NCBI RefSeq assembly: GCF_947501405.1 | Contig: NZ_CANMVK010000001.1 | Location: 372,001-436,000 of the forward strand | Source of the DNA: an uncultured Hoeflea sp. | GTDB taxonomy: Bacteria > Pseudomonadota > Alphaproteobacteria > Rhizobiales > Rhizobiaceae | Reading direction: 5' to 3' | DNA length: 64,000 nucleotides | In this document: piece by piece, positions 1 to 64,000 of the stretch | How the letters are laid out: every line of letters begins with the position of its first letter | Numbering within the stretch: position 1 is the stretch's first letter | Program-made: the position numbers and the translations under genes | The notes under the pieces: generated by a model | Seen by the model: only the letters and a program-made list of their open reading frames with translations | What the model was told of the DNA's origin: nothing | The model's database searches: none

Positions 1-155
1 AAACTGGCTTTAAACTGGTTCTCAAACGCCATGCTTGCCACAAAATTGCGGCAAAGCGCCGTCATGACGTTGCGAAGTTCGGGTATTTCCGGATAGAAAC
101 GCTGGTCTGGTTCCGCGGGTGAGTTGTTCTCGCGGCTGTTGAGAGGTTTTGCAGG

Positions 156-1022
156 ATGGATGTTTCGGCCAAGGGTAGGCGCGGGCGCGGGGTTCGGGTT
201 GCGCTCATTGTCGCCGGATTGACCGGCGTGGCTGTGCTTGCGAGCGGGTGTCAGTCTGATCCCGATATCGACATCACCGCCTATGCGCAGTCGATCGAGC
301 CGGCGGACGTGCTCTACAATCAGGGGCTGGCCAATCTCGAATCCGGGCAATTGACCGAAGCGGGCCGCAAGTTCGAGGCGATCGACAAGCAGCACCCCTA
401 TTCGGAGTATGCCCGCAAGGCGATGGTAATGAACGCCTTCACCAATTACCGGCAGGGCCGCTATTCAGAGGCGATCAACGCCGCCTCGCGCTATCTTAGC
501 CTCTACCCCAATGATGAAGATGCGGCCTACGCACAATATATTGTCGGTCTGGGCTACTATCGCCAGATTCCGGAAGTCACCCGCGACCAGCGCACATCGT
601 CACGGGCGATTGCAGCTTTTACCGAGGTGATCGAGCGCTATCCCGATTCGGAATATGTCGAGGACAGCCAGGCAAAGCTGCGCTATGCGCGGGACCAGTT
701 GGCCGGCAAGGAAATGCAGATTGGACGTTACTACCTTGAGCGCAAGGAATATGTGGCAGCGGCCAATCGCTTCCGTCTGGTGATTGAGCGGTATCCCAAC
801 ACCCGGCAGGTCGAAGAGGGGCTGGCGCGTCTGGTCGAGACCTACTACGCGATGGGGCTTGAGAGCGAGGCGCAGACGGCGGCTGCGGTGCTGGGGCACA
901 ATTTCCCCGACAGCCAGTGGTATGCGGATTCCTACACGCTGTTGCGCACGGGCGGACTTGAGCCGCGTGAGAACAAGGGCTCGTGGATTTCGCGCGCCGG
1001 GGCCCGCCTGGTCGGCGCCTGA
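156..1022 (+). CDS. bamD: Outer membrane assembly lipoprotein BamD
   Basis: BamD (ComL) is the essential lipoprotein of the BAM complex that inserts beta-barrel proteins into the outer membrane. The 288-residue product starts with a basic stretch, a hydrophobic segment and a lipobox LASGC with the lipidated cysteine at residue 32. The rest is TPR-like helical repeats (for example LYNQGLANLESGQLTEAGRKF and AIAAFTEVIERYPDSEY), which is the normal BamD fold and length. A GAGAGG stretch precedes the ATG. recN starts 11 bp after the stop, so the two are probably co-transcribed; in rhizobia the pair lies just downstream of lpxC, which would be to the left of this window. Confidence 0.95.
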   Translation: MDVSAKGRRGRGVRVALIVAGLTGVAVLASGCQSDPDIDITAYAQSIEPADVLYNQGLANLESGQLTEAGRKFEAIDKQHPYSEYARKAMVMNAFTNYRQGRYSEAINAASRYLSLYPNDEDAAYAQYIVGLGYYRQIPEVTRDQRTSSRAIAAFTEVIERYPDSEYVEDSQAKLRYARDQLAGKEMQIGRYYLERKEYVAAANRFRLVIERYPNTRQVEEGLARLVETYYAMGLESEAQTAAAVLGHNFPDSQWYADSYTLLRTGGLEPRENKGSWISRAGARLVGA

Positions 1023-1033
1023 AGCAGGACGCC

Positions 1034-2707
1034 ATGCTAATCCAGCTATCGATCCGCGATATCGTTCTGATCGAGAAGCTTGATCTCGAATTCGATGCCG
1101 GGCTTTCGGTGCTGACCGGAGAAACCGGCGCGGGCAAATCCATCCTGCTGGACAGTCTTTCGCTGGCATTGGGCGGCCGCGGCGATGGTGGCCTGGTGCG
1201 CCACGGCGTGGCCAAGGGCCAGGTGACGGCGGTATTCGACGTTGCGGCCGATCATCCGGCGCGGGCGCTGTTGCGTGACAATGACATCGATGACGATGGT
1301 GATCTGGTGTTCCGCCGGGTGCAATCAGGCGATGGCCGGACCCGCGTGTTTCTCAATGACCAGCCGGCAAGCGTGGCGTTGATGCGCGAGGCCGGGCAGT
1401 TGCTGGTCGAAATTCACGGCCAGCATGACGACCGGGCGCTGGTTGATGCCGATGCCCATCGCGCGCTTCTGGATGCCTTTGGCGGCCTGAGCGATGCCAC
1501 AAGCGACGTTGGCAGGTTGCATGAGGGCTGGCGTCAGGCGCGGATTGCGCTCAAGGCCCACCGGGAAAAGGTGGAGGAGGCACGCCGCGAGGCCGACTGG
1601 CTGCGCTCTTCGGTCGATGAGCTGGACAAGCTCAGTCCTGCCGAAGGCGAGGAAGAGGAGCTTGCCGAGCGCCGGGCGCTGATGATGAAGGCCGAAAAAA
1701 TGGCCAGCGACATCAACGAGGCGGATGAAATTCTAAGCGGCCAGGGTTCGCCGATCCCGGTGATCAGCGGCCTGCTCAGGCGGCTTGAGCGCAAGGCCGA
1801 ACAGGCTCCGGAACTGCTGGGCGAGACGGTGACGGCGCTTGATGCGGCGCTCAATGCGCTGTCGGACGCCCAAACGGCGGTGGAGGCCGCACTCCGGGCC
1901 GCCGATTTCAATCCGCGTGAACTCGAAGAGACCGAAGAACGGCTGTTTGCGCTGCGCGGGGCTGCGCGCAAATACAATGTGCCGGTGGAATCGCTGGCCG
2001 AACTGGCTTCGCGGATGGTGGCCGACCTCGCCGATCTCGACGCCGGCGAAGAACGGCTGCACGCGCTGGAGACGCGGGTGAAAGAGACCGAGGCGGCCTT
2101 CATGCATGCGGCCAAATCGCTGTCGGAGCGTCGCCACGCAACCGGGAAAGCGCTGGCCAAGGCGGTGATGGCGGAATTACCGGCGCTCAAGCTGGAACGC
2201 GCTGAATTTCTGGTCGAGATTTCCAGCAATCCGGAAGCTGCCGGGCCGACCGGCATCGACGCGGTGGCTTTCCATGTGCGCACCAATCCTGGTTCGCGGG
2301 CCGGACCGATCATGAAGGTGGCTTCCGGCGGTGAGCTCTCGCGTTTTCTGCTGGCGCTCAAGGTGGCGCTTGCCGATCGCGGCTCAGCGCCGACGCTGGT
2401 GTTCGACGAGATCGACACCGGGGTTGGGGGCGCTGTGGCCGATGCCATCGGCAAGCGGCTCAAACGGCTGTCTTCGGGCGTGCAGGTGCTGTCGGTCACC
2501 CATGCGCCGCAGGTGGCGGCGCGGGCAGCAACCCATCTGCTGATCGCCAAGGGGCCATCGCAGGCCGGCGCCACCACGGTTTCGACCCGCGTCAGCACCA
2601 TGGGCAGCGATGACCGGCGCGAGGAAATCGCCCGCATGCTGGCCGGCGAGCATGTGACCGCGGAAGCCCGGGCGGCGGCCGCGCGGCTGCTTGAGGGCGC
2701 GGACTAG
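1034..2707 (+). CDS. recN: DNA repair protein RecN
   Basis: RecN is an SMC-like ATPase acting early in double-strand break repair. The 557-residue protein has Walker A GETGAGKS at residues 29-36, a long coiled-coil middle rich in Glu, Arg and Ala, the ABC signature ASGGELSRF, and Walker B TLVFDEIDTGVGG near the C-terminus. I chose the ATG at 1034 because the family begins directly with a short strand (MLIQLSIRDIVLIEKL); an in-frame ATG 51 bp upstream would overlap the end of bamD. I saw no alphaproteobacterial SOS box (GTTC-N7-GTTC) in the short gap before it, so expression probably follows bamD. Confidence 0.96.
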   Translation: MLIQLSIRDIVLIEKLDLEFDAGLSVLTGETGAGKSILLDSLSLALGGRGDGGLVRHGVAKGQVTAVFDVAADHPARALLRDNDIDDDGDLVFRRVQSGDGRTRVFLNDQPASVALMREAGQLLVEIHGQHDDRALVDADAHRALLDAFGGLSDATSDVGRLHEGWRQARIALKAHREKVEEARREADWLRSSVDELDKLSPAEGEEEELAERRALMMKAEKMASDINEADEILSGQGSPIPVISGLLRRLERKAEQAPELLGETVTALDAALNALSDAQTAVEAALRAADFNPRELEETEERLFALRGAARKYNVPVESLAELASRMVADLADLDAGEERLHALETRVKETEAAFMHAAKSLSERRHATGKALAKAVMAELPALKLERAEFLVEISSNPEAAGPTGIDAVAFHVRTNPGSRAGPIMKVASGGELSRFLLALKVALADRGSAPTLVFDEIDTGVGGAVADAIGKRLKRLSSGVQVLSVTHAPQVAARAATHLLIAKGPSQAGATTVSTRVSTMGSDDRREEIARMLAGEHVTAEARAAAARLLEGAD

Positions 2708-2766
2708 ATCGTTTCACGTTTTGTCAGAAACGGGATGACGATTTAATCCGTTGATTTCATTTATGC

Positions 2767-2800
2767 ATTCAGGTTCAGCCGATTCGGCCTGAGCCTGAAT
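2767..2800. repeat. Inverted repeat between convergent genes, possible bidirectional terminator
   Basis: Two 12-bp arms, ATTCAGGTTCAG and CTGAGCCTGAAT, pair with one mismatch around a 10-nt loop. They lie in the 133-bp gap between recN (plus) and the convergent unknown gene at 2841. No T-run follows, so intrinsic termination is uncertain; it resembles the short palindromic intergenic repeats common in rhizobial genomes. A second short palindrome (CGTTTC...GAAACG) lies just upstream near 2712-2733. Confidence 0.5.
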
Positions 2801-2840
2801 TCCTCTACATTGCGCATCAATCCATAACGTTAGACAACGC

Positions 2841-3473
2841 TTACCAATAGGTTCCGGTGGATACCGATGAGGCCTGAAGGTTGGCCATCAGGCGCTCGAC
2901 GCGTGTCGTGGCGTCGCGGGCGTGCTCAACCGTCCACGCGGAGGCGTTGCCAGACTCATTCTCCTGCGTCGCGAAATCAAGAATACTTCTGAGCATCTGC
3001 GCGGTGGATGCGAAGCGGCCCGCGGTCTCGGTGTCTTCGGGGGTCGGGCGCAGGCCGTCGCCCGCGTCTTGCGCCATCGTTTCGCTATAGGCATTGGCCA
3101 GATATTCGTCCGGTGAACTCCCGGGATCGCCATTAGCAAGCGTCTTGAAAGCGCCGGCAAAATCGCTGGCCGCTGATTCCAGTTCGCTCGCCATCCGGGC
3201 TGAATGGCTGGCCAGGAATCCTGGAGCCAGATCGAACAGGCTGAGCGTGCGCATCTGCTCGTCAAGATGCTTGAGCCGGTCCTCGGCCAGGGCCTTGCGG
3301 CTGCGGGCGGCGTCTTCGACGAAATTTCCAAGGATGGCCAGGGGATCGGAAGCGTTGTCCGTTGTCGGAGTGCCTGTCCCCGTTTCGGCAAGGGGCGCAT
3401 TTGGCGCGTTGCTTGCGGCGGTGCGCTCAGCGGCTGTTTTCGTGGCGGAGTGGATATGGGCGCCGACAATCAT
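2841..3473 (-). CDS. Hypothetical protein, Ala/Ser/Thr-rich N-terminus and helical C-terminal part
   Basis: I do not recognise this protein. From the ATG at 3473 it is 210 residues; an upstream in-frame ATG at 3521 would add 16. The first 60 residues are low-complexity (Ala, Thr, Asn, Pro); the rest is predicted helical and acidic, with LDEQMRTLSLFDLAPGFLASHSARMASELESAASDFAGAF and a final helix ending STGTYW. There is no signal peptide or membrane segment. The minus strand was preferred over plus-strand frames in the same place because its composition is balanced and acidic, while the plus frames are Arg/Ser-rich. It sits convergent to recN and divergent from ligA. Confidence 0.6.
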   Translation of the reverse strand: MIVGAHIHSATKTAAERTAASNAPNAPLAETGTGTPTTDNASDPLAILGNFVEDAARSRKALAEDRLKHLDEQMRTLSLFDLAPGFLASHSARMASELESAASDFAGAFKTLANGDPGSSPDEYLANAYSETMAQDAGDGLRPTPEDTETAGRFASTAQMLRSILDFATQENESGNASAWTVEHARDATTRVERLMANLQASSVSTGTYW

Positions 3474-3551
3474 GGGGGTCCGTTGGTCCTTGCTGGCCGC
3501 AATCGGTGCGGCAGCGCCCATCGTAAGTGCAAAATCCTAACCGCGGATTGA

Positions 3552-5738
<2,187 letters not shown>

Positions 5739-5784
5739 AGAGATTCACTTGGCCAGCGGCCCGGAATTCTGGCATGGGTGCGTC

Positions 5785-6300
5785 ATGGCGACAGACTATG
5801 AGCAGTTCTACCGTGACAACAAGCAGGGGCTTGGCACTCCTGCCAAACCTTTCGAGGACTTCTTCCAAACCTATGGCAAGTCAGCGGCGCGGATACTCGA
5901 TGTCGGGTGCGGGCAGGGCCGCGATGCGCTGTTCATCGCCCGGCTGGGTCATCAGGTCACGGCGGTGGATCTGTCACCCACCGGGATTGCAGACCTTCGG
6001 GCCGATGCCGCCCGCGAAGGGCTGAGGATCGACGCGCATGTTGGCGATATCCGGACGTTCGACTGGCCGGGACCGTTCGATGTCATCGTGATCGACCGGA
6101 CGCTGCACATGCTTGCCGAAGAAGCGGCGCGGACTGCTGTGCTTGAGCGCCTGCTCTCGCAGACGGTTGAAGGATCATCTGTGCTGATTGCCGATGAGCG
6201 CGCCAATTTGCCGGCCTTTGAGCGCGGTTTCGCTCAATCGGCTGCGACCTGGCGTCCGCTTTACCGCCGTGGCGGTTACATGTTCATGGGCCGGGCCTGA
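5785..6300 (+). CDS. Class I SAM-dependent methyltransferase
   Basis: A compact 171-residue Rossmann methyltransferase of unknown substrate. Motif I is ILDVGCGQGRDALFIARLG, followed by the acidic strand end AVDLS and the motif VIVIDRTLHML. I chose the ATG at 5785 (MATDYEQFYRD), since the longer frame runs back into ligA. It lies 46 bp after ligA and could be read from it. Its 3' end overlaps the convergent radical SAM gene by 25 bp. A small-molecule substrate is likely from its size, but nothing in the sequence identifies it. Confidence 0.82.
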   Translation: MATDYEQFYRDNKQGLGTPAKPFEDFFQTYGKSAARILDVGCGQGRDALFIARLGHQVTAVDLSPTGIADLRADAAREGLRIDAHVGDIRTFDWPGPFDVIVIDRTLHMLAEEAARTAVLERLLSQTVEGSSVLIADERANLPAFERGFAQSAATWRPLYRRGGYMFMGRA

Positions 6301-8411
6301 TCCGCGCTCCCCTGCCACTCGATAAGGCCACGGGATTTTAGCACATGCAGGCTACCGATCGCCAGCTTGCGGCCGCTGATGCCGCTGACTGTGACGCCGC
6401 TTTGCTCCACAGCTCCGGTGATGCCATCGAGATCGAGCCCGTCCCGGCAGGATCTCAAAATCACTTGCTGCAGCGGATCGATTTCGCAGATTTCGATCTT
6501 TTCGGGATCGCGCTCCACCAGCAGGATGCTTGAGCGATCGAGTTCCAGTGATGTCAACGGCGTTTGCCCGCGCACGTGATCAAGCACGTCACGGTAATTG
6601 ACGGGCAGATCGAACAGGTTGACGGTTGGGGCCAACGCCGGTTTCTCCGGATCCGGAACCGGTACTTGCGCGGCGTCCGGCGCGGCCTTCAATTCCGCGC
6701 GTTTGCGCAAGAGTTCCTTGGAAGGCGCTTCGATATCGGCCAGGGCGCGAAGCGCGGAAGCTACGGTCTCATTGTCCGGCAACAGCTCCTGACGGACGAA
6801 ATCGGCAAACCGGCTTTGGAAACTCGAGGTGCAATAATCGGGCGCGATCGCCTCGGCCGGTTCTTTTGTGGCCACCGGGTTGTCGGCGTTCCACTGCCGC
6901 CACCGGTCAAACACATCGACCATGTCGCCATATTCGGTGACCAGCGCCACCGGCAGCCAGCGCAGCCACAGGCCAAGACCCATGAGAAAATCGCGCATCT
7001 CGATGAAATAGTCGCGGCTCATCGCCTCGGTCGGAACCGCGTAGAAATTGACGAACACATCCTTGTGCCCGCGGATCAGCTCGATATCGGCGGGATCCTG
7101 ACGCCAGCCCTGATGGGACATGTCGGAGTATTTGCCGTCGAAATAGAGCGCATCGCGGTGCTGATCGGCAATCGGCGTTTTGGCCAGTGGCGCCAGCACC
7201 GACAATTGCGGCTCGGCATTGTCGATGCGCAGCGAGCGGACGAAGAAATTCGCGGTGTGGGCCAGATCCTCGCGGGTTTCCTCAGGGAAGCCGGTGATCA
7301 GCGCGACGGCCGTGCCCATGCCCAGTCGGCAGGCGGTCTCGATGCTCTGCCAGGCCTCGTCGAGATCGATGTTTTTCTGAATGATCGGCTGCAGCCGCGG
7401 GGAGCCGGTCTCGATGCCGAAGAAGATCTCCCGGCAACCGGCTTGCGCCATCAGTGTGAGCAGTTCCTCGTCGACGCAATCGGTTCGGGCGCTGCAACTC
7501 CAGGTGAAATCATGCCCGGATGCCAACAGGGCCTCGCAGAAGGCGGCCACCTTCTTGCGGTTGACGGTGAACATGTCGTGGACCAGCGTGAAGGCCGTGA
7601 CGCCGTAACGGGCGTTGAGCTCCACCATCTCGCCCACAAGCTTGGCGGGCGATTTGAGCCTGTAGTTGCGGCGGAAGAAATCATTGGTCGAGCAGAATGC
7701 GCAGGCAAAGGGGCAGCCGCGCCCGGCTTCCAGATGCAAGCCGCCGCGTTCGAGCACATAGGGATCGAGCTCGAAAGCGGGCAGGGGGAGATCGTCAAGA
7801 TCGGCAAGCGCGGGGGTATCCGGGTTGCGCATGACCTTGCTGCCGAGCCGGTAGGTGACGCCCTTGTGACCGGCAAGATCCTCAGGGCTGGCGCCGTCGG
7901 CCAGGGCGGTGACAAGTTTGGGAAAACTCACATCGGCCTCACCGCGCACCACATAGTCGACACAGGCGAAATCGCGCAGCGTCGCCTCATCGACCACCGA
8001 GGCTTGCGGACCGCCAAACACGATCTTTGCCTGAGGCCTGGTGCGCTTGACCGTTTCGGCCAGCCTGAGTGTCATCGGGTAGGAACTGCACATGCTGCCA
8101 AAGCCGAAGAGATCAGCGTCGATGGCTCCCAGCAGATCGCGGGCATAGTCGAAAAAATGCGCCAAATCGGGCAGGCGCCCGTCCGTCGAGGGTGCCGAGC
8201 CCTGTTTTGCCGCGTCGGCAAAGGGTTTGAGGAAGTCGACAAACACCTGGTCGAGGTGGAAGATCTCGACCGAAATATCCGCCTGTTTGAGAGACGCCGC
8301 CAGCGCCAGGATGCCGAGATTCGGCCCGGCACGGTCGAGGGCGGCGTTGAGCGTCGATTCAGGATTGATAAAATCGGTAACGGTGAGCGGGCTGATCAGG
8401 CAGACATGCAT
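6276..8411 (-). CDS. B12-binding domain radical SAM protein with C-terminal winged-helix/PqqD-like domain
   Basis: A 711-residue radical SAM enzyme. The N-terminal 150 residues resemble a cobalamin-binding Rossmann domain (MHVCLISPLTV, FGFGSMCSSYPMTLRLAE, KIVFGGPQASVVDEATLRD). The radical SAM core has Cys233, Cys237 and Cys240 in CPFACAFC, followed by FFGIETGSPRLQ and ALITGFPEETREDL. After a Pro-rich linker, the last 100 residues (EICEIDPLQQVIL...VLKSRGLIEW) look like a winged-helix or PqqD/RRE-type domain, which in RiPP enzymes binds leader peptides. The ATG at 8411 has GGAG upstream; a GTG at 8423 is the alternative. It is the third gene of an operon behind two paralogous small proteins, so peptide modification such as C-methylation or cross-linking is inferred. 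A metabolic B12-radical SAM role is the alternative. Confidence 0.88.
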   Translation of the reverse strand: MHVCLISPLTVTDFINPESTLNAALDRAGPNLGILALAASLKQADISVEIFHLDQVFVDFLKPFADAAKQGSAPSTDGRLPDLAHFFDYARDLLGAIDADLFGFGSMCSSYPMTLRLAETVKRTRPQAKIVFGGPQASVVDEATLRDFACVDYVVRGEADVSFPKLVTALADGASPEDLAGHKGVTYRLGSKVMRNPDTPALADLDDLPLPAFELDPYVLERGGLHLEAGRGCPFACAFCSTNDFFRRNYRLKSPAKLVGEMVELNARYGVTAFTLVHDMFTVNRKKVAAFCEALLASGHDFTWSCSARTDCVDEELLTLMAQAGCREIFFGIETGSPRLQPIIQKNIDLDEAWQSIETACRLGMGTAVALITGFPEETREDLAHTANFFVRSLRIDNAEPQLSVLAPLAKTPIADQHRDALYFDGKYSDMSHQGWRQDPADIELIRGHKDVFVNFYAVPTEAMSRDYFIEMRDFLMGLGLWLRWLPVALVTEYGDMVDVFDRWRQWNADNPVATKEPAEAIAPDYCTSSFQSRFADFVRQELLPDNETVASALRALADIEAPSKELLRKRAELKAAPDAAQVPVPDPEKPALAPTVNLFDLPVNYRDVLDHVRGQTPLTSLELDRSSILLVERDPEKIEICEIDPLQQVILRSCRDGLDLDGITGAVEQSGVTVSGISGRKLAIGSLHVLKSRGLIEWQGSADQARPMNM

Positions 8412-8448
8412 GGTATGCTCCACTCTGGTTGCATCGGTCGGGGACCGG

Positions 8449-8679
8449 TCAGTCCTTGGCAGGCAGCGATGTCACCGCCTTGTTCTTTGTCTTGACCTTG
8501 GATGTCTTCTGCTTGGGATTTTCAACCTGAACGCGTTTGGCGTGGGCGGCGGCGCCGCGTTCGCCGCTGGCGATGTCCAGGATGGTGGCGCGCATGGCCT
8601 GCGAGATCTGTTCAAGTTGCGCCGGAGATATCCGGGCATCTTCGGTCCGTGATTTAACCTTCTTGTCTTTTTTGGACAT
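8449..8679 (-). CDS. Small helical protein 2, paralogue of the upstream gene and candidate radical SAM substrate
   Basis: A 76-residue protein, Lys-rich at both ends, with no cysteine. Residues 16-50 (RISPAQLEQISQAM...AHAKRV) align with the same residues of the neighbouring 79-residue protein, sharing the pattern I-x8-I-x2-A-x-R-x4-D-x3-G-x-R-x-A-x-A-x-A-K. The C-terminal third is a basic, Thr/Ser-containing tail (NPKQKTSKVKTKNK...). It lies 37 bp upstream of the radical SAM gene. Position, size and duplication suggest a precursor peptide with a helical leader and variable tail; an accessory or chaperone-like partner is the other possibility. I do not recognise a named family. Confidence 0.75.
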   Translation of the reverse strand: MSKKDKKVKSRTEDARISPAQLEQISQAMRATILDIASGERGAAAHAKRVQVENPKQKTSKVKTKNKAVTSLPAKD

Positions 8680-8726
8680 TACGCCATGCTCCGTCGTGCT
8701 TGTGAGGTGCTAAAGTAATAACCTGA

Positions 8727-8966
8727 TCATCTTCTTGGCGCCGGTTCGGTGCGGACAATCTTTTCAATCGGATAGGTCTTTTCCTGCGCGGTTTCCTGAA
8801 CCTCTTTGGGAACATGTTTTTCCTTGGCCATGGCGCCGGCTGCGCGGGCGCCTTCACTCACATCGACCACACGCGATCGTAAAGCCTCGGCGATTTTTTG
8901 AACTTCTTCTTCGGTGATCTCCATGTTGTCCGGGATCTGGACAACAATTTCGTTTTCATCGGCCAT
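8727..8966 (-). CDS. Small helical protein 1, candidate radical SAM substrate
   Basis: A 79-residue acidic protein, first gene of the operon. Residues 15-50 (MEITEEEVQKIAEALRSRVV...MAKEKH) form an amphipathic helical region shared with the next gene at about one-third identity. The tail (KEVQETAQEKTYPIEKIVRTEPAPRR) differs completely from its paralogue. The ATG has a good GGGAG at 8973-8977. The gap to the next gene is 47 bp. A conserved helical front with a divergent tail is the pattern expected of RiPP leader/core peptides, but no cleavage motif such as GG is visible. Confidence 0.77.
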   Translation of the reverse strand: MADENEIVVQIPDNMEITEEEVQKIAEALRSRVVDVSEGARAAGAMAKEKHVPKEVQETAQEKTYPIEKIVRTEPAPRR

Positions 8967-9336
8967 ATCCGGCTCCCAGCTTTATGTGTCACGTATAATT
9001 GTTGTTTCAATTGGCATACCCTACAGCACAATTTTCCAATATTAAAGGTTGTGCTTTCAGTTTCTTATTGTGCGCTGCCATATTCGGAACTGATATGCGA
9101 TCAAGCAGTGCGCATGAAACCGTTTTGATACTGATTTGATTTGGCGTCTGCAGCAAATTAACCGGTGTGGAGGCGATTTCGTCTTATCCGACGGGCCCGG
9201 ATTCTTGGGCGGAACGTTTATCGATCAGCGGAGCGAGGCGGTACAGTCATCCGCCTGCCGGAGGAAGGCTGGTTTTCCGGATCGGCTGGAAAATGATAAT
9301 GTTCAACGGTAGATTGAGTTTGATGGGGGCCATGTC
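8967..9336. promoter_or_regulatory. AT-rich divergent intergenic region with an imperfect palindrome
   Basis: This 370-bp gap separates the radical SAM operon (leftward) from the MITE-split gene (rightward) and must hold both promoters. It is clearly richer in A and T than its surroundings. At 9025-9055 there is an imperfect 31-bp palindrome with 7-bp arms AGCACAA/TTGTGCT centred on AATATT, which could be an operator. I saw no convincing -35/-10 pair and no gene. Confidence 0.4.
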
Positions 9337-9969
9337 ATGGAAATCCTGTCTACTGTGCTGTTTTTGCTGTTGGCGGCGGCGCTTATCTATATATGGCTGA
9401 GCGCCAGGCGTGGTGGCGGCAACGCCCCGGGCCGCAAGCCTCCGGAGCCTGAACCAGAGAGTGAATCGGGCACCTATTACGAGATCGCCAATGTGTGCCA
9501 CACGCTGCAGCGGATCGGTGCGACAAACCAATACTCGAGGCAGGTGTTCGCGAGCGCGAATGTTGCGCGGGTTTTCAAGATCACCAGCACCACCGTCAAC
9601 GGCTTGCCGGCCGGTATGGAAGCGCTTTTGACCTTCAACTAGCGCATTTCCACTCGAAGTTGGGTCAGAAATTGCTGCCGCTCGCGATGCTCGCCCGCAT
9701 TTTCTGACACACTACTGATTCAAGCTGAAGTGGAATTGCGCTATCTGCCGCATGGCAGACCTGTGCCTTCGGGCCAGATCAAATCGAACACGCCGCTGTC
9801 CGACGGCCAATCGACAGCCGAGTTCAACGGCATGACCGGGATCATCCCGCGGGCGATATACCCGAACGACTTGATTAAATGGGAAGCCACCGTTTCAGCC
9901 ACATCCGGCGGACCGGCGGAACTGCCGGAAACCATCGTGGTTTGCAGCGATGTCAAGCGTGACGCCTGA
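9337..9969 (+). pseudogene. Membrane-anchored hypothetical protein split by a MITE
   Basis: The 5' part (9337-9642) encodes an N-terminal membrane anchor (residues 3-22), a Gly/Pro/Glu-rich linker and a segment ending ALLTFN, then TAG. The TAG is made from the TA at 9640-9641 plus the first base of a 100-bp inserted element. The 3' part continues in the same frame after the element (YLPHGRPVPSGQ...CSDVKRDA). Removing 9642-9741 plus one TA joins ...TFN-YLPHGRP... as a single 176-residue protein. A GTG inside the element's right end (9730) could restart a 79-residue fragment. The intact product would be membrane-tethered with a soluble domain facing out; its function is unknown. Confidence 0.8.
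9642..9741. mobile_element. 100-bp MITE with TA target-site duplication
   Basis: The element has terminal inverted repeats GCGCATTTCCACT and AGTGGAATTGCGC (12 of 13 pairs) and is bordered on both sides by TA (9640-9641 and 9742-9743). A TA duplication is the mark of IS630/Tc1-mariner transposition. A second inner stem pairs GTCAGAAA (9664-9671) with TTTCTGAC (9701-9708) and extends with one mismatch, so the whole element can fold as a hairpin. It encodes no transposase, so it is non-autonomous. No second copy is evident in this window. Confidence 0.82.
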
Positions 9970-9986
9970 GGTCCCGGCCGCGTGGA

Positions 9987-11474
9987 TCAGGCAAGTGCTG
10001 CGCGCAGGATGACGAACAGCACGCCTGACAACACCGCGGCGGCCGGTACGGTGATGACCCAGGCGGCGACGATTTGCAGGAAATGCGAGCGCCGCACCAG
10101 TTTGCGGCGGCGCTGGTCTTCCTGCCGGCGCACCGGATCGGCGCGGTTGATGCGATGACGCGCCACATATTCGGCGCGGCGGCTGGATTTTTCGGTGTAC
10201 CACTCGCGAAAGAAGCCAACACCGAACACCGCTCCGACCGCGATGTGCGTGGAGCTCACCGGCAGTCCGAGCCAGGAAGCGATGATCACGGTGATCGCGG
10301 CAGACAAGGCCACGCAATAGGCCCGCATCGGATTGAGTTTGGTGATCTGGTTGCCGACCATGCGGATCAGCTTGGGCCCGAACAGCAAAAGGCCCACGGA
10401 GATTCCGACAGCGCCCACCGCCATAACCCAGAGCGGGATCACCACCTTGGGCGCCACTTCCCCAAGCTCGGCGGTGTGAACGATGGCCGCGAGCGGCCCC
10501 ACCGCATTGGCCACATCATTGGCCCCGTGGGCGAAAGACAAGAGTGCGGCAGAGAAAATCAGCGGCAGGCCGAACAGTTTTCTGAGCGACTGGTTGCGGT
10601 TCTCAAGGCCCTGCGATTGCCGGGCGATCACCGGCCGGGCGGCGATCCAGGCCAGCATCGCCGCCGCAAGACCGATCAGCAATGCTGCGCCAAAGGAGAT
10701 CTGGACCACCTGCTTGAGACCCTTGATCGACAGATAGGCTGCAAAGGCGCCGACCATGATGGCGATCAGCACCGGCACCCAGCGGCGGGCGGCGGCAATC
10801 TTGTCGTCCTGATAGATGATGGCGGATTTGATGAAGGCCAGAAAGGCTGCGGCGATCACGCCGCCGAGAAAGGGCGAGATCACCCAGCTCGCGGCGATGC
10901 CGCCCATGGTCGGCCAGTTGACCGCATCAACGCCGGCGGCTGCGATGCCCGCGCCCATCACGCCGCCGACAATGGAATGGGTGGTCGACACCGGTGCACT
11001 GAGCCAGGTGGCGAGATGGATCCACATCGCTGCTGAAACCAATGCCGCCATCATGGCCGCGATGAACACGTTGGGATCGGACACGGCGACCGGATCGATG
11101 ATGCCCTTGGAAATAGTCGACACCACATCGCCGCCGGCGATCAGCGCACCGGCGCTTTCGAAGACGGCGGCAATCGCCAGCGCCACGCCCAGCGTCATGG
11201 CCTGCGAGCCCACGGCGGGTCCGACATTGTTGGCGACATCATTGGCGCCGATGTTGAGCGCCATATAGGCGCCGATCGTCGCCGCGGCGATAATGACAAC
11301 GGCGCCGGGCTGGCCGGTGACGAACACCGCGGCAATGACCGCGCACAGGAAGATGAACACCAGCGCGATGCCCGGGGTGACGAGACCGCGATTGATCAAT
11401 CCGGTGGCCTCGCCCATCACCGCAAATTTGTCGAGGTCCTTGTCGAGGGTCGGTTTGCGGAAGGTGTCTGTCAT
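9987..11474 (-). CDS. pit: PiT-family inorganic phosphate transporter
   Basis: A 495-residue low-affinity phosphate:cation symporter of the inner membrane. Both inverted-repeat halves carry the PiT signature: GANDVANNVGPA near residue 75 and GANDVANAVGPL in the second half. About ten to eleven hydrophobic segments are visible. The N-terminus (MTDTFRKPTLDKDLDKFA) matches alphaproteobacterial members with a short cytoplasmic extension. It converges with the MITE-split gene and diverges from the unknown operon at 11893. No Pho box was identified. Confidence 0.92.
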   Translation of the reverse strand: MTDTFRKPTLDKDLDKFAVMGEATGLINRGLVTPGIALVFIFLCAVIAAVFVTGQPGAVVIIAAATIGAYMALNIGANDVANNVGPAVGSQAMTLGVALAIAAVFESAGALIAGGDVVSTISKGIIDPVAVSDPNVFIAAMMAALVSAAMWIHLATWLSAPVSTTHSIVGGVMGAGIAAAGVDAVNWPTMGGIAASWVISPFLGGVIAAAFLAFIKSAIIYQDDKIAAARRWVPVLIAIMVGAFAAYLSIKGLKQVVQISFGAALLIGLAAAMLAWIAARPVIARQSQGLENRNQSLRKLFGLPLIFSAALLSFAHGANDVANAVGPLAAIVHTAELGEVAPKVVIPLWVMAVGAVGISVGLLLFGPKLIRMVGNQITKLNPMRAYCVALSAAITVIIASWLGLPVSSTHIAVGAVFGVGFFREWYTEKSSRRAEYVARHRINRADPVRRQEDQRRRKLVRRSHFLQIVAAWVITVPAAAVLSGVLFVILRAALA

Positions 11475-11892
11475 GAAAGGGAAATCCCGGGTTCAACGCC
11501 GACCGGCCTTAACCGCTCCTGGCAGCAATGCGGCTTCGGCACGGCGATGGCTGGTGATGGTATCGTGCGGTTCGGCAGAGGCTCATCAAATGCGTTGCGA
11601 AGCGCACTTAGCACGAAAGGTGCGCGGTCATGGCGGAGGCGTTGCCCGTTTGCCGGCTCGCGGTCAAGATCGCAATCCACCGAAGAGATCACAAAGCCGG
11701 GTTTTTGAACTGATTTCAGGTAAAATCCCGCCAATCGGCGATCGGGTGCACAGTGAAGACGGGTTGTGGGCCGGGCCGGTTTTCGACCAACAGGTTTGGA
11801 GAACGCGCGCTTATGCGATAAGCTTTTTCCATAGCGACGACCTTGGTGCAGCAGATTTAAGGCCAAAAGAAATTGATTGCGGGGACAAGAGC
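11475..11892. other. Intergenic region between divergent pit and unknown operon
   Basis: This 418-bp stretch lies between the start of the phosphate transporter (minus) and the GTG at 11893 (plus). A plus-strand frame is open through it, but its translation here is Arg/Pro/Ser-rich and unlike the downstream protein, so I treat it as non-coding. The last 150 bp become AT-richer. I see no clear operator or RNA. Confidence 0.4.
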
Positions 11893-12333
11893 GTGGCGCC
11901 TCCCAAGACCTCTGTAGTGGAACGATTGTTATCCGGGATCCTGGAGTCTGAAGTCAGGAAGCTGACGGAAAAAGCGCTTCCGTCCCTGGACAAGCCGGGA
12001 AAGGCCTACTGCCCCGAAGGCAGCGTTCTGGCGTATCTGACGATCAATGGCCGTATCAAAATCTCCACGCTCGGGTTCAGTGTCTCGCCTGATGGCCTCA
12101 ACTCTTCAAACTATATCGGCGACGGGACGTTCAGGCTCGCCTTTGACATCAAGGCTGACCGCGCCTGTGCCGATATCGTCAGCAAGACATCGGTGATCAT
12201 CCATTCCGGGCCGCTGAAACTGAGCTATCCGGTCGCGTCGCTCGGGGCCAAGGCAACGTTGAAAATCAAGGTCGCCAGACTGGTGATTTCGGCGCACATA
12301 CGGTTGAGAGAATGTGACAAAAGGGAGGACTGA
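11893..12333 (+). CDS. Hypothetical protein, first gene of an unknown two-gene operon
   Basis: From a GTG at 11893, preceded by GGGGAC at proper spacing, the product is 146 residues. It begins with a helical segment (SVVERLLSGILESEVRKLTEKALPSL) followed by a beta-rich domain (VLAYLTINGRIKISTLGFSVSPDG, FRLAFDIKADRACADIVSKTSVIIH). No signal peptide or membrane span is visible. The frame stays open upstream to 11293, but that part lacks a ribosome site and has poor composition. The next gene starts 2 bp after the stop. I do not recognise the family; the beta-rich body could be a small sandwich or jelly-roll domain. Confidence 0.6.
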   Translation: MAPPKTSVVERLLSGILESEVRKLTEKALPSLDKPGKAYCPEGSVLAYLTINGRIKISTLGFSVSPDGLNSSNYIGDGTFRLAFDIKADRACADIVSKTSVIIHSGPLKLSYPVASLGAKATLKIKVARLVISAHIRLRECDKRED

Positions 12334-12335
12334 GC

Positions 12336-13379
12336 GTGGCTTTGTACAAGGAAATCCTGGCCGAAGTGAAACGGGTCATCGAGATGATGGCGGCGGTGGA
12401 AGCGGAAAATCTGGCACTGGCGGAGGCCAAGGATGCGCTGGCGAGCGGCAAATGTCTCAAGATCAGCTACAAGGGAACGGCGCAGATCCACAAGAAGGGC
12501 ACCGAAATGGAGTTCGACTGGATAAATGTATCCGGCGAAACCTTCGGCCACACGGAGGATCTGGAAACCGACGAGTTTCTGGGCCTGTGGAAGGGGTCAT
12601 CGGGAGACAGTTTGACAGCCTTCGAGATCTCCAGTGGCGACAAGCCGCTGATCGACACCACGCGCAATCGCTGTCACAGCAAGAAGCTGGAGCCGAAAGC
12701 CGTCAAGAAGGATATCACGCTGACCTTCAAGAAGGGCGAATACCTGCTGAAAAACTTCGAGTATGACCGCAGCGGCACCACGTTGAAGGAGCATCTGCAG
12801 GTCGAAGACCAGGACGCCACGGTGGCGATCGGAATCGACATCATCGTTGATGTGGAAACCTCCGATTGCGGATCACTGTCCTATCTCGACGACGGCGGCG
12901 GCGACATGAGCGAGGCTCTGGCGGCGCATGTCGAACCCGGTGATCTCGAACAGGCCGGTGCTCTGGTTGGCGATCTTGCCAGCGGCGTGTCCGATCTGCT
13001 GGCCGGCCTCACCGACCCGGTCCACGGTGTTTACGCGGCCACGGAGCGGCTTTCCGAAAGCCAGTCCGCCGATCTGTTTTTCGAGGCCAGTTCGATCATG
13101 GCAAACCGTCTGGAAGCGCAGCTCAACGCCAAAGGCGGTGTGGAGTTCGGCGTCTTGCCGCCGTCGGTGAGTTTTGGAGAAGGGCGGCGGCGGGTCAAGG
13201 TTTCGCCAACGGTCGGGGGCAGCGACAATCCGGATGCATCAGTGTCGATCGGGGTGCAGATCGATACCAATCCGGACAATGACCGGCGTTTGCCGGTCGG
13301 CCGTTTCACTGCCGGGGTAGATGTCGATGCGCAAGGCAAGGTGCGCGGAGGTTCCTTCGGCTGGAAGTGCCGGTTCTAA
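12336..13379 (+). CDS. Hypothetical protein, second gene of the unknown operon
   Basis: A 347-residue protein starting with GTG at 12336, 2 bp after the preceding stop, with a GGGAGGA-type ribosome site inside the upstream gene. Residues 1-40 form a coiled-coil-like helix (EILAEVKRVIEMMAAVEAENLALAEAKDAL). A beta-rich middle (CLKISYKGTAQIHKKGTEMEFDWINV; ITLTFKKGEYLLKNFEYD) precedes a helical stretch and a C-terminal beta segment (GVEFGVLPPSVSF ... GGSFGWKCRF). There is no secretion signal. Both proteins of the pair have long beta-rich parts, so they may form a complex. Function unknown. Confidence 0.72.
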   Translation: MALYKEILAEVKRVIEMMAAVEAENLALAEAKDALASGKCLKISYKGTAQIHKKGTEMEFDWINVSGETFGHTEDLETDEFLGLWKGSSGDSLTAFEISSGDKPLIDTTRNRCHSKKLEPKAVKKDITLTFKKGEYLLKNFEYDRSGTTLKEHLQVEDQDATVAIGIDIIVDVETSDCGSLSYLDDGGGDMSEALAAHVEPGDLEQAGALVGDLASGVSDLLAGLTDPVHGVYAATERLSESQSADLFFEASSIMANRLEAQLNAKGGVEFGVLPPSVSFGEGRRRVKVSPTVGGSDNPDASVSIGVQIDTNPDNDRRLPVGRFTAGVDVDAQGKVRGGSFGWKCRF

Positions 13380-13416
13380 GGCTTCTTAACTGCCAGCGGC
13401 CGGAGCGCCAAAGCGA

Positions 13417-13436
13417 TCAAGCGCAGATCCGCTTGA
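13417..13436 (+). terminator. Short hairpin after the unknown operon
   Basis: Seven-base arms TCAAGCG and CGCTTGA are separated by CAGATC, 37 bp after the stop at 13379. A true T-run is missing, so it may be an mRNA-stabilising hairpin rather than a strong terminator. Confidence 0.35.
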
Positions 13437-13514
13437 GTCTTGGCGGCAAACCACCGATAAGCCGGGAAAACCTGTACCGTCGGCCAATCACCGACCGGGA
13501 TTGGAGCCGGCATC

Positions 13515-14231
13515 ATGAGCAGACTGTTTGAGGAACTCGACTACCGGCCAACGCCGATCGGCGCGCTGGTGCTGCGGCGGCGGCATGAAGCCCGGCTGGG
13601 TGTCGATATTCTCGAGATCAAGCTTGGCGAAGAGCATCTGATGTCGGATCTGTTCACCGCCTCGGAGATCGCGCTGGCCGATCTCGGACTGGCGGCCTGT
13701 GATGGTGAGGCGCTCGATGTCGTGGTCGGCGGTCTGGGGCTGGGTTACACCGCCAAGGCGGCGCTCGACAAGACGCAGACCGGATCGCTGCTGGTCGTTG
13801 AATATCTCGAAGCGGTGATCGAGTGGCACCGCTCGGGCCTGCTACCGCTTGGGCCGGAACTCACCGGTGATCCGCGGTGCCGGCTGCTTCACGGCGATTT
13901 TTTCGCGCTTGCCAGATCCGCCGACGGGTTCGATCCGGACGCGCCGGGCCGCAAGTTCGATGCGATTTTGCTCGATATCGATCATTCACCCGATGCGCTG
14001 CTCGACGCGCGCAGTGAAAGCTTCTACCAGCCCAAGGGGCTGGGTGCGATGGCCGCGCATCTCAAATCAGGTGGTGTGTTTGGCCTGTGGTCGGATGACC
14101 GCGAGGACCCGGCCTTCACGGAGCGGCTGGCCGGCGTATTTGCAGATGCCTGGGCCGAGCCGGTGACGTTTCACAATCCGCTGCAGGACAAGCCGTTCAC
14201 GCAAACCGTTTATCTGGCGCGTAAGGGCTGA
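13515..14231 (+). CDS. Spermidine synthase-like protein (polyamine aminopropyltransferase fold)
   Basis: A 238-residue Rossmann protein of the spermine/spermidine synthase superfamily. Visible motifs are the nucleotide-binding strand VVVGGLGLGYTAKAAL, the acidic strand end LLVVEYLEAVIEWHR, the LLHGDFF turn and KFDAILLDIDHSPDALL, equivalent to the catalytic DxxD loop region. It lacks the N-terminal beta-strand domain of classical SpeE, so a methyltransferase-like or divergent aminopropyltransferase activity is possible. It stands alone after the unknown operon, convergent with the VOC gene. Confidence 0.78.
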   Translation: MSRLFEELDYRPTPIGALVLRRRHEARLGVDILEIKLGEEHLMSDLFTASEIALADLGLAACDGEALDVVVGGLGLGYTAKAALDKTQTGSLLVVEYLEAVIEWHRSGLLPLGPELTGDPRCRLLHGDFFALARSADGFDPDAPGRKFDAILLDIDHSPDALLDARSESFYQPKGLGAMAAHLKSGGVFGLWSDDREDPAFTERLAGVFADAWAEPVTFHNPLQDKPFTQTVYLARKG

Positions 14232-14337
14232 GATCCGCATCGGTCCGCCACGGTCCGGCAGGGTTTGCCCGCCGGGGCGCAGGTGGCATGGGGGATTGTG
14301 CCGCCGCTCAGATCTGATGGCTTGGTATGTGTGTGGT

Positions 14338-15147
14338 TTAACCGCCCGTTCCGACCAGGCCGAAAGGCGCGCCGGCCGGGCTGATCAGCAGCGCACGAGG
14401 GGCTGCCTGAGCGACGGAGGTCGGCGGATCGATCCGGCGTGCGCCCAATTCGGTCGCCTCGGCGATGGTTTTTGGTAAATCCGGCGCGGCGAGATAGGGT
14501 ATCCATTGCGCGCGCCAGCCGGCTTGACCATGCGGCGCGTTGACGATCTCCACCGGATCCCACCCCTGGCGGTTGGCTTCCGGCCCGGGAATGCCGCTAC
14601 CGATGAGCTTCCAGCCGAACAGGTTTCGGTAAAAGGATCTGGAAGCCGCCGCGTTGGAACTGACAAGCTGGTCGAAGACAAACTGATCCCGGGGCGGCGG
14701 ATAGTCGTGCGTCGTGGTGAATGGACAGATCAGGGCTGCTTGCGGATCCGAAAGCAAGACGCTGCGCCCGACGCCCGGAACGTCGAATGGCGGCTTGCAG
14801 ATCGTCGCGCCGAGCCGCCGCGCCTTGTCGGCGCAAAGATCAACATCGCGGACCTCGACATAGGCGCGCCAATGGGCCGGCTCGTCCCGGCCCGCCGACA
14901 AAACCCCGCCATGGGCTTCTCCCTTGGCGACGATCAGCGGATAGTCGCCGGGGCCCGGCTTCCAGACGAAGTTTTCGGCGTGCTCGATGGTGTAGCTCCA
15001 GCCCATCAAACGGCTGAAGAAGGCCATGTCCGCGCCCGGGCCTTTGGAGACCAGGTCGTGCCAGATGATGCGACCCTGCAAGCCGGCCGCCAAGGGCGGT
15101 TGTGGGTCTGTCTCCCTTGATAGCCTCGCAGATGATGCTCGATTCAC
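14338..15147 (-). CDS. VOC family protein with two glyoxalase-like domains
   Basis: A 269-residue protein with two vicinal-oxygen-chelate domains in tandem: the first from GRIIWHDLVSKGPGADMAFFSRLMGW to LLSDPQAALICPF, the second from QFVFDQLVSSNAAASRSFYRNLFGW to LISPAGAPFGLVG. This domain pair is typical of glyoxalase/bleomycin-resistance-like proteins of unknown substrate. I chose the GTG at 15147 because GGAG lies six bases upstream; an ATG at 15213 gives an N-terminus without family similarity. Metal ligands are uncertain. Confidence 0.8.
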   Translation of the reverse strand: MNRASSARLSRETDPQPPLAAGLQGRIIWHDLVSKGPGADMAFFSRLMGWSYTIEHAENFVWKPGPGDYPLIVAKGEAHGGVLSAGRDEPAHWRAYVEVRDVDLCADKARRLGATICKPPFDVPGVGRSVLLSDPQAALICPFTTTHDYPPPRDQFVFDQLVSSNAAASRSFYRNLFGWKLIGSGIPGPEANRQGWDPVEIVNAPHGQAGWRAQWIPYLAAPDLPKTIAEATELGARRIDPPTSVAQAAPRALLISPAGAPFGLVGTGG

Positions 15148-15322
15148 CGCAAACTCCGTGTTGTTTCGGCGATGCAAGGTTTCACAATGCCCCGGGCCGG
15201 AGAAGCAATCCATGATCTACGTCAACGCGTGGTCATCTCCGTATCACGGGCCCTTTGTTCCATGTCGCTGGCAGTCGCGCCATCAGCGCGGTTCATCAAA
15301 GGATCAATGCTATTCAATTGAC

Positions 15323-15368
15323 AGGTCAGTAGTGCTGACCTACCCGTTGAATGCAATCAGGAGCATTC
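15323..15368 (+). promoter_or_regulatory. Two inverted repeats upstream of azlC, one enclosing the ribosome site
   Basis: AGGTCAG-TAGTG-CTGACCT (15323-15341) is a perfect 7-bp inverted repeat starting inside a TTGACA (15318-15323), so a protein bound there would cover a promoter. Just downstream GAATGC (15349-15354) and GCATTC (15363-15368) can pair around AATCAGGA, which includes the AGGAG ribosome site of azlC. The first looks like an operator and the second like a translational switch; both are inferences. Confidence 0.45.
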
Positions 15369-16091
15369 ATGTCCCAATCCGGCGATGGCTTTTTCAAGGG
15401 CGCGCGCGACAGCTTGCCGATCGTGGCGGCGGCAGCACCATTCGGGCTTTTGTTCGGCGCGCTGGCGATTGACAATGGCCTGAGCGTCGGCGAGGCGGTG
15501 CTGATGAGCGCCACGGTCTATGCGGGCGCGAGCCAGATGGTGGGCATCGAACTGTTCGGGGCCGAGGTTGCGCCCTGGCTGATCGTGTTTTCTGTGTTCG
15601 CGGTCAATTTCCGTCACGTGCTCTATTCGGCGGCGCTGGGCCGCAGGATGGGGCTGATGCCCGGCTGGCGAAAGGCGCTGGCGTTCTTCTTCCTGGTCGA
15701 TCCGCAATTTGCTGCCGCGGAAGCCCGGGCGGAGCGGGGCCGGCCACTGACCTTCGCATGGTATATGGGCATGGCACTGCCGATCTATGTGCTGTGGGTT
15801 CTGGAAGCGTGGATCGGCGCGCTGTTTGGCAGCCTGATCGCCAATCCGGAAATCTACGGGCTGGATTTTCTGCTGTCGATCTACTTCCTCGGCCTGGTTC
15901 TGGGCTTTCGGTCGCGCGCCAACTGGCTGCCTGTGGTGGTGGCGTCGAGCTTAGGATCGGTGCTGGCCTATATGTTCGTGGGGTCGCCCTGGCATGTCAG
16001 TCTGGGAGGCCTGGCGGGCGTTGTGGTGGCCGTGATGCTTCCACTCGACCACAAGCCGGACCCGGGTGAAGCGCTCAAGGTGTCTTCATGA
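15369..16091 (+). CDS. azlC: AzlC family branched-chain amino acid exporter, large subunit
   Basis: The 240-residue product is the large membrane subunit of an AzlCD-type exporter. It has the family start (GFFKGARDSLPIVAAAAPFGLLFG), the conserved segment SATVYAGASQMVGIELFG and FRHVLYSAALG. Around six to seven membrane segments are visible. The ATG at 15369 with AGGAG is preferred over an ATG at 15351. Its stop overlaps the start of azlD by 4 bp, showing translational coupling. In known systems these pairs export branched-chain amino acids or analogues such as azaleucine. Confidence 0.92.
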   Translation: MSQSGDGFFKGARDSLPIVAAAAPFGLLFGALAIDNGLSVGEAVLMSATVYAGASQMVGIELFGAEVAPWLIVFSVFAVNFRHVLYSAALGRRMGLMPGWRKALAFFFLVDPQFAAAEARAERGRPLTFAWYMGMALPIYVLWVLEAWIGALFGSLIANPEIYGLDFLLSIYFLGLVLGFRSRANWLPVVVASSLGSVLAYMFVGSPWHVSLGGLAGVVVAVMLPLDHKPDPGEALKVSS

Positions 16092-16405
16092 GTGGGGCGT
16101 GGAGCAGTGTGCCGATCAACATCTGGATTATTCTGGGGGCTGCGATTGTCACCTATGCGACGCGCGTGGGCGGTTATCTGGTGCTTTCGAGATTCAAGCG
16201 CATTCCGCCACGTGTCGATGCGGCGCTCAACGCGGTGCCCGCCGCGGTTCTGACAACGCTGGTTGCGCCAGCCGCGGTGTTCGGTGGCGGAGCGGAAGCG
16301 CTGACGCTGTTTTTGTGCCTGATCATTGGCTTGCGGGTGCCCTTGATGGGAATGTTCGCCATCGGCTGGATGCTGATCATCGCGCTGCGGGCCGCGGGGC
16401 TGTGA
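16088..16405 (+). CDS. azlD: AzlD family branched-chain amino acid exporter, small subunit
   Basis: A 105-residue membrane protein with three to four hydrophobic segments, starting in the ATGA overlap with azlC. Family features are the TYATRVGGYLVLSRFKRIPPRVDAALNAVPAAVLT segment and a hydrophobic C-terminus. It completes the AzlCD exporter. Confidence 0.92.
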   Translation: MSGAWSSVPINIWIILGAAIVTYATRVGGYLVLSRFKRIPPRVDAALNAVPAAVLTTLVAPAAVFGGGAEALTLFLCLIIGLRVPLMGMFAIGWMLIIALRAAGL

Positions 16406-16501
16406 AGTGCCTTCCAGGTCCTGCGCAAAGCGGGATGTTCCGGTCTCTACCCAGCTCCAGCAGATTGCCTTTGGGGAAGTTTCCCGTCGCCGGAAAGAAG
16501 C

Positions 16502-18331
16502 CTAAAGCGCAGCCGTTGCAGCTTCCAGCCAACTGAGCGCCGGATCATCCTTCAGCAGCGGCGACAGGTCCTTGCGGACGCGGGCGTGATAGGCGTTGAG
16601 CCAATCGATTTCCGCCGGATCGAGCAGATCCTTGAGGATCAGCCTTGTGTCGATCGGACACAGGGTGAGCGTCTCAAACCCCAGCATCGGCGCGTCGCCG
16701 CCGTCGATTTCGCGCGGTGCATGCACGGTCACCAGGTTTTCGATGCGGATGCCGAAGGCGCCGTCGCGATAGTAGCCCGGTTCATTGGACAGGATCATGC
16801 CCGGCAGCAATTCCTGGCTCCCGCGCCGGGAGATCGATTGCGGCCCCTCATGCACCGAGAGGTAGCTTCCGACGCCGTGGCCGGTGCCGTGCGCGAAATC
16901 CGCGCCCGCCTTCCACAGTGCGACACGTGCAAAGGCATCGATGTCCATGCCGCGGGTGCCCTTGGGAAATCGCAACACGCTGATCGAAATCATGCCCTTG
17001 AGGACCAGCGTGAAGAAGCGTTTCTGCTCTTCGGGGACCTCTCCGATGGCGATGGTGCGGGTGATGTCGGTGGTGCCGGCGACATACTGGCCTCCGGAAT
17101 CCACAAGCAGCATTTCCCCGCGGCCGATGCGCCGGTTGGTTTGTGTGTTGACGCGGTAATGTATGATCGCCGCGTTGGGGCCGGAGCCGGAAATGGTGTC
17201 GAAGGACAGCGCCCTCAGCGGCATCTGCATGGCTTCGCCGGTGGATCGGCGGAACTGCTCGAGCTGCTGTGCGACACTGATTTCATCGAGGCTTTCGGGC
17301 GGCTGAGCGTCGAGCCAGGCGAGGAACCGGACCATTGCCGCGCCATCCTGGCGATGCACCGAGGCGCTGGCGGCGATCTCCGCCCGGTTTTTGACCGCGC
17401 GCGGAATGCGCGCGGGATCGGGCGCGGTCCGGGCGGTTCCGCCGGCCTCCTCGATCAGCATCGGAATCGCATGCGAGGCCACCTCGGAGTCGACCATGAC
17501 AGTGCTGCCAGTCTTGCCAAGCGTAACGAGGGCTTCATCAAAACTCGACGGCGGCACCAGTTCGGAAAGCTGGGTGAGATAGGCTTCCGCCTCGATGCCG
17601 GTCTTGCGCTTGTCGATAAACAGCTGAGGTCGGCCCTTGGCGGGAATGATGGCCCGCGACAGCGGATGGGGCGTCGACGGCAGATCCTGACCGCGAATGT
17701 TGAAGGTCCAGGCGACCGATGAAGGGTCTGCCAGCACAATCGCATCGGCGCCCGCATCCGCGGCGGCGTCGGCGATCATTTCGAGCTTCTCGTTTGCCGG
17801 ACGCCCGGCATAATCAAGCGGCTGGATCGTGACTGTCTCTAGCGGCGGTTGCGGACGGTCCTGCCAGACCGCATCGACCGGATTGCGCTTGAGCATCACC
17901 AGGCTGCCGCCGCTCTTTTCGAGTGCGGTTTCCAGCCGTTTGACCGCAGCGGTAGGCCAGGTCCAGGGGTCGATTCCGAGGCGACAGCCCTTGAGCGCGG
18001 AAGTCCCGACAAAGCTATGCAACGGCGTGGCGATCAGATCCTGGTGGTCGAAGACCGACGGGTCGGTCTGGGCGCGCGCTTGCGCGGTGTAGCGGCCGTC
18101 GACAAAGAGATGCGCGCTGGTTGCGGTGACCAGCACCAGTCCTGCCGATCCGGTGAAGCCGGTCAGCCAGGCCAGCCGTTCGGCGCATTCCGGAACATAC
18201 TCTCCCAGATATTCGTCTGAACGGGGCACGGCGACCGCATCGACACCCCAGGCTTCAAACATTGCCCGCAGTGCGGCGATCCGTTCGGCGGCCTGATCGG
18301 GCGAGGAAAGCACGTCGAAATTCTGAAACAT
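16502..18331 (-). CDS. pepP: Xaa-Pro aminopeptidase (aminopeptidase P, M24B family)
   Basis: A 609-residue cytosolic metallopeptidase that releases N-terminal residues before proline. It has the three-domain arrangement of the larger aminopeptidase P type: two creatinase-like N-terminal domains (ERIAALRAMFEAWGVDAVAVPRSDEYLGEYVP...) and a C-terminal pita-bread catalytic domain. Metal ligand motifs are visible in LLVDSGGQYVAGTTDITRT, GTGHGVGSYLSVHEGP and LSNEPGYY...GIRIENL. I chose the ATG at 18331 (MFQNFDVLSS); the frame upstream is not conserved-looking. Monocistronic by context. Confidence 0.95.
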   Translation of the reverse strand: MFQNFDVLSSPDQAAERIAALRAMFEAWGVDAVAVPRSDEYLGEYVPECAERLAWLTGFTGSAGLVLVTATSAHLFVDGRYTAQARAQTDPSVFDHQDLIATPLHSFVGTSALKGCRLGIDPWTWPTAAVKRLETALEKSGGSLVMLKRNPVDAVWQDRPQPPLETVTIQPLDYAGRPANEKLEMIADAAADAGADAIVLADPSSVAWTFNIRGQDLPSTPHPLSRAIIPAKGRPQLFIDKRKTGIEAEAYLTQLSELVPPSSFDEALVTLGKTGSTVMVDSEVASHAIPMLIEEAGGTARTAPDPARIPRAVKNRAEIAASASVHRQDGAAMVRFLAWLDAQPPESLDEISVAQQLEQFRRSTGEAMQMPLRALSFDTISGSGPNAAIIHYRVNTQTNRRIGRGEMLLVDSGGQYVAGTTDITRTIAIGEVPEEQKRFFTLVLKGMISISVLRFPKGTRGMDIDAFARVALWKAGADFAHGTGHGVGSYLSVHEGPQSISRRGSQELLPGMILSNEPGYYRDGAFGIRIENLVTVHAPREIDGGDAPMLGFETLTLCPIDTRLILKDLLDPAEIDWLNAYHARVRKDLSPLLKDDPALSWLEAATAAL

Positions 18332-18514
18332 GTCGGGGTTTTCCGAAACTTGGAGAATGGCCAGATGATTTGCCGACCTTATAGCAAGCCGCGAGCGATT
18401 TGGGAGGCGGGGACGCGAAATCATCTCCATGCGCCGGTCCGGTAATGTGGCCCGGTAAGGCTGCGCGGCGCGTGCCGTGCAAATTAAGCGGGCGCTTTGC
18501 CCAAACCTGCGGCG

Positions 18515-18546
18515 GTGCATGCAGCGGCTGCATAGCTGCACTGCAA
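18515..18546 (+). promoter_or_regulatory. TGCA-rich repeat upstream of the DUF1127 gene
   Basis: The 298-bp gap between aminopeptidase P and the DUF1127 gene holds a cluster of TGCA repeats, including GCAGCGGCTGC and AGCTGCACTGCA, about 85-115 bp upstream of the ATG. In Brucella and Agrobacterium some DUF1127 genes are activated by the LysR-type regulator VtlR; a LysR-type site here is a guess from position and symmetry. The rest of the gap shows no gene. Confidence 0.3.
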
Positions 18547-18629
18547 CATAAGCTCTGCACATTCGCGACAGAAGGCTTATTTTGTGGATCAGGAGGAGTG
18601 ATCAATCACTCGACCAAAGGAACACGCAC

Positions 18630-18803
18630 ATGGCCAACAATTTTTTCCAGAACGCCTTCGACCGCCTTGTCAGCGCCCGCGAACGCCAGGTTCGCCGCTA
18701 TGTCAACGGTGCGCTGCTGTCGATGGATGATGCCCAGCTCAAGGCGCTCGGCCGCAGCCGCGAAGAACTCAAGCGCGAAGGCGCTCAGGCCTACTTCTTC
18801 TAA
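18630..18803 (+). CDS. DUF1127 domain small protein
   Basis: A 57-residue protein starting at an ATG with AAGGA nearby. It has a basic helix (FDRLVSARERQVRRYVNGAL) followed by the DUF1127 core LLSMDDAQLKALGRSREELKREG and ends in AYFF. Such proteins are small RNA-associated or stress/nutrient-linked regulators in rhizobia, brucellae and Agrobacterium. A strong terminator follows at 18891. It is transcribed alone. Confidence 0.8.
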   Translation: MANNFFQNAFDRLVSARERQVRRYVNGALLSMDDAQLKALGRSREELKREGAQAYFF

Positions 18804-18890
18804 GCTGGCGCTGACCGGGAAGCCGGAATTGCCGCGATGCGCGCCGACAAAAAGCGCCGCACCGGTTTCGATACAGTTCGATACAGTTTG

Positions 18891-18917
18891 ACGGCTCCTT
18901 CGGGGGCCGTTTTTTTG
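18891..18917 (+). terminator. Rho-independent terminator of the DUF1127 gene
   Basis: An 8-bp stem ACGGCTCC/GGGGCCGT with a TTCG tetraloop is followed directly by a run of seven T. It lies 88 bp after the DUF1127 stop and just before the convergent prmA. A tandem 10-bp duplication (TTCGATACAG twice, 18867-18886) precedes it. Confidence 0.85.
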
Positions 18918-18940
18918 TCTTTGCGGTTTACGACCTCGAG

Positions 18941-19828
18941 CTACTGCAAGTGGATCGTCACCCAGCCGTTGCGCCACAGGGTCATCCGGTGATGCAGGTC
19001 CTGGCCGTTATAGGCGGCGAGCACCTGCCAGCGCTGGCTTGCCAGGATGCCGGACAGGATCACCGAACCGCCAGGCGCCAGATGCCGCTTGATATCGGGC
19101 GCCATGCGCATCAGCGGGCGCGCCAGTATGTTGGCGATGATCAGCCGGAAGGGGCCTGAGCCGGAAAACGCCGTTGAGTGAAAGCCCGGAGCCGTGACGC
19201 AGTCGATGCGGGTGGCAAGCCGGTTGTGACCGACATTGATTTTAGCCACCCGTGTCGCCACCGGATCGATGTCGGTGGCCAATACCCTTACCGGGCCCAG
19301 CATGGCCGCGGCTATGGCGAGAACGCCCGAGCCGGTCCCCAGATCCAGCACCGGATCGACAGCGCCCGGCCCACCCGGTGCTGCACGCATGACCCGTTCG
19401 ATCATCTCCAGACAGCCCGCGGTGGTGCCATGATGGCCGGTGCCGAAGGCCTGACCGGCTTCCAGTTCTATCGCCAGATCGTTGACCCGAACCGCGTCAC
19501 GGTCATGGGCGCCATGCACCAGGAAGCGGCCGGCGCGCACCGGCTTGAGTCCTTCGAGGGATTTGGTGATCCAGTCGACATCGCCGAAGGTCTCGATCTT
19601 GAGCTCACCGTCGCCGAATTCGGCCTTCAGGCAGGCTTCCACCTTGGCGCGGAACCGGTCATCCGGCTGGCCGATGATATAGATCGAGGCTTCCCAGAGG
19701 CCCTGGTCTTCGTCCACCTCCATAGTGGCGATGGGATAGCCGTCATCCTCGAAGATTTCGCTGAGCTGATCCATGGCGCGCAGGGCGCCGGCCTCGTCGG
19801 TGACGATGTAGTAGCGATGATCGCTCAT
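18941..19828 (-). CDS. prmA: Ribosomal protein L11 methyltransferase PrmA
   Basis: PrmA trimethylates ribosomal protein L11. The 295-residue protein has an N-terminal ferredoxin-like substrate-recognition part (HRYYIVTDEAGALRAMDQLSEIFEDDG...) and a SAM-binding domain with VLDLGTGSGVLAIAAAMLG, followed by LATDIDPVATRVAKIN and the NILARPL motif (the NPP/NILA-type substrate loop). GTGHHGTTAGCLEMIE is the characteristic PrmA motif. Its ATG overlaps the stop of the antiporter gene by 4 bp, so the two are translationally coupled. Confidence 0.93.
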   Translation of the reverse strand: MSDHRYYIVTDEAGALRAMDQLSEIFEDDGYPIATMEVDEDQGLWEASIYIIGQPDDRFRAKVEACLKAEFGDGELKIETFGDVDWITKSLEGLKPVRAGRFLVHGAHDRDAVRVNDLAIELEAGQAFGTGHHGTTAGCLEMIERVMRAAPGGPGAVDPVLDLGTGSGVLAIAAAMLGPVRVLATDIDPVATRVAKINVGHNRLATRIDCVTAPGFHSTAFSGSGPFRLIIANILARPLMRMAPDIKRHLAPGGSVILSGILASQRWQVLAAYNGQDLHHRMTLWRNGWVTIHLQ

Positions 19829-21699
19829 GACGAAGGTTTGCCTTGCTTTTCAGCGGTCCTGGCGGCGGCCGTGGCTTCGGCTTTGCGGGCGGTTTTGCTG
19901 GCAGCTTCGGCGCGGGCATCGTCCCGCGGCATGGCGAAGCTGAGGATACGGTCGTTTGGCCCCGGTGAGGCTGGCGCGGTGGACGCGAAGACGATGGTGC
20001 CCGACGGCTTGACCCAAAGCAGGATGAATGCGCCCTCCGAGCGCGAGGCCTCATAGGCCGCCCAGTCGAATTCATCTGTCAGTCGCGTCAGATGGAAGGT
20101 CCAGCCCTTGAGCAGCTTTTCGCGCAGCTCCAGAAAACTCACCGGGTCGGCGGTCAGCGCGCGGCCGCCCAGGGTGAAGTTGAGAGCCTGGCGCGCTTTC
20201 TCGTCGCCGCGACCGATCTGGAAGACATGATTGCGGCCGAGTTCGGGGCCGAAATCGGTGCAGACCAACGCGTTGTAGGAATCATTGTCGCTGGTGGCGA
20301 TCAGCGACGAGAACCGCTTCGGGTCGATGGCGTGGTGGGCGGATTCCGACAGAACCTCGCCGAAATAGACCGGGATATTGGCGAGCCGCGCCTCGATCAG
20401 ATGGTTCCAGTTCTGGTCGGCGAGCAAGACCGGCACTTCGGCTTCGTTGAGCTTGGCGGCGAGCGCTGTGGACCAGCGCGATCCGCCGACGATGAGAATG
20501 CCGGGTTTTGACTGCTGCTTGAGATTCAGGAAGGAAGCCAGCGGCTTGAGCGTGAAACCGTGCAGCAAGATGGTGGTGACAACGACGGCGAAGGTAAACG
20601 CCACCATCCTCCCCGCGTCCTCGACGCCGGCATCGGCAAGCAGGGTGCCGAACAGGCCGGATACGGCAACGGCGACCACGCCGCGCGGCGCGATCCAGGA
20701 AACCAGGATGCGCTCCTGGAAAGTGGCGCCCGAGCGGATGGTGGCGAGCATGACCGCAATCGGGCGCACCAGGAACAGCAGCGTGGCGACGAACAGCGCG
20801 GCGCTCCAGTCGAGGGAGCGGATATCGTCCATGCTCAGCGATGCGGTCAAGATGATGAACACGCCAGAGACCAGCAATGTGGTGATGGTTTCCTTGAAAC
20901 GGCGCATGTCGGTGAGCGAGGCGATGCGGCTGTTGGCCATCACCACGCCCATCACCGTGACGGTGAGAAGGCCGGCCTCCTCGAGCACCATATTGGTGAG
21001 CGCGTAGACCGCAACGACGGAGGCGAGCAGCACCGGCGCCTTGAGGTATTCAGGCACATGGCCGCGAATGAAGGCCCAGACGATCAGCCGGGCTGCGACA
21101 ATGCCGCCGCCGATCGCCATGGCAAAACCGGCCAGCACCAGCACCACCAGGTTTTCGGCCTGATGCAGCCCGATATAGACCAGAATGATCTCGAAGGAGA
21201 CCACGGCGAACAGCGCGCCGATGGGGTCGTTGACGATTGCCTCCCAGCGCAACAGCGAAGCAGGGCGCTGGTGAAGCTGGGCCTGGCGCAGAAGCGGCAT
21301 GATCACGGTCGGGCCGGTGACCACCAGGATAGCGCCGAGCACGATCGCGGTCGGCCAGGACAGGCCGCCGATATAGTGGGCGGCTAGCGCGCCCATGCCC
21401 CAGACCATCGGCCCGGAATACATGATGATGCGGCGCACGGTGGTCGAGGTCTCGCGGATTTCCTTGAAGTTCAGGGTCAGCCCGCCCTCGAACAGGATGA
21501 TCGCCACGGCGATCGACACCATCGGCCGGTAGATATCGCCGAAATCGGTGGCCGGATCGAGAAAGCCGGTGGCGGGTCCGGCGACGAAGCCGGCGGCCAG
21601 CAGCAGCACTATGGCCGGCAGTTGCAGCCGCCAGGCGAACCATTGCGCGGCGATGCCCGCAGCGCCGATCACGGCAAGTTTGAGAACGATGTCTTCCAT
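19825..21699 (-). CDS. CPA1-type Na+(K+)/H+ antiporter with RCK/TrkA-like C-terminus
   Basis: A 624-residue inner-membrane antiporter. The N-terminal 390 residues hold about twelve membrane segments with family motifs GPATGFLDP, ILFEGGLTLNFKEI, TGPTVIMPLLRQ and the ND pair in EAIVNDPIGALFAVVSFE. The C-terminal half begins with a nucleotide-binding-like segment (GILIVGGSRWSTALAAKLNEAEVPVLLADQNW) followed by a TrkA-C-like part, and ends in an Ala/Lys-rich tail. It exchanges cations for protons in pH and ion homeostasis. The coupled prmA gene follows. Confidence 0.9.
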   Translation of the reverse strand: MEDIVLKLAVIGAAGIAAQWFAWRLQLPAIVLLLAAGFVAGPATGFLDPATDFGDIYRPMVSIAVAIILFEGGLTLNFKEIRETSTTVRRIIMYSGPMVWGMGALAAHYIGGLSWPTAIVLGAILVVTGPTVIMPLLRQAQLHQRPASLLRWEAIVNDPIGALFAVVSFEIILVYIGLHQAENLVVLVLAGFAMAIGGGIVAARLIVWAFIRGHVPEYLKAPVLLASVVAVYALTNMVLEEAGLLTVTVMGVVMANSRIASLTDMRRFKETITTLLVSGVFIILTASLSMDDIRSLDWSAALFVATLLFLVRPIAVMLATIRSGATFQERILVSWIAPRGVVAVAVSGLFGTLLADAGVEDAGRMVAFTFAVVVTTILLHGFTLKPLASFLNLKQQSKPGILIVGGSRWSTALAAKLNEAEVPVLLADQNWNHLIEARLANIPVYFGEVLSESAHHAIDPKRFSSLIATSDNDSYNALVCTDFGPELGRNHVFQIGRGDEKARQALNFTLGGRALTADPVSFLELREKLLKGWTFHLTRLTDEFDWAAYEASRSEGAFILLWVKPSGTIVFASTAPASPGPNDRILSFAMPRDDARAEAASKTARKAEATAAARTAEKQGKPSS

Positions 21700-21734
21700 G
21701 CGGGGCCCCTGCCGCGTTCCGTGCCGACCAGTTG

Positions 21735-22331
21735 CTACCTGATCAGGTTTTCAAGCTTGGTAACCGCGATCTCGGGGTTTTCTCCCCAGGCGATGGTGCC
21801 CTTGAACCGGCCTTGCGCATCCAGCAAAAACACCGATGCGGTGTGATCCATAGTGTATTCGCCCTCGGGGTCGCCGCTGTCGAGCGGAACTTTTTTGGCA
21901 TAGACGCTGAATCCCTTGACGACGTCGGAGACGCGATCGGGTTCCCCGGAAATGCCGACAACCCGGTCTGTGACACCCGAGACATAGTCCCCGAGTAGCT
22001 CGGGCGTGTCGCGTTCGGGGTCGACGGTGACGAAATAGGCGCCGATCTTGCCGCCATCGGGGTCGACCTGGCGCAGCCAGCCATCAAGCTCGAACAGCGT
22101 CGTGGGGCAGATTTCCGGGCAGTGGGTAAAGCCGAAAAACAGCGCCGTCGGCCGGCCCCGGAAAGCCGCCTCGGTGATCGGCGCGCCGGTCTGGTCGACC
22201 AGCTCGAAGGGCACGCCATAGGGCTTGCCGGCGATTTCGGCCTCGGTGCGCTGCCACTCATAGGTGAGCCAGCCAAGTGCCAGGGCCATCAGCCCGATCA
22301 GGCCCCAGAGCACGGTGCGGAAGGCTTTCAT
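21735..22331 (-). CDS. SCO1/SenC family copper chaperone
   Basis: A 198-residue membrane-anchored thioredoxin-fold protein that delivers copper to the CuA site of cytochrome oxidase. It has a single N-terminal membrane anchor (residues 7-24), the CPEICP motif with Cys71 and Cys75, FFGFTHCPEICPTTL, and the distal histidine in YTMDHTASVFLLD. The ATG at 22331 (MKAFRTVLWG) matches the family; the upstream frame extension is not membrane-like. A 58-residue membrane protein lies immediately upstream on the same strand. Confidence 0.93.
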   Translation of the reverse strand: MKAFRTVLWGLIGLMALALGWLTYEWQRTEAEIAGKPYGVPFELVDQTGAPITEAAFRGRPTALFFGFTHCPEICPTTLFELDGWLRQVDPDGGKIGAYFVTVDPERDTPELLGDYVSGVTDRVVGISGEPDRVSDVVKGFSVYAKKVPLDSGDPEGEYTMDHTASVFLLDAQGRFKGTIAWGENPEIAVTKLENLIR

Positions 22332-22404
22332 CGCGATCTCCAGCGTTGCGGACCGCTGCAGGCCCGATGGGCTGCGTGCGGGCAGGATAAAAGGGTTCAA
22401 ACGA

Positions 22405-22581
22405 TCAGAGGCACCAGGCCAGGCCGCTGGCGCTCAACGCATTGAGCAGCGCCGGGCCGTTGGCGCTCCACGCCGCAAAAGCCGCGCCAGTCGCCACCGC
22501 GGCCGCGAACAGGCCGATGACCGCAAAAAGGACGCGGGGAGGCGGCAAAAGCAGGGGCCGGATCGAGTGCAGCGTTGTCAT
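22405..22581 (-). CDS. Small single-span membrane protein upstream of the SCO gene
   Basis: A 58-residue protein with an ATG preceded by GAGGAC. The N-terminus is short and basic (TTLHSIRPLL), followed by one long hydrophobic segment (VLFAVIGLFAAAVATGAAFAAW) and a short tail ending SGLAWCL. The codon pattern fits its neighbours. It lies 73 bp upstream of the SCO gene on the same strand, so it may be part of the same respiratory/copper unit. I do not recognise a named family. Confidence 0.65.
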   Translation of the reverse strand: MTTLHSIRPLLLPPPRVLFAVIGLFAAAVATGAAFAAWSANGPALLNALSASGLAWCL

Positions 22582-22827
22582 GTCCTCTATCTAGCGCGGG
22601 CGGGGGACGATGCCAAGCGGCGTGCTGTTTCATTCGGTCCCGATCTTTCGGCGGCGATCTTTCAATTCAGGCGTCGCGGGTCCATATCGAGGTGGAACAC
22701 ATGTCAAACACGCGACGATGCGCCACGGGTATGCGCCAAAAAACCGCCCCGAGATCGCATCTTGCGGGCACAGGGCCCGTGCCCGGCGCATTGGCCAGAC
22801 CCCGTTGGATAGACAAGGAGACCCATC

Positions 22828-23343
22828 ATGACAGTGACACAGACCGCCCGCCGCACCGCTTGTGCCGGCCTGATCGCCGCCGCCGCGCTGACAGTTTCCA
22901 TGGCTTCCGGCCAGGCGATTGCCGAGGAAGTCGGCGAAGTGGGCGTCGACTGGCTCGGCAATGACATCAAGATCGATGCGATTTCCGACCCGGGCGTTTC
23001 CGGCGTGACCTGCCATGTCGCCTATTTCGATCGCGGGGTGATCGACCGGCTGCAGAAGGGCAACTGGTTCGAGGATCCCTCCAATGCCTCCATCGCCTGC
23101 CGTCAGACCGGCCCGATTACCGTCAGCGACATCGATCTGGACGAGGACGGCGAGGAAATCTTCAAGGAATCGCGCTCGCTGGTGTGGAAGAAGCTGGTGG
23201 TCAACCGGATCTACGACAAGGCCAACGACACGCTCATCTATCTGGTCAATTCCCGCCAGGTGCAGGACGGCTCGGCCAAGATGTCGCTGTCCACCGTGCC
23301 GCTCTACGGCCAGGACGTGACCTGGACAGAAGGCAAGCCGTAA
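22828..23343 (+). CDS. creA: CreA family periplasmic protein
   Basis: A 171-residue secreted protein with a signal peptide ending near AIAEE (residue 32). The mature part carries the CreA pattern: VGVDWLGNDIKIDAISDPGVSGVTCHVAYFDRG, then ASIACRQTGPI and IYDKANDTLIYLVNSRQVQDGSAKMSLSTVPL. The family is widespread and of unknown role. The ATG has AAGGAG upstream at 22815-22820. Confidence 0.92.
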   Translation: MTVTQTARRTACAGLIAAAALTVSMASGQAIAEEVGEVGVDWLGNDIKIDAISDPGVSGVTCHVAYFDRGVIDRLQKGNWFEDPSNASIACRQTGPITVSDIDLDEDGEEIFKESRSLVWKKLVVNRIYDKANDTLIYLVNSRQVQDGSAKMSLSTVPLYGQDVTWTEGKP

Positions 23344-23790
23344 GGGGAGGGGACTAGGCCTTCTCGGAAGACAGTGCAGAGTATGTCGGCTTGCGGCGCT
23401 CAGCTCTGCCCCGGCTCATATCGCGGTGAAGACCACCGCCGGCCTGACGGGCAGAAGCAAGTGCTCCCGATAGCGCCGCCCACCACCGTAGCGTTCCCTG
23501 CCGCACGCGTCGAAATGTTCGCGATCTATCCGCGAGTAGGATTGAGCAAAGTGTGGCGCCGTTGTGGAGGGAGTGGAAACGACTGAATGCAGTTGTGTTG
23601 CATCGTGATCCTGGCGGTATCCGCTTCGTTCGCGTGTGCAACAACGAAAAATGAATGAGCTGCAGTTTCCGCTTCGTGCGACCCGGAACACTTCTGTTCT
23701 CACCACTACCTTTCGAGCAACTGACCAAGGAGTTTCAATGAAAAGACTGGCGGACCATTGTTGTCGACTGATCGGCCGCGAAAACTCTCG
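23344..23790. other. Intergenic junction between creA and the lower-GC module
   Basis: The 447-bp gap contains no convincing full gene. Two tiny plus-strand frames are visible: 23587-23658 (23 residues, hydrophobic with a lipobox-like SASFAC) and 23738-23794 (18 residues, MKRLADHCC...) with a strong AAGGAG. The second ends just inside the 3' end of the minus-strand gene and looks like a gene start cut off at the module border. No known structured RNA was recognised. Confidence 0.4.
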
Positions 23791-25401
23791 CTAATCACTG
23801 AAATCCTCAAGTTCGTAGATGACAATTCGGCGCGGGACCTGAAGCAGGTCAAAGCCGATTGCGATCAGTTGACCATGTTCCTTCAATATGTTTCCGGCAA
23901 CCGACAACATAGCCGCGCTTTCATCCAATTGAATGCCAGCGGTATCGTTCTCTGCCAGTCTTTTTTCGATTGTTTCCCTCGACATCCAAACTCCCATGTT
24001 TTGAGATGTTGAGTGGATCCATTTGTCGAGATTGGACGCCAGATCCAACGTATCCGGCACGATGGTCTCGTTGGGATAGAAGAAGGCCATGGCGTCGGAA
24101 AGATGCTCCTTTCCCTTCGGCCTCGCGGCATAGAAACGAATGGAGTTCACGTCGGCAGTCCCTGCAAATGGCAGCAGGTCTTCCTCAGTCAAACGGTCGA
24201 TGGTTTCGGTTCGCATGTCATGTAGCGTTTCCTCGGGCGTGCCCCATAACTCGCTTTGCCGTTCTACCGAGAACACCCCCAAAGCTTGCAGGAGGCCAAG
24301 AAATGAGCCGGTGCCGTCCAGATCGGCCTCGTCTTCGTCAGCATAGAGGCTAAAAGCTCCTGCGCTCGGCACATAGAACCTGTCAAAAATGACGCGAACG
24401 TTTTCTTCAAGCCGCACTTTCGAGATCGCCTTCTGCTCATCGGATAGATGGCCCCAAAGGTGGAACAGCAGTTGCTGGCTAAGGTATCGGTTGATCGACC
24501 AGGCGTGTTGTTCCGAAAGGTCTTCAGGCACCTCGGCAAGCAGTTCCTCCAACGTCGTATCTACGATCTTGTCGCCATACCGAAGCGGATACTTTGCGTA
24601 GCGATTTTGGCCGCTCTCATCCAGAAGCTCCTTGACGTGCTTTCGCGTGACATTGACATCACCTCCATTGACGAGTTCGCCGCTGGTCCTGAGCCTTACA
24701 CCCCAATAGCCGGTCTCCGGATCCTGAGTTTCCCAGACCCATCTCACGAGTTCCTCTTTCCATTCCGGGGAAAACGTGAACAGTCCCAATCTCTCCAGAT
24801 CCTTGTACGAATCCAGACTTCCCAGAATATAGGGGGTTTGGGGCAACTTGGCTGCGAGCGTACCGACGGTGGACAGATCATCAAGGTACAGACGCAATTC
24901 CTCCGGCGTGTCCAGCTGTTCCAGAAATCTCAAAGGGTACTTGAGCTGCAGCGGTTGACCGATGCTTTCGGCCAGGCTTTCCAGATGCTGAACGACGTTT
25001 AGAGTCGGACCAAAATAGGTACTTGGCGGATAGGATGGATCCATAAAGGCTCCGGTCGTCGGGTCTTGCAGACCAAGATAAAATCCCAACTCCTCCTTCT
25101 GGCTCGCGAAGTCCGGAATTTTCACTAGGCCATCCGCTGTCTTGAGCTGATCAATGTGGGCGGTGAAACGATGATAGGCCTGGATGTAGCGACCGCGGTC
25201 AAAAAGATATGCAGCGCCGAGCATTTTGAACTCAAATTCTGCAGTGTAATAACCTTCAACATTTCTTTGATTGTTCAGGCTGAACGCTTCGTTTAACGTA
25301 TCTTTGAAGCCATAGAACTTGGTAAACGTGTTTTTACCAAGAAGCGCGATTGCCACAATCGTCAGAGTCGCCAAGGCTACCCAGATTTTCCTGCGGGTCA
25401 C
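23791..25401 (-). CDS. Membrane-anchored protein with prenyltransferase/squalene-cyclase-like toroid repeats
   Basis: A 536-residue protein with an N-terminal signal anchor (residues 6-22, IWVALATLTIVAIALLG). The rest is helical with repeats reminiscent of the alpha/alpha toroid of prenyltransferases and terpene cyclases: LQDPTTGAFMDP and TQDPETGYWGVRL match the Q-x2-x-G-x-W/F pattern, with a third weaker unit near GSFLGLLQALGVF. No DXDD or DDXXD catalytic motif is evident, so enzyme activity is doubtful; a periplasmic scaffold or substrate-binding role is possible. GC content and codon use are lower than flanking genes. It is the second gene of an operon with the DUF4332 gene 51 bp upstream. 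Confidence 0.72.
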   Translation of the reverse strand: MTRRKIWVALATLTIVAIALLGKNTFTKFYGFKDTLNEAFSLNNQRNVEGYYTAEFEFKMLGAAYLFDRGRYIQAYHRFTAHIDQLKTADGLVKIPDFASQKEELGFYLGLQDPTTGAFMDPSYPPSTYFGPTLNVVQHLESLAESIGQPLQLKYPLRFLEQLDTPEELRLYLDDLSTVGTLAAKLPQTPYILGSLDSYKDLERLGLFTFSPEWKEELVRWVWETQDPETGYWGVRLRTSGELVNGGDVNVTRKHVKELLDESGQNRYAKYPLRYGDKIVDTTLEELLAEVPEDLSEQHAWSINRYLSQQLLFHLWGHLSDEQKAISKVRLEENVRVIFDRFYVPSAGAFSLYADEDEADLDGTGSFLGLLQALGVFSVERQSELWGTPEETLHDMRTETIDRLTEEDLLPFAGTADVNSIRFYAARPKGKEHLSDAMAFFYPNETIVPDTLDLASNLDKWIHSTSQNMGVWMSRETIEKRLAENDTAGIQLDESAAMLSVAGNILKEHGQLIAIGFDLLQVPRRIVIYELEDFSD

Positions 25402-25452
25402 GGTTCATTCTCCAAGTGTATCATCAATGCTGTTTAGGCCTACATATCAGGG

Positions 25453-26109
25453 CTAGGGAACATAGGCCGCAGCCGCCACCAGCCGCCGGATGTCTCGCAA
25501 TCCCACTTTTCCCTGGTAGAAATCCGCATTCCGGTTTGCGTCGGCAATTGCCTGGCAAAGAGCTTCAGGGTCTGCTTCGGCGAGGGCTGATGCGCTGTTG
25601 ATGCCTGCGGCCACAATCCCACGCGCGAAAGAAGGGCTGACCCACCGGACGCGGCAGAGATCGGAAATCACTGCCAATTTCTGCATATCCTTGCCATCAA
25701 CGCCAACATCTTTCGCAAGCTCCTTTCCATTGACGGATGTTGCGTCAAAAAACTGCCGGGTGTTGGTTATTCCCGCATTTTTCAGGCGTGCGATAGCGTT
25801 TTGATCCACCCAGTCCATCTCCTTCAGCGATCTTGGTTTTGGGAAAAACCCGTTGACTGTTCGCCTGAGAAGCTTGAGATACTCCGGATCGATCCCGGAC
25901 TTTTCTGACAATACCTTCAGGGGTTTGCTGTCCTTGAGCGCGCGTCGTAAATCCCCCAGGGAAGCAATGCCGGCAGATCTAAGGGCGTTCATCTTGTCCG
26001 TAATGCTCACCATCAAAGGCAACTGGCTCGGGATCAGGTCCGTGGTTTCCAGACGTGACTGTAACGCGTCCAGATCGGTTGAATTTTCGTCGAGATAGTA
26101 GCTACTCAT
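25453..26109 (-). CDS. DUF4332 / helix-hairpin-helix protein
   Basis: A 218-residue soluble protein from the ATG at 26109 (GGGA upstream). It is made of tandem HhH-like units of about 45-50 residues: MNALRSAGIASLGDLRRAL, LLRRTVNGFF, AIARLKNAGITNTRQFFDA and the C-terminal DUF4332-type stretch WVSPSFARGIVAAGINSASALAEADPEALCQAI. Such repeats bind DNA or proteins without sequence specificity. It is first in the operon with the toroid-repeat protein. Base composition is lower in GC than the core genes, suggesting acquisition as a two-gene unit. Confidence 0.78.
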   Translation of the reverse strand: MSSYYLDENSTDLDALQSRLETTDLIPSQLPLMVSITDKMNALRSAGIASLGDLRRALKDSKPLKVLSEKSGIDPEYLKLLRRTVNGFFPKPRSLKEMDWVDQNAIARLKNAGITNTRQFFDATSVNGKELAKDVGVDGKDMQKLAVISDLCRVRWVSPSFARGIVAAGINSASALAEADPEALCQAIADANRNADFYQGKVGLRDIRRLVAAAAYVP

Positions 26110-26137
26110 ACAAATCCCTTTCGGGTCAGATTGCGTG

Positions 26138-26308
26138 ATGTGCAAACGACGTGGTCATCGATTCTGCGTTCGAGGCATCATCGCGCCAATCAAGACGGCC
26201 GCTTTTGATGACGATCAATTTGAAGGGACTGGAATCCACTTAATCAAATGCAGCCGTTGCTGGGGACCAATGAGTTGGGTCGCGCCAACAGGCATTGCGG
26301 TTGAGTAA
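26138..26308 (+). CDS. Possible 56-residue CxxC protein
   Basis: A short frame divergent from the DUF4332 gene. It encodes a basic start (MCKRRGHRFCVRG) and a tail with LIKCSRCWGPMSWV, which has a CxxC that could bind metal. The ribosome site is weak (GGGTCAGA). It could equally be chance or the end of a decayed gene. Confidence 0.25.
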   Translation: MCKRRGHRFCVRGIIAPIKTAAFDDDQFEGTGIHLIKCSRCWGPMSWVAPTGIAVE

Positions 26309-26340
26309 GAGTCCGGATTTTCGAGATATCCAGGAGCGCG

Positions 26341-26619
26341 TTGGTCACGCGTAAATTCTCCTTGGGTCGAAACCTCCGATATGTCGCGCGAACGATCTTG
26401 AGTGTCGTGACAGTGTTCTGGCTCGGCTTTGCCCTTTTGTCGGGCACCGAAAAAGATTTCGAGGGTCTCTTGGCAAACCTGCCCAATACACTGCCGTGGC
26501 TGGGTCTCTTGGCAGTCCTCTATATGGCGTTTCGCCGGGAGATGCTGGGTGGTGCGCTCGCCAGTGCCGTCGGCCTCGCATCGGTGTTCTTTTTCACCAC
26601 TGTTCATCTTCGCCGTTGA
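26341..26619 (+). CDS. Small three-span membrane protein
   Basis: A 92-residue protein with a TTG start close behind GGAG. A basic N-terminus (VTRKFSLGRNLRYVAR) is followed by three hydrophobic segments: TILSVVTVFWLGFALLSG, TLPWLGLLAVLYMAF and LGGALASAVGLASVFFFTT. It resembles small uncharacterised bacterial membrane proteins; function unknown. The 3' end runs into a palindromic repeat (from 26603), which supplies the last codons and the stop. Confidence 0.6.
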   Translation: MVTRKFSLGRNLRYVARTILSVVTVFWLGFALLSGTEKDFEGLLANLPNTLPWLGLLAVLYMAFRREMLGGALASAVGLASVFFFTTVHLRR

Positions 26620-26742
26620 GGCGGAGGTCCATTCTGCATTGCCTCCACATCCGCGGCATTTGCAGGAGCCACGGATTGGATCCTCACAGGCGACGTTTTC
26701 GCTTCGCCTGTCTTGGTCTATGCCCGAGGATGACGAAGGGGG
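26603..26742. repeat. Composite palindromic intergenic repeat, copy A
   Basis: The left end is TTCATCTTCGCC...TTGAGGCGGAGGTCCA and the right end TTGGATCCT...TGTCTTGGTC...GCCCGAGGATGACGA. Copy B at 28107-28254 has the same ends and order, so both are members of one repeat family with roughly inverted TCATC/GATGA termini. The middle 60-70 bp differ. Confidence 0.7.
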
Positions 26743-27564
26743 AGAGCTGTGGATGACGACGGCAGGAATGCCGGTCGAAGCAGAAAGGCTACTCGTCCAT
26801 CGGCAGCGCGGTGGTCAGCATGTCCCAGAAATCAGCGCCGGTTTCGGGCAGTGTGATGGTGGCGGTGTAGGTAATTTGGGTTTCGCCGAGGTCGAGCAAC
26901 TTGGTGAGCAGATCGACCGTGCCGGGCCCTGGCCAGACCGGGACCTCCAGCGGCACGGCAGCCAGGGCGGTTGCCTGGGGCCGGGGCGGAGCCTCCGTCC
27001 CGTGCGTAGCCGAAACCACAGCATGCCCTGGCTTCGCCCGCACAGCTGACAGGGGTACAGACAGACTGGGGATGACTGCAGGCATCGCTCCGGCGCTCCT
27101 TTGCTGATGATAAATTCACCAGGGTTCTTGCGCCGAACCTTACGCCGCCGGCTTGATGCGCAGGTAAACCGGAACGTCGGGATTTAACTCAAATGCCCTG
27201 CCGGGACGAAGGGGAAGCTGGATCGCGTCGGGTGGCCGGCGGGATGATCCGCCCCTCCTGCGGGAGAGAGTGCAGCAGTGGGAACCGATCTTCGGATCTA
27301 TGCCGGAAGATGAGGATGGAGAGGTCAAAGACTGGCGTCGGAGAGAGCGGAACAGCTATGCCGCCAGGAGTTCCATCATGCCAGAGTTGATCACGGCAAA
27401 CGAAGCGACGTCGCAGCCTCCGGGGTGACGGTGGATGGGATGAGGCTTGCATCCATCACTATCCCCAGAACCGGAAACAATCCCCCCAATTCCGGCGAGT
27501 GTGCTACAAGAACCCATCCGGCACGCGATTAAGCGAGCTGCGAACCCCTGAACTGGACATCCTC
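26743..27564. other. Decayed region between two repeat copies
   Basis: No intact gene is supported. Two minus-strand frames end like real proteins but lose sense upstream: one ending at 26789 (VDLLTKLLDLGETQITYTATITLPETGADFWDMLTTALPMDE, best from about 26950) and one ending at 27140 (FELNPDVPVYLRIKPAA, best from about 27200). They look like C-terminal remnants of lost genes. Around 27225-27315 there is further repeat-like sequence. Confidence 0.4.
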
Positions 27565-27915
27565 ATGAACATCCCCGAATGGACGAAACCTGCGCTCGTG
27601 GGCGCGGGAGCGGGCGCGATTGCTCTCGCTGTTGTCGGCTTCAGCTGGGGCGGCTGGATGACAGCCAACGCAGCCGTGAAGATGTCGGACAAGGGCTCGA
27701 TGGCGGCCGTCGCCACAGCGCTCACACCCTATTGCCTGCAAAGCGCTAAGAACGACCCGATGGCGGCCGGTGTCATGGCCGAACTCAAGAGCGCCAACAG
27801 CTACAAGCGCCGCGGCATTGTCGAGGAATCCGGCTGGGCCACACCGCTGGGCGCTGAATCCCCCGACCGGGCCCTGGCCGAAAACTGCCTGGACGCGCTC
27901 GGCGACAGCATCTGA
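27565..27915 (+). CDS. Conserved hypothetical protein with N-terminal membrane anchor
   Basis: A 116-residue protein from the ATG at 27565. Residues 9-34 form a hydrophobic anchor (ALVGAGAGAIALAVVGFSWGGWMTA). The remainder is a small soluble domain (AVKMSDKGSMAAVATALTPYCLQSAKNDP...ENCLDALGDSI) with two cysteines that could form a disulfide in the periplasm. The function is unknown. It is isolated between repeat-rich gaps. Confidence 0.72.
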   Translation: MNIPEWTKPALVGAGAGAIALAVVGFSWGGWMTANAAVKMSDKGSMAAVATALTPYCLQSAKNDPMAAGVMAELKSANSYKRRGIVEESGWATPLGAESPDRALAENCLDALGDSI

Positions 27916-28278
27916 GGAGTGCAGCCATCCGGACCCGTGGCTTCCGCAATCAGCGGTTAAGCGGTCCGGGGGCTGGCGGCAAATGATGATGGCTCGGAAG
28001 CCACCCTCTCTTGCGATATCTCCACCTCGGCTGAAGCCAGGCGCCGGGAGAGCCTTCGTGCGGCCTCTCGCACATGCCCTCGGGTCTCCCGACCCGTCCG
28101 TCTCTCGTCATCCTCGCCTTTGAGGGCCCTTGAGGCGAGGATCCACACCGTGATACATCGTCTGCCACAGCGGGCGGAGACATTACGGCTTGGATCCTGG
28201 GAGCATCGACGGCGCTTCGCTTGTCTTGGTCAAGCCCGAGGATGACGACGGGGAGGGTGGCTGAAACGCCCGCCTTGC
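27916..28278. other. Repeat-filled intergenic region before uvrB 3' end
   Basis: No gene is seen in this 363-bp gap. It consists of palindromic repeat material, including copy B of the composite repeat and a further GC-rich inverted stretch near 27995-28090 (GAAGCCACCCTCTC...GGGAGAG). Confidence 0.5.
28107..28254. repeat. Composite palindromic intergenic repeat, copy B
   Basis: It begins GTCATCCTCGCC and ends GCCCGAGGATGACGACGGGG, so the outer 10 bp are inverted (GTCATCCTCG/CGAGGATGAC). An inner hairpin pairs CCTCGCC with GGCGAGG around TTTGAGGGCCCTTGA. Its right half matches copy A at 26603-26742 closely. Confidence 0.72.
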
Positions 28279-31446
<3,168 letters not shown>

Positions 31447-31518
31447 CCGGCCAATATGGGCAGAGTCGATGGCGAAAGAAAGAGCCTCGCGGGGTAAAAC
31501 GGGAACGAATGCGGCTGA

Positions 31519-31539
31519 TGCTGACAGCTGATGTCAGCA
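31519..31539 (+). promoter_or_regulatory. Inverted repeat over the annotated start of the DUF3137 gene
   Basis: TGCTGACA-GCTGA-TGTCAGCA is a perfect 8-bp inverted repeat in the 84-bp divergent gap between uvrB and the DUF3137 gene. It overlaps the ATG at 31531. A regulator bound there would block at least the rightward gene; alternatively the true start is the TTG at 31570 behind GGGGG. Confidence 0.45.
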
Positions 31540-32574
31540 TATAGAACTCATTCTACGGGGGTTGGACCCTTGACGCCACAACCTGCCTCGGCTCCAGTGG
31601 CCTTTTTGGAGAGACTGGTATTGGGTAGCGCAGACGATCTCGAATCCTGGCTTCCCGCTTCAGAGGGCATCGCCGTAATTCGCGCAGGTTTCGAAGAATT
31701 CGACGCTGGCCGGCCGGCACAGATCGATTCCACAGTGCGCCGGATCTGGACGGTGGTGGGAGCCTTTACAGCCGCGGCTTTGGCAGGCTTTGTCTGGTCA
31801 CAGAAAAGCGACAATGGCTACCCCGCATACCTGGTCTTTCTGTCTGCCCCCTTTATCGGAATGCTTGCCTGGAGATGGGTGTTCGAACCGTCCAGACAAT
31901 TCGAACAGCAACTGCGCAAACGGCTGTTTCCGGTGGTTTTCGGTTTCATCTCGAATTTCCGCTATGAGAACGGCATCGAACCGCAGTTTCTCGAGAAGTT
32001 CCGGAAAACAGGGATGCTCGAATGGTCGAATTTCAAAACCGAGGATTGTATTGCCGGCGATCACGAGGGCATGGCCTTCGAACTCTGCGAAATCGACTTG
32101 CGCACCGAAGACTCGGACGGCGAAACCAGCACGTTTCGCGGATTGATATTGCACATCAAATTGACATCCCGCTTTGCCGGCCTGTTGGTCGCGCAACAGA
32201 AAACTGATGCCATTGACCGCTTTTTTCGCAGACTGTTCGGGACGAAGCTTTCAACCGTGCCATGCGGCGTCGTCAAAGTCGACGCCGCCTACGAATTTCG
32301 AACCGACAATGCGGCGGCCATTCCTGCGGGGCTCTGCGTGGAATCGGCCAAGGTGCTCGAATGGCTTGAGCAGCGCTGGCACGACGGCAAGGTGCAGATT
32401 GTCTTCCATGACGAGGATTGCTACGTGCTTTTTGCGTCAGGGATCGAGAATTTCCGATTGCCCTACACCGAGTTCGGCAGCTTCGTGTTTGAACGCGACG
32501 TGCTGCCGCTCATCAACAAGATGTCAGTTGTGCTCCGCACGGCCCACCTAATCCAAGGGATCGGCGCTGAGTGA
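31531..32574 (+). CDS. DUF3137 family membrane protein
   Basis: A 347-residue protein with two adjacent membrane segments ([15 protein letters not shown] and [18 protein letters not shown]) followed by a large soluble domain. The soluble part matches the DUF3137 pattern ([26 protein letters not shown]...[47 protein letters not shown]). The family is of unknown function. The ATG at 31531 lies inside an inverted repeat, so the start is uncertain; a TTG at 31570 has a better ribosome site. Confidence 0.8.
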
Positions 32575-32608
32575 AAGGGAGTAACCGCTGGCTGCAATGA
32601 ACCGGGAA

Positions 32609-32623
32609 TTAACGCCTTGTTAA
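32609..32623 (+). promoter_or_regulatory. Candidate CtrA-binding site
   Basis: TTAA-CGCCTTG-TTAA fits the TTAA-N7-TTAA consensus of the alphaproteobacterial cell-cycle regulator CtrA exactly. It lies 98 bp upstream of the lipoprotein ATG at 32721. It is also part of an ATTAAC/GTTAAT inverted repeat. Binding is inferred from the motif only. Confidence 0.5.
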
Positions 32624-32720
32624 TCCTGTGTTCATTTTCGCCATGCTCTAGAGGGCCGGAAACTCACGCTGCCGATGCTCTTTCGCCGGCCATGATACAC
32701 AGCCTTTGGGGGAACACCAT

Positions 32721-33410
32721 ATGTACTACAGACTTCTGACCGTTGCCGCACTGACGCTTGTTCTCGCTGCATGCGGCGATGACGAGGCAAAGGAGGCCAG
32801 CACGCAAGCTGCGCAACCTGCGGCCGTTTCGGAAGCGGACGCCCAGAAGGCCGCCGAAGCCGCGGCGAAAGAAAAACTGGAAGCGGAAGCCAAGGCCGAG
32901 GCCGAGTTGAAGGCAAAGGCGGAGCGTGAAGCCAGAATCAAACTCGAGGCCGAAGAAAAGGTTCGCGCCGAGATGGAAGCCGAGAAGCAGGCGGAAGCAG
33001 AGGCTGCCGCCGCTGCTGCCACCAAGGCCGCCGCGGATGCAGAAGCAGCTGCCGCCAAGGCCGCCGCGGATGCCGAAGCAGCCGCCAGGGCCAAGCTCGA
33101 AAACGAGCAGTTCGAACAACTTGAAAAGGAAGAGGCGCTGCGGGTGCAGGCCGAGCGCGAGGCCCGCATCAAGCTGGAGGCTGAAGAAAAGGTGCGCGCC
33201 GAACTGGAAGCCGAAAAGAAAGCCGCTGAAGCCACCGAGGCGGAAGCGGCGCTGGCCGCAGAAAAGGCAGCGGCCGAGCAGGCTGCGGCGGAAGCGGCCG
33301 CGCAACCCAAGACCGAAGCGGATTTGCAAGCGGAAAAGGTTCAGAAAACCATCGAGGACGTTGGTGACGCAGTCAACGCTATCGGCAATCTGCTGGAAAA
33401 TTCAAACTGA
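32721..33410 (+). CDS. Coiled-coil Ala/Glu/Lys-rich lipoprotein
   Basis: A 229-residue protein with a lipoprotein signal (YYRLLTVAALTLVLAAC, lipid on Cys17) and GGGGGA upstream of the ATG. Almost the entire mature part is a charged coiled coil of Ala, Glu, Lys and Arg. Internal duplications are clear: a 24-residue unit beginning AEREARIKLEAEEKVRAE occurs twice (near 32919 and 33149), and an 11-residue unit KAAADAEAAAA repeats in tandem (33024-33089). It ends with a different amphipathic helix (KVQKTIEDVGDAVNAIGNLLEN). It may span periplasm or act as an envelope spacer, by analogy with Lpp/TolA-like helices; this is inference. A CtrA box precedes it. Confidence 0.78.
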   Translation: MYYRLLTVAALTLVLAACGDDEAKEASTQAAQPAAVSEADAQKAAEAAAKEKLEAEAKAEAELKAKAEREARIKLEAEEKVRAEMEAEKQAEAEAAAAAATKAAADAEAAAAKAAADAEAAARAKLENEQFEQLEKEEALRVQAEREARIKLEAEEKVRAELEAEKKAAEATEAEAALAAEKAAAEQAAAEAAAQPKTEADLQAEKVQKTIEDVGDAVNAIGNLLENSN

Positions 33411-33443
33411 TAGGGGAAGACCCGGAACAGCCGCTGGGGGCAG

Positions 33444-34622
33444 TCACCCCTCAAGCAATCCTTCCAGATAATGTTGCTCCACGCCGAACATGGTTTTGAT
33501 GTCCGCGATCTGTTTTAGCACCGCATCGCGGTCGCGGCTGACGCGGCCGTCCTTTTCGGCGACGATCAGGTTGTTTTTCGGTGTGTGGGCGTCGGAGACG
33601 AATTCGAAAACCCGGGTGCGGTAGCCGTTGAGTTCGAGCAGCAGCGCGCGAAGCGTGTCGGTGACCATCTCGGCCTGGCGCTCGACGAAGATGCCGTGGC
33701 GCAGCAGCGGCTCGAACCGCGCGTCGGGTTTCCCGGCCGTCATCTGGCGGCGGATCTGCTTGTGACAGCAGGGGGCGACGGCGATCAGCGTGGCCCCTGC
33801 GGCAATGCCTTTGAAGATTGCATCGTCGGTGGCCGTGTCGCAGGCGTGCAGGGCGATCACCGCATCGGCGCCCGCAGCGTCGTACTCCATGATGGTGCCG
33901 GTCTCGAAGCGCAATCCGTCAAAGCCTGAGGCTCTGGCCGTGGCGTTGCCGTCGGCCACCAGTTTTTCACGCATTTCCACGCCGACGATGCGCGCGGGAC
34001 GCCTGGCGACCGTGGCGAGATAATCGTAGAGCGCGAAATCGAGGTAGCCCTTGCCGGCGCCCATATCGACAATCAGCGGTCGCTCGGCATGAAGCGCGGC
34101 GATCAGCGGTGCGAAAATCTCCACCATCTTGTTGATCTGGCGGAACTTGTCCTGGGCGTCATGGCGGATGGCGCCGTTTTTGCCGGCAAGCCCGAGAGCT
34201 TTGAGCCAGGGCCTGGCGGTTTCGGTCAATGGCCTGTTTTTGGTCCGGTTGTGCTCGGTCGACGGCGCTTCGCGACCGTCCACCTCGGTGCGCTTGAGGC
34301 GCATCTTTGCGCCATTGCGCTCGAACATCAGGTCGAATTCCGTGGTGGCCAATCGGGCGCTGCGAAATTCTTCCGCGAGGCCGCGGCGCAGCAGCTCCAG
34401 CGCCTCGGTTTCGGTGAAATTCTTGATGGTGTCGCGGGTTTTGTAGCGGTAGGTGAAGGAGTATTTTTCGCCGCCCTTTACGTTGATTTTCTTGATCAGC
34501 ACCGCCTTCAGATCCGGTTCTCCTCCGTGGTAGCCGCCAAGCTTGAGCTGCACCAGCGTCCCGCCTGCAAAGGCGGTCCGGGCGGCGTCAAGCAGCTCTT
34601 CAATGCGGTCGGGAGGCGTCAC
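33444..34622 (-). CDS. SAM-dependent methyltransferase, Methyltransf_32 type
   Basis: A 392-residue protein. The N-terminal part (LVQLKLGGYHGGEPDLKAVLIKKINVKGGEKYSFTYRYKTRD) precedes the SAM domain with motif I IVDMGAGKGYLDFALYDYL, the acidic turn IVGVEMREKLV, DAVIALHACDTATDDAI and the cysteine-rich APCCHKQIRRQM, which together mark the Methyltransf_32 family related to RNA methyltransferases. The GTG at 34622, preceded by GAAGGAA, is preferred over an ATG at 34661 with no ribosome site. Substrate unknown. Confidence 0.85.
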   Translation of the reverse strand: MTPPDRIEELLDAARTAFAGGTLVQLKLGGYHGGEPDLKAVLIKKINVKGGEKYSFTYRYKTRDTIKNFTETEALELLRRGLAEEFRSARLATTEFDLMFERNGAKMRLKRTEVDGREAPSTEHNRTKNRPLTETARPWLKALGLAGKNGAIRHDAQDKFRQINKMVEIFAPLIAALHAERPLIVDMGAGKGYLDFALYDYLATVARRPARIVGVEMREKLVADGNATARASGFDGLRFETGTIMEYDAAGADAVIALHACDTATDDAIFKGIAAGATLIAVAPCCHKQIRRQMTAGKPDARFEPLLRHGIFVERQAEMVTDTLRALLLELNGYRTRVFEFVSDAHTPKNNLIVAEKDGRVSRDRDAVLKQIADIKTMFGVEQHYLEGLLEG

Positions 34623-35017
34623 GGGAATTCCTTCGGGGCAAATTGGCTTTCGGGCAAACATTGCCCGGCGGGTTGCTTCTACCGACCTGTCTCAAGGAAG
34701 CAAATCACTATTGTCGAAAATCCAGGTGCCGCTGCGCGGGAGGCAGTCTGGAAAACTGCCGCCGCCCTTGGATGTCACCTGATAATGGCTGTTGAAGAGG
34801 GTCTGGGCATGGAAGCCCGCTGGTGACCGCCTGTCGCCTGCGCTGGTCTCCATATGGAGCCATATCGCGACTTAGCCAATGCCTGTTCTCGGAAAGATCG
34901 TCTTACACGCGTAGGGTAGCTATTTTCTCGCAAAACGAGAAGATATCAATTGTTGCAACCAAAGCATGGTATCAGTTGATCCGTTGAAGCGAGACGTAAT
35001 CCAAATGGGAGGTTACT
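34623..35017. other. Divergent intergenic region with palindromes
   Basis: No gene is supported in this 395-bp gap. It contains a perfect 12-bp palindrome CTCCATATGGAG (34848-34859) and an inverted repeat TTCTCG-CAAAA-CGAGAA (34925-34941), both upstream of the propeller-like gene and both possible operators. The last 130 bp are AT-rich. Confidence 0.4.
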
Positions 35018-36583
35018 ATGCGAGTTATCAATCGGCACGAACAGGACGCCAAGACTGAACAAGGCTATGGCGTGCGAAGCCAGCTGTATCGCGAGACGCC
35101 CTTGTCCGACGAGATTTTCGACGGCCGGGACACACCGCGCGAAATCATCGCACATAACTGGATTACGGAAGGATCGATTCACAAGGAGCGAATTCTTTCG
35201 CGTGCGGTGGAAAGCGACCGTTATCTCCGCGGACCTCAGGTTACTGTCACGCGAGACGACATGCGACGGGTGACCTGGGCTGCGGCCGTCGAGCAGGGAA
35301 CCCTGATCTTGAACCGTTACGAAGGGCCATTTGTCGAGCGCGACAAGGGCCTGCAGGTCCAAAAGCGGGTTCTCGGCAATGGCGGGATCTGGCGGTTCAC
35401 GCTCGCACTGGACAAATTCACGGGTCAGCCAAGTGCCGCCTGGGTGGCGGGCGCTGCGGGAAAACGAACACTCTGGTTCAATGGCGAAAGCGTTACGACG
35501 AAGGCCGACGACGTCGATTTTCCCTTCCTGGCCTACAGCCAGGTTCCGGTGGGACACGTCCAGAAGGCGCCTCCGCCGTTCGGTGTGCTGGGCTACAAGG
35601 ACCGCAAATCCGGCAGATTGTATCTGCGCAGAATTGAAAAGGGAGCGCTCGGAAAGGAAAGCGAGGTCGACGTCGCCCAAACATTGGGAGGGATTTCATT
35701 TGCGATCCATGACGAAAAGGTCCTGGCGCGTGTCGACACTGTTGATGGCGACAGAGTGTCGCCGGCCCTGATCGAATCCTCCGATGGCGGCCGCACTTTC
35801 TCGCCGGCCAAAGCCATCGACCTCTCTGCCTATGACGAAGAATTCCGCACGGTGCCCGGATATCCCAAGCCTATCGTCGACAAGGGCGGCGACTTTCATG
35901 TCCCGCTTGGCTTAACGAGCGACAGGGAAGCGCTCTCCCTGAACTTTGTGACGCGCGAAAATGCGCTCGTTGAAGCAATCCGCGTGGAGGGAATGAACAG
36001 CAAGACCGATCTGGAAGTGTTCCCGAGCACCGTGGGCAGCGGTTCCAGCTTTGGCAACGGGGTGTCTGATGGCCATGGTCTGATCATGGTCATGTCGACA
36101 GATGATGGCCGCCTGTTTTCAAGCAATTCATCCGCCGGCGGCATCTATTTCCCGCATCGGGCCATGCTCAACCACGAAATGCCGTTGATCACCGCGTTCG
36201 CGGCGTCGGAATGCTACAGCCGGGGTGAAAAGCCGAACATGGTCAGCATGGATTATCTGTTCCTTGAGGCCAATGAAAGGGGTGATCCGGTCACGCCGCG
36301 CTTGCATTTCGAAACCTGGGACATGCCGTTGCCTCTTCCCGGAGCGACAGCCAAATCCGATGGCAAAAAGGTGAAGCTCGATATTCAAACCGATTGCGAT
36401 CTGGAGCCGGGCAAGACCAGGTTTGCTTTTGATGATCCCGGCGTAATGATCACCGATGTGGACATCACCGATCTACGCTCGGCGGTCATTGAAACGGACA
36501 CGCCAGATTTGAAGGGCAAGACGCTTTCTTATGATGTGCTAACGCTGTTCCACAGGCACCATGGTGAAGTCGTCGTACAATAG
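35018..36583 (+). CDS. Sialidase/BNR-like beta-propeller hypothetical protein
   Basis: A 521-residue protein with GGGAGG eight bases before the ATG. It is beta-rich throughout, with one clear Asp-box (ESSDGGRTFSPAKAID) and further strand-turn units (FNGESVTTKADDVDFPFLAYSQV; GVLGYKDRKSGRLYLRRIEKG; IMVMSTDDGRLFSSNSS). A C-terminal beta domain follows (VKLDIQTDCDLEPGKTRFAFDD...). There is no signal peptide, so it may be cytoplasmic or exported by an unseen route. I do not recognise the exact family. Composition is somewhat lower in GC than the neighbours. Confidence 0.68.
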   Translation: MRVINRHEQDAKTEQGYGVRSQLYRETPLSDEIFDGRDTPREIIAHNWITEGSIHKERILSRAVESDRYLRGPQVTVTRDDMRRVTWAAAVEQGTLILNRYEGPFVERDKGLQVQKRVLGNGGIWRFTLALDKFTGQPSAAWVAGAAGKRTLWFNGESVTTKADDVDFPFLAYSQVPVGHVQKAPPPFGVLGYKDRKSGRLYLRRIEKGALGKESEVDVAQTLGGISFAIHDEKVLARVDTVDGDRVSPALIESSDGGRTFSPAKAIDLSAYDEEFRTVPGYPKPIVDKGGDFHVPLGLTSDREALSLNFVTRENALVEAIRVEGMNSKTDLEVFPSTVGSGSSFGNGVSDGHGLIMVMSTDDGRLFSSNSSAGGIYFPHRAMLNHEMPLITAFAASECYSRGEKPNMVSMDYLFLEANERGDPVTPRLHFETWDMPLPLPGATAKSDGKKVKLDIQTDCDLEPGKTRFAFDDPGVMITDVDITDLRSAVIETDTPDLKGKTLSYDVLTLFHRHHGEVVVQ

Positions 36584-36598
36584 CGGCGAGACCATTCC

Positions 36599-36628
36599 GG
36601 GTGAGGGCCATTGGATGGGTCCTCACCC
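36599..36628 (+). terminator. Hairpin after the propeller-like gene
   Basis: GGGTGAGG and CCTCACCC pair perfectly (8 bp) around a 14-nt loop, 16 bp after the stop. Only a weak ATTT follows, so it is a possible terminator. Confidence 0.45.
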
Positions 36629-36668
36629 ATTTGGGCACATGCATGTGGCGTTCAAATCGATTTGACGT

Positions 36669-37115
36669 GTGGCACTAGCGGATGGGCAGCCCAACTTGAA
36701 GGCGCAATTCAGCCATCTGGCTCTGATCGTAAGCGATCTGGCTGTCTCGCGAGCATTTTATCTGGAAGCTCTTGCGCCCCTGGGTTTTGTCGAGGCCGAC
36801 GGCAAAGCGGGTTCTTTTGTGAGGCTTTCGAATTCTGTCGACATGGTCGTCGTCCTCGTGCAGGTCGAAACGCGGTTCTGCGAAACCGGTTACCATCGAA
36901 AAAACGTCGGCATGCATCACTTTGCCCTCTCGGTCGGCAGCAAGGAGGATGTCGATGCTATGGCGCAGCATGTGCAAGAAATCGGCCTGTCGCTCCAGGG
37001 GGCTGGAAAGGTCGAGACTTCATATCGCGGGGGCTACTCAAGCTTCATGTTCGAAGATCCCGATCGAATCTCGATTGAAATCGTCCATCATCAAGCCAGC
37101 TATTTTAACCCGTGA
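36669..37115 (+). CDS. VOC family protein (single glyoxalase-like domain)
   Basis: A 148-residue protein with one vicinal-oxygen-chelate domain: FSHLALIVSDLAVSRAFYLEALAPLGF at the start, GMHHFALSVGSKEDVDAMAQHVQEIG in the middle and SSFMFEDPDRISIEIVHH at the end. The likely metal ligands are His near residue 16, His in GMHHFAL and the C-terminal Glu. The GTG at 36669 is the best available start, though its ribosome site is weak; a TTG at 36696 is possible. Substrate unknown. Confidence 0.72.
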   Translation: MALADGQPNLKAQFSHLALIVSDLAVSRAFYLEALAPLGFVEADGKAGSFVRLSNSVDMVVVLVQVETRFCETGYHRKNVGMHHFALSVGSKEDVDAMAQHVQEIGLSLQGAGKVETSYRGGYSSFMFEDPDRISIEIVHHQASYFNP

Positions 37116-37206
37116 TTTGCGCTTAAGCGGTCAACTGTTTTCGAGAGTCTCGCCGGTAATTGGGGACACCACTAACTGTATTGCTGTCGTCGTTCAAACG
37201 CCTTCC

Positions 37207-37893
37207 TCACCGCAAAACCCTTATCCAGCGCGCCAGGTTGAGCAGGCTCATCAGTGCGCCGGCGACATAGGTGAAGGCGGCGGCCTTGAGCACGCTGCGG
37301 GCGGCGGCGAGATCGTCGTCGCCGAGATAGCCGCCTTCGCGCAGGATCGGCAGCGCCTTGTTGAAGCTTGCGTCATACTCCACCGGCAGCGTGACCAGAT
37401 GCACCAGCACCCGCACGCCGAGCAGGCCGATGCCGATCACCGCCATGCCCAGCAGGGCGCCCGGGGCGCGCAACGCCACGGCCAGCACCGGCGCCGCAAT
37501 GAAGAAGATCGAGGCGATGCGGTCGGTCACCATGGCCACCGAAACAAGCCGTTGCCGCAGCGCCAGCCCGCGTTCGCCGCGATGGTGTTGCAGGGCGTGG
37601 CCCACCTCATGGGCGGCGACCGCCACGGCGGTGAGGTTGGCGCCCCGGTAATTGGCCTCCGACAACCGCACCACGCGCGCCTCGGGATCATAGTGATCGC
37701 CCTTGTCGGTCATCTCCACGCCGACGCCGCCGAGATCGAAGCGCTCGACCAGATGCTCGGCCATTTCGGCTCCGGTGCCGGGAAAATCCGGCCGCTCGGT
37801 GCTGTGGCGGCGCATGGTGTGCCCGACCCAGAATTGCGGCGCGTAGACGGCTGCCAGCACCGCCAGAAAGCCGATCATTCCCAGAATAGCCAT
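37207..37893 (-). CDS. Membrane zinc metallopeptidase (YugP family)
   Basis: A 228-residue membrane protein with the zinc-binding HEVGH motif (VAVAAHEVGHALQHH). An N-terminal hydrophobic segment (AILGMIGFLAVLAAVYAPQFWVG) and two to three later spans (IASIFFIAAPVLAVALRAPGALLGMAVIGIGLLGVRVLVHLVTLPVEYDAS, AFTYVAGALMSLLNL) match the YugP-type family, including VEYDAS. The ATG at 37893 fits the family; ATGs at 37923 and 38010 are further upstream. Role unknown, possibly membrane protein quality control. Confidence 0.85.
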   Translation of the reverse strand: MAILGMIGFLAVLAAVYAPQFWVGHTMRRHSTERPDFPGTGAEMAEHLVERFDLGGVGVEMTDKGDHYDPEARVVRLSEANYRGANLTAVAVAAHEVGHALQHHRGERGLALRQRLVSVAMVTDRIASIFFIAAPVLAVALRAPGALLGMAVIGIGLLGVRVLVHLVTLPVEYDASFNKALPILREGGYLGDDDLAAARSVLKAAAFTYVAGALMSLLNLARWIRVLR

Positions 37894-38092
37894 GGTCAGA
37901 TGTCCGGTTCGCTCATTTTCCATAGATGGGGCGTCGCACCGGCGCTGAAAAGGGCGCGATGATGTGCAATGTGCGCGTTGTGACGCAGTGTGGCGCTTGA
38001 AGGCCCCCAAAATACAAGGGTTGCCCGGCCGTGCGATATGATCTCAGATGACAGGCTACGCCCCGATCGCCCCAGCCGGAAAGGACCGTCCG

Positions 38093-39826
38093 ATGATCCG
38101 CTCACTTGCCGCCTTCGCCTCCGCCGCCCTGATTGCGCTGTCGCCGATGTCGCTGACGGCTCAGGAAGCAGCGATCTACTCAAGCATGGATGCGGTGCAT
38201 CCGGTCTGGGCCAGGGATGCGATGGTGTCGGTGCAGGAGGCCGTGGCCGCCGAAATCGGGCTGCAGATCCTGAAGGATGGCGGCAATGCGGTCGATGCCG
38301 GCGTCGCCGTGGCGCTGGCGCTGGCGGTCACCTTGCCGCGCGCCGGAAATCTGGGAGGCGGCGGCTTCATGATCGTGCATGACGCGGCGAGCGGTGAGAC
38401 CAAGGCGATCGACTATCGCGAGATGGCGCCCTCAAGCGCCACGCGCGACATGTATCTCGATGCCGAGGGCAATGCCGACAGCAACCTGTCGCGGTTTCAC
38501 GGGCTTGCGGTGGGCGTGCCGGGCACGGTGGCGGGCATGCAACTGGCGCTCGAGACCTATGGCACGATGACTTTGGCTGAAGCGGCGGCGCCTGCGATCA
38601 AGCTTGCCGGGGACGGCATTACAGTGACCGCCGATCTGGCCGACAGCCTCAAGGGGCTCGAAAAGCGGCTGAAAAAATGGCCGTCGTCGGCTGCGGTGTT
38701 TTACAAGCCCGATGGCGGCTTCTACGAGCCGGGCGATGTTATCCGCCAGCCGGATCTGGCAGCGACGCTCAAAAAGATCGCCGCCGAGGGGCCGGACGGC
38801 TTCTACAAGGGTGAGGTGGCCGAAAACATCGCTGCCGCCGTGCAGCAAGCCGGCGGCGCGATGACCATGGAAGATCTGGCCGGCTACAGAGCGGTGTTGC
38901 GCGAACCGGTCACCGGCAGCTATCGCGGCCATGAGATTGTCTCGATGCCGCCGCCGAGCTCGGGCGGCACCCATATCATCCAGATCCTCAATGTGCTTGA
39001 GGGCTATCCGCTGGACTATCTCGGGCACAATTCATCCGACACGATCCATCTGATGGCCGAGGCGATGAAGCGCGCCTATGCCGACCGGTCCGAGTATCTG
39101 GGAGATCCGGATTTCGTTGACGTGCCGGTCGCAGCACTGACCTCCAAGGACTATGCGGCCGAGATTCGCGAAGGCATCAGCCTCAACCGGGCGACCCCGT
39201 CCTCGACCATCAAGCCGGGCAAGCTTGCGCCCTATGAAAGCAACGAGACGACGCATTTCTCGATTGTCGACAAGGACGGCAATGCGGTGTCGAACACCTA
39301 CACGATCAATTTCTCCTATGGCTCGGGCCTGGTGGCGGCAGGCACCGGGGTGCTGCTCAACAACGAGATGGACGATTTCTCGGCCAAGCCGGGCGTGCCC
39401 AATGCCTACGGGTTGATCGGCGGTGACGCCAATGCGGTGGAAGCCGGCAAGCGGCCCTTGTCCTCGATGAGCCCGACCATCGTGCTCAAGGATGGAAAGC
39501 CGTTTTTAGTCACAGGCAGCCCTGGCGGCTCGCGCATCATCACCACCACGCTGCAGGTGATCTCCAACATGATCGACCATTCCATGAATGTGGCCGAGGC
39601 GACGTCGGCGGCGCGAATTCATCATCAATGGCTGCCTGATGAAATCCGCGCCGAGCAGGGCGGGCTCAGCCGTGATACGGTGGCGGCGCTCGAGACCAAG
39701 GGCCATAAGGTCGCTGTCAAAAGCGTTATGGGCTCGACCCAGTCCATTCATGTCGATGCCGAGAAGGGTTTGCTGCTCGGCTATTCCGACCCGCGCCGGC
39801 CGGGCGCTGCGACCGTGGGGTATTGA
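38093..39826 (+). CDS. ggt: Gamma-glutamyltransferase
   Basis: A 577-residue periplasmic enzyme that removes or transfers the gamma-glutamyl group of glutathione. It has a signal peptide (ending near LTAQEA), the large-subunit motif RAGNLGGGGFMIVHDA, and the self-cleavage site at NETTHFSIVDKDGNAVSNTYTINFSYGSG, where Thr of THFS becomes the nucleophile. The GSPGGSRIITT motif binds the substrate carboxylate. The ATG at 38093 with GGAAAGGA upstream is preferred to one at 38048. Length and order are normal for the family. Confidence 0.95.
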   Translation: MIRSLAAFASAALIALSPMSLTAQEAAIYSSMDAVHPVWARDAMVSVQEAVAAEIGLQILKDGGNAVDAGVAVALALAVTLPRAGNLGGGGFMIVHDAASGETKAIDYREMAPSSATRDMYLDAEGNADSNLSRFHGLAVGVPGTVAGMQLALETYGTMTLAEAAAPAIKLAGDGITVTADLADSLKGLEKRLKKWPSSAAVFYKPDGGFYEPGDVIRQPDLAATLKKIAAEGPDGFYKGEVAENIAAAVQQAGGAMTMEDLAGYRAVLREPVTGSYRGHEIVSMPPPSSGGTHIIQILNVLEGYPLDYLGHNSSDTIHLMAEAMKRAYADRSEYLGDPDFVDVPVAALTSKDYAAEIREGISLNRATPSSTIKPGKLAPYESNETTHFSIVDKDGNAVSNTYTINFSYGSGLVAAGTGVLLNNEMDDFSAKPGVPNAYGLIGGDANAVEAGKRPLSSMSPTIVLKDGKPFLVTGSPGGSRIITTTLQVISNMIDHSMNVAEATSAARIHHQWLPDEIRAEQGGLSRDTVAALETKGHKVAVKSVMGSTQSIHVDAEKGLLLGYSDPRRPGAATVGY

Positions 39827-39922
39827 CTCGCGCCAGACTGCCCGGCGTTTGATGACGCGGCAGGCTCTTGAAATCACATTGTACAAGGCGGGGCTACGAA
39901 TGCAGACCGTGCGAGGCCGCTA

Positions 39923-40129
39923 ATGTCTGATATCGGTTCAATCCTGTCGATGCGGGATGTCACCACGATATTGCTGATCGCCAGCCAGCCCGGTTTGCTG
40001 ATCGGGGCGGCGATCGGCGCCTGGCGCAGTCCGAAGGGAGAACGGGCGCGCGGCGGGCTGGTGGGCGCAGTGGCGGGGTTCGCACTGGCTTTTGCCGGGT
40101 GGTGGATCTATTTCCTGGTTGTCACCTAG
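39923..40129 (+). CDS. Small two-span membrane protein
   Basis: A 68-residue protein with two hydrophobic segments (VTTILLIASQPGLLIGAAIGAW and GGLVGAVAGFALAFAGWWIYFLVV) separated by a basic loop RSPKGERARG. The gene lies 21 bp before the next one and may be co-transcribed with it. No known family was recognised. Confidence 0.6.
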   Translation: MSDIGSILSMRDVTTILLIASQPGLLIGAAIGAWRSPKGERARGGLVGAVAGFALAFAGWWIYFLVVT

Positions 40130-40150
40130 AAGCAGGAGGGAGAGCCGGTC

Positions 40151-40498
40151 ATGCAACGGATGCTGATGCTCGCCGCCGTGACCAGTGCCAATCGCCATCA
40201 GGTCATGGCCGACATCGATGACGCCACCGTGGGCTGCGGCGGCTGGATTGAAGGGCACACGCTGTTTTCCAACATTATGGTAACGTTCCGCTTCGTGGTG
40301 CCGGCGGGTCGACTTGCGGAGTTTGCCGCACGCGTGAACGAGGCCGGGGTGCATCTTGATCCTGCCAGTCTCGCGGCGGTTTCCGAGCGGACAGGAGCAG
40401 AGGTTGCACCGCAAGCGGAACTGCCGGGTGCGCTGGCAGTTACCTTCATTCACGACGAGCCTGATCTTCGCCGGGAAGTGCCGGCGGTTCCGGGGTAG
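40151..40498 (+). CDS. Hypothetical protein
   Basis: A 115-residue protein preceded by an excellent GGAGGGAG. It seems to be a compact alpha/beta protein (ANRHQVMADIDDATVGCGGWIEGHTLFSNIMVTFRFVVPAGRLAEFAARVNEAGVHLD). The ferredoxin-like pattern of strands and helices is suggested but not certain. No signal peptide. It is followed 30 bp later by the DUF922 gene. Function unknown. Confidence 0.65.
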   Translation: MQRMLMLAAVTSANRHQVMADIDDATVGCGGWIEGHTLFSNIMVTFRFVVPAGRLAEFAARVNEAGVHLDPASLAAVSERTGAEVAPQAELPGALAVTFIHDEPDLRREVPAVPG

Positions 40499-40528
40499 GA
40501 TCGCACCGCGAATCATCAGGAGCTGCGC

Positions 40529-41140
40529 ATGGCAGGTTTTCGTCGTCTCATCTTGGTCGTTGCTACGCTCGCCGTTGGCGGGTTGTTGTTCGTGGCGGCG
40601 CCGGCGCGGGCCTGGGAGCCGGTTGAGCAGGTCAAAACCTACCGGATTGACGGAAAGACGGGTGCGCAGCTGTACGAATCGATCGGCGTCAACGGCCCGG
40701 TGATCAGCGGCGACCGGCGCACCATTGCCCACACCACCTTCAAGCTGACCTGGCGGCGCGACTACCAGAACAAAGGTGGCGATTGTGTTTTGGCGTCGGC
40801 GCGGCCGCGGCTGATCATCACCTACACCTTGCCCAAGCCGCGCGGATCATTGCCTGCGCCGGTGGCTCAGAGCTGGAAGCGATTTTACGAGGGGCTGGCC
40901 GCCCATGAGCGGGTGCATGGCGAGCACATCATCGAGATGGTTCAGGCCATTCAGGATGTCAGCACCGGGCTGAGCGCGCAGGATGATGCCGATTGCAACA
41001 AGGTCCGCGCCAAGCTGCAAGTCCATCTCAAACGGCTTTCGGACCAACAACGGCAGCGCGGGCGTGATTTCGACCGTCGCGACATGGGGCCGGGGGGCGG
41101 CATTCCCCGCTTGGTGCTTGATCTGGTTGAAGGCCGGTGA
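40529..41140 (+). CDS. DUF922 domain secreted protein, putative zinc-dependent protease
   Basis: A 203-residue protein with a signal peptide (LILVVATLAVGGLLFVAAPARA-W). The DUF922 domain shows the HExxH motif in AAHERVHGEH, a run of beta strands (TYRIDGKTGAQLYESIGVNGP, TFKLTWRRDYQ) and paired cysteines (GGDCVLASA, DDADCNKVRAKL). This family is predicted to be a metallopeptidase in the periplasm; activity is unproven. GGAG lies 8 bp before the ATG. Confidence 0.85.
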   Translation: MAGFRRLILVVATLAVGGLLFVAAPARAWEPVEQVKTYRIDGKTGAQLYESIGVNGPVISGDRRTIAHTTFKLTWRRDYQNKGGDCVLASARPRLIITYTLPKPRGSLPAPVAQSWKRFYEGLAAHERVHGEHIIEMVQAIQDVSTGLSAQDDADCNKVRAKLQVHLKRLSDQQRQRGRDFDRRDMGPGGGIPRLVLDLVEGR

Positions 41141-41265
41141 CCAGCCCGGCCACTTAATGGCGGATATGCAGACGGGTCGCGGCGTACGTCCCTGGCGATT
41201 GCGTGGCCGACCTCGCCGCAATAGGGTTCCCGGCACGACAGTGCATGGCAGAATCGGGATCCCGC

Positions 41266-42372
41266 ATGAGTGTTCGCATCGCCACTTTCAACGCCGAAAA
41301 TCTGATGAGCCGGTTTGATTTTTCCGGCTTCCGCAATGAGCTTAGGCAGGACCGGGTATCACAACTCTACGATTTTTCCTCCGAGGCCCAGTATCGACAG
41401 GCCGAGATCGCGCGGGCCGTATCGCTGACCGATGACACGCGGCAGATGACAGCGCTGGCCATCGCCGAGGCCGATGCCGACATCCTGTGCCTGCAGGAAG
41501 TCGAAAACCTCGATACGCTGCACCGGTTTGAATATGGCTACCTGTTCAAGATGATCGGTGACGGGTATCGCCACAAGGTGCTCATCGAGGGCAATGACAG
41601 CCGCGGAATCAACCTGGCGCTGATGACCCGGGACAAAACGCTTGACGGACAGACGATCGAGATTGTCGAGGTCACCAGCCATGCGCATTTGAGTTATGGC
41701 GCCGCCGGTCTTGAGCTGCCGGAGCTCAATGGCGCCGCGCATCCGAACGACCGTGTTTTCAAGCGTGATTGCCTGGAAGTCGATCTGAAGATCGGCGGCA
41801 AGCGCCTCACCGTCTATGTGGTGCATTTCAAATCCATGGGCGGCCCCCGCAATGGCGTCGACGGACGTACCCACACCATGCCGATCCGGGTGGCCGAAGC
41901 GCGAGCCGTGCGCAACATCATTGCCGACCGGTTTGGCGCCGATGGCGGCGGCAAGCGCTATGTGATCGCCGGTGATCTCAACGATTACACCGAGCGGCTG
42001 GTGATCACCGGCGACCGGCGCAACGGCTATCATTTCACACCGGTCAAGGAGGATGATGGCGCAGTGCGGGTGTTTACCGATGACGGCTTTGCTGAAAACG
42101 TGGTGATGCGGCGGCCGGAGATGGACCGCTGGACGCTCTATCACACGCGCGGGCCGGAGGAGCGGCATCTGTGCCAGCTCGACTATCTGCTCGGCTCGCC
42201 GGCGATGACGCGGAGCCATCGCGACCGGCTGCCCGACATCATTCGCGCGGGCCAGCCCTGGCGCACGCTGTTTCCCGAAGGTCAGGATGTGGAGCGCTAT
42301 CCGCGCACGGGCTGGGACCGGCCCAAAGCGTCCGACCATTGCCCGGTGGCAATGACCTTCGATCTGGTGTGA
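41266..42372 (+). CDS. Endonuclease/exonuclease/phosphatase family protein
   Basis: A 368-residue EEP-fold enzyme. Conserved motifs: RIATFNAENL at the start, DILCLQEVENLDTLHRF (catalytic Glu), VVHFKSMGGP, YVIAGDLNDY (Asp and Asn) and the terminal SDHCPVAMTFDL. It is probably a phosphodiesterase or nuclease of unknown substrate. The ATG at 41266 is the family-like start. The Nudix gene begins 6 bp downstream, so the two are likely co-transcribed. Confidence 0.87.
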   Translation: MSVRIATFNAENLMSRFDFSGFRNELRQDRVSQLYDFSSEAQYRQAEIARAVSLTDDTRQMTALAIAEADADILCLQEVENLDTLHRFEYGYLFKMIGDGYRHKVLIEGNDSRGINLALMTRDKTLDGQTIEIVEVTSHAHLSYGAAGLELPELNGAAHPNDRVFKRDCLEVDLKIGGKRLTVYVVHFKSMGGPRNGVDGRTHTMPIRVAEARAVRNIIADRFGADGGGKRYVIAGDLNDYTERLVITGDRRNGYHFTPVKEDDGAVRVFTDDGFAENVVMRRPEMDRWTLYHTRGPEERHLCQLDYLLGSPAMTRSHRDRLPDIIRAGQPWRTLFPEGQDVERYPRTGWDRPKASDHCPVAMTFDLV

Positions 42373-42378
42373 CGCGTG

Positions 42379-43113
42379 ATGTCCGGACTTCCCGAAAACC
42401 AGATCTTTGCTTTGAACAGTGTGCGGCTCCGGCTCGACGCCGATGAACATCCCTGGCAGACCGCCGAGCACAAAGCCATCGAGGCGCATTGGGCGCGCGA
42501 ACAGGTGGAGCGGCCGTGGCTGTTTAACGGCACAGTGATCCTGCATCGCGGTCTGGGCTTCACGAACGGCGTGCTTGAAGGCGTGAGCCACCGTGTCTCC
42601 TATGCGGCGCTTTTGCATTTCATCGATGTCTGGCCGGAGGCGGATGTCTGGCATCTGTTCGGCTCGGCGGTGATCCTGTCGTCGGACAACGCCATGGTGC
42701 TGGTGCGAATGGGGACGCAGACCGCCAATGCGGGCAAGGTCTATGCGCCCTCGGGCGCGCTGGATAACTCCGATATCCGTGACGGCATGATTGATGTCGA
42801 GGGCTGTATCCGCCGGGAGGCTCTCGAAGAAGTTGGTCTTGATCCGCTCACGATGCGTGCCGAACCGCAATTGCTCGGCTGGCGGCGGCGCGGCCTGATC
42901 GCCGTGTTCCGGCGCTTCGTCGCCGAGGAGACCGCCGATCAACTGCTTGCGCGGATGCGCGCGCATATCAAAGATGCGCCGGAGCAAGAGGTGGAAGATG
43001 TTCTGGCGGTGCGCAGCACTGATGAGGCCGGCCCTACAACGCCCGCCTATATGCGGGCGCTGCTGGAGCATCATTTCAGCGATGCGGAGCAAGCCTTTTC
43101 ACGGTCGGGCTGA
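42379..43113 (+). CDS. Nudix hydrolase
   Basis: A 244-residue protein with the Nudix box around residues 135-160: a glycine-containing start (SGALDNSDIRDGMIDVEG) and the REALEEVGLDP core that binds Mg2+. The N-terminal 90 residues form a separate domain (LDADEHPWQTAEHKAIEAHWAREQ...), as in larger Nudix proteins of the rhizobia. A GTG at 42376 directly before the ATG is also possible. It hydrolyses a nucleoside diphosphate derivative, identity unknown. Confidence 0.85.
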   Translation: MSGLPENQIFALNSVRLRLDADEHPWQTAEHKAIEAHWAREQVERPWLFNGTVILHRGLGFTNGVLEGVSHRVSYAALLHFIDVWPEADVWHLFGSAVILSSDNAMVLVRMGTQTANAGKVYAPSGALDNSDIRDGMIDVEGCIRREALEEVGLDPLTMRAEPQLLGWRRRGLIAVFRRFVAEETADQLLARMRAHIKDAPEQEVEDVLAVRSTDEAGPTTPAYMRALLEHHFSDAEQAFSRSG

Positions 43114-43203
43114 TCGGCGGTTGGCAGATCAACGAATCTGGCTAGGATGCCCACTCCCGCCACTCTACCGGCCGGCGGCAAACAGGGAGCGGCGTCGCAC
43201 GGC

Positions 43204-44124
43204 ATGGCGGATTACGCAATATATGATGTTTTCACCGGGGCGGCGCTGACCGGAAACCCGCTGGCTGTGGTGTTTGATGCCGATCGCTTCGGCGATGACG
43301 AAATGCAGGCGATCGCGCGCGAATTCAACCTGTCGGAAACTGTGTTCATCAAGACGGCGGAAAGTGCCGGACACACCGCGCTGCTAAGGATATTCACGCC
43401 CGGGCGGGAGCTGCCTTTTGCAGGGCACCCCACCGTGGGCGCTGCGATTGCGCTGGCCGACAGGCGGCTGGGCGGCGCGGTTCCCGCCAATGGTATCGAC
43501 CTGGTCAAGATGCTTGAGGAGGGCGTCGGGCCGGTGCGGTGCGGGGTGCGGATAAGCACCGGTGAGCCGGGCTTCGCCGAGTTCGATCTGCCGCGGTTGT
43601 CGAAGCGTTTTGACGTGGACATCGAACCCGCCGATATCGGGGCGGCGCTGGGTCTGGACCCGCAGGAGATCGGGTTCGAAAACCACCGGGTGTCGCTATG
43701 GAGCGCCGGTGTGCCCTTTGTGCTGGTGCCGGTGCATGATCAGGCGGCGGCTGCCAAGGCCGCGTGCAACGCCGCGGAGTGGGAGCGGGTGGCGCCGATG
43801 GCCGACGGGCAGCTGGCCTATGCCTATGTCTATTGCCGTGGCGGCGTGCACCACACGGCCTCGTTTCATGCGCGCATGTTCGCGGCCTTCGACGGTATCG
43901 GCGAGGATCCGGCCACCGGCTCCGCCGCGGCGGCTTTGTCGGGCGCGATCCACGATTTCGATGGGCTGCTTGAGGGCAACCACGCGCTGGTGATCGAACA
44001 GGGTGTGGAGATGGGCAGGCCTTCGCTGATCCATCTGCATCTCGATTGCGCGAACAATTCGATAAGGCATGCGCGCGTCGGCGGCGCTGCGGTCAAGGTC
44101 GCCGAGGGGCGGTTGCTGCTCTGA
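43204..44124 (+). CDS. PhzF family isomerase
   Basis: A 306-residue protein of the PhzF/diaminopimelate-epimerase-like fold. Motifs: YDVFTGAALTGNPLAVVFDA, the catalytic glutamate in NLSETVFI, LRIFTPGRELPFAGHPTVGAA and the C-terminal DPATGSAAAALSG. No phenazine genes are present nearby, so it acts on another substrate. The ATG at 43204 was preferred over one at 43147. Confidence 0.9.
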   Translation: MADYAIYDVFTGAALTGNPLAVVFDADRFGDDEMQAIAREFNLSETVFIKTAESAGHTALLRIFTPGRELPFAGHPTVGAAIALADRRLGGAVPANGIDLVKMLEEGVGPVRCGVRISTGEPGFAEFDLPRLSKRFDVDIEPADIGAALGLDPQEIGFENHRVSLWSAGVPFVLVPVHDQAAAAKAACNAAEWERVAPMADGQLAYAYVYCRGGVHHTASFHARMFAAFDGIGEDPATGSAAAALSGAIHDFDGLLEGNHALVIEQGVEMGRPSLIHLHLDCANNSIRHARVGGAAVKVAEGRLLL

Positions 44125-44263
44125 TTTGTCGTTCCGGATCGGTCTTTGGAGACGGGGCGTGGAAGCGATGCGCCAACGTGGACCCATGCTTGCGAAAAAC
44201 GGTGTGGACAAGGTCTGCCATAAGGTCTATACGCCCCTTCGTTCCACTCCGTGCGGAACGAGT

Positions 44264-44339
<76 letters not shown>

Positions 44340-44644
44340 TTCTTCAGTAAATTCATGTGTTGGTAGGGCCCTCGGAGCGGTTTCGTGTGTGCAATTGGCC
44401 GCGCGAACCCGGTTTGAACCGTGTCTGCAGCAGCCTGGGTTCACAGCTCATTGTCGGCCGCCAAGCCCATGCAGACTGGCTCAGCGCCGCCGGCAGGCAC
44501 AAGCGGCACGTATCGGCGCGGGCGGTAGCTTTATTAAGACAATACGCAACATTATGGACTCACCAAGCGGGAATGATTGACCGGGACGTCCGGTCTCGCA
44601 GAGTATCCGCACCCAGAAACCATGGCCTTGAGGATTCGGTGAGC
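44340..44644. other. Gap between tRNA-Lys and the membrane protein gene
   Basis: Nothing convincing is present in these 305 bp. An open frame continues upstream from the membrane gene through this stretch, but it is rich in Arg, Ser and Cys and lacks a start with a ribosome site. Confidence 0.4.
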
Positions 44645-46345
44645 ATGCGACCAAGCCCTTATGACGATGCACCAGATGGCCGGCACTTGTTGCCGTGGCT
44701 CTATGCTTTGCTGGCGGTCTTTGTTGCGGTGCTGGCGCTCATGCAGACGCTGCCCTTGGTTCTGCCGATCGGGCCCATGTATTGGGATGTGCTGGTCTAT
44801 TACGACGCCATCGGCCGGATCTGGCAGGGCCAGGCGCCGGTGCATGATTTCTTCGCGCCGGTGGGGCCGCTCGAATATTATCTGGCGGCGTTTTCGGCAT
44901 GGCTGTTCCCGGAAGCAAATCCGGTGCTGCTGACCCAATGGATCTGGCTGCCGGTGACCGTTCCGGTGATGGCGCTGATCCTGTGGGATGTTGCAGGGCG
45001 CGGGCTCAAGGTCTCACTGGGGTTGCTGCTGCCGTTCATGCTGGTGACTGCGCTGCCGTTCAATGTGATTGATTTTTATCCTTATCCGGGCACCGACGGT
45101 TTCGGGATCTACAATCGTCACGGAGCGCATTTGCTCTATTTGCTGACCGCAGCGGTGTTGTTCGTGCGCAGTCCGGTTATCCAGACAATCGTGTTGAGCG
45201 TGCTGTTGCTCTCCGCGGCGTTCTGCAAGATCACCGCCTTTCTGGCCGCAGGACCGATCCTGTTGTTCGGGCTGCTTCTCGGCCGTATCCGGCTGACCGC
45301 CGCGATTGCCGCTGCGCTGATCTGCATCGGACTGACCGGGGTGGTGGAGCTGACAACAGGCATCGTCAGCCTTTATGTCCGGGACATTATCCTGCTTGCG
45401 TCTGAAAACACACATGCGGTGCTGCCGCGGTTTCTCACGGCAATCTCCCAGCATTTCAATGTCATGGGGGCGGGCGGATTGCTGGCGATTGTGCTGCTCG
45501 CTGCCGCGTTGACGGGACAGCCGGCCGCGGGTGGACGCGAAGATGGCAACGGGCTTGCGCGGGCGTTCGACGCGCCATGGTTCTGGGTCGGGTTGCTATT
45601 GGTGTGCGGGCTGTTTTACGAGACCCAGAACACCGGAAGCCATGCCTTCATCCTGCTCTGGCCGGCGCTGTTGATGATTTTGGCGCGTCCGCTTGCCGAG
45701 TACGGCCGTTTCGCGGTGGCGATCCTGGTGCTGGCCGGATTCACCGCGATCCCGGACATCAGCGGGATGCTGCACAAGGCTTCGCGCACGGCGGCGGTGG
45801 CGCCGGGTTACGTCAAGATCGATGCGCCCGATCTGGGGCCGATCGGACGGGCGTCGGCCAAGCCGATCTTCGTGGAGCAGGCCGAGCGTATGCGCGGCAT
45901 CTACGTGGCGCATCGCGAGACCTATGCAGCGATCGCTGAAACCGAGGCGCTACCATCGTTCCTGCAGTTTTCCGACCCTGATTTTCAATATCTGCTGCTC
46001 AGTGAAATGCAGGCGGCGGTGGTTGCGATCAAGCAGTTGGAAGCGCGCAGCGGACGTCGCTTTGAAACCGTGCTGAATCTGGATTTCGCCAATCCGTTCC
46101 CGTTTATTCTGGAGCGCAAGGGCGCCTACCACGTGGCCATTGGCGCCGACCCCTATCGCGCGTTGCCCGAGCTCAGTGAGGAGACCCGCGCAGCGGTGGC
46201 AGCCACCGATCTCGTGCTGTCGCCGGTGTGTCCGTTGCTGCATTCGCGCAAGCTGATCAAGGAGCACTACGCACCGGCACTCACCGATCACGACAAGATC
46301 GCCCTGACGCCGTGCTTTGACGCCTATCTTCGTGAGCAACGCTAG
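44645..46345 (+). CDS. Multi-pass membrane protein, glycosyltransferase family 39-like
   Basis: A 566-residue inner-membrane protein with about ten to eleven hydrophobic segments. After the first span an extracytoplasmic loop carries WDVLVYYDAIGRIWQGQAPVHDFFAPVGPLEYYLAAF, resembling the loop-1 acidic region of lipid-linked sugar transferases. The C-terminal 170 residues are a soluble periplasmic domain (KPIFVEQAERMRGIYVAHRETYAAIAE...CFDAYLREQR). A role in modifying envelope glycolipids is possible. A GTG at 44639 next to the chosen ATG is equally good. Confidence 0.75.
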   Translation: MRPSPYDDAPDGRHLLPWLYALLAVFVAVLALMQTLPLVLPIGPMYWDVLVYYDAIGRIWQGQAPVHDFFAPVGPLEYYLAAFSAWLFPEANPVLLTQWIWLPVTVPVMALILWDVAGRGLKVSLGLLLPFMLVTALPFNVIDFYPYPGTDGFGIYNRHGAHLLYLLTAAVLFVRSPVIQTIVLSVLLLSAAFCKITAFLAAGPILLFGLLLGRIRLTAAIAAALICIGLTGVVELTTGIVSLYVRDIILLASENTHAVLPRFLTAISQHFNVMGAGGLLAIVLLAAALTGQPAAGGREDGNGLARAFDAPWFWVGLLLVCGLFYETQNTGSHAFILLWPALLMILARPLAEYGRFAVAILVLAGFTAIPDISGMLHKASRTAAVAPGYVKIDAPDLGPIGRASAKPIFVEQAERMRGIYVAHRETYAAIAETEALPSFLQFSDPDFQYLLLSEMQAAVVAIKQLEARSGRRFETVLNLDFANPFPFILERKGAYHVAIGADPYRALPELSEETRAAVAATDLVLSPVCPLLHSRKLIKEHYAPALTDHDKIALTPCFDAYLREQR

Positions 46346-46457
46346 TTACGGACGAGCGGAAGGGTAAACGGCGCCGATCAAACTCTTGTCTTGACGGTTG
46401 CATTCTCGCAGATGAGATTGGTTGGCCTGACGCCAATCCAGTTGTCCGGAGTTTGCG

Positions 46458-47462
46458 ATGGTTATCGAGCCGCCCTACCTCATTTTTCTCGGCGACGTGC
46501 CGGATGCGCTTGCCGCCAAGACCGGTCTCGGCATCGTCGACTGGCGGCCCGAATGGTGTATCGGGCAGTTACGGCTCGAGGGTTGCAAGGCGGACGCTGG
46601 AATTCCGGATCTGAGCGTGGAAGAGGCCAAGGCGCAAGGCGTCCACACCATGGTGGTGGGGGCCGTCAATGCCGGCGGCGTGCTGCCCGCACACTGGATT
46701 GCCTCGATTGTTGAAGCGCTCGAAGCCGGGCTCAGCGTGGCAACCGGGCTGCATGTGCGGCTGGCGTCGATACCCGAGATCGCCGAAGCCGCGGCGCGCG
46801 GCGGCTCGGGCCTGCATGATGTGCGGTTTTCCAATGTCCAGTTTTCCACCGGCAAGGGCAGCAAGCGGCCCGGCCGCCGGGTGCTGACTGTGGGCACGGA
46901 TTGCTCCGTGGGCAAGAAATACACAGCTCTCGCGCTTGAAAAGGAAATGCGTGCGCGGGGCATGGACGCCGATTTCCGCGCGACCGGCCAGACCGGCGTG
47001 TTCATCTCGGGCCGGGGTGCTGCAATTGACGCGGTGGCGGCGGATTTCATTTCAGGCGCAGTGGAGTGGATTGCGCCGGATGCCGCGCCTGACCATTGGG
47101 ATTTGATCGAAGGGCAGGGGTCGCTGTTTCACCCGAGCTTCGCCGGCGTGTCGCTGGGGCTGTTGCATGGCGCCCAACCCGACGCGTTTATTGTGTGTCA
47201 CGAGCCGACCCGGACGACGATGCGCGGAGTAAGCAATAGCTTACCAAGCATTCAGCAAGTGATCGATCTGACGGTCGCCTGCGGACAGCTGACCAACCCT
47301 GAGATCCGGTGCACGGGCATTGCGGTGAATACCCAAAAGCTTGCGGAAGCCGATGCGAAAGCGCTTCTTGAGGAACTGGCTGGCGCCTATGGTGTTCCCG
47401 CCACCGATCCGATCCGGTTCGGAGTTGCCGGCCTGGTTGACCGGCTGGAGACACTGGATTGA
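46458..47462 (+). CDS. dgcN: DUF1611 P-loop protein, DgcN-type N-acetyltransferase
   Basis: A 334-residue protein of the DUF1611 family. The N-terminal alpha/beta part (YLIFLGDVPDALAAKTGLGIVDWRPEWCIGQ) precedes a P-loop GTDCSVGKKYTALALEKEMRARG and the motif DLIEGQGSLFHPSFAGVSLGLLHGAQPD. DgcN-type members have been described as D-glutamate N-acetyltransferases that work with the racemase DgcA, usually the next gene; here dgcA is absent and the next gene belongs to another operon. Identification is at family level. Confidence 0.82.
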   Translation: MVIEPPYLIFLGDVPDALAAKTGLGIVDWRPEWCIGQLRLEGCKADAGIPDLSVEEAKAQGVHTMVVGAVNAGGVLPAHWIASIVEALEAGLSVATGLHVRLASIPEIAEAAARGGSGLHDVRFSNVQFSTGKGSKRPGRRVLTVGTDCSVGKKYTALALEKEMRARGMDADFRATGQTGVFISGRGAAIDAVAADFISGAVEWIAPDAAPDHWDLIEGQGSLFHPSFAGVSLGLLHGAQPDAFIVCHEPTRTTMRGVSNSLPSIQQVIDLTVACGQLTNPEIRCTGIAVNTQKLAEADAKALLEELAGAYGVPATDPIRFGVAGLVDRLETLD

Positions 47463-47502
47463 AATGGATTTGGAAAAGCGTGATCTATTTCGAAAGTAGT
47501 AC

Positions 47503-47548
47503 TTGCAACGGGAGCCAAGGCGAATAAGCTAAACGAGCGTTCATTTAA
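47503..47548 (+). promoter_or_regulatory. Promoter and TetR-type operator of the acyl-CoA synthetase/ABC operon
   Basis: TTGCAA (47503-47508) and TAAGCT (47525-47530) are 16 bp apart. Overlapping the -10 is CTAAACGAGCGTTCATTTAA (47529-47548), an imperfect palindrome that differs at two positions from the operator in front of the TetR gene (55401-55420). The arrangement predicts repression. The 170-nt leader between here and the ATG contains short GC-rich hairpins (TCCGG/CCGGA; GCGCGGA/TCCGCGC). Confidence 0.72.
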
Positions 47549-47716
47549 TTCATGAACGATCCAGCCTGCCGGAGTTGAGAGGACAATTCCGGAAGAGCTC
47601 AATAATAATCCGGCTGTTGCCGGACAAGCATGGCCCCCGGGAAGGGCCGGAAGCGCGGATTTAGGGGTCCGCGCCCGGGACGGTGAAAGCCGCCCGGACA
47701 GGGAGGAGAGTGGAGG

Positions 47717-49702
47717 ATGGAAGCCACAGGCGTAACCGCCGGCGGCAAGCCGGTGACGTTTCCGCAATATATGCTGCTCAACGCCAAGCGTTTTGCCGCC
47801 CGCCCGGCGATGCGGATGAAGGATTACGGCATCTGGCAGACCTGGAGCTGGTCCGAGCAGCGCGACGAGATTCGCGATTTTGCGCTGGGGCTCAAGGCCA
47901 TGGGCCTGGGCGAGGGCGAGCGGATCGCCATTGTCGGCGCCAACCGGCCGCGGCTCTACTGGGCATTTTGCGCGGCGCAATCGCTCAAAGCCATTCCGGT
48001 GCCCGTCTATGCCGATTCGGTGGCCGAGGAGATGGCCTATGTGCTCAATCACGCCGGCATCCGTTTTGCGCTGGTGCAGGATCAGGAGCAGGTCGACAAG
48101 ATTCAGTCGGTTGCCGAGGACATCCCGGGTCTGAGCGACGTCATCTACGACGAGCCGCGGGGCTTGAGAGATTACGACCACACCCATTTGCACGATTTTG
48201 CGGCCATTCAGGAAAAAGGCCGGGAACTCGCCCGGTCCGACGCATCGGCGGTGGCCGACTGGGAGGCAGGCATTCGCGCTTCCGATGGCAGCGAAGTTTC
48301 GGCGATACTTTACACATCCGGCACCACCGGGCGTTCCAAGGGCGTGATGCTGACGGCTTCCGCGTCGGTAAAGGCTGCCGAGGACACCGCGGCGTTTGAC
48401 CATCTCACCGAGCGCGACGAGGTGCTGGCCTATCTGCCGCTGGCCTGGGTGGGCGATCACTATCTCAACTATGCGCAAGGCTATGTGGTGGGTCTGTGCA
48501 TGAGCTGCCCCGAAAGCCCCGATACGGTGTCGCAGAACCTGCGCGAAATCGGTCCGACCTTCTATTTCGCGCCGCCGCGGGTGTTCGAGGGTTTGCTGAC
48601 CAGCGTGATGATCCGCATGGAGGATGCAAGCCGGGTCAAGAAATGGCTGTTCAACCGCTATCTTGGCGTTGCCAAGAAATATGGCGAGAAGATACTCGAG
48701 GGTCGGGAAGTACCGCTTTCGGGCCGGATTTCCTATTGGCTGGGTGACAAGCTGATCTACGGGCCGCTTAGAAACGTGCTTGGTTTCACCCGGATCCGCA
48801 CCGCCTATACGGCAGGTGAAGCGATCGGCCCGGACCTGTTTTCGTTCTTCCGATCGCTGGGCATCAATCTCAAGCAGCTCTACGGCCAGACCGAGGCGTT
48901 TTTGTATGTCACCGCCCAGAAGGATGGCGACGTGCGCCCAGACACCGTCGGACCGGCTGCACCCGATGTGGACATCCGCATCGCCGAGAACGGCGAGGTG
49001 CAATTCCGCTCTCCGGGCATGTTCTCCGGTTATTATGGCGATGAGGACAAAACCAAGGAAACCATGACTGATGATGGCTGGGTGATGACCGGAGATGCGG
49101 GCATTTTCGATGCCCGGGGTCATCTCAAGATCATCGACCGGGCCAAGGATGTGGGCAAGCTGACCACCGGCGCGCTCTATGCACCGAAATACATCGAGAA
49201 CAAGCTCAAGTTTTTCCCCAATATCAAGGAGGCGGTGGCCTTCGGCGACGGCAAGGATTTTGTCGCGGTGTTCCTGAACATCGATCTGACGGCGGTGGGC
49301 AACTGGGCAGAGCGCAACAACATTTCCTACGGTTCCTACCAGGAGCTGGCCGGGCTGCCGCAGGTCTATGAAACGATGTCCAAGCATGTGGATCAGGTCA
49401 ACCGGGACCTTGCCGCCGAACCGATGATGGCCGGCGCCCAGATCCAGCGTTTTTTAGTACTGCACAAGGAACTCGACGCCGATGATGGCGAGTTGACACG
49501 CACCCAGAAGGTGCGCCGCAGCTTCATCGCCGAACGCTATGCGCCGTTGATTGAAGCGCTTTATGACGGCTCGGGCGAGCGCTTCATCGAAACCGAAGTC
49601 ACCTTCGAAGATGGCCGCAAGGGAGCGATCAGCGCCACGGTGAAAGTCGCTGACGCCGAGATCCATCCAGCCGTTGACGTCCTTCCGGAGGCTGCCGAAT
49701 GA
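47717..49702 (+). CDS. AMP-dependent acyl-CoA synthetase (long-chain type)
   Basis: A 661-residue adenylate-forming ligase that activates a carboxylic acid as its CoA thioester. Motifs: the P-loop SAILYTSGTTGRSKGVMLT, the A5 region LKQLYGQTEAFLYVT, GWVMTGDAGIFDARGHLKIIDRAKD, and a hinge with KYIENKLKFFPNIKEAVAFG. The conserved C-terminal lysine-containing part lies near TRTQKVRRSF. GGAGG precedes the ATG. Its stop overlaps the next ATG by 4 bp, so it is coupled to the ABC transporter and probably activates the imported acid. The TetR-type operator upstream links it to the leucine/isovalerate genes. Confidence 0.92.
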   Translation: MEATGVTAGGKPVTFPQYMLLNAKRFAARPAMRMKDYGIWQTWSWSEQRDEIRDFALGLKAMGLGEGERIAIVGANRPRLYWAFCAAQSLKAIPVPVYADSVAEEMAYVLNHAGIRFALVQDQEQVDKIQSVAEDIPGLSDVIYDEPRGLRDYDHTHLHDFAAIQEKGRELARSDASAVADWEAGIRASDGSEVSAILYTSGTTGRSKGVMLTASASVKAAEDTAAFDHLTERDEVLAYLPLAWVGDHYLNYAQGYVVGLCMSCPESPDTVSQNLREIGPTFYFAPPRVFEGLLTSVMIRMEDASRVKKWLFNRYLGVAKKYGEKILEGREVPLSGRISYWLGDKLIYGPLRNVLGFTRIRTAYTAGEAIGPDLFSFFRSLGINLKQLYGQTEAFLYVTAQKDGDVRPDTVGPAAPDVDIRIAENGEVQFRSPGMFSGYYGDEDKTKETMTDDGWVMTGDAGIFDARGHLKIIDRAKDVGKLTTGALYAPKYIENKLKFFPNIKEAVAFGDGKDFVAVFLNIDLTAVGNWAERNNISYGSYQELAGLPQVYETMSKHVDQVNRDLAAEPMMAGAQIQRFLVLHKELDADDGELTRTQKVRRSFIAERYAPLIEALYDGSGERFIETEVTFEDGRKGAISATVKVADAEIHPAVDVLPEAAE

Positions 49703-50523
49703 ACGCGCGCATACAACATGTCGAGCTGCATGCGGATGATGACGGGCTCAATCCCGGCGATGTGATGCTGAAAGTCGACAATGTCTCGCTGTCATTTGGC
49801 GGGGTGAAGGCGATTTCGGACATCTCGTTCGACATTTTGAAGGGTGAGATCCGGGCGATCATCGGGCCGAACGGCGCCGGCAAAACCTCGATGCTCAATG
49901 TCATCAACGGGTTTTACCATCCCCAGGAAGGGGTGATCACCTTCCGCGGCAAGGCGCGATCGCGGATGCAGCCCTATGAGGCGGCGGCATCCGGCATCGC
50001 CCGCACCTTCCAGAATGTGGCGCTTTTCAAGGGCATGTCGACGCTCGACAACATCATGTCGGGCCGCACGCTGAGAATGCACAAGAACTTCTTCTGGCAG
50101 GTGCTGCATTTCGGCCCGGCGCGCAACGAGGAGATCGAGCATCGGCTCAAGGTCGAGGAGATCATCGATTTCCTGGAGATCCAGCACATCCGCAAGACCC
50201 CGGTGGGCAAGCTGCCTTACGGCTTGCAAAAGCGCGTCGAACTGGGTCGGGCGCTGGCGATGGAGCCGGATCTGTTGCTGCTCGACGAGCCGATGGCCGG
50301 TATGAACCTTGAGGAAAAAGAGGACATGAGCCGCTTCATTCTCGACGTCAACAGCCAGATGGGCACCACGATTGCCCTGATCGAACACGATATGGGCGTG
50401 GTGATGGACATTTCCGACCGCGTGGTGGTGCTCGATTACGGGCGCAAGATCGGCGATGGCTCGCCCGAGGATGTGAAGAACAATCAGGACGTCATCGACG
50501 CCTATCTGGGAGTGTCGCACTGA
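49699..50523 (+). CDS. livG: LIV-type ABC transporter ATP-binding protein (LivG-like)
   Basis: A 274-residue ATPase of a branched-chain amino-acid type importer. Walker A is GPNGAGKTS, the signature LPYGLQKRVELGRAL and Walker B LLLLDEPMAGM. A 22-residue N-terminal extension precedes the usual start (LKVDNVSLSFGGVKAISDISF), typical of the LivG class. It is translationally coupled on both sides. Confidence 0.92.
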   Translation: MNARIQHVELHADDDGLNPGDVMLKVDNVSLSFGGVKAISDISFDILKGEIRAIIGPNGAGKTSMLNVINGFYHPQEGVITFRGKARSRMQPYEAAASGIARTFQNVALFKGMSTLDNIMSGRTLRMHKNFFWQVLHFGPARNEEIEHRLKVEEIIDFLEIQHIRKTPVGKLPYGLQKRVELGRALAMEPDLLLLDEPMAGMNLEEKEDMSRFILDVNSQMGTTIALIEHDMGVVMDISDRVVVLDYGRKIGDGSPEDVKNNQDVIDAYLGVSH

Positions 50524-51482
50524 TGGACTTTTTGTACTCTATCCTGATCGACCCGTTCGTGCAGATGGTGGAACTGCCGGACTTCCTTCTGCAGGTGTTG
50601 TGGGAAGGGTTCGTCGCCGGCGTGCTCTACGCACTGATCGCGCTTGGCTTCGTGCTGATCTTCAAGGCCTCGGGCGTGTTCAATTTCGCGCAAGGCATCA
50701 TGGTGGTGTTCGCGGGGCTTACGCTGGTGGGGCTGCACGAAAAGGGTGTGCCAGCCTATCTGGCGCTGATCCTGACCATCGGTGTCATGGGGCTTCTCGC
50801 GCTGGCTGTGGAACGTTTCGTGATGCGGCCGCTGGTCAACCAGCCCGACATCATCCTTTTGATGTCGACCATCGGGCTCACCTATTTCCTGATCGGTTTC
50901 GGCGAATTCATCTTTGGCGGCGAGCCCAAGCAAATGATCACCGAGGAACTGGGGCTACCCACCGGCTCGACGGCGTTCGAGATTGGTGACGGCGGCTTGC
51001 TGATCCTGCAGCATATCGACGTCGCGGCGGCGGTGATCGCCATCATCATGGTCGGGATGCTGGCGATCTTTTTCAACAAGACCCGGATCGGCCGGGCCCT
51101 GCGCGCCGTGGCGGATGATCACCAGGCTGCGCTTTCGGTGGGTATTTCGCTCAATCAGATCTGGGCGATCGTCTGGTTTGCCGCGGGCATCGTGGCCTTG
51201 ACCACGGGGATCATGTGGGGCGCGCGCTCGGATGTGTCTTTCGCACTGGAAATTATTGCGCTGAAAGCGCTGCCGGTGCTGATCCTTGGCGGCTTTACCT
51301 CCATTCCCGGCGCCATTGTCGGCGGGCTGATCATCGGCATTGGCGAAAAGATCGGCGAGATCTACTGGGGTCCGCTGGTGGGCGGCGGCATCGAAAGCTG
51401 GCTTGCCTACATGATCGCGCTGATCTTCCTGCTGTTTAGGCCGCAAGGCCTGTTCGGCGAACGCATTATCGAAAGGGTGTAA
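50523..51482 (+). CDS. livH: LIV-type ABC transporter permease (LivH-like)
   Basis: A 319-residue permease with about eight membrane segments. The ABC permease family pattern is visible in GFVAGVLYALIALGFVLIFKASGVFNFAQG and GRALRAVADDHQAALSVGISLNQIWAIVW. It overlaps the livG stop by one base (TGATG) and is followed 3 bp later by the VOC gene. Confidence 0.93.
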   Translation: MDFLYSILIDPFVQMVELPDFLLQVLWEGFVAGVLYALIALGFVLIFKASGVFNFAQGIMVVFAGLTLVGLHEKGVPAYLALILTIGVMGLLALAVERFVMRPLVNQPDIILLMSTIGLTYFLIGFGEFIFGGEPKQMITEELGLPTGSTAFEIGDGGLLILQHIDVAAAVIAIIMVGMLAIFFNKTRIGRALRAVADDHQAALSVGISLNQIWAIVWFAAGIVALTTGIMWGARSDVSFALEIIALKALPVLILGGFTSIPGAIVGGLIIGIGEKIGEIYWGPLVGGGIESWLAYMIALIFLLFRPQGLFGERIIERV

Positions 51483-51485
51483 GCC

Positions 51486-51863
51486 ATGCACAAGAGCCGC
51501 TTGTCCGCCATCGTTGTCGATTGCCACACCGATCATATCGAGCAGGCTGCGGGGTTCTGGTCGCAGCTTCTGGGCCAGCCGGCCTATACAGACGATGACG
51601 GCCACCGCGCCACGATCCTGGCCGCCGACAAGGGCGTGTCGCTGATCATCGAGGCGGTGCGCGACGAAGCGCGGATCCATTTCGATATCGAAACCGACGA
51701 TCTGGCTGCCGAGATCCACCGCGTCGAAGGCCTAGGGGGCAAGAAGATCAAGGTGGTCGATCACACCGTGATCATGGAAGCGCCGACCGGTCACCGCTTT
51801 CGTCTGACCGGACCGAATTCGCATGTGCTGCCATCGAGCGGCAATGTCTGGGGAGACGACTGA
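51486..51863 (+). CDS. VOC-like protein embedded in the ABC transporter operon
   Basis: A 125-residue single-domain glyoxalase-like protein: LSAIVVDCHTDHIEQAAGFWSQLLGQPAYTDDDGHRATILAADKGVSLIIEAVRDEARIHFDIETDDLAAEI. It lies between the two permease genes, starting 3 bp after livH and overlapping livM by one base, so it is made with the transporter. It may modify or sense the transported compound or its CoA ester. This position is not usual for LIV operons. Confidence 0.8.
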   Translation: MHKSRLSAIVVDCHTDHIEQAAGFWSQLLGQPAYTDDDGHRATILAADKGVSLIIEAVRDEARIHFDIETDDLAAEIHRVEGLGGKKIKVVDHTVIMEAPTGHRFRLTGPNSHVLPSSGNVWGDD

Positions 51864-52945
51864 TGCTTTACCGCGAATCCGGTCAGTACAAGACCAGCTA
51901 TGACGCGGACCAGGCGATCTTCCCGATCCGCGAGGACCGGATCGGAATCGCCATCATCCTGGCGGTGGCGGTGTTCGTGATCCCGTGGTTTTCGAGCGAC
52001 TTTTTGCTGTCGTCGATCATGATCCCGTTCCTGATCCTGGCGCTGGCCACCATCGGGCTTAATGTGCTGACCGGTTATGCCGGACAGTTGTCGTTGGGTA
52101 CCGGCGCCTTCATGGGTGTGGGCGCCTATGCCTGCTACAAGCTGACGACGATCTTTCCGGATGTGAACATCGTCGTTCACATCTTGCTCTCAGGCATCTT
52201 CTCGGCCGGCATCGGCATCGTGTTCGGCCTGCCGTCACTGCGGATCAAGGGGCTCTATCTGGCGGTGACGACGCTGGCCGCGCAGTTCTTTCTGGAATGG
52301 TGCTTCATCCGCATTCCGTGGCTTTACAATTACAATGCCTCGGGCGCCATCGAAGTGCCGGAACGCCGCGGTTTCGGCGACCTGATTGTCACCGGCCCGG
52401 CAGCCTCGCCGATAACGCGCTACTATATCGTCCTGGCAATCGTCATCGTGCTTACGCTGCTGGTCAAGAACATCGTGCGCGGCCGGATCGGCCGGCAATG
52501 GATGATGATCCGCGACATGGACATCGCCGCCGAACTGATCGGCGTGAGGCCGCTGTGGGCCAAGCTGTCGGCATTTGCGGTGTCATCCTATCTAGCGGGC
52601 GTTTCGGGCGCGATGTTCGTGTTCTTCTATCTCGGCGCCGCCGAGCCCTCGGCATTTGCCATCGCGCTGTCGTTCCAGATCCTGTTCATGACCATTCTGG
52701 GCGGGCTCGGCAGCCTGGTCGGCTCGTTCTTCGGGGCGGCCTTCATCTGGGCGCTGCCGATCGTCCTGCGCACCGGTCTGCCGGCCATCGGCGTCAATGT
52801 CGGCGCCGAAGTGGTCTTCCACGTGGCGCAGATGGTGGTGGGTGCGCTGATCATCCTGTTCCTTATCGTCGAACCCCATGGCCTGGCGCGGCTATGGTCG
52901 CTCGGCAAGGAGAAGCTTCGGGTCTGGCCGTTCCCCTACGCCTGA
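51863..52945 (+). CDS. livM: LIV-type ABC transporter permease (LivM-like)
   Basis: A 360-residue permease with about ten membrane segments. It carries LNVLTGYAGQLSLGTGAFMGVGAYACYKL, the LivM signature region, and GRIGRQWMMIRDMDIAAELIGVRPLWAKLSAFAVSSYLAGVSGAMF, the EAA-like loop that meets the ATPase. It starts within the stop of the VOC gene. The substrate-binding protein gene follows after 115 bp. Confidence 0.93.
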   Translation: MLYRESGQYKTSYDADQAIFPIREDRIGIAIILAVAVFVIPWFSSDFLLSSIMIPFLILALATIGLNVLTGYAGQLSLGTGAFMGVGAYACYKLTTIFPDVNIVVHILLSGIFSAGIGIVFGLPSLRIKGLYLAVTTLAAQFFLEWCFIRIPWLYNYNASGAIEVPERRGFGDLIVTGPAASPITRYYIVLAIVIVLTLLVKNIVRGRIGRQWMMIRDMDIAAELIGVRPLWAKLSAFAVSSYLAGVSGAMFVFFYLGAAEPSAFAIALSFQILFMTILGGLGSLVGSFFGAAFIWALPIVLRTGLPAIGVNVGAEVVFHVAQMVVGALIILFLIVEPHGLARLWSLGKEKLRVWPFPYA

Positions 52946-53060
52946 TCCTCAACGAAATGTCCGGCTTGTCCGGACATCACAAGGGGCGCCGGGCTCGAGG
53001 GCCAGGTCCGGTTGTCAAAAGATGGCTCTTAAACTGTCGACGCGATCATGGGAGGAAATC

Positions 53061-54389
53061 ATGAGATTGCACAAACTGACAGCCGCCGCATTCGCGCTGG
53101 GACTATCGGCGGGCATTGCGCTTCCGACGCTCCCCGCAATGGCCGAGGATTCGGTCTATATCCAGCTTGCCACCTACCGCACCGGCCCGTTTGCCGGCTC
53201 GGGCATTCCGGTCGCCAATGGCATGGCCGATTATCTCAACATGCTCAATGAACGCGATGGCGGCGTCAACGGCGTCAAGATCGTTGTCGAGGAGTGCGAG
53301 ACGGGCTACGACACGCAAAAGGGCGTGGAGTGCTACGAGCAGGCCAAATCCAAGGGCACTCTGGTGTTCAACCCTTATTCCACCGGCATCACGCTGCAGG
53401 TGATCCCCAAGGCATCGGTCGACAAGATTCCGGTCCTGTCGATGGCTTATGGTCTGTCAGCGGCCGCTGACGGCAATACGTTCCCGTGGGTGTTCAACCC
53501 GCCGGTGACCTATTGGGATGGCGCTTCGGGCATCATCAAGCATATCGCCGAGCAGGAAGGCGGGATGGAGAACCTGAAGGGCAAGAAGATCGGTTACATC
53601 TTCCTTGATGCGGGCTATGGCCGCGAGCCGATTCCGCTGCTGGAAGGCATGGCCAACGATTACGGCTTCGAGCTGGTTCAGTACCCGGTTCCAGGCAAGG
53701 AAATGCAGAACCAGGCGTCGCAGTGGCTCAATGTGCGTCGCGACAGACCCGATTACATGGTGATGTGGGGTTGGGGCGCGATGAACCCGACCGCCGTCAA
53801 GGAAGCCGCCAAGATCCGCTTCCCGATGGACAAGTTCATCGGCATCTGGTGGTCGGGCGGCGAGGATGACGCGCGCGCCGGCGGCGAAGGAGCCAAGGGC
53901 TACAAGACCCTCAACTTCAACGGCGTTGGTACCGATTTCCCGGCAATCCAGGACATCAAAACGCTGCTCGTTGACACCGGCAAGAGCCAGGTCGATCCCG
54001 AAAAGCTCGGCGAGAACCTCTACAACCGCGGTGTGATGAACGCGGTGTTGATGGCGGAAGCCATTCGCGTCGCGCAGGAAAAGACCGGCAAGACGGTTAT
54101 CACTTCCGAGGACATGCGGATCGGGCTTGAAAACCTGAACATCGACGATGCGCGTCTGGCCGAAATCGGCCTGTCGGGCTTCATGTCGCCGCTGAGCACC
54201 AACTGCGAGGAGCATTCTGGCCACCACGCCATGTATGTGCAGCAGTGGAACGGTGAGGCCTGGGAAAAGGCGTCGGACTGGTTCGAGCCGATGACCGACA
54301 AGGTCAAGCCGCTGCTGGCTGCGGCCGCCGAGGAGTACAAGACCTCCAACGCACCTTGGCCTGAGCGGGCGGAAGCCTGCGCCAACTGA
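53061..54389 (+). CDS. LIV-type ABC transporter substrate-binding protein
   Basis: A 442-residue periplasmic protein with a strong GGGAGGAAATC-ATG start and a signal peptide cleaved after AMA (residue about 30). The mature start (EDSVYIQLATYRTGPFAGSGIPVANGMADYLNMLNERDGGVNGVKI) is the Leu/Ile/Val-binding protein fold. It is larger than classical LivJ/K (about 370), and such long members travel with acyl-CoA synthetase genes. The ligand is likely a carboxylic acid rather than leucine itself, by context. A perfect hairpin follows at 54405. Confidence 0.92.
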   Translation: MRLHKLTAAAFALGLSAGIALPTLPAMAEDSVYIQLATYRTGPFAGSGIPVANGMADYLNMLNERDGGVNGVKIVVEECETGYDTQKGVECYEQAKSKGTLVFNPYSTGITLQVIPKASVDKIPVLSMAYGLSAAADGNTFPWVFNPPVTYWDGASGIIKHIAEQEGGMENLKGKKIGYIFLDAGYGREPIPLLEGMANDYGFELVQYPVPGKEMQNQASQWLNVRRDRPDYMVMWGWGAMNPTAVKEAAKIRFPMDKFIGIWWSGGEDDARAGGEGAKGYKTLNFNGVGTDFPAIQDIKTLLVDTGKSQVDPEKLGENLYNRGVMNAVLMAEAIRVAQEKTGKTVITSEDMRIGLENLNIDDARLAEIGLSGFMSPLSTNCEEHSGHHAMYVQQWNGEAWEKASDWFEPMTDKVKPLLAAAAEEYKTSNAPWPERAEACAN

Positions 54390-54404
54390 TGGCCTGATAT
54401 GAGA

Positions 54405-54436
54405 CCGCCGCGCGGGGTTTTTATGCCGCGCGGCGG
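54405..54436 (+). terminator. Strong hairpin after the substrate-binding protein gene
   Basis: CCGCCGCGCGG and CCGCGCGGCGG form a perfect 11-bp stem with a 10-nt loop GGTTTTTATG. The T-run is in the loop rather than after the stem, so it is more likely an mRNA-stabilising or attenuating structure that lets the binding protein outnumber LivF. Confidence 0.6.
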
Positions 54437-54482
54437 GCAACAGATGCTTCTGACGCCAAGCTGACCGGAGAAGGTTGAACAG

Positions 54483-55319
54483 ATGTCCACGTCCGTATCC
54501 GCCGCTGTGCAAGACCAGCCGAACATTCTGGCCGTAAACAACATCGAGGTGATTTACGACCACGTCATTCTGGTGCTCAAGGGCGTATCGCTGGTGGTGC
54601 CGGAGGGCGGGATCGTGGCGCTGCTTGGTGCCAATGGCGCGGGCAAATCCACAACTTTGAAAGCGATCTCCAATCTGCTGCGCTCGGAGCGTGGTGAGGT
54701 GACCAAGGGATCCATCGAATTTGAAGGCGCGCGGATCGAGGCGCAGACCGCCAATGAGCTGGTCCGCCGCGGCTGCATTCAGGTGATGGAGGGCCGGCAT
54801 TGTTTCGGCCATCTCACCGTTGAAGAAAACCTGCTGACCGGCGCCTTTACCCGGCGCGACGGCAACGCCGCGATCAAGCGGGACATCGAGATGGTCTATG
54901 ACTATTTCCCGCGGCTGAGGGAACGGCGGGGGAGCCAGGCGGGTTACACTTCCGGTGGCGAACAGCAGATGACGGCGATCGGCCGCGCGCTGATGAGCCG
55001 GCCGAAGATGATCCTGCTCGATGAGCCATCCATGGGGCTGGCGCCGCAGTTGCAGGAAGAGATTTTCGAGATCATCAAGAAACTCAACGAGCAGGAAGGC
55101 GTGTCGTTTCTGCTGGCCGAGCAGAACACCAATATCGCGCTCCGCTACGCGACCTACGGCTATATTCTCGAGTCCGGGCGCATTGTCATGGACGGGGTCG
55201 CCAGGGATTTGCGCGAAAACGAGGACGTCAAGGAGTTCTATCTGGGGGTTGGCGGCGAGGGACGGCGGTCGTTCAAGAACGTCAAGCATTACAAGCGCCG
55301 CAAGCGCTGGCTGGCATGA
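54483..55319 (+). CDS. livF: LIV-type ABC transporter ATP-binding protein (LivF-like)
   Basis: A 278-residue ATPase. Walker A is GANGAGKST, the signature TSGGEQQMTAIGRAL, Walker B ILLDEPSMGLAP. The start (LAVNNIEVIYDHVILVLKGVSLVVPEGG) is LivF-like. The C-terminus is a basic tail (KNVKHYKRRKRWLA). GGAGAAGG precedes the ATG. It completes the importer and is separated from the TetR gene by a promoter. Confidence 0.92.
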   Translation: MSTSVSAAVQDQPNILAVNNIEVIYDHVILVLKGVSLVVPEGGIVALLGANGAGKSTTLKAISNLLRSERGEVTKGSIEFEGARIEAQTANELVRRGCIQVMEGRHCFGHLTVEENLLTGAFTRRDGNAAIKRDIEMVYDYFPRLRERRGSQAGYTSGGEQQMTAIGRALMSRPKMILLDEPSMGLAPQLQEEIFEIIKKLNEQEGVSFLLAEQNTNIALRYATYGYILESGRIVMDGVARDLRENEDVKEFYLGVGGEGRRSFKNVKHYKRRKRWLA

Positions 55320-55373
55320 GCCGCCGGGCCCGCGCGTTGACAAGGGCCGAACTCAGCTACGGTCTCAAGGGAC

Positions 55374-55420
55374 TTGCCAAATTCGGCGAAGGACGATAAA
55401 TTAAACGAACGTTCATTTAA
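55374..55420 (+). promoter_or_regulatory. Promoter and palindromic operator of the tetR-ivd-mcc unit
   Basis: TTGCCA (55374-55379) and TAAATT (55397-55402) are 17 bp apart. Overlapping the -10 is TTAAACGAACGTTCATTTAA (55401-55420), a palindrome with 18 of 20 symmetric bases. The same site and the same geometry occur in front of the acyl-CoA synthetase gene at 47529-47548. Autoregulation by the TetR protein encoded 12 bp downstream is the simplest reading. Confidence 0.78.
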
Positions 55421-55431
55421 TTGTGTGAGCC

Positions 55432-56034
55432 ATGGCGCGACGAGCGGGATCAAACGGGGCGGAAACGGCTGAGAAACTGCGCAACGCAGCGCTGGAGCTG
55501 TTTGCCCGATCGGGCTATGCGGCGGTCTCGATGCGGGCCATTGCGGCTGAGACCGGGGTGCAGGCGGGCGCTATCTACAATCATTTTCCGACCAAGCAGG
55601 ATCTGCTCAACGAGCTGCTGCAGGTTCATATGGAAACGCTGCTGAAGAACTGGGAAGAGGCCGAAAGGCCTGATCTTGCGCCGCCGGAAGCGCTGGAGCA
55701 TTTCGTACGGTTTCACATCCGTTATCATCTCGACCGGTCGCGCGAAGTGTTCATTTCCTACATGGAGCTGCGCAACCTGGAGAGCGAGAATTTTTCGGCC
55801 ATCGAGCGGTTGCGGCGTGACTACGAGCGCGCACCGCGCGCCATTTTGGAGCGCGGCGCCGCCGATGGGTCGTTCGACATTATCGATCCGCAAATCACCA
55901 CCATGGCGATCATCGCCATGCTCAACGGCATGACCACCTGGTTCCGCGAAAACGGGCGCTTGTCGCTCGATGAGATCGAGGCGGTCTATGTCCGCCTGGT
56001 GGCGCGGCTGGTGGGGCAACACAAGGAAGAATAG
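55432..56034 (+). CDS. TetR/AcrR family transcriptional regulator
   Basis: A 200-residue repressor with the N-terminal helix-turn-helix [32 protein letters not shown]-type sequence split as [11 protein letters not shown] and [11 protein letters not shown]. The ligand-binding domain is helical with no recognisable ligand motif. It probably binds the palindromes at 47529-47548 and 55401-55420 and responds to an acyl-CoA or related acid. No clear ribosome site is seen before the ATG; transcription probably starts about 25 bases upstream. The ivd start codon follows 16 bp after its stop. Confidence 0.9.
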
Positions 56035-56050
56035 GGTGTTCACAACGAGC

Positions 56051-57199
56051 ATGAATTTCGGCCTGGGCGAAGAAATTGACGCGCTCAGGGAGACCGTTTC
56101 CCGTTTCGCGGCCGATCGGATTGCGCCGGTGGCGGATGCCACTGACCGCGACAATCAGTTTCCGATGCATCTGTGGCGCGAAATGGGCGAACTTGGCCTG
56201 TTGGGGATGACGGCGGATCCGCATTTCGGCGGCACTGGCATGAGCTATCTCGCGCATGTGGTGGCCATGGAAGAAATCAGCCGGGCCTCGGCCTCGATCG
56301 GCCTGTCCTACGGCGCTCACTCCAATCTTTGCGTCAACCAGATCAACCGCTGGGGCACCGACGATCAAAAGGAGAAGTATCTGCCGCCGCTGTGTTCGGG
56401 CGAAAATGTGGGCGCGCTGGCCATGAGCGAACCGGGCTCGGGCTCGGATGTGGTTTCGATGAAATTGCGCGCCGAAAAGCGCAACGACCGCTATCTGCTC
56501 AACGGCAACAAGATGTGGATCACCAACGGCCCGGACGCCAACACGCTGGTGGTTTACGCCAAGACCGATCCAGACGCCAAGTCGCGCGGTATCACCGCCT
56601 TTTTGATCGAAAAGGACATGGCGGGATTCTCGACCGCGCAGAAGCTCGACAAGCTCGGCATGCGCGGCTCCAACACCTGCGAACTGGTGTTCGAGGATTG
56701 CGAAGTGCCATTCGACAATGTGCTTGGCGAGGAGGGCCGGGGCGTCGAGATCCTGATGTCCGGGCTTGATTACGAGCGCGTGGTGCTGTCGGGCGGGCCG
56801 CTCGGTATTATGGCCGCGGCGATGGATGTGGTGGTGCCCTATTGTCATGAACGCAAGCAGTTCGGCGAACCGATCGGCAATTTCCAGCTGATGCAGGGAA
56901 AGCTTGCCGACATGTACACGACCATGAATGCCTGTCGGGCCTATGTCTACGCGGTGGCGGCGGCCTGCGACCGGGGCGAAACCGCGCGCAAGGACGCGGC
57001 CGGCTGCATTTTGTATTCGGCGGAAAAGGCGACGCAAGTGGCGCTCGAGGCCATCCAGGCGCTGGGCGGCAATGGGTACATCAATGACTATTCGACCGGC
57101 CGGCTGCTGCGCGACGCCAAGCTCTACGAAATTGGCGCGGGCACTTCGGAAGTTCGCCGCATGCTGATTGGCCGCGAGATGATGGCGGAAACCAAGTGA
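56051..57199 (+). CDS. ivd: Isovaleryl-CoA dehydrogenase
   Basis: A 382-residue FAD enzyme that oxidises isovaleryl-CoA to 3-methylcrotonyl-CoA in leucine breakdown. Acyl-CoA dehydrogenase signatures are [12 protein letters not shown] and [32 protein letters not shown]. The catalytic base in isovaleryl-CoA dehydrogenases sits in the segment L-D-[LY]-E-R-x-V-L-[AS]-G-G-P-L-G, present here as [14 protein letters not shown], which supports this assignment over other members. The ATG at 56051 fits the family; a GTG at 56036 is possible. It overlaps mccB by 4 bp. Confidence 0.92.
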
Positions 57200-58812
57200 G
57201 CATAATCCGGTCCCAGATTTCGGCATCCTCGCAGGCGTTCAAGGACAATGCCGCGCGGATGCGGGCGCAGATCGCCGAAGTGGCGGCGGCCGCGGAACTG
57301 CACGGGCAGGGCGGTTCGGAAGCTTCGCGCGAGCGCCATATTGGCCGCGGCAAGCTGCTGCCGCGCGAGCGGGTGTCGGCGCTGATCGATGCGGGCTCAC
57401 CGTTTCTCGAAATCGGCCGATTTGCGGCGCACGGGCTCTACGGAGGCGACATCGCCTCTGCGGGGATGATTGCCGGTGTCGGCCGGGTCGAGGGGCGTGA
57501 CGTGATGATCGTGTGCAACGACGCCACGGTGAAGGGCGGGACCTATTATCCGCTGACGGTGAAGAAGCATCTCCGGGCCCAGGAAATCGCGCTCGAGAAC
57601 AATTTGCCTTGCGTCTATCTGGTGGATTCGGGTGGCGCCAATCTGCCCAACCAGGACGAGGTGTTCCCCGACCGGGATCATTTCGGCCGGATCTTCTTCA
57701 ATCAGGCCAATATGAGCGCCAAGGGGATCTCGCAGATCGCGGTGGTGATGGGCTCGTGCACGGCGGGCGGGGCCTATGTTCCGGCGATGAGCGACGAGAC
57801 CATCATCGTGCGCGACCAGGGCACGATCTTTCTGGCCGGCCCGCCGCTGGTCAAGGCTGCCACCGGGGAGGTGGTCAGCGCCGAGGATCTGGGCGGCGGC
57901 GATGTGCATACCCGGCTTTCGGGCGTGGCCGATCATCTTGCAGACAATGATGGCCACGCGCTGGACCTGGCGCGGCGCGCGGTTGCCAATCTCAATGATC
58001 GCGGGCAGGCGGGGCTTTGCCAGATGGACTGCGCAACGCCGGAGGATCCGCTTTACGATCCGGCCGAGATTGCCGGCATCATTCCCGCCGACACCCGCCA
58101 GCCCTATGACATCCGCGAGGTGATCGCGCGCGTGGTCGACGGGTCTCGGTTCGACGAGTTCAAGGCACGCTATGGCACCACCATCGTTTGCGGTTTCGCC
58201 CACGTGATGGGCATGCCGGTGGGCATCATTGCCAACAATGGCGTGCTGTTTTCCGAAAGCGCGCTCAAAGCCGCGCATTTCGTGGAGCTGTGCTCGCAGC
58301 GCAAGATTCCGCTGGTGTTTTTGCAAAACATCACCGGCTTCATGGTCGGGCAGAAATACGAGGCCGGCGGCATCGCCAAGGATGGCGCCAAGCTGGTGAC
58401 GGCCGTTGCGACCACGCAGGTGCCGAAGATCACCATGATCGTTGGCGGTTCGTTCGGCGCCGGCAATTACGGTATGTGCGGCCGCGCCTATTCGCCCCGC
58501 TTCCTGTGGACCTGGCCCAACAGCCGCATCTCGGTGATGGGCGGCGAACAGGCGGCCGGCGTGCTCGCCACCGTCAAGCGCGACGCCATCGAGCGCAAGG
58601 GCGGCGCGTGGTCAGCGGAAGAGGAAACCGAATTCAAACGGCCGACGATCGAGATGTTCGAGCGGCAATCGCACCCGCTCTACGCCTCGGCGCGGCTCTG
58701 GGATGACGGCATCATCAATCCACTGAAAAGCCGCGAGATCCTGGCGTTGAGCCTGTCGGCGGCGCTGAATGCGCCGATTGAAGAGACGAAATTCGGTGTG
58801 TTCAGGATGTGA
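57196..58812 (+). CDS. mccB: Methylcrotonyl-CoA carboxylase carboxyltransferase subunit
   Basis: A 538-residue beta subunit that transfers CO2 from biotin to 3-methylcrotonyl-CoA. Motifs: [36 protein letters not shown], and [32 protein letters not shown]-like ([18 protein letters not shown]). Length is usual for the MCC beta subunit. It begins with GTG in a GTGA overlap with the ivd stop. The alpha subunit gene lies 0.9 kb downstream, beyond an AT-rich inserted segment. Confidence 0.93.
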
Positions 58813-58976
58813 GGATGCGGAGAAATAGGAGTTATTCTAAAGATGCTAGGGTCTCAAGACTTTGAAAATATTGAATAACATTTTCTGTTTCCAAGTGGCT
58901 TAGAGTTTTTATTCCACTTTCATGAAGTTGGTGGCGATCATAAGGTGGAGGAATTTAAACGAAGGCCGAGATTGGC

Positions 58977-59378
58977 ATGAGAAACATTCGTGTTGGAGAG
59001 CCAAGGATTTCCTTGTGCCAACATATGAGTTGTAAGGCAAACTTCAAAGCCAATCCTTACTGGCATTTGCAACCTCGCCGACCGCGCGGACATACCGGTG
59101 GAGGTCAATGGGTTGAAGGCGACAGCATTGGACATGCTCTATTTCTTTCTAGGCCGCAGATCAGTGCGTTGCTCCTGGCTGGAGACATTAGCGGATTTAC
59201 AAAACATGGTATTAACCGCGCAATTCAACGGGGTATAGCGCCAATTGCAATTCTCGATGCGATACAAAATCCAGTAAGAATAAGGCCCCGAGAGGATGGA
59301 AGCGTTCAATATATAGGAAGTAATGCGACCGTTGTTTTAAATTCCAACGGGCAGGTCATAACGGTTTGGCCAAAATGA
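58977..59378 (+). CDS. Orphan polymorphic-toxin-like C-terminal domain
   Basis: A 133-residue protein in AT-rich DNA. Residues about 27-47 (NPYWHLQPRRPRGHTGGGQW) match the linker PRxPxGxxxGGQW that precedes toxin domains in many rhizobial polymorphic and phage-associated proteins. The C-terminal part (FTKHGINRAIQRGIAPIAIL...YIGSNATVVLNSNGQVITVWPK) resembles small ribonuclease toxin domains of the BECR group, with a conserved His and the strand TVVLN...VITVW. No N-terminal delivery domain is present, and a stop codon lies 21 bases upstream in frame, so it is an orphan cassette. Start at 58977 is tentative. The neighbouring gene looks like its immunity protein. Confidence 0.6.
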   Translation: MRNIRVGEPRISLCQHMSCKANFKANPYWHLQPRRPRGHTGGGQWVEGDSIGHALFLSRPQISALLLAGDISGFTKHGINRAIQRGIAPIAILDAIQNPVRIRPREDGSVQYIGSNATVVLNSNGQVITVWPK

Positions 59379-59388
59379 GGGCGAACGG

Positions 59389-59667
59389 ATGAGCGACAGG
59401 ATGAGCCAAAAGACGAGGCTCCGGACCGTATCCCGAGTGCTGATGCAGCATTGGGATCCGGCCGGGGTGAGGGGCGTGCCGCAGGCCGCTGATGAATATG
59501 ATGACGCGGCGCGGGCGGTTCTTTCGCTGCTTCGTGCGAATGCGTCTGTGGCCGAAATTGCCAAGCGGCTTCGGCGTTATGAACACGAGGATATGGGGCT
59601 GGAAACAGACGGCGGGAGCGCCATGCGGGCGGCCGAAATCATCGTGAACCGGCGCGATCACAACTGA
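59389..59667 (+). CDS. Probable immunity protein paired with the toxin-like gene
   Basis: A 92-residue helical protein starting 10 bp after the toxin-like gene with GAGGGCGA upstream. The pattern VLMQHWDPAGVRGVPQAADEYDDAARAVLSLLRANASVAEIAKRLRRYEHEDMGL resembles small DUF1871-like and immunity proteins (hWDP-x2-[VI] ... DEYD ... L-x5-S-x2-E-I-x3-L-x5-E-x-MGL). GC content rises back to genome level here. Pairing and size support an antitoxin or immunity role; direct family assignment is uncertain. Confidence 0.6.
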   Translation: MSDRMSQKTRLRTVSRVLMQHWDPAGVRGVPQAADEYDDAARAVLSLLRANASVAEIAKRLRRYEHEDMGLETDGGSAMRAAEIIVNRRDHN

Positions 59668-59733
59668 GAACCAACCGGGTCATGTCAATGGCTGGAGCCA
59701 CACGCCATGGCTGGCTGGTAAGGGACGGAAACA

Positions 59734-61737
59734 ATGACCATCACCAAAATCCTCATTGCCAACCGGGGCGAGATTGCTTGCCGGGTGATCCGCACCGCGC
59801 GGAAAATGGGCATTGCCACGGTCGCGGTTTATTCCGAGGCGGACGCGGGTGCGCTGCATGTCGAAATGGCCGATGAGGCGGTGCTGATCGGGCCCGCGCA
59901 GGCCAGCGAGAGCTATCTCAAGGCCGACGCAATCCTGGACGCGGCCACCCGCACCGGGGCGGATGCGATCCATCCCGGTTACGGCTTTCTGTCGGAAAAT
60001 CCGGGCTTCGTGGCGGCGGTTGAGAAGGCCGGGCTCAAATTCATCGGGCCGTCGGCCAGTGCAATCCGCGCCATGGGGCTGAAGGATGCGGCCAAGGCGC
60101 TGATGGAAAAAGCCAAGGTGCCGGTGGTGCCCGGCTATCACGGCGAAGCGCAGGAACTGGTGGTGCTGGCCGGCAAGGCCAACGAGATCGGCTTTCCGGT
60201 GCTGATCAAGGCGCGCGCCGGAGGCGGCGGCAAGGGCATGCGCAAGGTCGAAACCCAGGCGGAATTCGCGGCTGCCTTATCGTCGGCGCGGCGTGAGGCC
60301 AAGGCCGCGTTTGGCGATGACCGGGTGCTGGTTGAAAAATATGTGGCCACCCCGCGGCACATCGAAATCCAGGTGTTTGGCGATCATCACGGCAATGTGG
60401 TGCATCTGTTCGAGCGCGACTGCTCGGCGCAGCGCCGCCACCAGAAGGTGATCGAGGAAGCGCCGGCGCCGGGCATGCCCGAAGACATGCGCGAGGCGAT
60501 GGGCCAGGCGGCAGTGCAGGCCGCCAAGGCGATCAACTATGCCGGTGCGGGTACGGTGGAGTTCATCGTCGATGCCAGCGACGGGCTTCGCGCCGACCGG
60601 TTCTGGTTTATGGAAATGAACACGCGGCTACAGGTCGAGCATCCGGTGACCGAGCTGATCACCGGGCTCGATCTGGTCGAATGGCAGATCCGGGTGGCCG
60701 CCGGCGAGGAACTGCCGCTCACCCAGGATCAGTTGTCGATCAACGGCCACGCGGTGGAAGCGCGGATCTATGCTGAGGACGCGGCCAAGGGCTTTCTGCC
60801 GGCGGTGGGCCGGCTTGCGCATCTTGAATTTCCGACGGGCGATATCCGCGTCGACGCCGGGGTGCGGGCGGGCGATGAGATCACGCCGTTTTATGATCCG
60901 ATGATCGCCAAGGTGATCGCCCATGGCCGCACCCGCGCCGAGGCGCTGGGCAAGCTCGCAGGCGCGCTGGGACGCACCGAAGTGGCCGGAACGGTCACCA
61001 ACACCGCATTTTTGAGCCGTCTGTGCCACGATCCGGATTTCGCCTCGGCACGGCTCGACACCGGGTTGATTGACCGCAATCTCGACAGTCTGACGGCGAA
61101 GCCGCCGATGCCGGAGGCGATCATGGCCTTGGCGGCGCTTGCGGTCTCGGGCATGGCGCCTGCCGGAACGGCGGCTGACACCGTTGCGTCAACCATAGGC
61201 CCGTTCGAGATCTGGGGCACACCGGCGCGCCGGCTGACGCTGGAAATCGGCGGTGAAACCGAAGAATTCACGGTGCAACGGCTGGAGGCGGGCGGTTGGC
61301 GGATTACGGCCGCAGCGCTCGGCGACGGGGCAATCCTGCTTAACGATGTGGCGGCGCGGGGCCATGACTGGCGTTTTACGGCCGGAGGCGTGTCGCGTCG
61401 CTGCCGCCTGATCCAGTCCGAAGGCCGGGTGACCGTGTTCTATGAGGGGCTGACCCATGATTTCGTCAAGCCAAGCGGCGCGCAATGTGGCGAACAGGCA
61501 GGCGGCGGCGATCAGGTCCATTCAGCCATGCCCGGCATAATCAAGCAGGTGCTGGTCGCGCCCGGTCAGGAAGTGGCGGCCGGGGACGCCATGGTGATCA
61601 TGGAAGCCATGAAAATGGAGATGACGCTTGCCGCGCCGCGCAACGGGGTGGTCGCCGACGTGCTGGTGAGCGAGGGCGCGCAGGTGTCCGACGGGGCGGT
61701 GCTGGCGCGGCTTGAGGCCGGGGTCAAGGCAGCCTGA
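59734..61737 (+). CDS. mccA: Methylcrotonyl-CoA carboxylase biotin-containing subunit
   Basis: A 667-residue alpha subunit. The biotin carboxylase part starts ILIANRGEIACRVIRTARKMG and has the ATP-grasp glycine loop ARAGGGGKGMRKV. The metal/bicarbonate segment FMEMNTRLQVEHPVTE is present. The biotin carboxyl carrier domain at the C-terminus has MEAMKMEM with biotinyl Lys627. It completes 3-methylcrotonyl-CoA carboxylase with mccB; hydratase and HMG-CoA lyase genes are not in the window. GGGACGG precedes the ATG. Confidence 0.93.
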   Translation: MTITKILIANRGEIACRVIRTARKMGIATVAVYSEADAGALHVEMADEAVLIGPAQASESYLKADAILDAATRTGADAIHPGYGFLSENPGFVAAVEKAGLKFIGPSASAIRAMGLKDAAKALMEKAKVPVVPGYHGEAQELVVLAGKANEIGFPVLIKARAGGGGKGMRKVETQAEFAAALSSARREAKAAFGDDRVLVEKYVATPRHIEIQVFGDHHGNVVHLFERDCSAQRRHQKVIEEAPAPGMPEDMREAMGQAAVQAAKAINYAGAGTVEFIVDASDGLRADRFWFMEMNTRLQVEHPVTELITGLDLVEWQIRVAAGEELPLTQDQLSINGHAVEARIYAEDAAKGFLPAVGRLAHLEFPTGDIRVDAGVRAGDEITPFYDPMIAKVIAHGRTRAEALGKLAGALGRTEVAGTVTNTAFLSRLCHDPDFASARLDTGLIDRNLDSLTAKPPMPEAIMALAALAVSGMAPAGTAADTVASTIGPFEIWGTPARRLTLEIGGETEEFTVQRLEAGGWRITAAALGDGAILLNDVAARGHDWRFTAGGVSRRCRLIQSEGRVTVFYEGLTHDFVKPSGAQCGEQAGGGDQVHSAMPGIIKQVLVAPGQEVAAGDAMVIMEAMKMEMTLAAPRNGVVADVLVSEGAQVSDGAVLARLEAGVKAA

Positions 61738-61855
61738 ACGCCCAAGCCGTCGCCGGCCGGTGGCTTCTTGGCTGGCATTGCGGGGCAAGATGGTTGAAGC
61801 TGGCGCGCCAAGACCCATTTGGGGCAATGAAACGCGCTGCGCGAGGAAACCGAAT

Positions 61856-62401
61856 ATGACCGAAACGCCCGAGACCGTGCTTGATTTCTGGTTTACGGAA
61901 TTGACGCCGAAGGACTGGTTCACCAAGAACGAAGACCTGGACCGGCGCATTGAAGACCGCTTCGCCAAGCTCCATCTGGCCTTGTCGCGCGAGGTGCCCG
62001 CGCAATGGCGTGAGACGCCGGATGCGCGGCTGGCCCTGGTGATCGTGCTCGACCAGTTTCCCCGCAACATCTATCGCGATTCACCGCTGGCATTTGCCAC
62101 AGACCTGCTGGCGCTCAACGCCGCGAAGGCCGCCATTGCCGTGGGCGCGGACGCGCAGATCAGCGAAACGCGGCGGATCTTCCTTTACATGCCCTTCGAG
62201 CATGCCGAATCTCTCGACGAGCAGGACCGCGCGGTGGCGCTGTGTGAGGCGCTGGGCGATGAAAAATATCTCGATTATGCTCATCGTCACCGCGACGTGA
62301 TTGCCGAGTTTGGCCGGTTTCCACATCGCAACGCCATATTGGGGCGGACATCGACGCTGGCCGAGGAGGCCTATCTGGCCAAGCCCGGCGCCGGCTTTTA
62401 G
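61856..62401 (+). CDS. DUF924 family protein
   Basis: A 181-residue helical protein of the DUF924 family. Characteristic segments: VLDFWFTELTPKDWFTKNEDLDRRIEDRF, LVIVLDQFPRNIYRDSPLAFATD, FLYMPFEHAESLDEQDRAVALCE and FGRFPHRNAILGRTSTLAEEAYL. The fold is TPR-like; function is unknown. The ATG at 61856 has GAGGAAA upstream and is preferred to the longer frame starting in the end of mccA. Confidence 0.9.
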   Translation: MTETPETVLDFWFTELTPKDWFTKNEDLDRRIEDRFAKLHLALSREVPAQWRETPDARLALVIVLDQFPRNIYRDSPLAFATDLLALNAAKAAIAVGADAQISETRRIFLYMPFEHAESLDEQDRAVALCEALGDEKYLDYAHRHRDVIAEFGRFPHRNAILGRTSTLAEEAYLAKPGAGF

Positions 62402-62508
62402 TTTCCTTTCCCAGCCCCAAGCGTCCGAGCATCCGGTCCGGATCCGCTTGAGAAGCACCGGCAGCGTGCTAATGATGTTCCTATCAAACCGACAGATACA
62501 GGATTCCC

Positions 62509-64000
62509 ATGCCTTCCAACCGGTTGATCGCTCTTTTGACTGCGGCAGCGCTGATGCTGGGAGGTACGGGCACCGCCCTGTCTCAGACGGCGGGGGACGT
62601 TGGTCAACCAGTCGCTGAAAGCAGCAATCCGGCAACACCCGAACCGGGGGCGGGCTCCGAGCGGCCAGCAGCCGAGCAACAGAGCTCTGACCGTGGACCT
62701 CCCGAACAACAGACAATTCCACAGCTGCCGCCGCCGCAAGCTGCAATCAAGGTGTCTCCGGCGGTACAGTCGGCTGAAGAAAAGCTCGCCGCCGCGGAAG
62801 CCGATATCAACCGGCTGCTGGCGCGGGTTGAGGAAAACGCCGACGACGACAACGCGCTGGTTGATCTCAAGCTTGAAACCGAGGCGCTGTCGCGCGAAAT
62901 GCTCGAGCTCGGGGTCAGTCTTCGGCCGAAGCTGACCGAGGTCAAGGCGCGACTGGAACAGTTGGGCAAGGCGCCGGGGGAAAGCGATCCGCCGGAACCC
63001 GATTCAATGACCGCGGAGCGTTTGAAGCTCGCCAATGAACGCGCGGCTATCAATACCCTGACCGGCCGTGCTGAGACGGTGTCTGTGCGCGCCAGCGAGA
63101 CCGGCGATGCGATCACCGACATGCGGCGGCAATTGTTTGCCGATCGTCTGTTCAACCGCACCGAAATCGGCAGCGAGCTGTTTGCGGAAGCAGGCAAGGT
63201 GGCGGAAGAAGAGAGGCGTCAACTCAGCCGCACCTACGGCTCCTGGTTCAGCTTTATCTGGGCCTTCAAGTGGGAAGCGCTGATGGTGTGGGCGTTCTTT
63301 TCGCTGCTGGCCACGCTTGTCTTTGTCCCCGGCGCCTACCGGCTGTTCGGCGGATTGATCCACCGCGATCCGTATGAGGAAGATCCACCCTATACAAGCC
63401 GGCTTTCCGTGGCTTTCTGGTCGACTGTGATCCCCACCGTGGCGATGACGTTGACCGCGGTCACGACCTATCTGCTTGCCGACAGTCTGTCGATCCTGCG
63501 GCGGGATGTGGCGCCGGTGATTGGCAGCCTGCTGGGCGTCCTGGTGATCGTCTATTTTGTCGGCAAGCTGGCGCGCGCGGTGCTGGCGCCGAAAACACCG
63601 GCCTGGCGGTTGGTCAACATCTCCAATGGCGGCGCCCGGCTGCTGTTTCCGATGGTCATCGCGCTGGTGATCGTCAACGGCTTTGACTATGTGCTCAGCC
63701 AGATCAGCCAGACGCTTGGTTCACCGGTGGTGCTGACGGTAGCCCAGGGCTTCTTCTCGGTGTTGATCATGGCGCTGATCCTGATTGCCATGGCGGCGGT
63801 CAGGCCAATGTTGGCCCGGTCGGGAGACGCTGCCGATGCCGGCGAGCGCTGGCCGCGCGTGATCCTTGCGACGTTGCTGGTGGCCGGCGTGGGCCTGCTG
63901 GCAACCGCATTGTTCGGCTATGTGGGGCTTGCGCGTTTCGCCGCCACCCAGATCGTCGTTACCGGCGCGATCCTGACGACGATGTATATCGGTTATCTGT
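62509..64000 (+). CDS. DUF3772/MscS-type mechanosensitive channel (truncated by the window)
   Basis: The frame runs off the right edge after about 497 residues. It has a signal peptide (LIALLTAAALMLGGTGTALS), a Pro/Glu-rich low-complexity stretch, a periplasmic coiled-coil part matching the DUF3772 pattern (AEEKLAAAEADINRLLARVEENADDDNALVDLKLETEAL...) and then at least seven membrane segments. The MscS pore domain would follow beyond 64000. Large MscS-like channels with DUF3772 are common in rhizobia and protect against osmotic downshock. No ribosome site better than GGA is visible. Confidence 0.88.
   Translation, partial: MPSNRLIALLTAAALMLGGTGTALSQTAGDVGQPVAESSNPATPEPGAGSERPAAEQQSSDRGPPEQQTIPQLPPPQAAIKVSPAVQSAEEKLAAAEADINRLLARVEENADDDNALVDLKLETEALSREMLELGVSLRPKLTEVKARLEQLGKAPGESDPPEPDSMTAERLKLANERAAINTLTGRAETVSVRASETGDAITDMRRQLFADRLFNRTEIGSELFAEAGKVAEEERRQLSRTYGSWFSFIWAFKWEALMVWAFFSLLATLVFVPGAYRLFGGLIHRDPYEEDPPYTSRLSVAFWSTVIPTVAMTLTAVTTYLLADSLSILRRDVAPVIGSLLGVLVIVYFVGKLARAVLAPKTPAWRLVNISNGGARLLFPMVIALVIVNGFDYVLSQISQTLGSPVVLTVAQGFFSVLIMALILIAMAAVRPMLARSGDAADAGERWPRVILATLLVAGVGLLATALFGYVGLARFAATQIVVTGAILTTMYIGYL

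Follow-up and report, generated by a model that had tools for sequence, protein, structure and literature searches.

Two small genes and the gene of a B12 radical SAM enzyme lie together on the minus strand of a contig from an uncultured Hoeflea sp., and the question raised by this locus is whether they form a self-contained system for modifying a peptide, as a first-pass annotation had proposed. The window, meaning the whole stretch of DNA analysed, comprises 64,000 nucleotides (NZ_CANMVK010000001.1, positions 372,001 to 436,000). The favoured answer, given a probability of about 0.7, is a stand-alone cassette of the RiPP type in which the enzyme would bind the leader through its recognition domain and C-methylate the tail, with chemistry, product and role inferred. 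The proposal draws support from the association with small ORFs, the RRE fold and the B12 and radical SAM domains. The features concerned are collected in Table 1.

Table 1. Positions of the cassette, its domains and the convergent gene within the window.
Feature	Position	Strand	Length or residues	Basis
P1, small protein 1, candidate precursor	8727..8966	-	79 aa	Precursor HMM rank, leader z-scores
P1 leader	8859-8948	-	residues ~7-36	
P1 tail		-	residues ~46-79	
P2, small protein 2, paralogous candidate precursor, Lys/Thr-rich tail	8449..8679	-	76 aa	Leader z with P1
B12-binding radical SAM enzyme with C-terminal RRE-like domain	6276..8411	-	711 aa from ATG	Pfam, Foldseek, relatives
Longer frame of the enzyme, GTG start	6276-8423	-	715 aa	
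B12-binding domain	7914..8126	-	residues 100-170 (715-aa frame)	PF02310
Radical SAM domain	7245..7727	-	residues 233-393	PF04055; CxxxCxxC at 7692-7715
C-terminal RRE/PqqD-like winged-helix domain (predicted)	6276..6653	-	residues 591-715	AlphaFold2, Foldseek
Class I methyltransferase, convergent with the enzyme	5785..6300	+		PF13649, 63.8 bits (query from 5779)

The tight spacing of the three genes described earlier is borne out by the ORF coordinates, with gaps of 47 bp and, counted to the ATG at 8411, 37 bp; this ATG has GGAG upstream and agrees with the starts of the relatives. The convergent class I methyltransferase ORF overlaps the 3' end of the enzyme by 25 bp and belongs to the same inserted block as the cassette, with no role assigned. 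Nine of 12 matched congeners were examined and all lack this block in the ligA-pit interval, and no methyltransferase was noticed beside the enzyme in other loci when ORF lists were read by eye. A Pfam scan of eight window proteins recovered YfiO, LigA, the class I methyltransferase, a PHO4 phosphate permease and four ORFs without a family. The absence of an adjacent protease or exporter, also claimed earlier, holds for these eight proteins, other neighbourhood ORFs being outside the scan; neither an MNIO nor a P450 was found among the eight. The genome contains 13 matches to PF04055, and the enzyme is the only one inside the window.

The two small proteins had been described as related in front and unrelated in their tails, and the comparison agrees: the front ends are related beyond chance (z 10.7, with 0 of 5000 shuffles as good) and the tails are unrelated by shuffling (z 1.7, p 0.076). 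Both proteins lack Cys, again as described. The P1 leader reached z 7.8 with the precursor of locus L021, 4.3 with one from Bradyrhizobium and 4.2 with that of Natronohydrobacter. Under three precursor HMMs, from all of which window sequences were left out, P1 ranked first among 705 window ORFs each time; P2 ranked second under two and fifth under the third, and was on its own only weakly similar to leaders from outside the window (p 0.03, 0.04 and 0.26). No precursor copies beyond P1 and P2 were found in the window genome, and all seven other carrier genomes have one strong precursor match, adjoining the enzyme, further matches having E values of at least 0.3. NCBIfam models leader families such as NHLP and Nif11; none of its leader families matched the 8 precursors searched at E up to 1, and four non-leader families matched once each. 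The window tails are Lys/Glu-rich without an obvious target, their homology with the L021 tail is undetectable, and the precursor tails are devoid of Cys and never hold more than one aromatic residue. A shared origin for the two K/T-rich tails, that of P2 and that of the L021 precursor, was rejected (z 0.6, p 0.29). By shuffling, only a weak likeness (p 0.016) links the Val tails of Bradyrhizobium and Natronohydrobacter.

Full-length relatives of the enzyme (37-47% identity) were found in nine further distinct loci, from Bradyrhizobium, Natronohydrobacter and the acidobacterial phylum. With the window included, a same-strand small ORF lies directly upstream of the enzyme in 10/10 loci and the leader is shown to be common to eight (7 of the 9 further ones), with one copy standing in for all five from Bradyrhizobium in the test of leader relatedness. 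The flanks of these eight loci, from two phyla, otherwise differ. As judged by sequence comparison, the pattern expected of a precursor with a conserved leader and a variable core is met, since the leader appears related in 8/10 loci and the tails do not; this is not shown for L055 and L056. These two loci carry family enzymes at 37% identity below upstream ORFs of 126 and 121 aa, which had no leader HMM match and gave z-scores of -1.7 to 1.2 against the leader, except for 3.1 and 4.1 against P2. Adding them weakened the precursor model (P1 still rank 1, P2 down to rank 5), and possibly the two are relatives that lack this leader. Enzyme homologues lacking the small proteins would have counted against the first-pass annotation; all nine further loci have an upstream small ORF, but the shared front is shown in only seven.

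Ten outgroup loci were left out of this count (L010, L011, L032, L033, L034, L035, L036, L057, L058 and L059), and the leader HMM matched in none of the ten (best E 0.18). Two of them, L010 from Sinorhizobium and L011 from Mesorhizobium (29-31% identity), were taken from 143 plasmid records that match the enzyme distantly; their flanks hold decarboxylase/racemase and radical SAM genes, with a transketolase gene in L011, and they fall outside the enzyme group in the tree. Single-sequence scans of genome and viral contigs and a profile scan of viral contigs revealed no relative, and tblastn of P1 against plasmids gave no match. The genome-contig scan behind the relatives can miss members because only two short peptide patterns were sought; L055 and L056 came by another route.

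In all five Bradyrhizobium copies, RRRIVVVVVVVIVF is invariant in protein while its codons vary: residues 48-61 show no nonsynonymous difference in any of 10 pairs, synonymous changes affect six of the 14 codons (3 of 11 within the hydrophobic run), and 4 of the 5 residues after the run vary. Furthermore, a gene for a retropepsin-like protease is present in all three Bradyrhizobium cassette carriers and in none of 57 other genomes (E up to 1e-30), compared with 55/60 for the next gene after it. No RiPP precedent for such a protease was among the literature matches listed. Two other candidates were discarded: a P450 as Bradyrhizobium partner (a P450-like ORF, seen by eye, lies upstream in 2/5 loci with an ion-channel gene between), and a protease match in the L020 flank (E 0.0005), whose reading frame runs antisense to a second ORF and which was taken as chance.

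Since the protease co-occurs with the cassette in Bradyrhizobium, a released peptide is plausible there. This bears on the strongest competitor of the RiPP-type reading, unlikely but not negligible, in which modification falls on the small proteins as whole, functional proteins, as with the substrate of methyl-coenzyme M reductase methylases, and no peptide is released. The first-pass annotation had raised such a product as a possibility, and in the window the scan of eight proteins recognised no protease or exporter; the missing match to NCBIfam leader families and the presence of the protein methylase MgmA among the fold matches of the enzyme point the same way. The Bradyrhizobium protease speaks against it, however, and a conserved leader joined to variable tails follows the logic of a precursor.

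Regarding the enzyme, the earlier assignment of a cobalamin-like N-domain is confirmed by PF02310 (47.2 bits, cut-off 32.1), and PF04055 matches with 83.8 bits (cut-off 29.5). With both domains above the Pfam cut-offs and supporting fold matches, it is a class B (B12) radical SAM enzyme. The CxxxCxxC motif, C237-C244 in the GTG frame, falls at 233-240 when numbered from the ATG, as first given, and its three Cys are invariant in 7/7 aligned enzymes. The best 17 Foldseek rows comprise TsrM, TokK, CysS, AprD4, OxsB and MgmA. Of the 25 NCBIfam models listed among 28 matched, none reached its cut-off; the best was the RiPP enzyme ApyD (NF050148, 351 bits against 750), and the RiPP C-methyltransferase model rSAM_ocin_1 (TIGR03975) scored 121.8 bits, below the 281.85 needed.

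The C-terminal domain, modelled by AlphaFold2 with pLDDT 86.8 as a beta hairpin and three helices, is predicted to have an RRE/PqqD fold. Foldseek ranks 1-6 were TglHI twice, NGO1945, lasso B1, PqqD and lasso B1 at 10-18% identity; E fell below 0.001 for the two TglHI rows only, and most RRE fold matches are weak. The winged-helix/PqqD-like domain proposed earlier is thus upheld as a predicted fold and not by any HMM family, since the window copy matches none although its relatives do: with E allowed up to 10, five of seven members match ApyI (best 2.4e-9) and four of the seven match Pfam PqqD (best 6.9e-5). ApyI scores reach 46.9 bits in L022 and 25.9 in L021, with no match at 1e-5 in L020, against a model cut-off of 200. 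An unrelated C-terminal domain would have refuted the proposal; the fold agrees. The predicted fold places a putative leader-recognition domain on the modifying enzyme itself, and leader-strand binding is an inference from the fold. The likeness to PqqD, lasso B1 (TfuB1/TbiB1), TglI and ApyI lies in this fold and in the HMM matches of relatives; the difference is its fusion to a B12 radical SAM enzyme.

In the enzyme tree, the ten sequences form one group (98/96) adjoining the true ApyD of an apy-like cluster, although the position of ApyD as nearest neighbour is not firm (80/84). Judged from the tree, the group appears to lie next to ApyD, known as a beta-C-methylase of peptides, without falling within it. 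In line with this separation, NF050148 gives 351 bits for the window, and 373, 341 and 373 for L020, L021 and L022; the true ApyD, found in L032, reaches 1113.8. Tail type follows the tree, pairing the window with L021 (100/100) and Natronohydrobacter with Bradyrhizobium (85/75), which on two lineages each may lend weak support at most. ApyD (aminopyruvatide) resembles the window enzyme as an RRE-containing B12 radical SAM enzyme on a RiPP precursor, and makes beta-methyltyrosine (PMC10635010). ApyD clusters contain an MNIO (100% of clusters), a methyltransferase and often a P450, in contrast to the eight window proteins scanned, which include no MNIO or P450; equivalence of the convergent methyltransferase to ApyS is not established. 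The aminopyruvatide precursor has a central CBX2-3G motif and a C-terminal Asp, whereas P1 and P2 lack Cys and only P2 ends in Asp, P1 ending in Arg.

Under the RiPP-type reading, P1 and P2 would be precursor proteins whose conserved front, a strand of type VVLTLPD followed by a helix, is the leader. This leader would dock as an added strand on the C-terminal RRE, so that the variable tail at the other end of the precursor reaches the [4Fe-4S]/SAM/methylcobalamin site. There, a 5'-deoxyadenosyl radical would abstract hydrogen from a side chain at an unactivated carbon, for which the beta position of Val/Ile/Thr-type residues is the likeliest candidate (the residue choice being inferred), and methylcobalamin would deliver the methyl group. 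Later cleavage may follow, in Bradyrhizobium by the retropepsin-like protease, also by inference; no such enzyme was recognised in the window scan. Computation shows the shared leader in eight of the ten loci, the divergent tails, the RRE fold, the B12 and radical SAM domains, the association in two phyla and the unchanged Bradyrhizobium Val tail; methylation of tail residues is inferred without activity or product data and is considered somewhat probable. Precedent exists in PoyB/PoyC and the bottromycin C-methylases, B12 radical SAM enzymes that methylate unactivated C-beta positions, those of Val among them (PMC5682303, PMC11285071), PoyC acting on Val C-beta (PMC5682303). The window differs from these in its CxxxCxxC rather than Cx7Cx2C, a leader outside NCBIfam families and the lack of a second radical SAM gene.

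A slightly less favoured competitor keeps the docking and replaces methylation with cross-linking, epimerisation or dehydrogenation of tail residues. PbsB, likewise a B12 radical SAM enzyme and part of a biphenomycin-like RiPP pathway, introduces a C-C cross-link in which cobalamin, according to the authors, plays no obvious role (PMC12257519). The diol dehydratase AprD4, moreover, is both the best solved sequence relative of the window enzyme and among its best 17 fold rows. Methyltransferases nevertheless make up 12 of those 17 rows, CysS being counted as one. The nearest family, ApyD, methylates (PMC10635010). The usual partners for cross-linking are also scarce in tails without Cys and with at most one aromatic residue; PbsB joins aromatic residues after MNIO action (PMC12257519), and the tails here contain no aromatic pair.

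Considerably weaker is the idea of a pearlin-like scaffold, in which the small proteins would serve as carrier or adaptor and the substrate would instead be a small molecule or one added at their C-terminus. TglHI works on a carrier peptide and is the top fold match of the RRE domain; however, reading the flanking ORF lists by eye brought no peptide aminoacyl-tRNA ligase to notice, and the Bradyrhizobium tail is unchanging yet not homologous to those of the window and L021. A metabolic enzyme of the BchE, HpnJ or P-methyltransferase type beside small genes by chance, which would have refuted the original proposal, is very improbable and already disfavoured, as the matching BchE, HpnJ and PhpK-type models (144.5, 137.7 and 103.1 bits) stay far under their cut-offs (481, 578 and 600), a related small gene recurs upstream in eight of ten otherwise different loci in two phyla, and the enzyme bears an RRE-like domain.

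Beyond the RiPP-type cassette itself, a bolder and doubtful extension can be put forward only tentatively: a new RiPP class in which a single RRE-fused B12 radical SAM enzyme would beta-C-methylate beta-branched runs, IVVVVVVVIV in Bradyrhizobium becoming a tert-leucine-rich strand cut free by the dedicated retropepsin-like protease, with related cassettes spread between Alphaproteobacteria and the acidobacterial phylum carrying different cores. C-beta methylation of many adjacent Val is not known outside larger pathways such as that of polytheonamide; the invariant poly-Val tails beside a B12 radical SAM enzyme in Bradyrhizobium make it directly testable. For a maturation enzyme, the linked retropepsin-like protease would be out of the ordinary. 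Given its place next to ApyD in the tree, the family would shed light on how RRE-fused B12 enzymes reached new substrates. If the RiPP-type reading is true, the locus is a minimal peptide-modification system of one enzyme and one or two precursors with its own recognition domain, and the pairing of such small proteins with this enzyme in a scattered cassette points to an unstudied kind of modified peptide.

A cassette comprising two small candidate precursor proteins (P1 and P2) and a B12-binding radical SAM enzyme is encoded in the window, and its gene spacing, the position of the CxxxCxxC motif and the absence of Cys from P1 and P2 all agree with the first-pass annotation, which had proposed an undescribed peptide-modification operon. 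Both the B12-binding and Radical_SAM domains of the enzyme score above the Pfam cut-off. The top NCBIfam model is ApyD, a known B12 radical SAM RiPP enzyme, matched with 351 of the 750 bits required and over residues 15–525 only. In addition, a dispersed repeat of ~105 bp lies at window 9636–9743, with at least 15 further copies in the same genome (94–99% identity). A weak match to an Rfam microRNA model (29 of 79 bits) is regarded as chance for that identity, and suggests that the repeat is perhaps hairpin-like; it could be a mobile repeat of the small palindromic type.

Coordinates of the features discussed, by locus
Feature	Locus	Position	Strand	Remarks
P1	window	8727-8966	minus	79 aa
P2	window	8449-8679	minus	76 aa
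B12-binding radical SAM enzyme	window	6276-8423	minus	likeliest start ATG at 8411, 711 aa
Retropepsin-like aspartyl protease gene	L018 (example)	10063-10512	minus	
Small protein	L055	6748-7128	minus	126 aa, Lys-rich, upstream of family enzyme
Small protein	L056	4377-4742	plus	121 aa, Lys-rich, upstream of family enzyme
Aminopyruvatide-like cluster	L032	389-5826		Bradyrhizobium genome; ApyH, ApyI, ApyD above cut-off
Frankia_peptide-like ORF	L059	7317-7547	minus	76 aa; 31.9 bits, below cut-off of 48
Repeat protein	L058	11019-11483	minus	(GMGGMQDxAAVKYLCTSVA)-type units

A scan of 84,980 species, one genome each, using two short peptide patterns taken from a two-sequence alignment, recovered six enzyme relatives (41–47% identity), and genome searches yielded three more, a Bradyrhizobium locus and two from the same phylum as the acidobacterial bin L021. 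Duplicates with identical precursor and enzyme by letter-for-letter check (L012 = L022, L031 = L018) and records of the same places (L016 and L025 with L012, L027 with L031) were merged, leaving nine distinct loci beyond the window, at 37–47% identity to its enzyme. All nine carry a same-strand small ORF directly upstream of the enzyme. It encodes 66 aa in the five Bradyrhizobium loci, 57 in Natronohydrobacter (L020), 70 in L021, 126 in L055 and 121 in L056, the last two being genomes of the same phylum as L021. Because small ORFs are abundant in such DNA, kinship among the precursors outweighs the mere presence of an ORF. When precursor HMMs were run against the 705 window ORFs, a model of seven non-window precursors placed P1 at the top (E 7.6e-4), followed by P2 (0.012), as did a model of L020 and L021 only (3.6e-6 and 0.11); with L055 and L056 added, P1 ranked first (0.044) and P2 fifth (3.2). 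The leaders (shared front ends) were also compared in pairs against 5000 shuffles each. P1 reached z 10.7 with P2, 7.8 with L021, 4.3 with Bradyrhizobium (represented by the L022 copy) and 4.2 with Natronohydrobacter; Bradyrhizobium reached 16.9 with Natronohydrobacter and 5.1 with L021; and P2 reached 2.3 with both L022 and L021 and 0.6 with L020. Comparisons involving L055 and L056 remained at chance level, except against P2 (3.1 and 4.1). On the strength of the HMM ranks and shuffle comparisons, eight of the ten loci demonstrably have a common leader. Its pattern is a strand, assigned by eye (VVVQIPD for P1, VVLTLPD for Bradyrhizobium), followed by a helix, assigned by eye and following the first-pass annotation.

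A leader HMM of nine precursors, window included, matched neither the ten outgroup enzyme loci that served as a control (best E 0.18) nor the ORFs preceding the enzyme in L055 and L056. The latter two proteins are close kin (z 38.5), and represent either a diverged leader form or a true exception. In each of the seven other carrier genomes, one strong precursor match was found, adjoining the enzyme, with weaker matches at E of at least 0.3; six of these seven strong matches were themselves sequences in the alignment used as query. P1 and P2 were the sole precursor matches in the window genome.

Residues 591–715 of the window enzyme are predicted to form a beta hairpin and three helices (pLDDT 86.8). 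The first six PDB fold matches were TglHI twice (E 1e-4 and 4e-4, the only rows below 0.001), NGO1945, lasso B1 with leader, PqqD and again lasso B1 with leader (ranks 3–6, E 0.007–0.06), followed by ThcOx, further lasso B1 entries and, after these, other proteins. NGO1945 and ThcOx belong to, or resemble, RiPP enzymes. Counting HMM matches of this domain at E up to 10 over seven family members, the ApyI model matched five (best 2.4e-9), the Pfam PqqD model four (best 6.9e-5), NCBIfam PqqD models up to five (best 0.0011), and PKMT_2nd, a winged-helix model from a methyltransferase family, also five (best 0.0046). ApyI scores of the relatives were far below cut-off (highest seen 46.9 of 200), and the window copy matched no ApyI or PqqD model at E up to 10. 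The first 17 fold rows for the whole-enzyme model (pLDDT 79.7) comprised TsrM, TokK, CysS, AprD4, OxsB and MgmA.

The tails, or variable C-terminal parts, of P1 and P2 show no kinship beyond chance (z 1.7, p 0.076). The Bradyrhizobium tail reads RRRIVVVVVVVIVF, the Natronohydrobacter protein ends in NVSVIVTVVIVF, and the L021 tail is K/T-rich. Pairwise comparison of the five Bradyrhizobium copies shows no nonsynonymous difference within residues 48–61, where 6 of 14 codons vary synonymously (3 of 11 within the hydrophobic run); four of the five residues directly following differ, and the whole gene has pN 0–0.078 and pS 0.080–0.590. These sequence comparisons fit selection on the Val run, five related copies being a small sample without a formal test.

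All five Bradyrhizobium loci (L017–L019, L022, L030) also encode, convergent to the enzyme, a retropepsin-like protein bearing the motif DTGAS; the L018 copy was tested with Pfam Asp_protease_2. At E up to 1e-30, this protease occurred in 3/60 Bradyrhizobium genomes, namely the three cassette carriers, and in 0/57 others; the gene next to it matched in 55/60 (E up to 1e-60). These 60 genomes are inferred to be part of the 195 surveyed for the cassette. Co-occurrence gave a Fisher p of ~3e-5, calculated by hand, uncorrected for kinship and excluding homologues weaker than E 1e-30. The protein is a candidate leader peptidase; the convergent position is occupied in the window by a class I methyltransferase.

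In the proposed mechanism, the leader would dock on the RiPP recognition element (RRE) domain of the enzyme, after which B12 radical SAM chemistry would act on the tail. By analogy, C-beta methylation is the best guess for this reaction, being favoured by the precedents of ApyD, whose product is beta-methyltyrosine (PMC10635010), and PoyC, which beta-methylates Val (PMC5682303). Cross-linking instead of methylation is possible for such enzymes, as in the PbsB case (PMC12257519). For the window tails, the target residue cannot be named with confidence. A literature search, covering titles and abstract openings with subscription papers mostly outside, found no description of the cassette, no Val-tail RiPP and no retropepsin RiPP protease.

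Two of the more distant enzyme relatives, those of L058 and L059, have RiPP-like surroundings. In L059, the genes of a radical SAM protein and of a B12 radical SAM protein lie downstream of the Frankia_peptide-like ORF. In L058, an S8 peptidase, a radical SAM protein and a distant B12 radical SAM relative are encoded close to the repeat protein, which is a possible multi-core RiPP precursor. On two rhizobial plasmids (L010, L011) and in one Bradyrhizobium genome (L033), a B12 radical SAM gene is preceded by another gene, annotated as radical SAM on the two plasmids, and followed by a decarboxylase or racemase-like gene, which in L033 was recognised by eye; this may be a further uncharacterised cassette.

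The cassette is rare. It was found in 1/297 genomes of the window's family and 1/385 of its class (in both, the window's own), 3/195 of Bradyrhizobium (two further distant matches), 3/247 of L021's phylum (one further match) and 1/248 of L020's family (two further matches); 2/397 genomes of the window's order, its own included, had a full-length match, with two further partial matches. Its flanks were matched in 12/12 congeners, and LigA and Pit were present in all nine whose ligA-pit interval, the place of the cassette in the window, was retrieved; the enzyme, P1, P2 and the convergent methyltransferase had no match in that interval of the nine. The simplest explanation is an insertion in the window's strain; loss in other strains is not excluded. 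In a tree of 20 enzymes, all ten cassette enzymes form one group (98/96), adjoined, not firmly (80/84), by L032, a true ApyD (1113.8 bits) on a long branch, whose cluster has an ApyO-like P450 just below cut-off (484.7 of 525). Within the group, the enzymes of the window and of L021, a metagenome bin, are sisters (100/100), and this cross-phylum pairing, as inferred from the tree, points to horizontal transfer.
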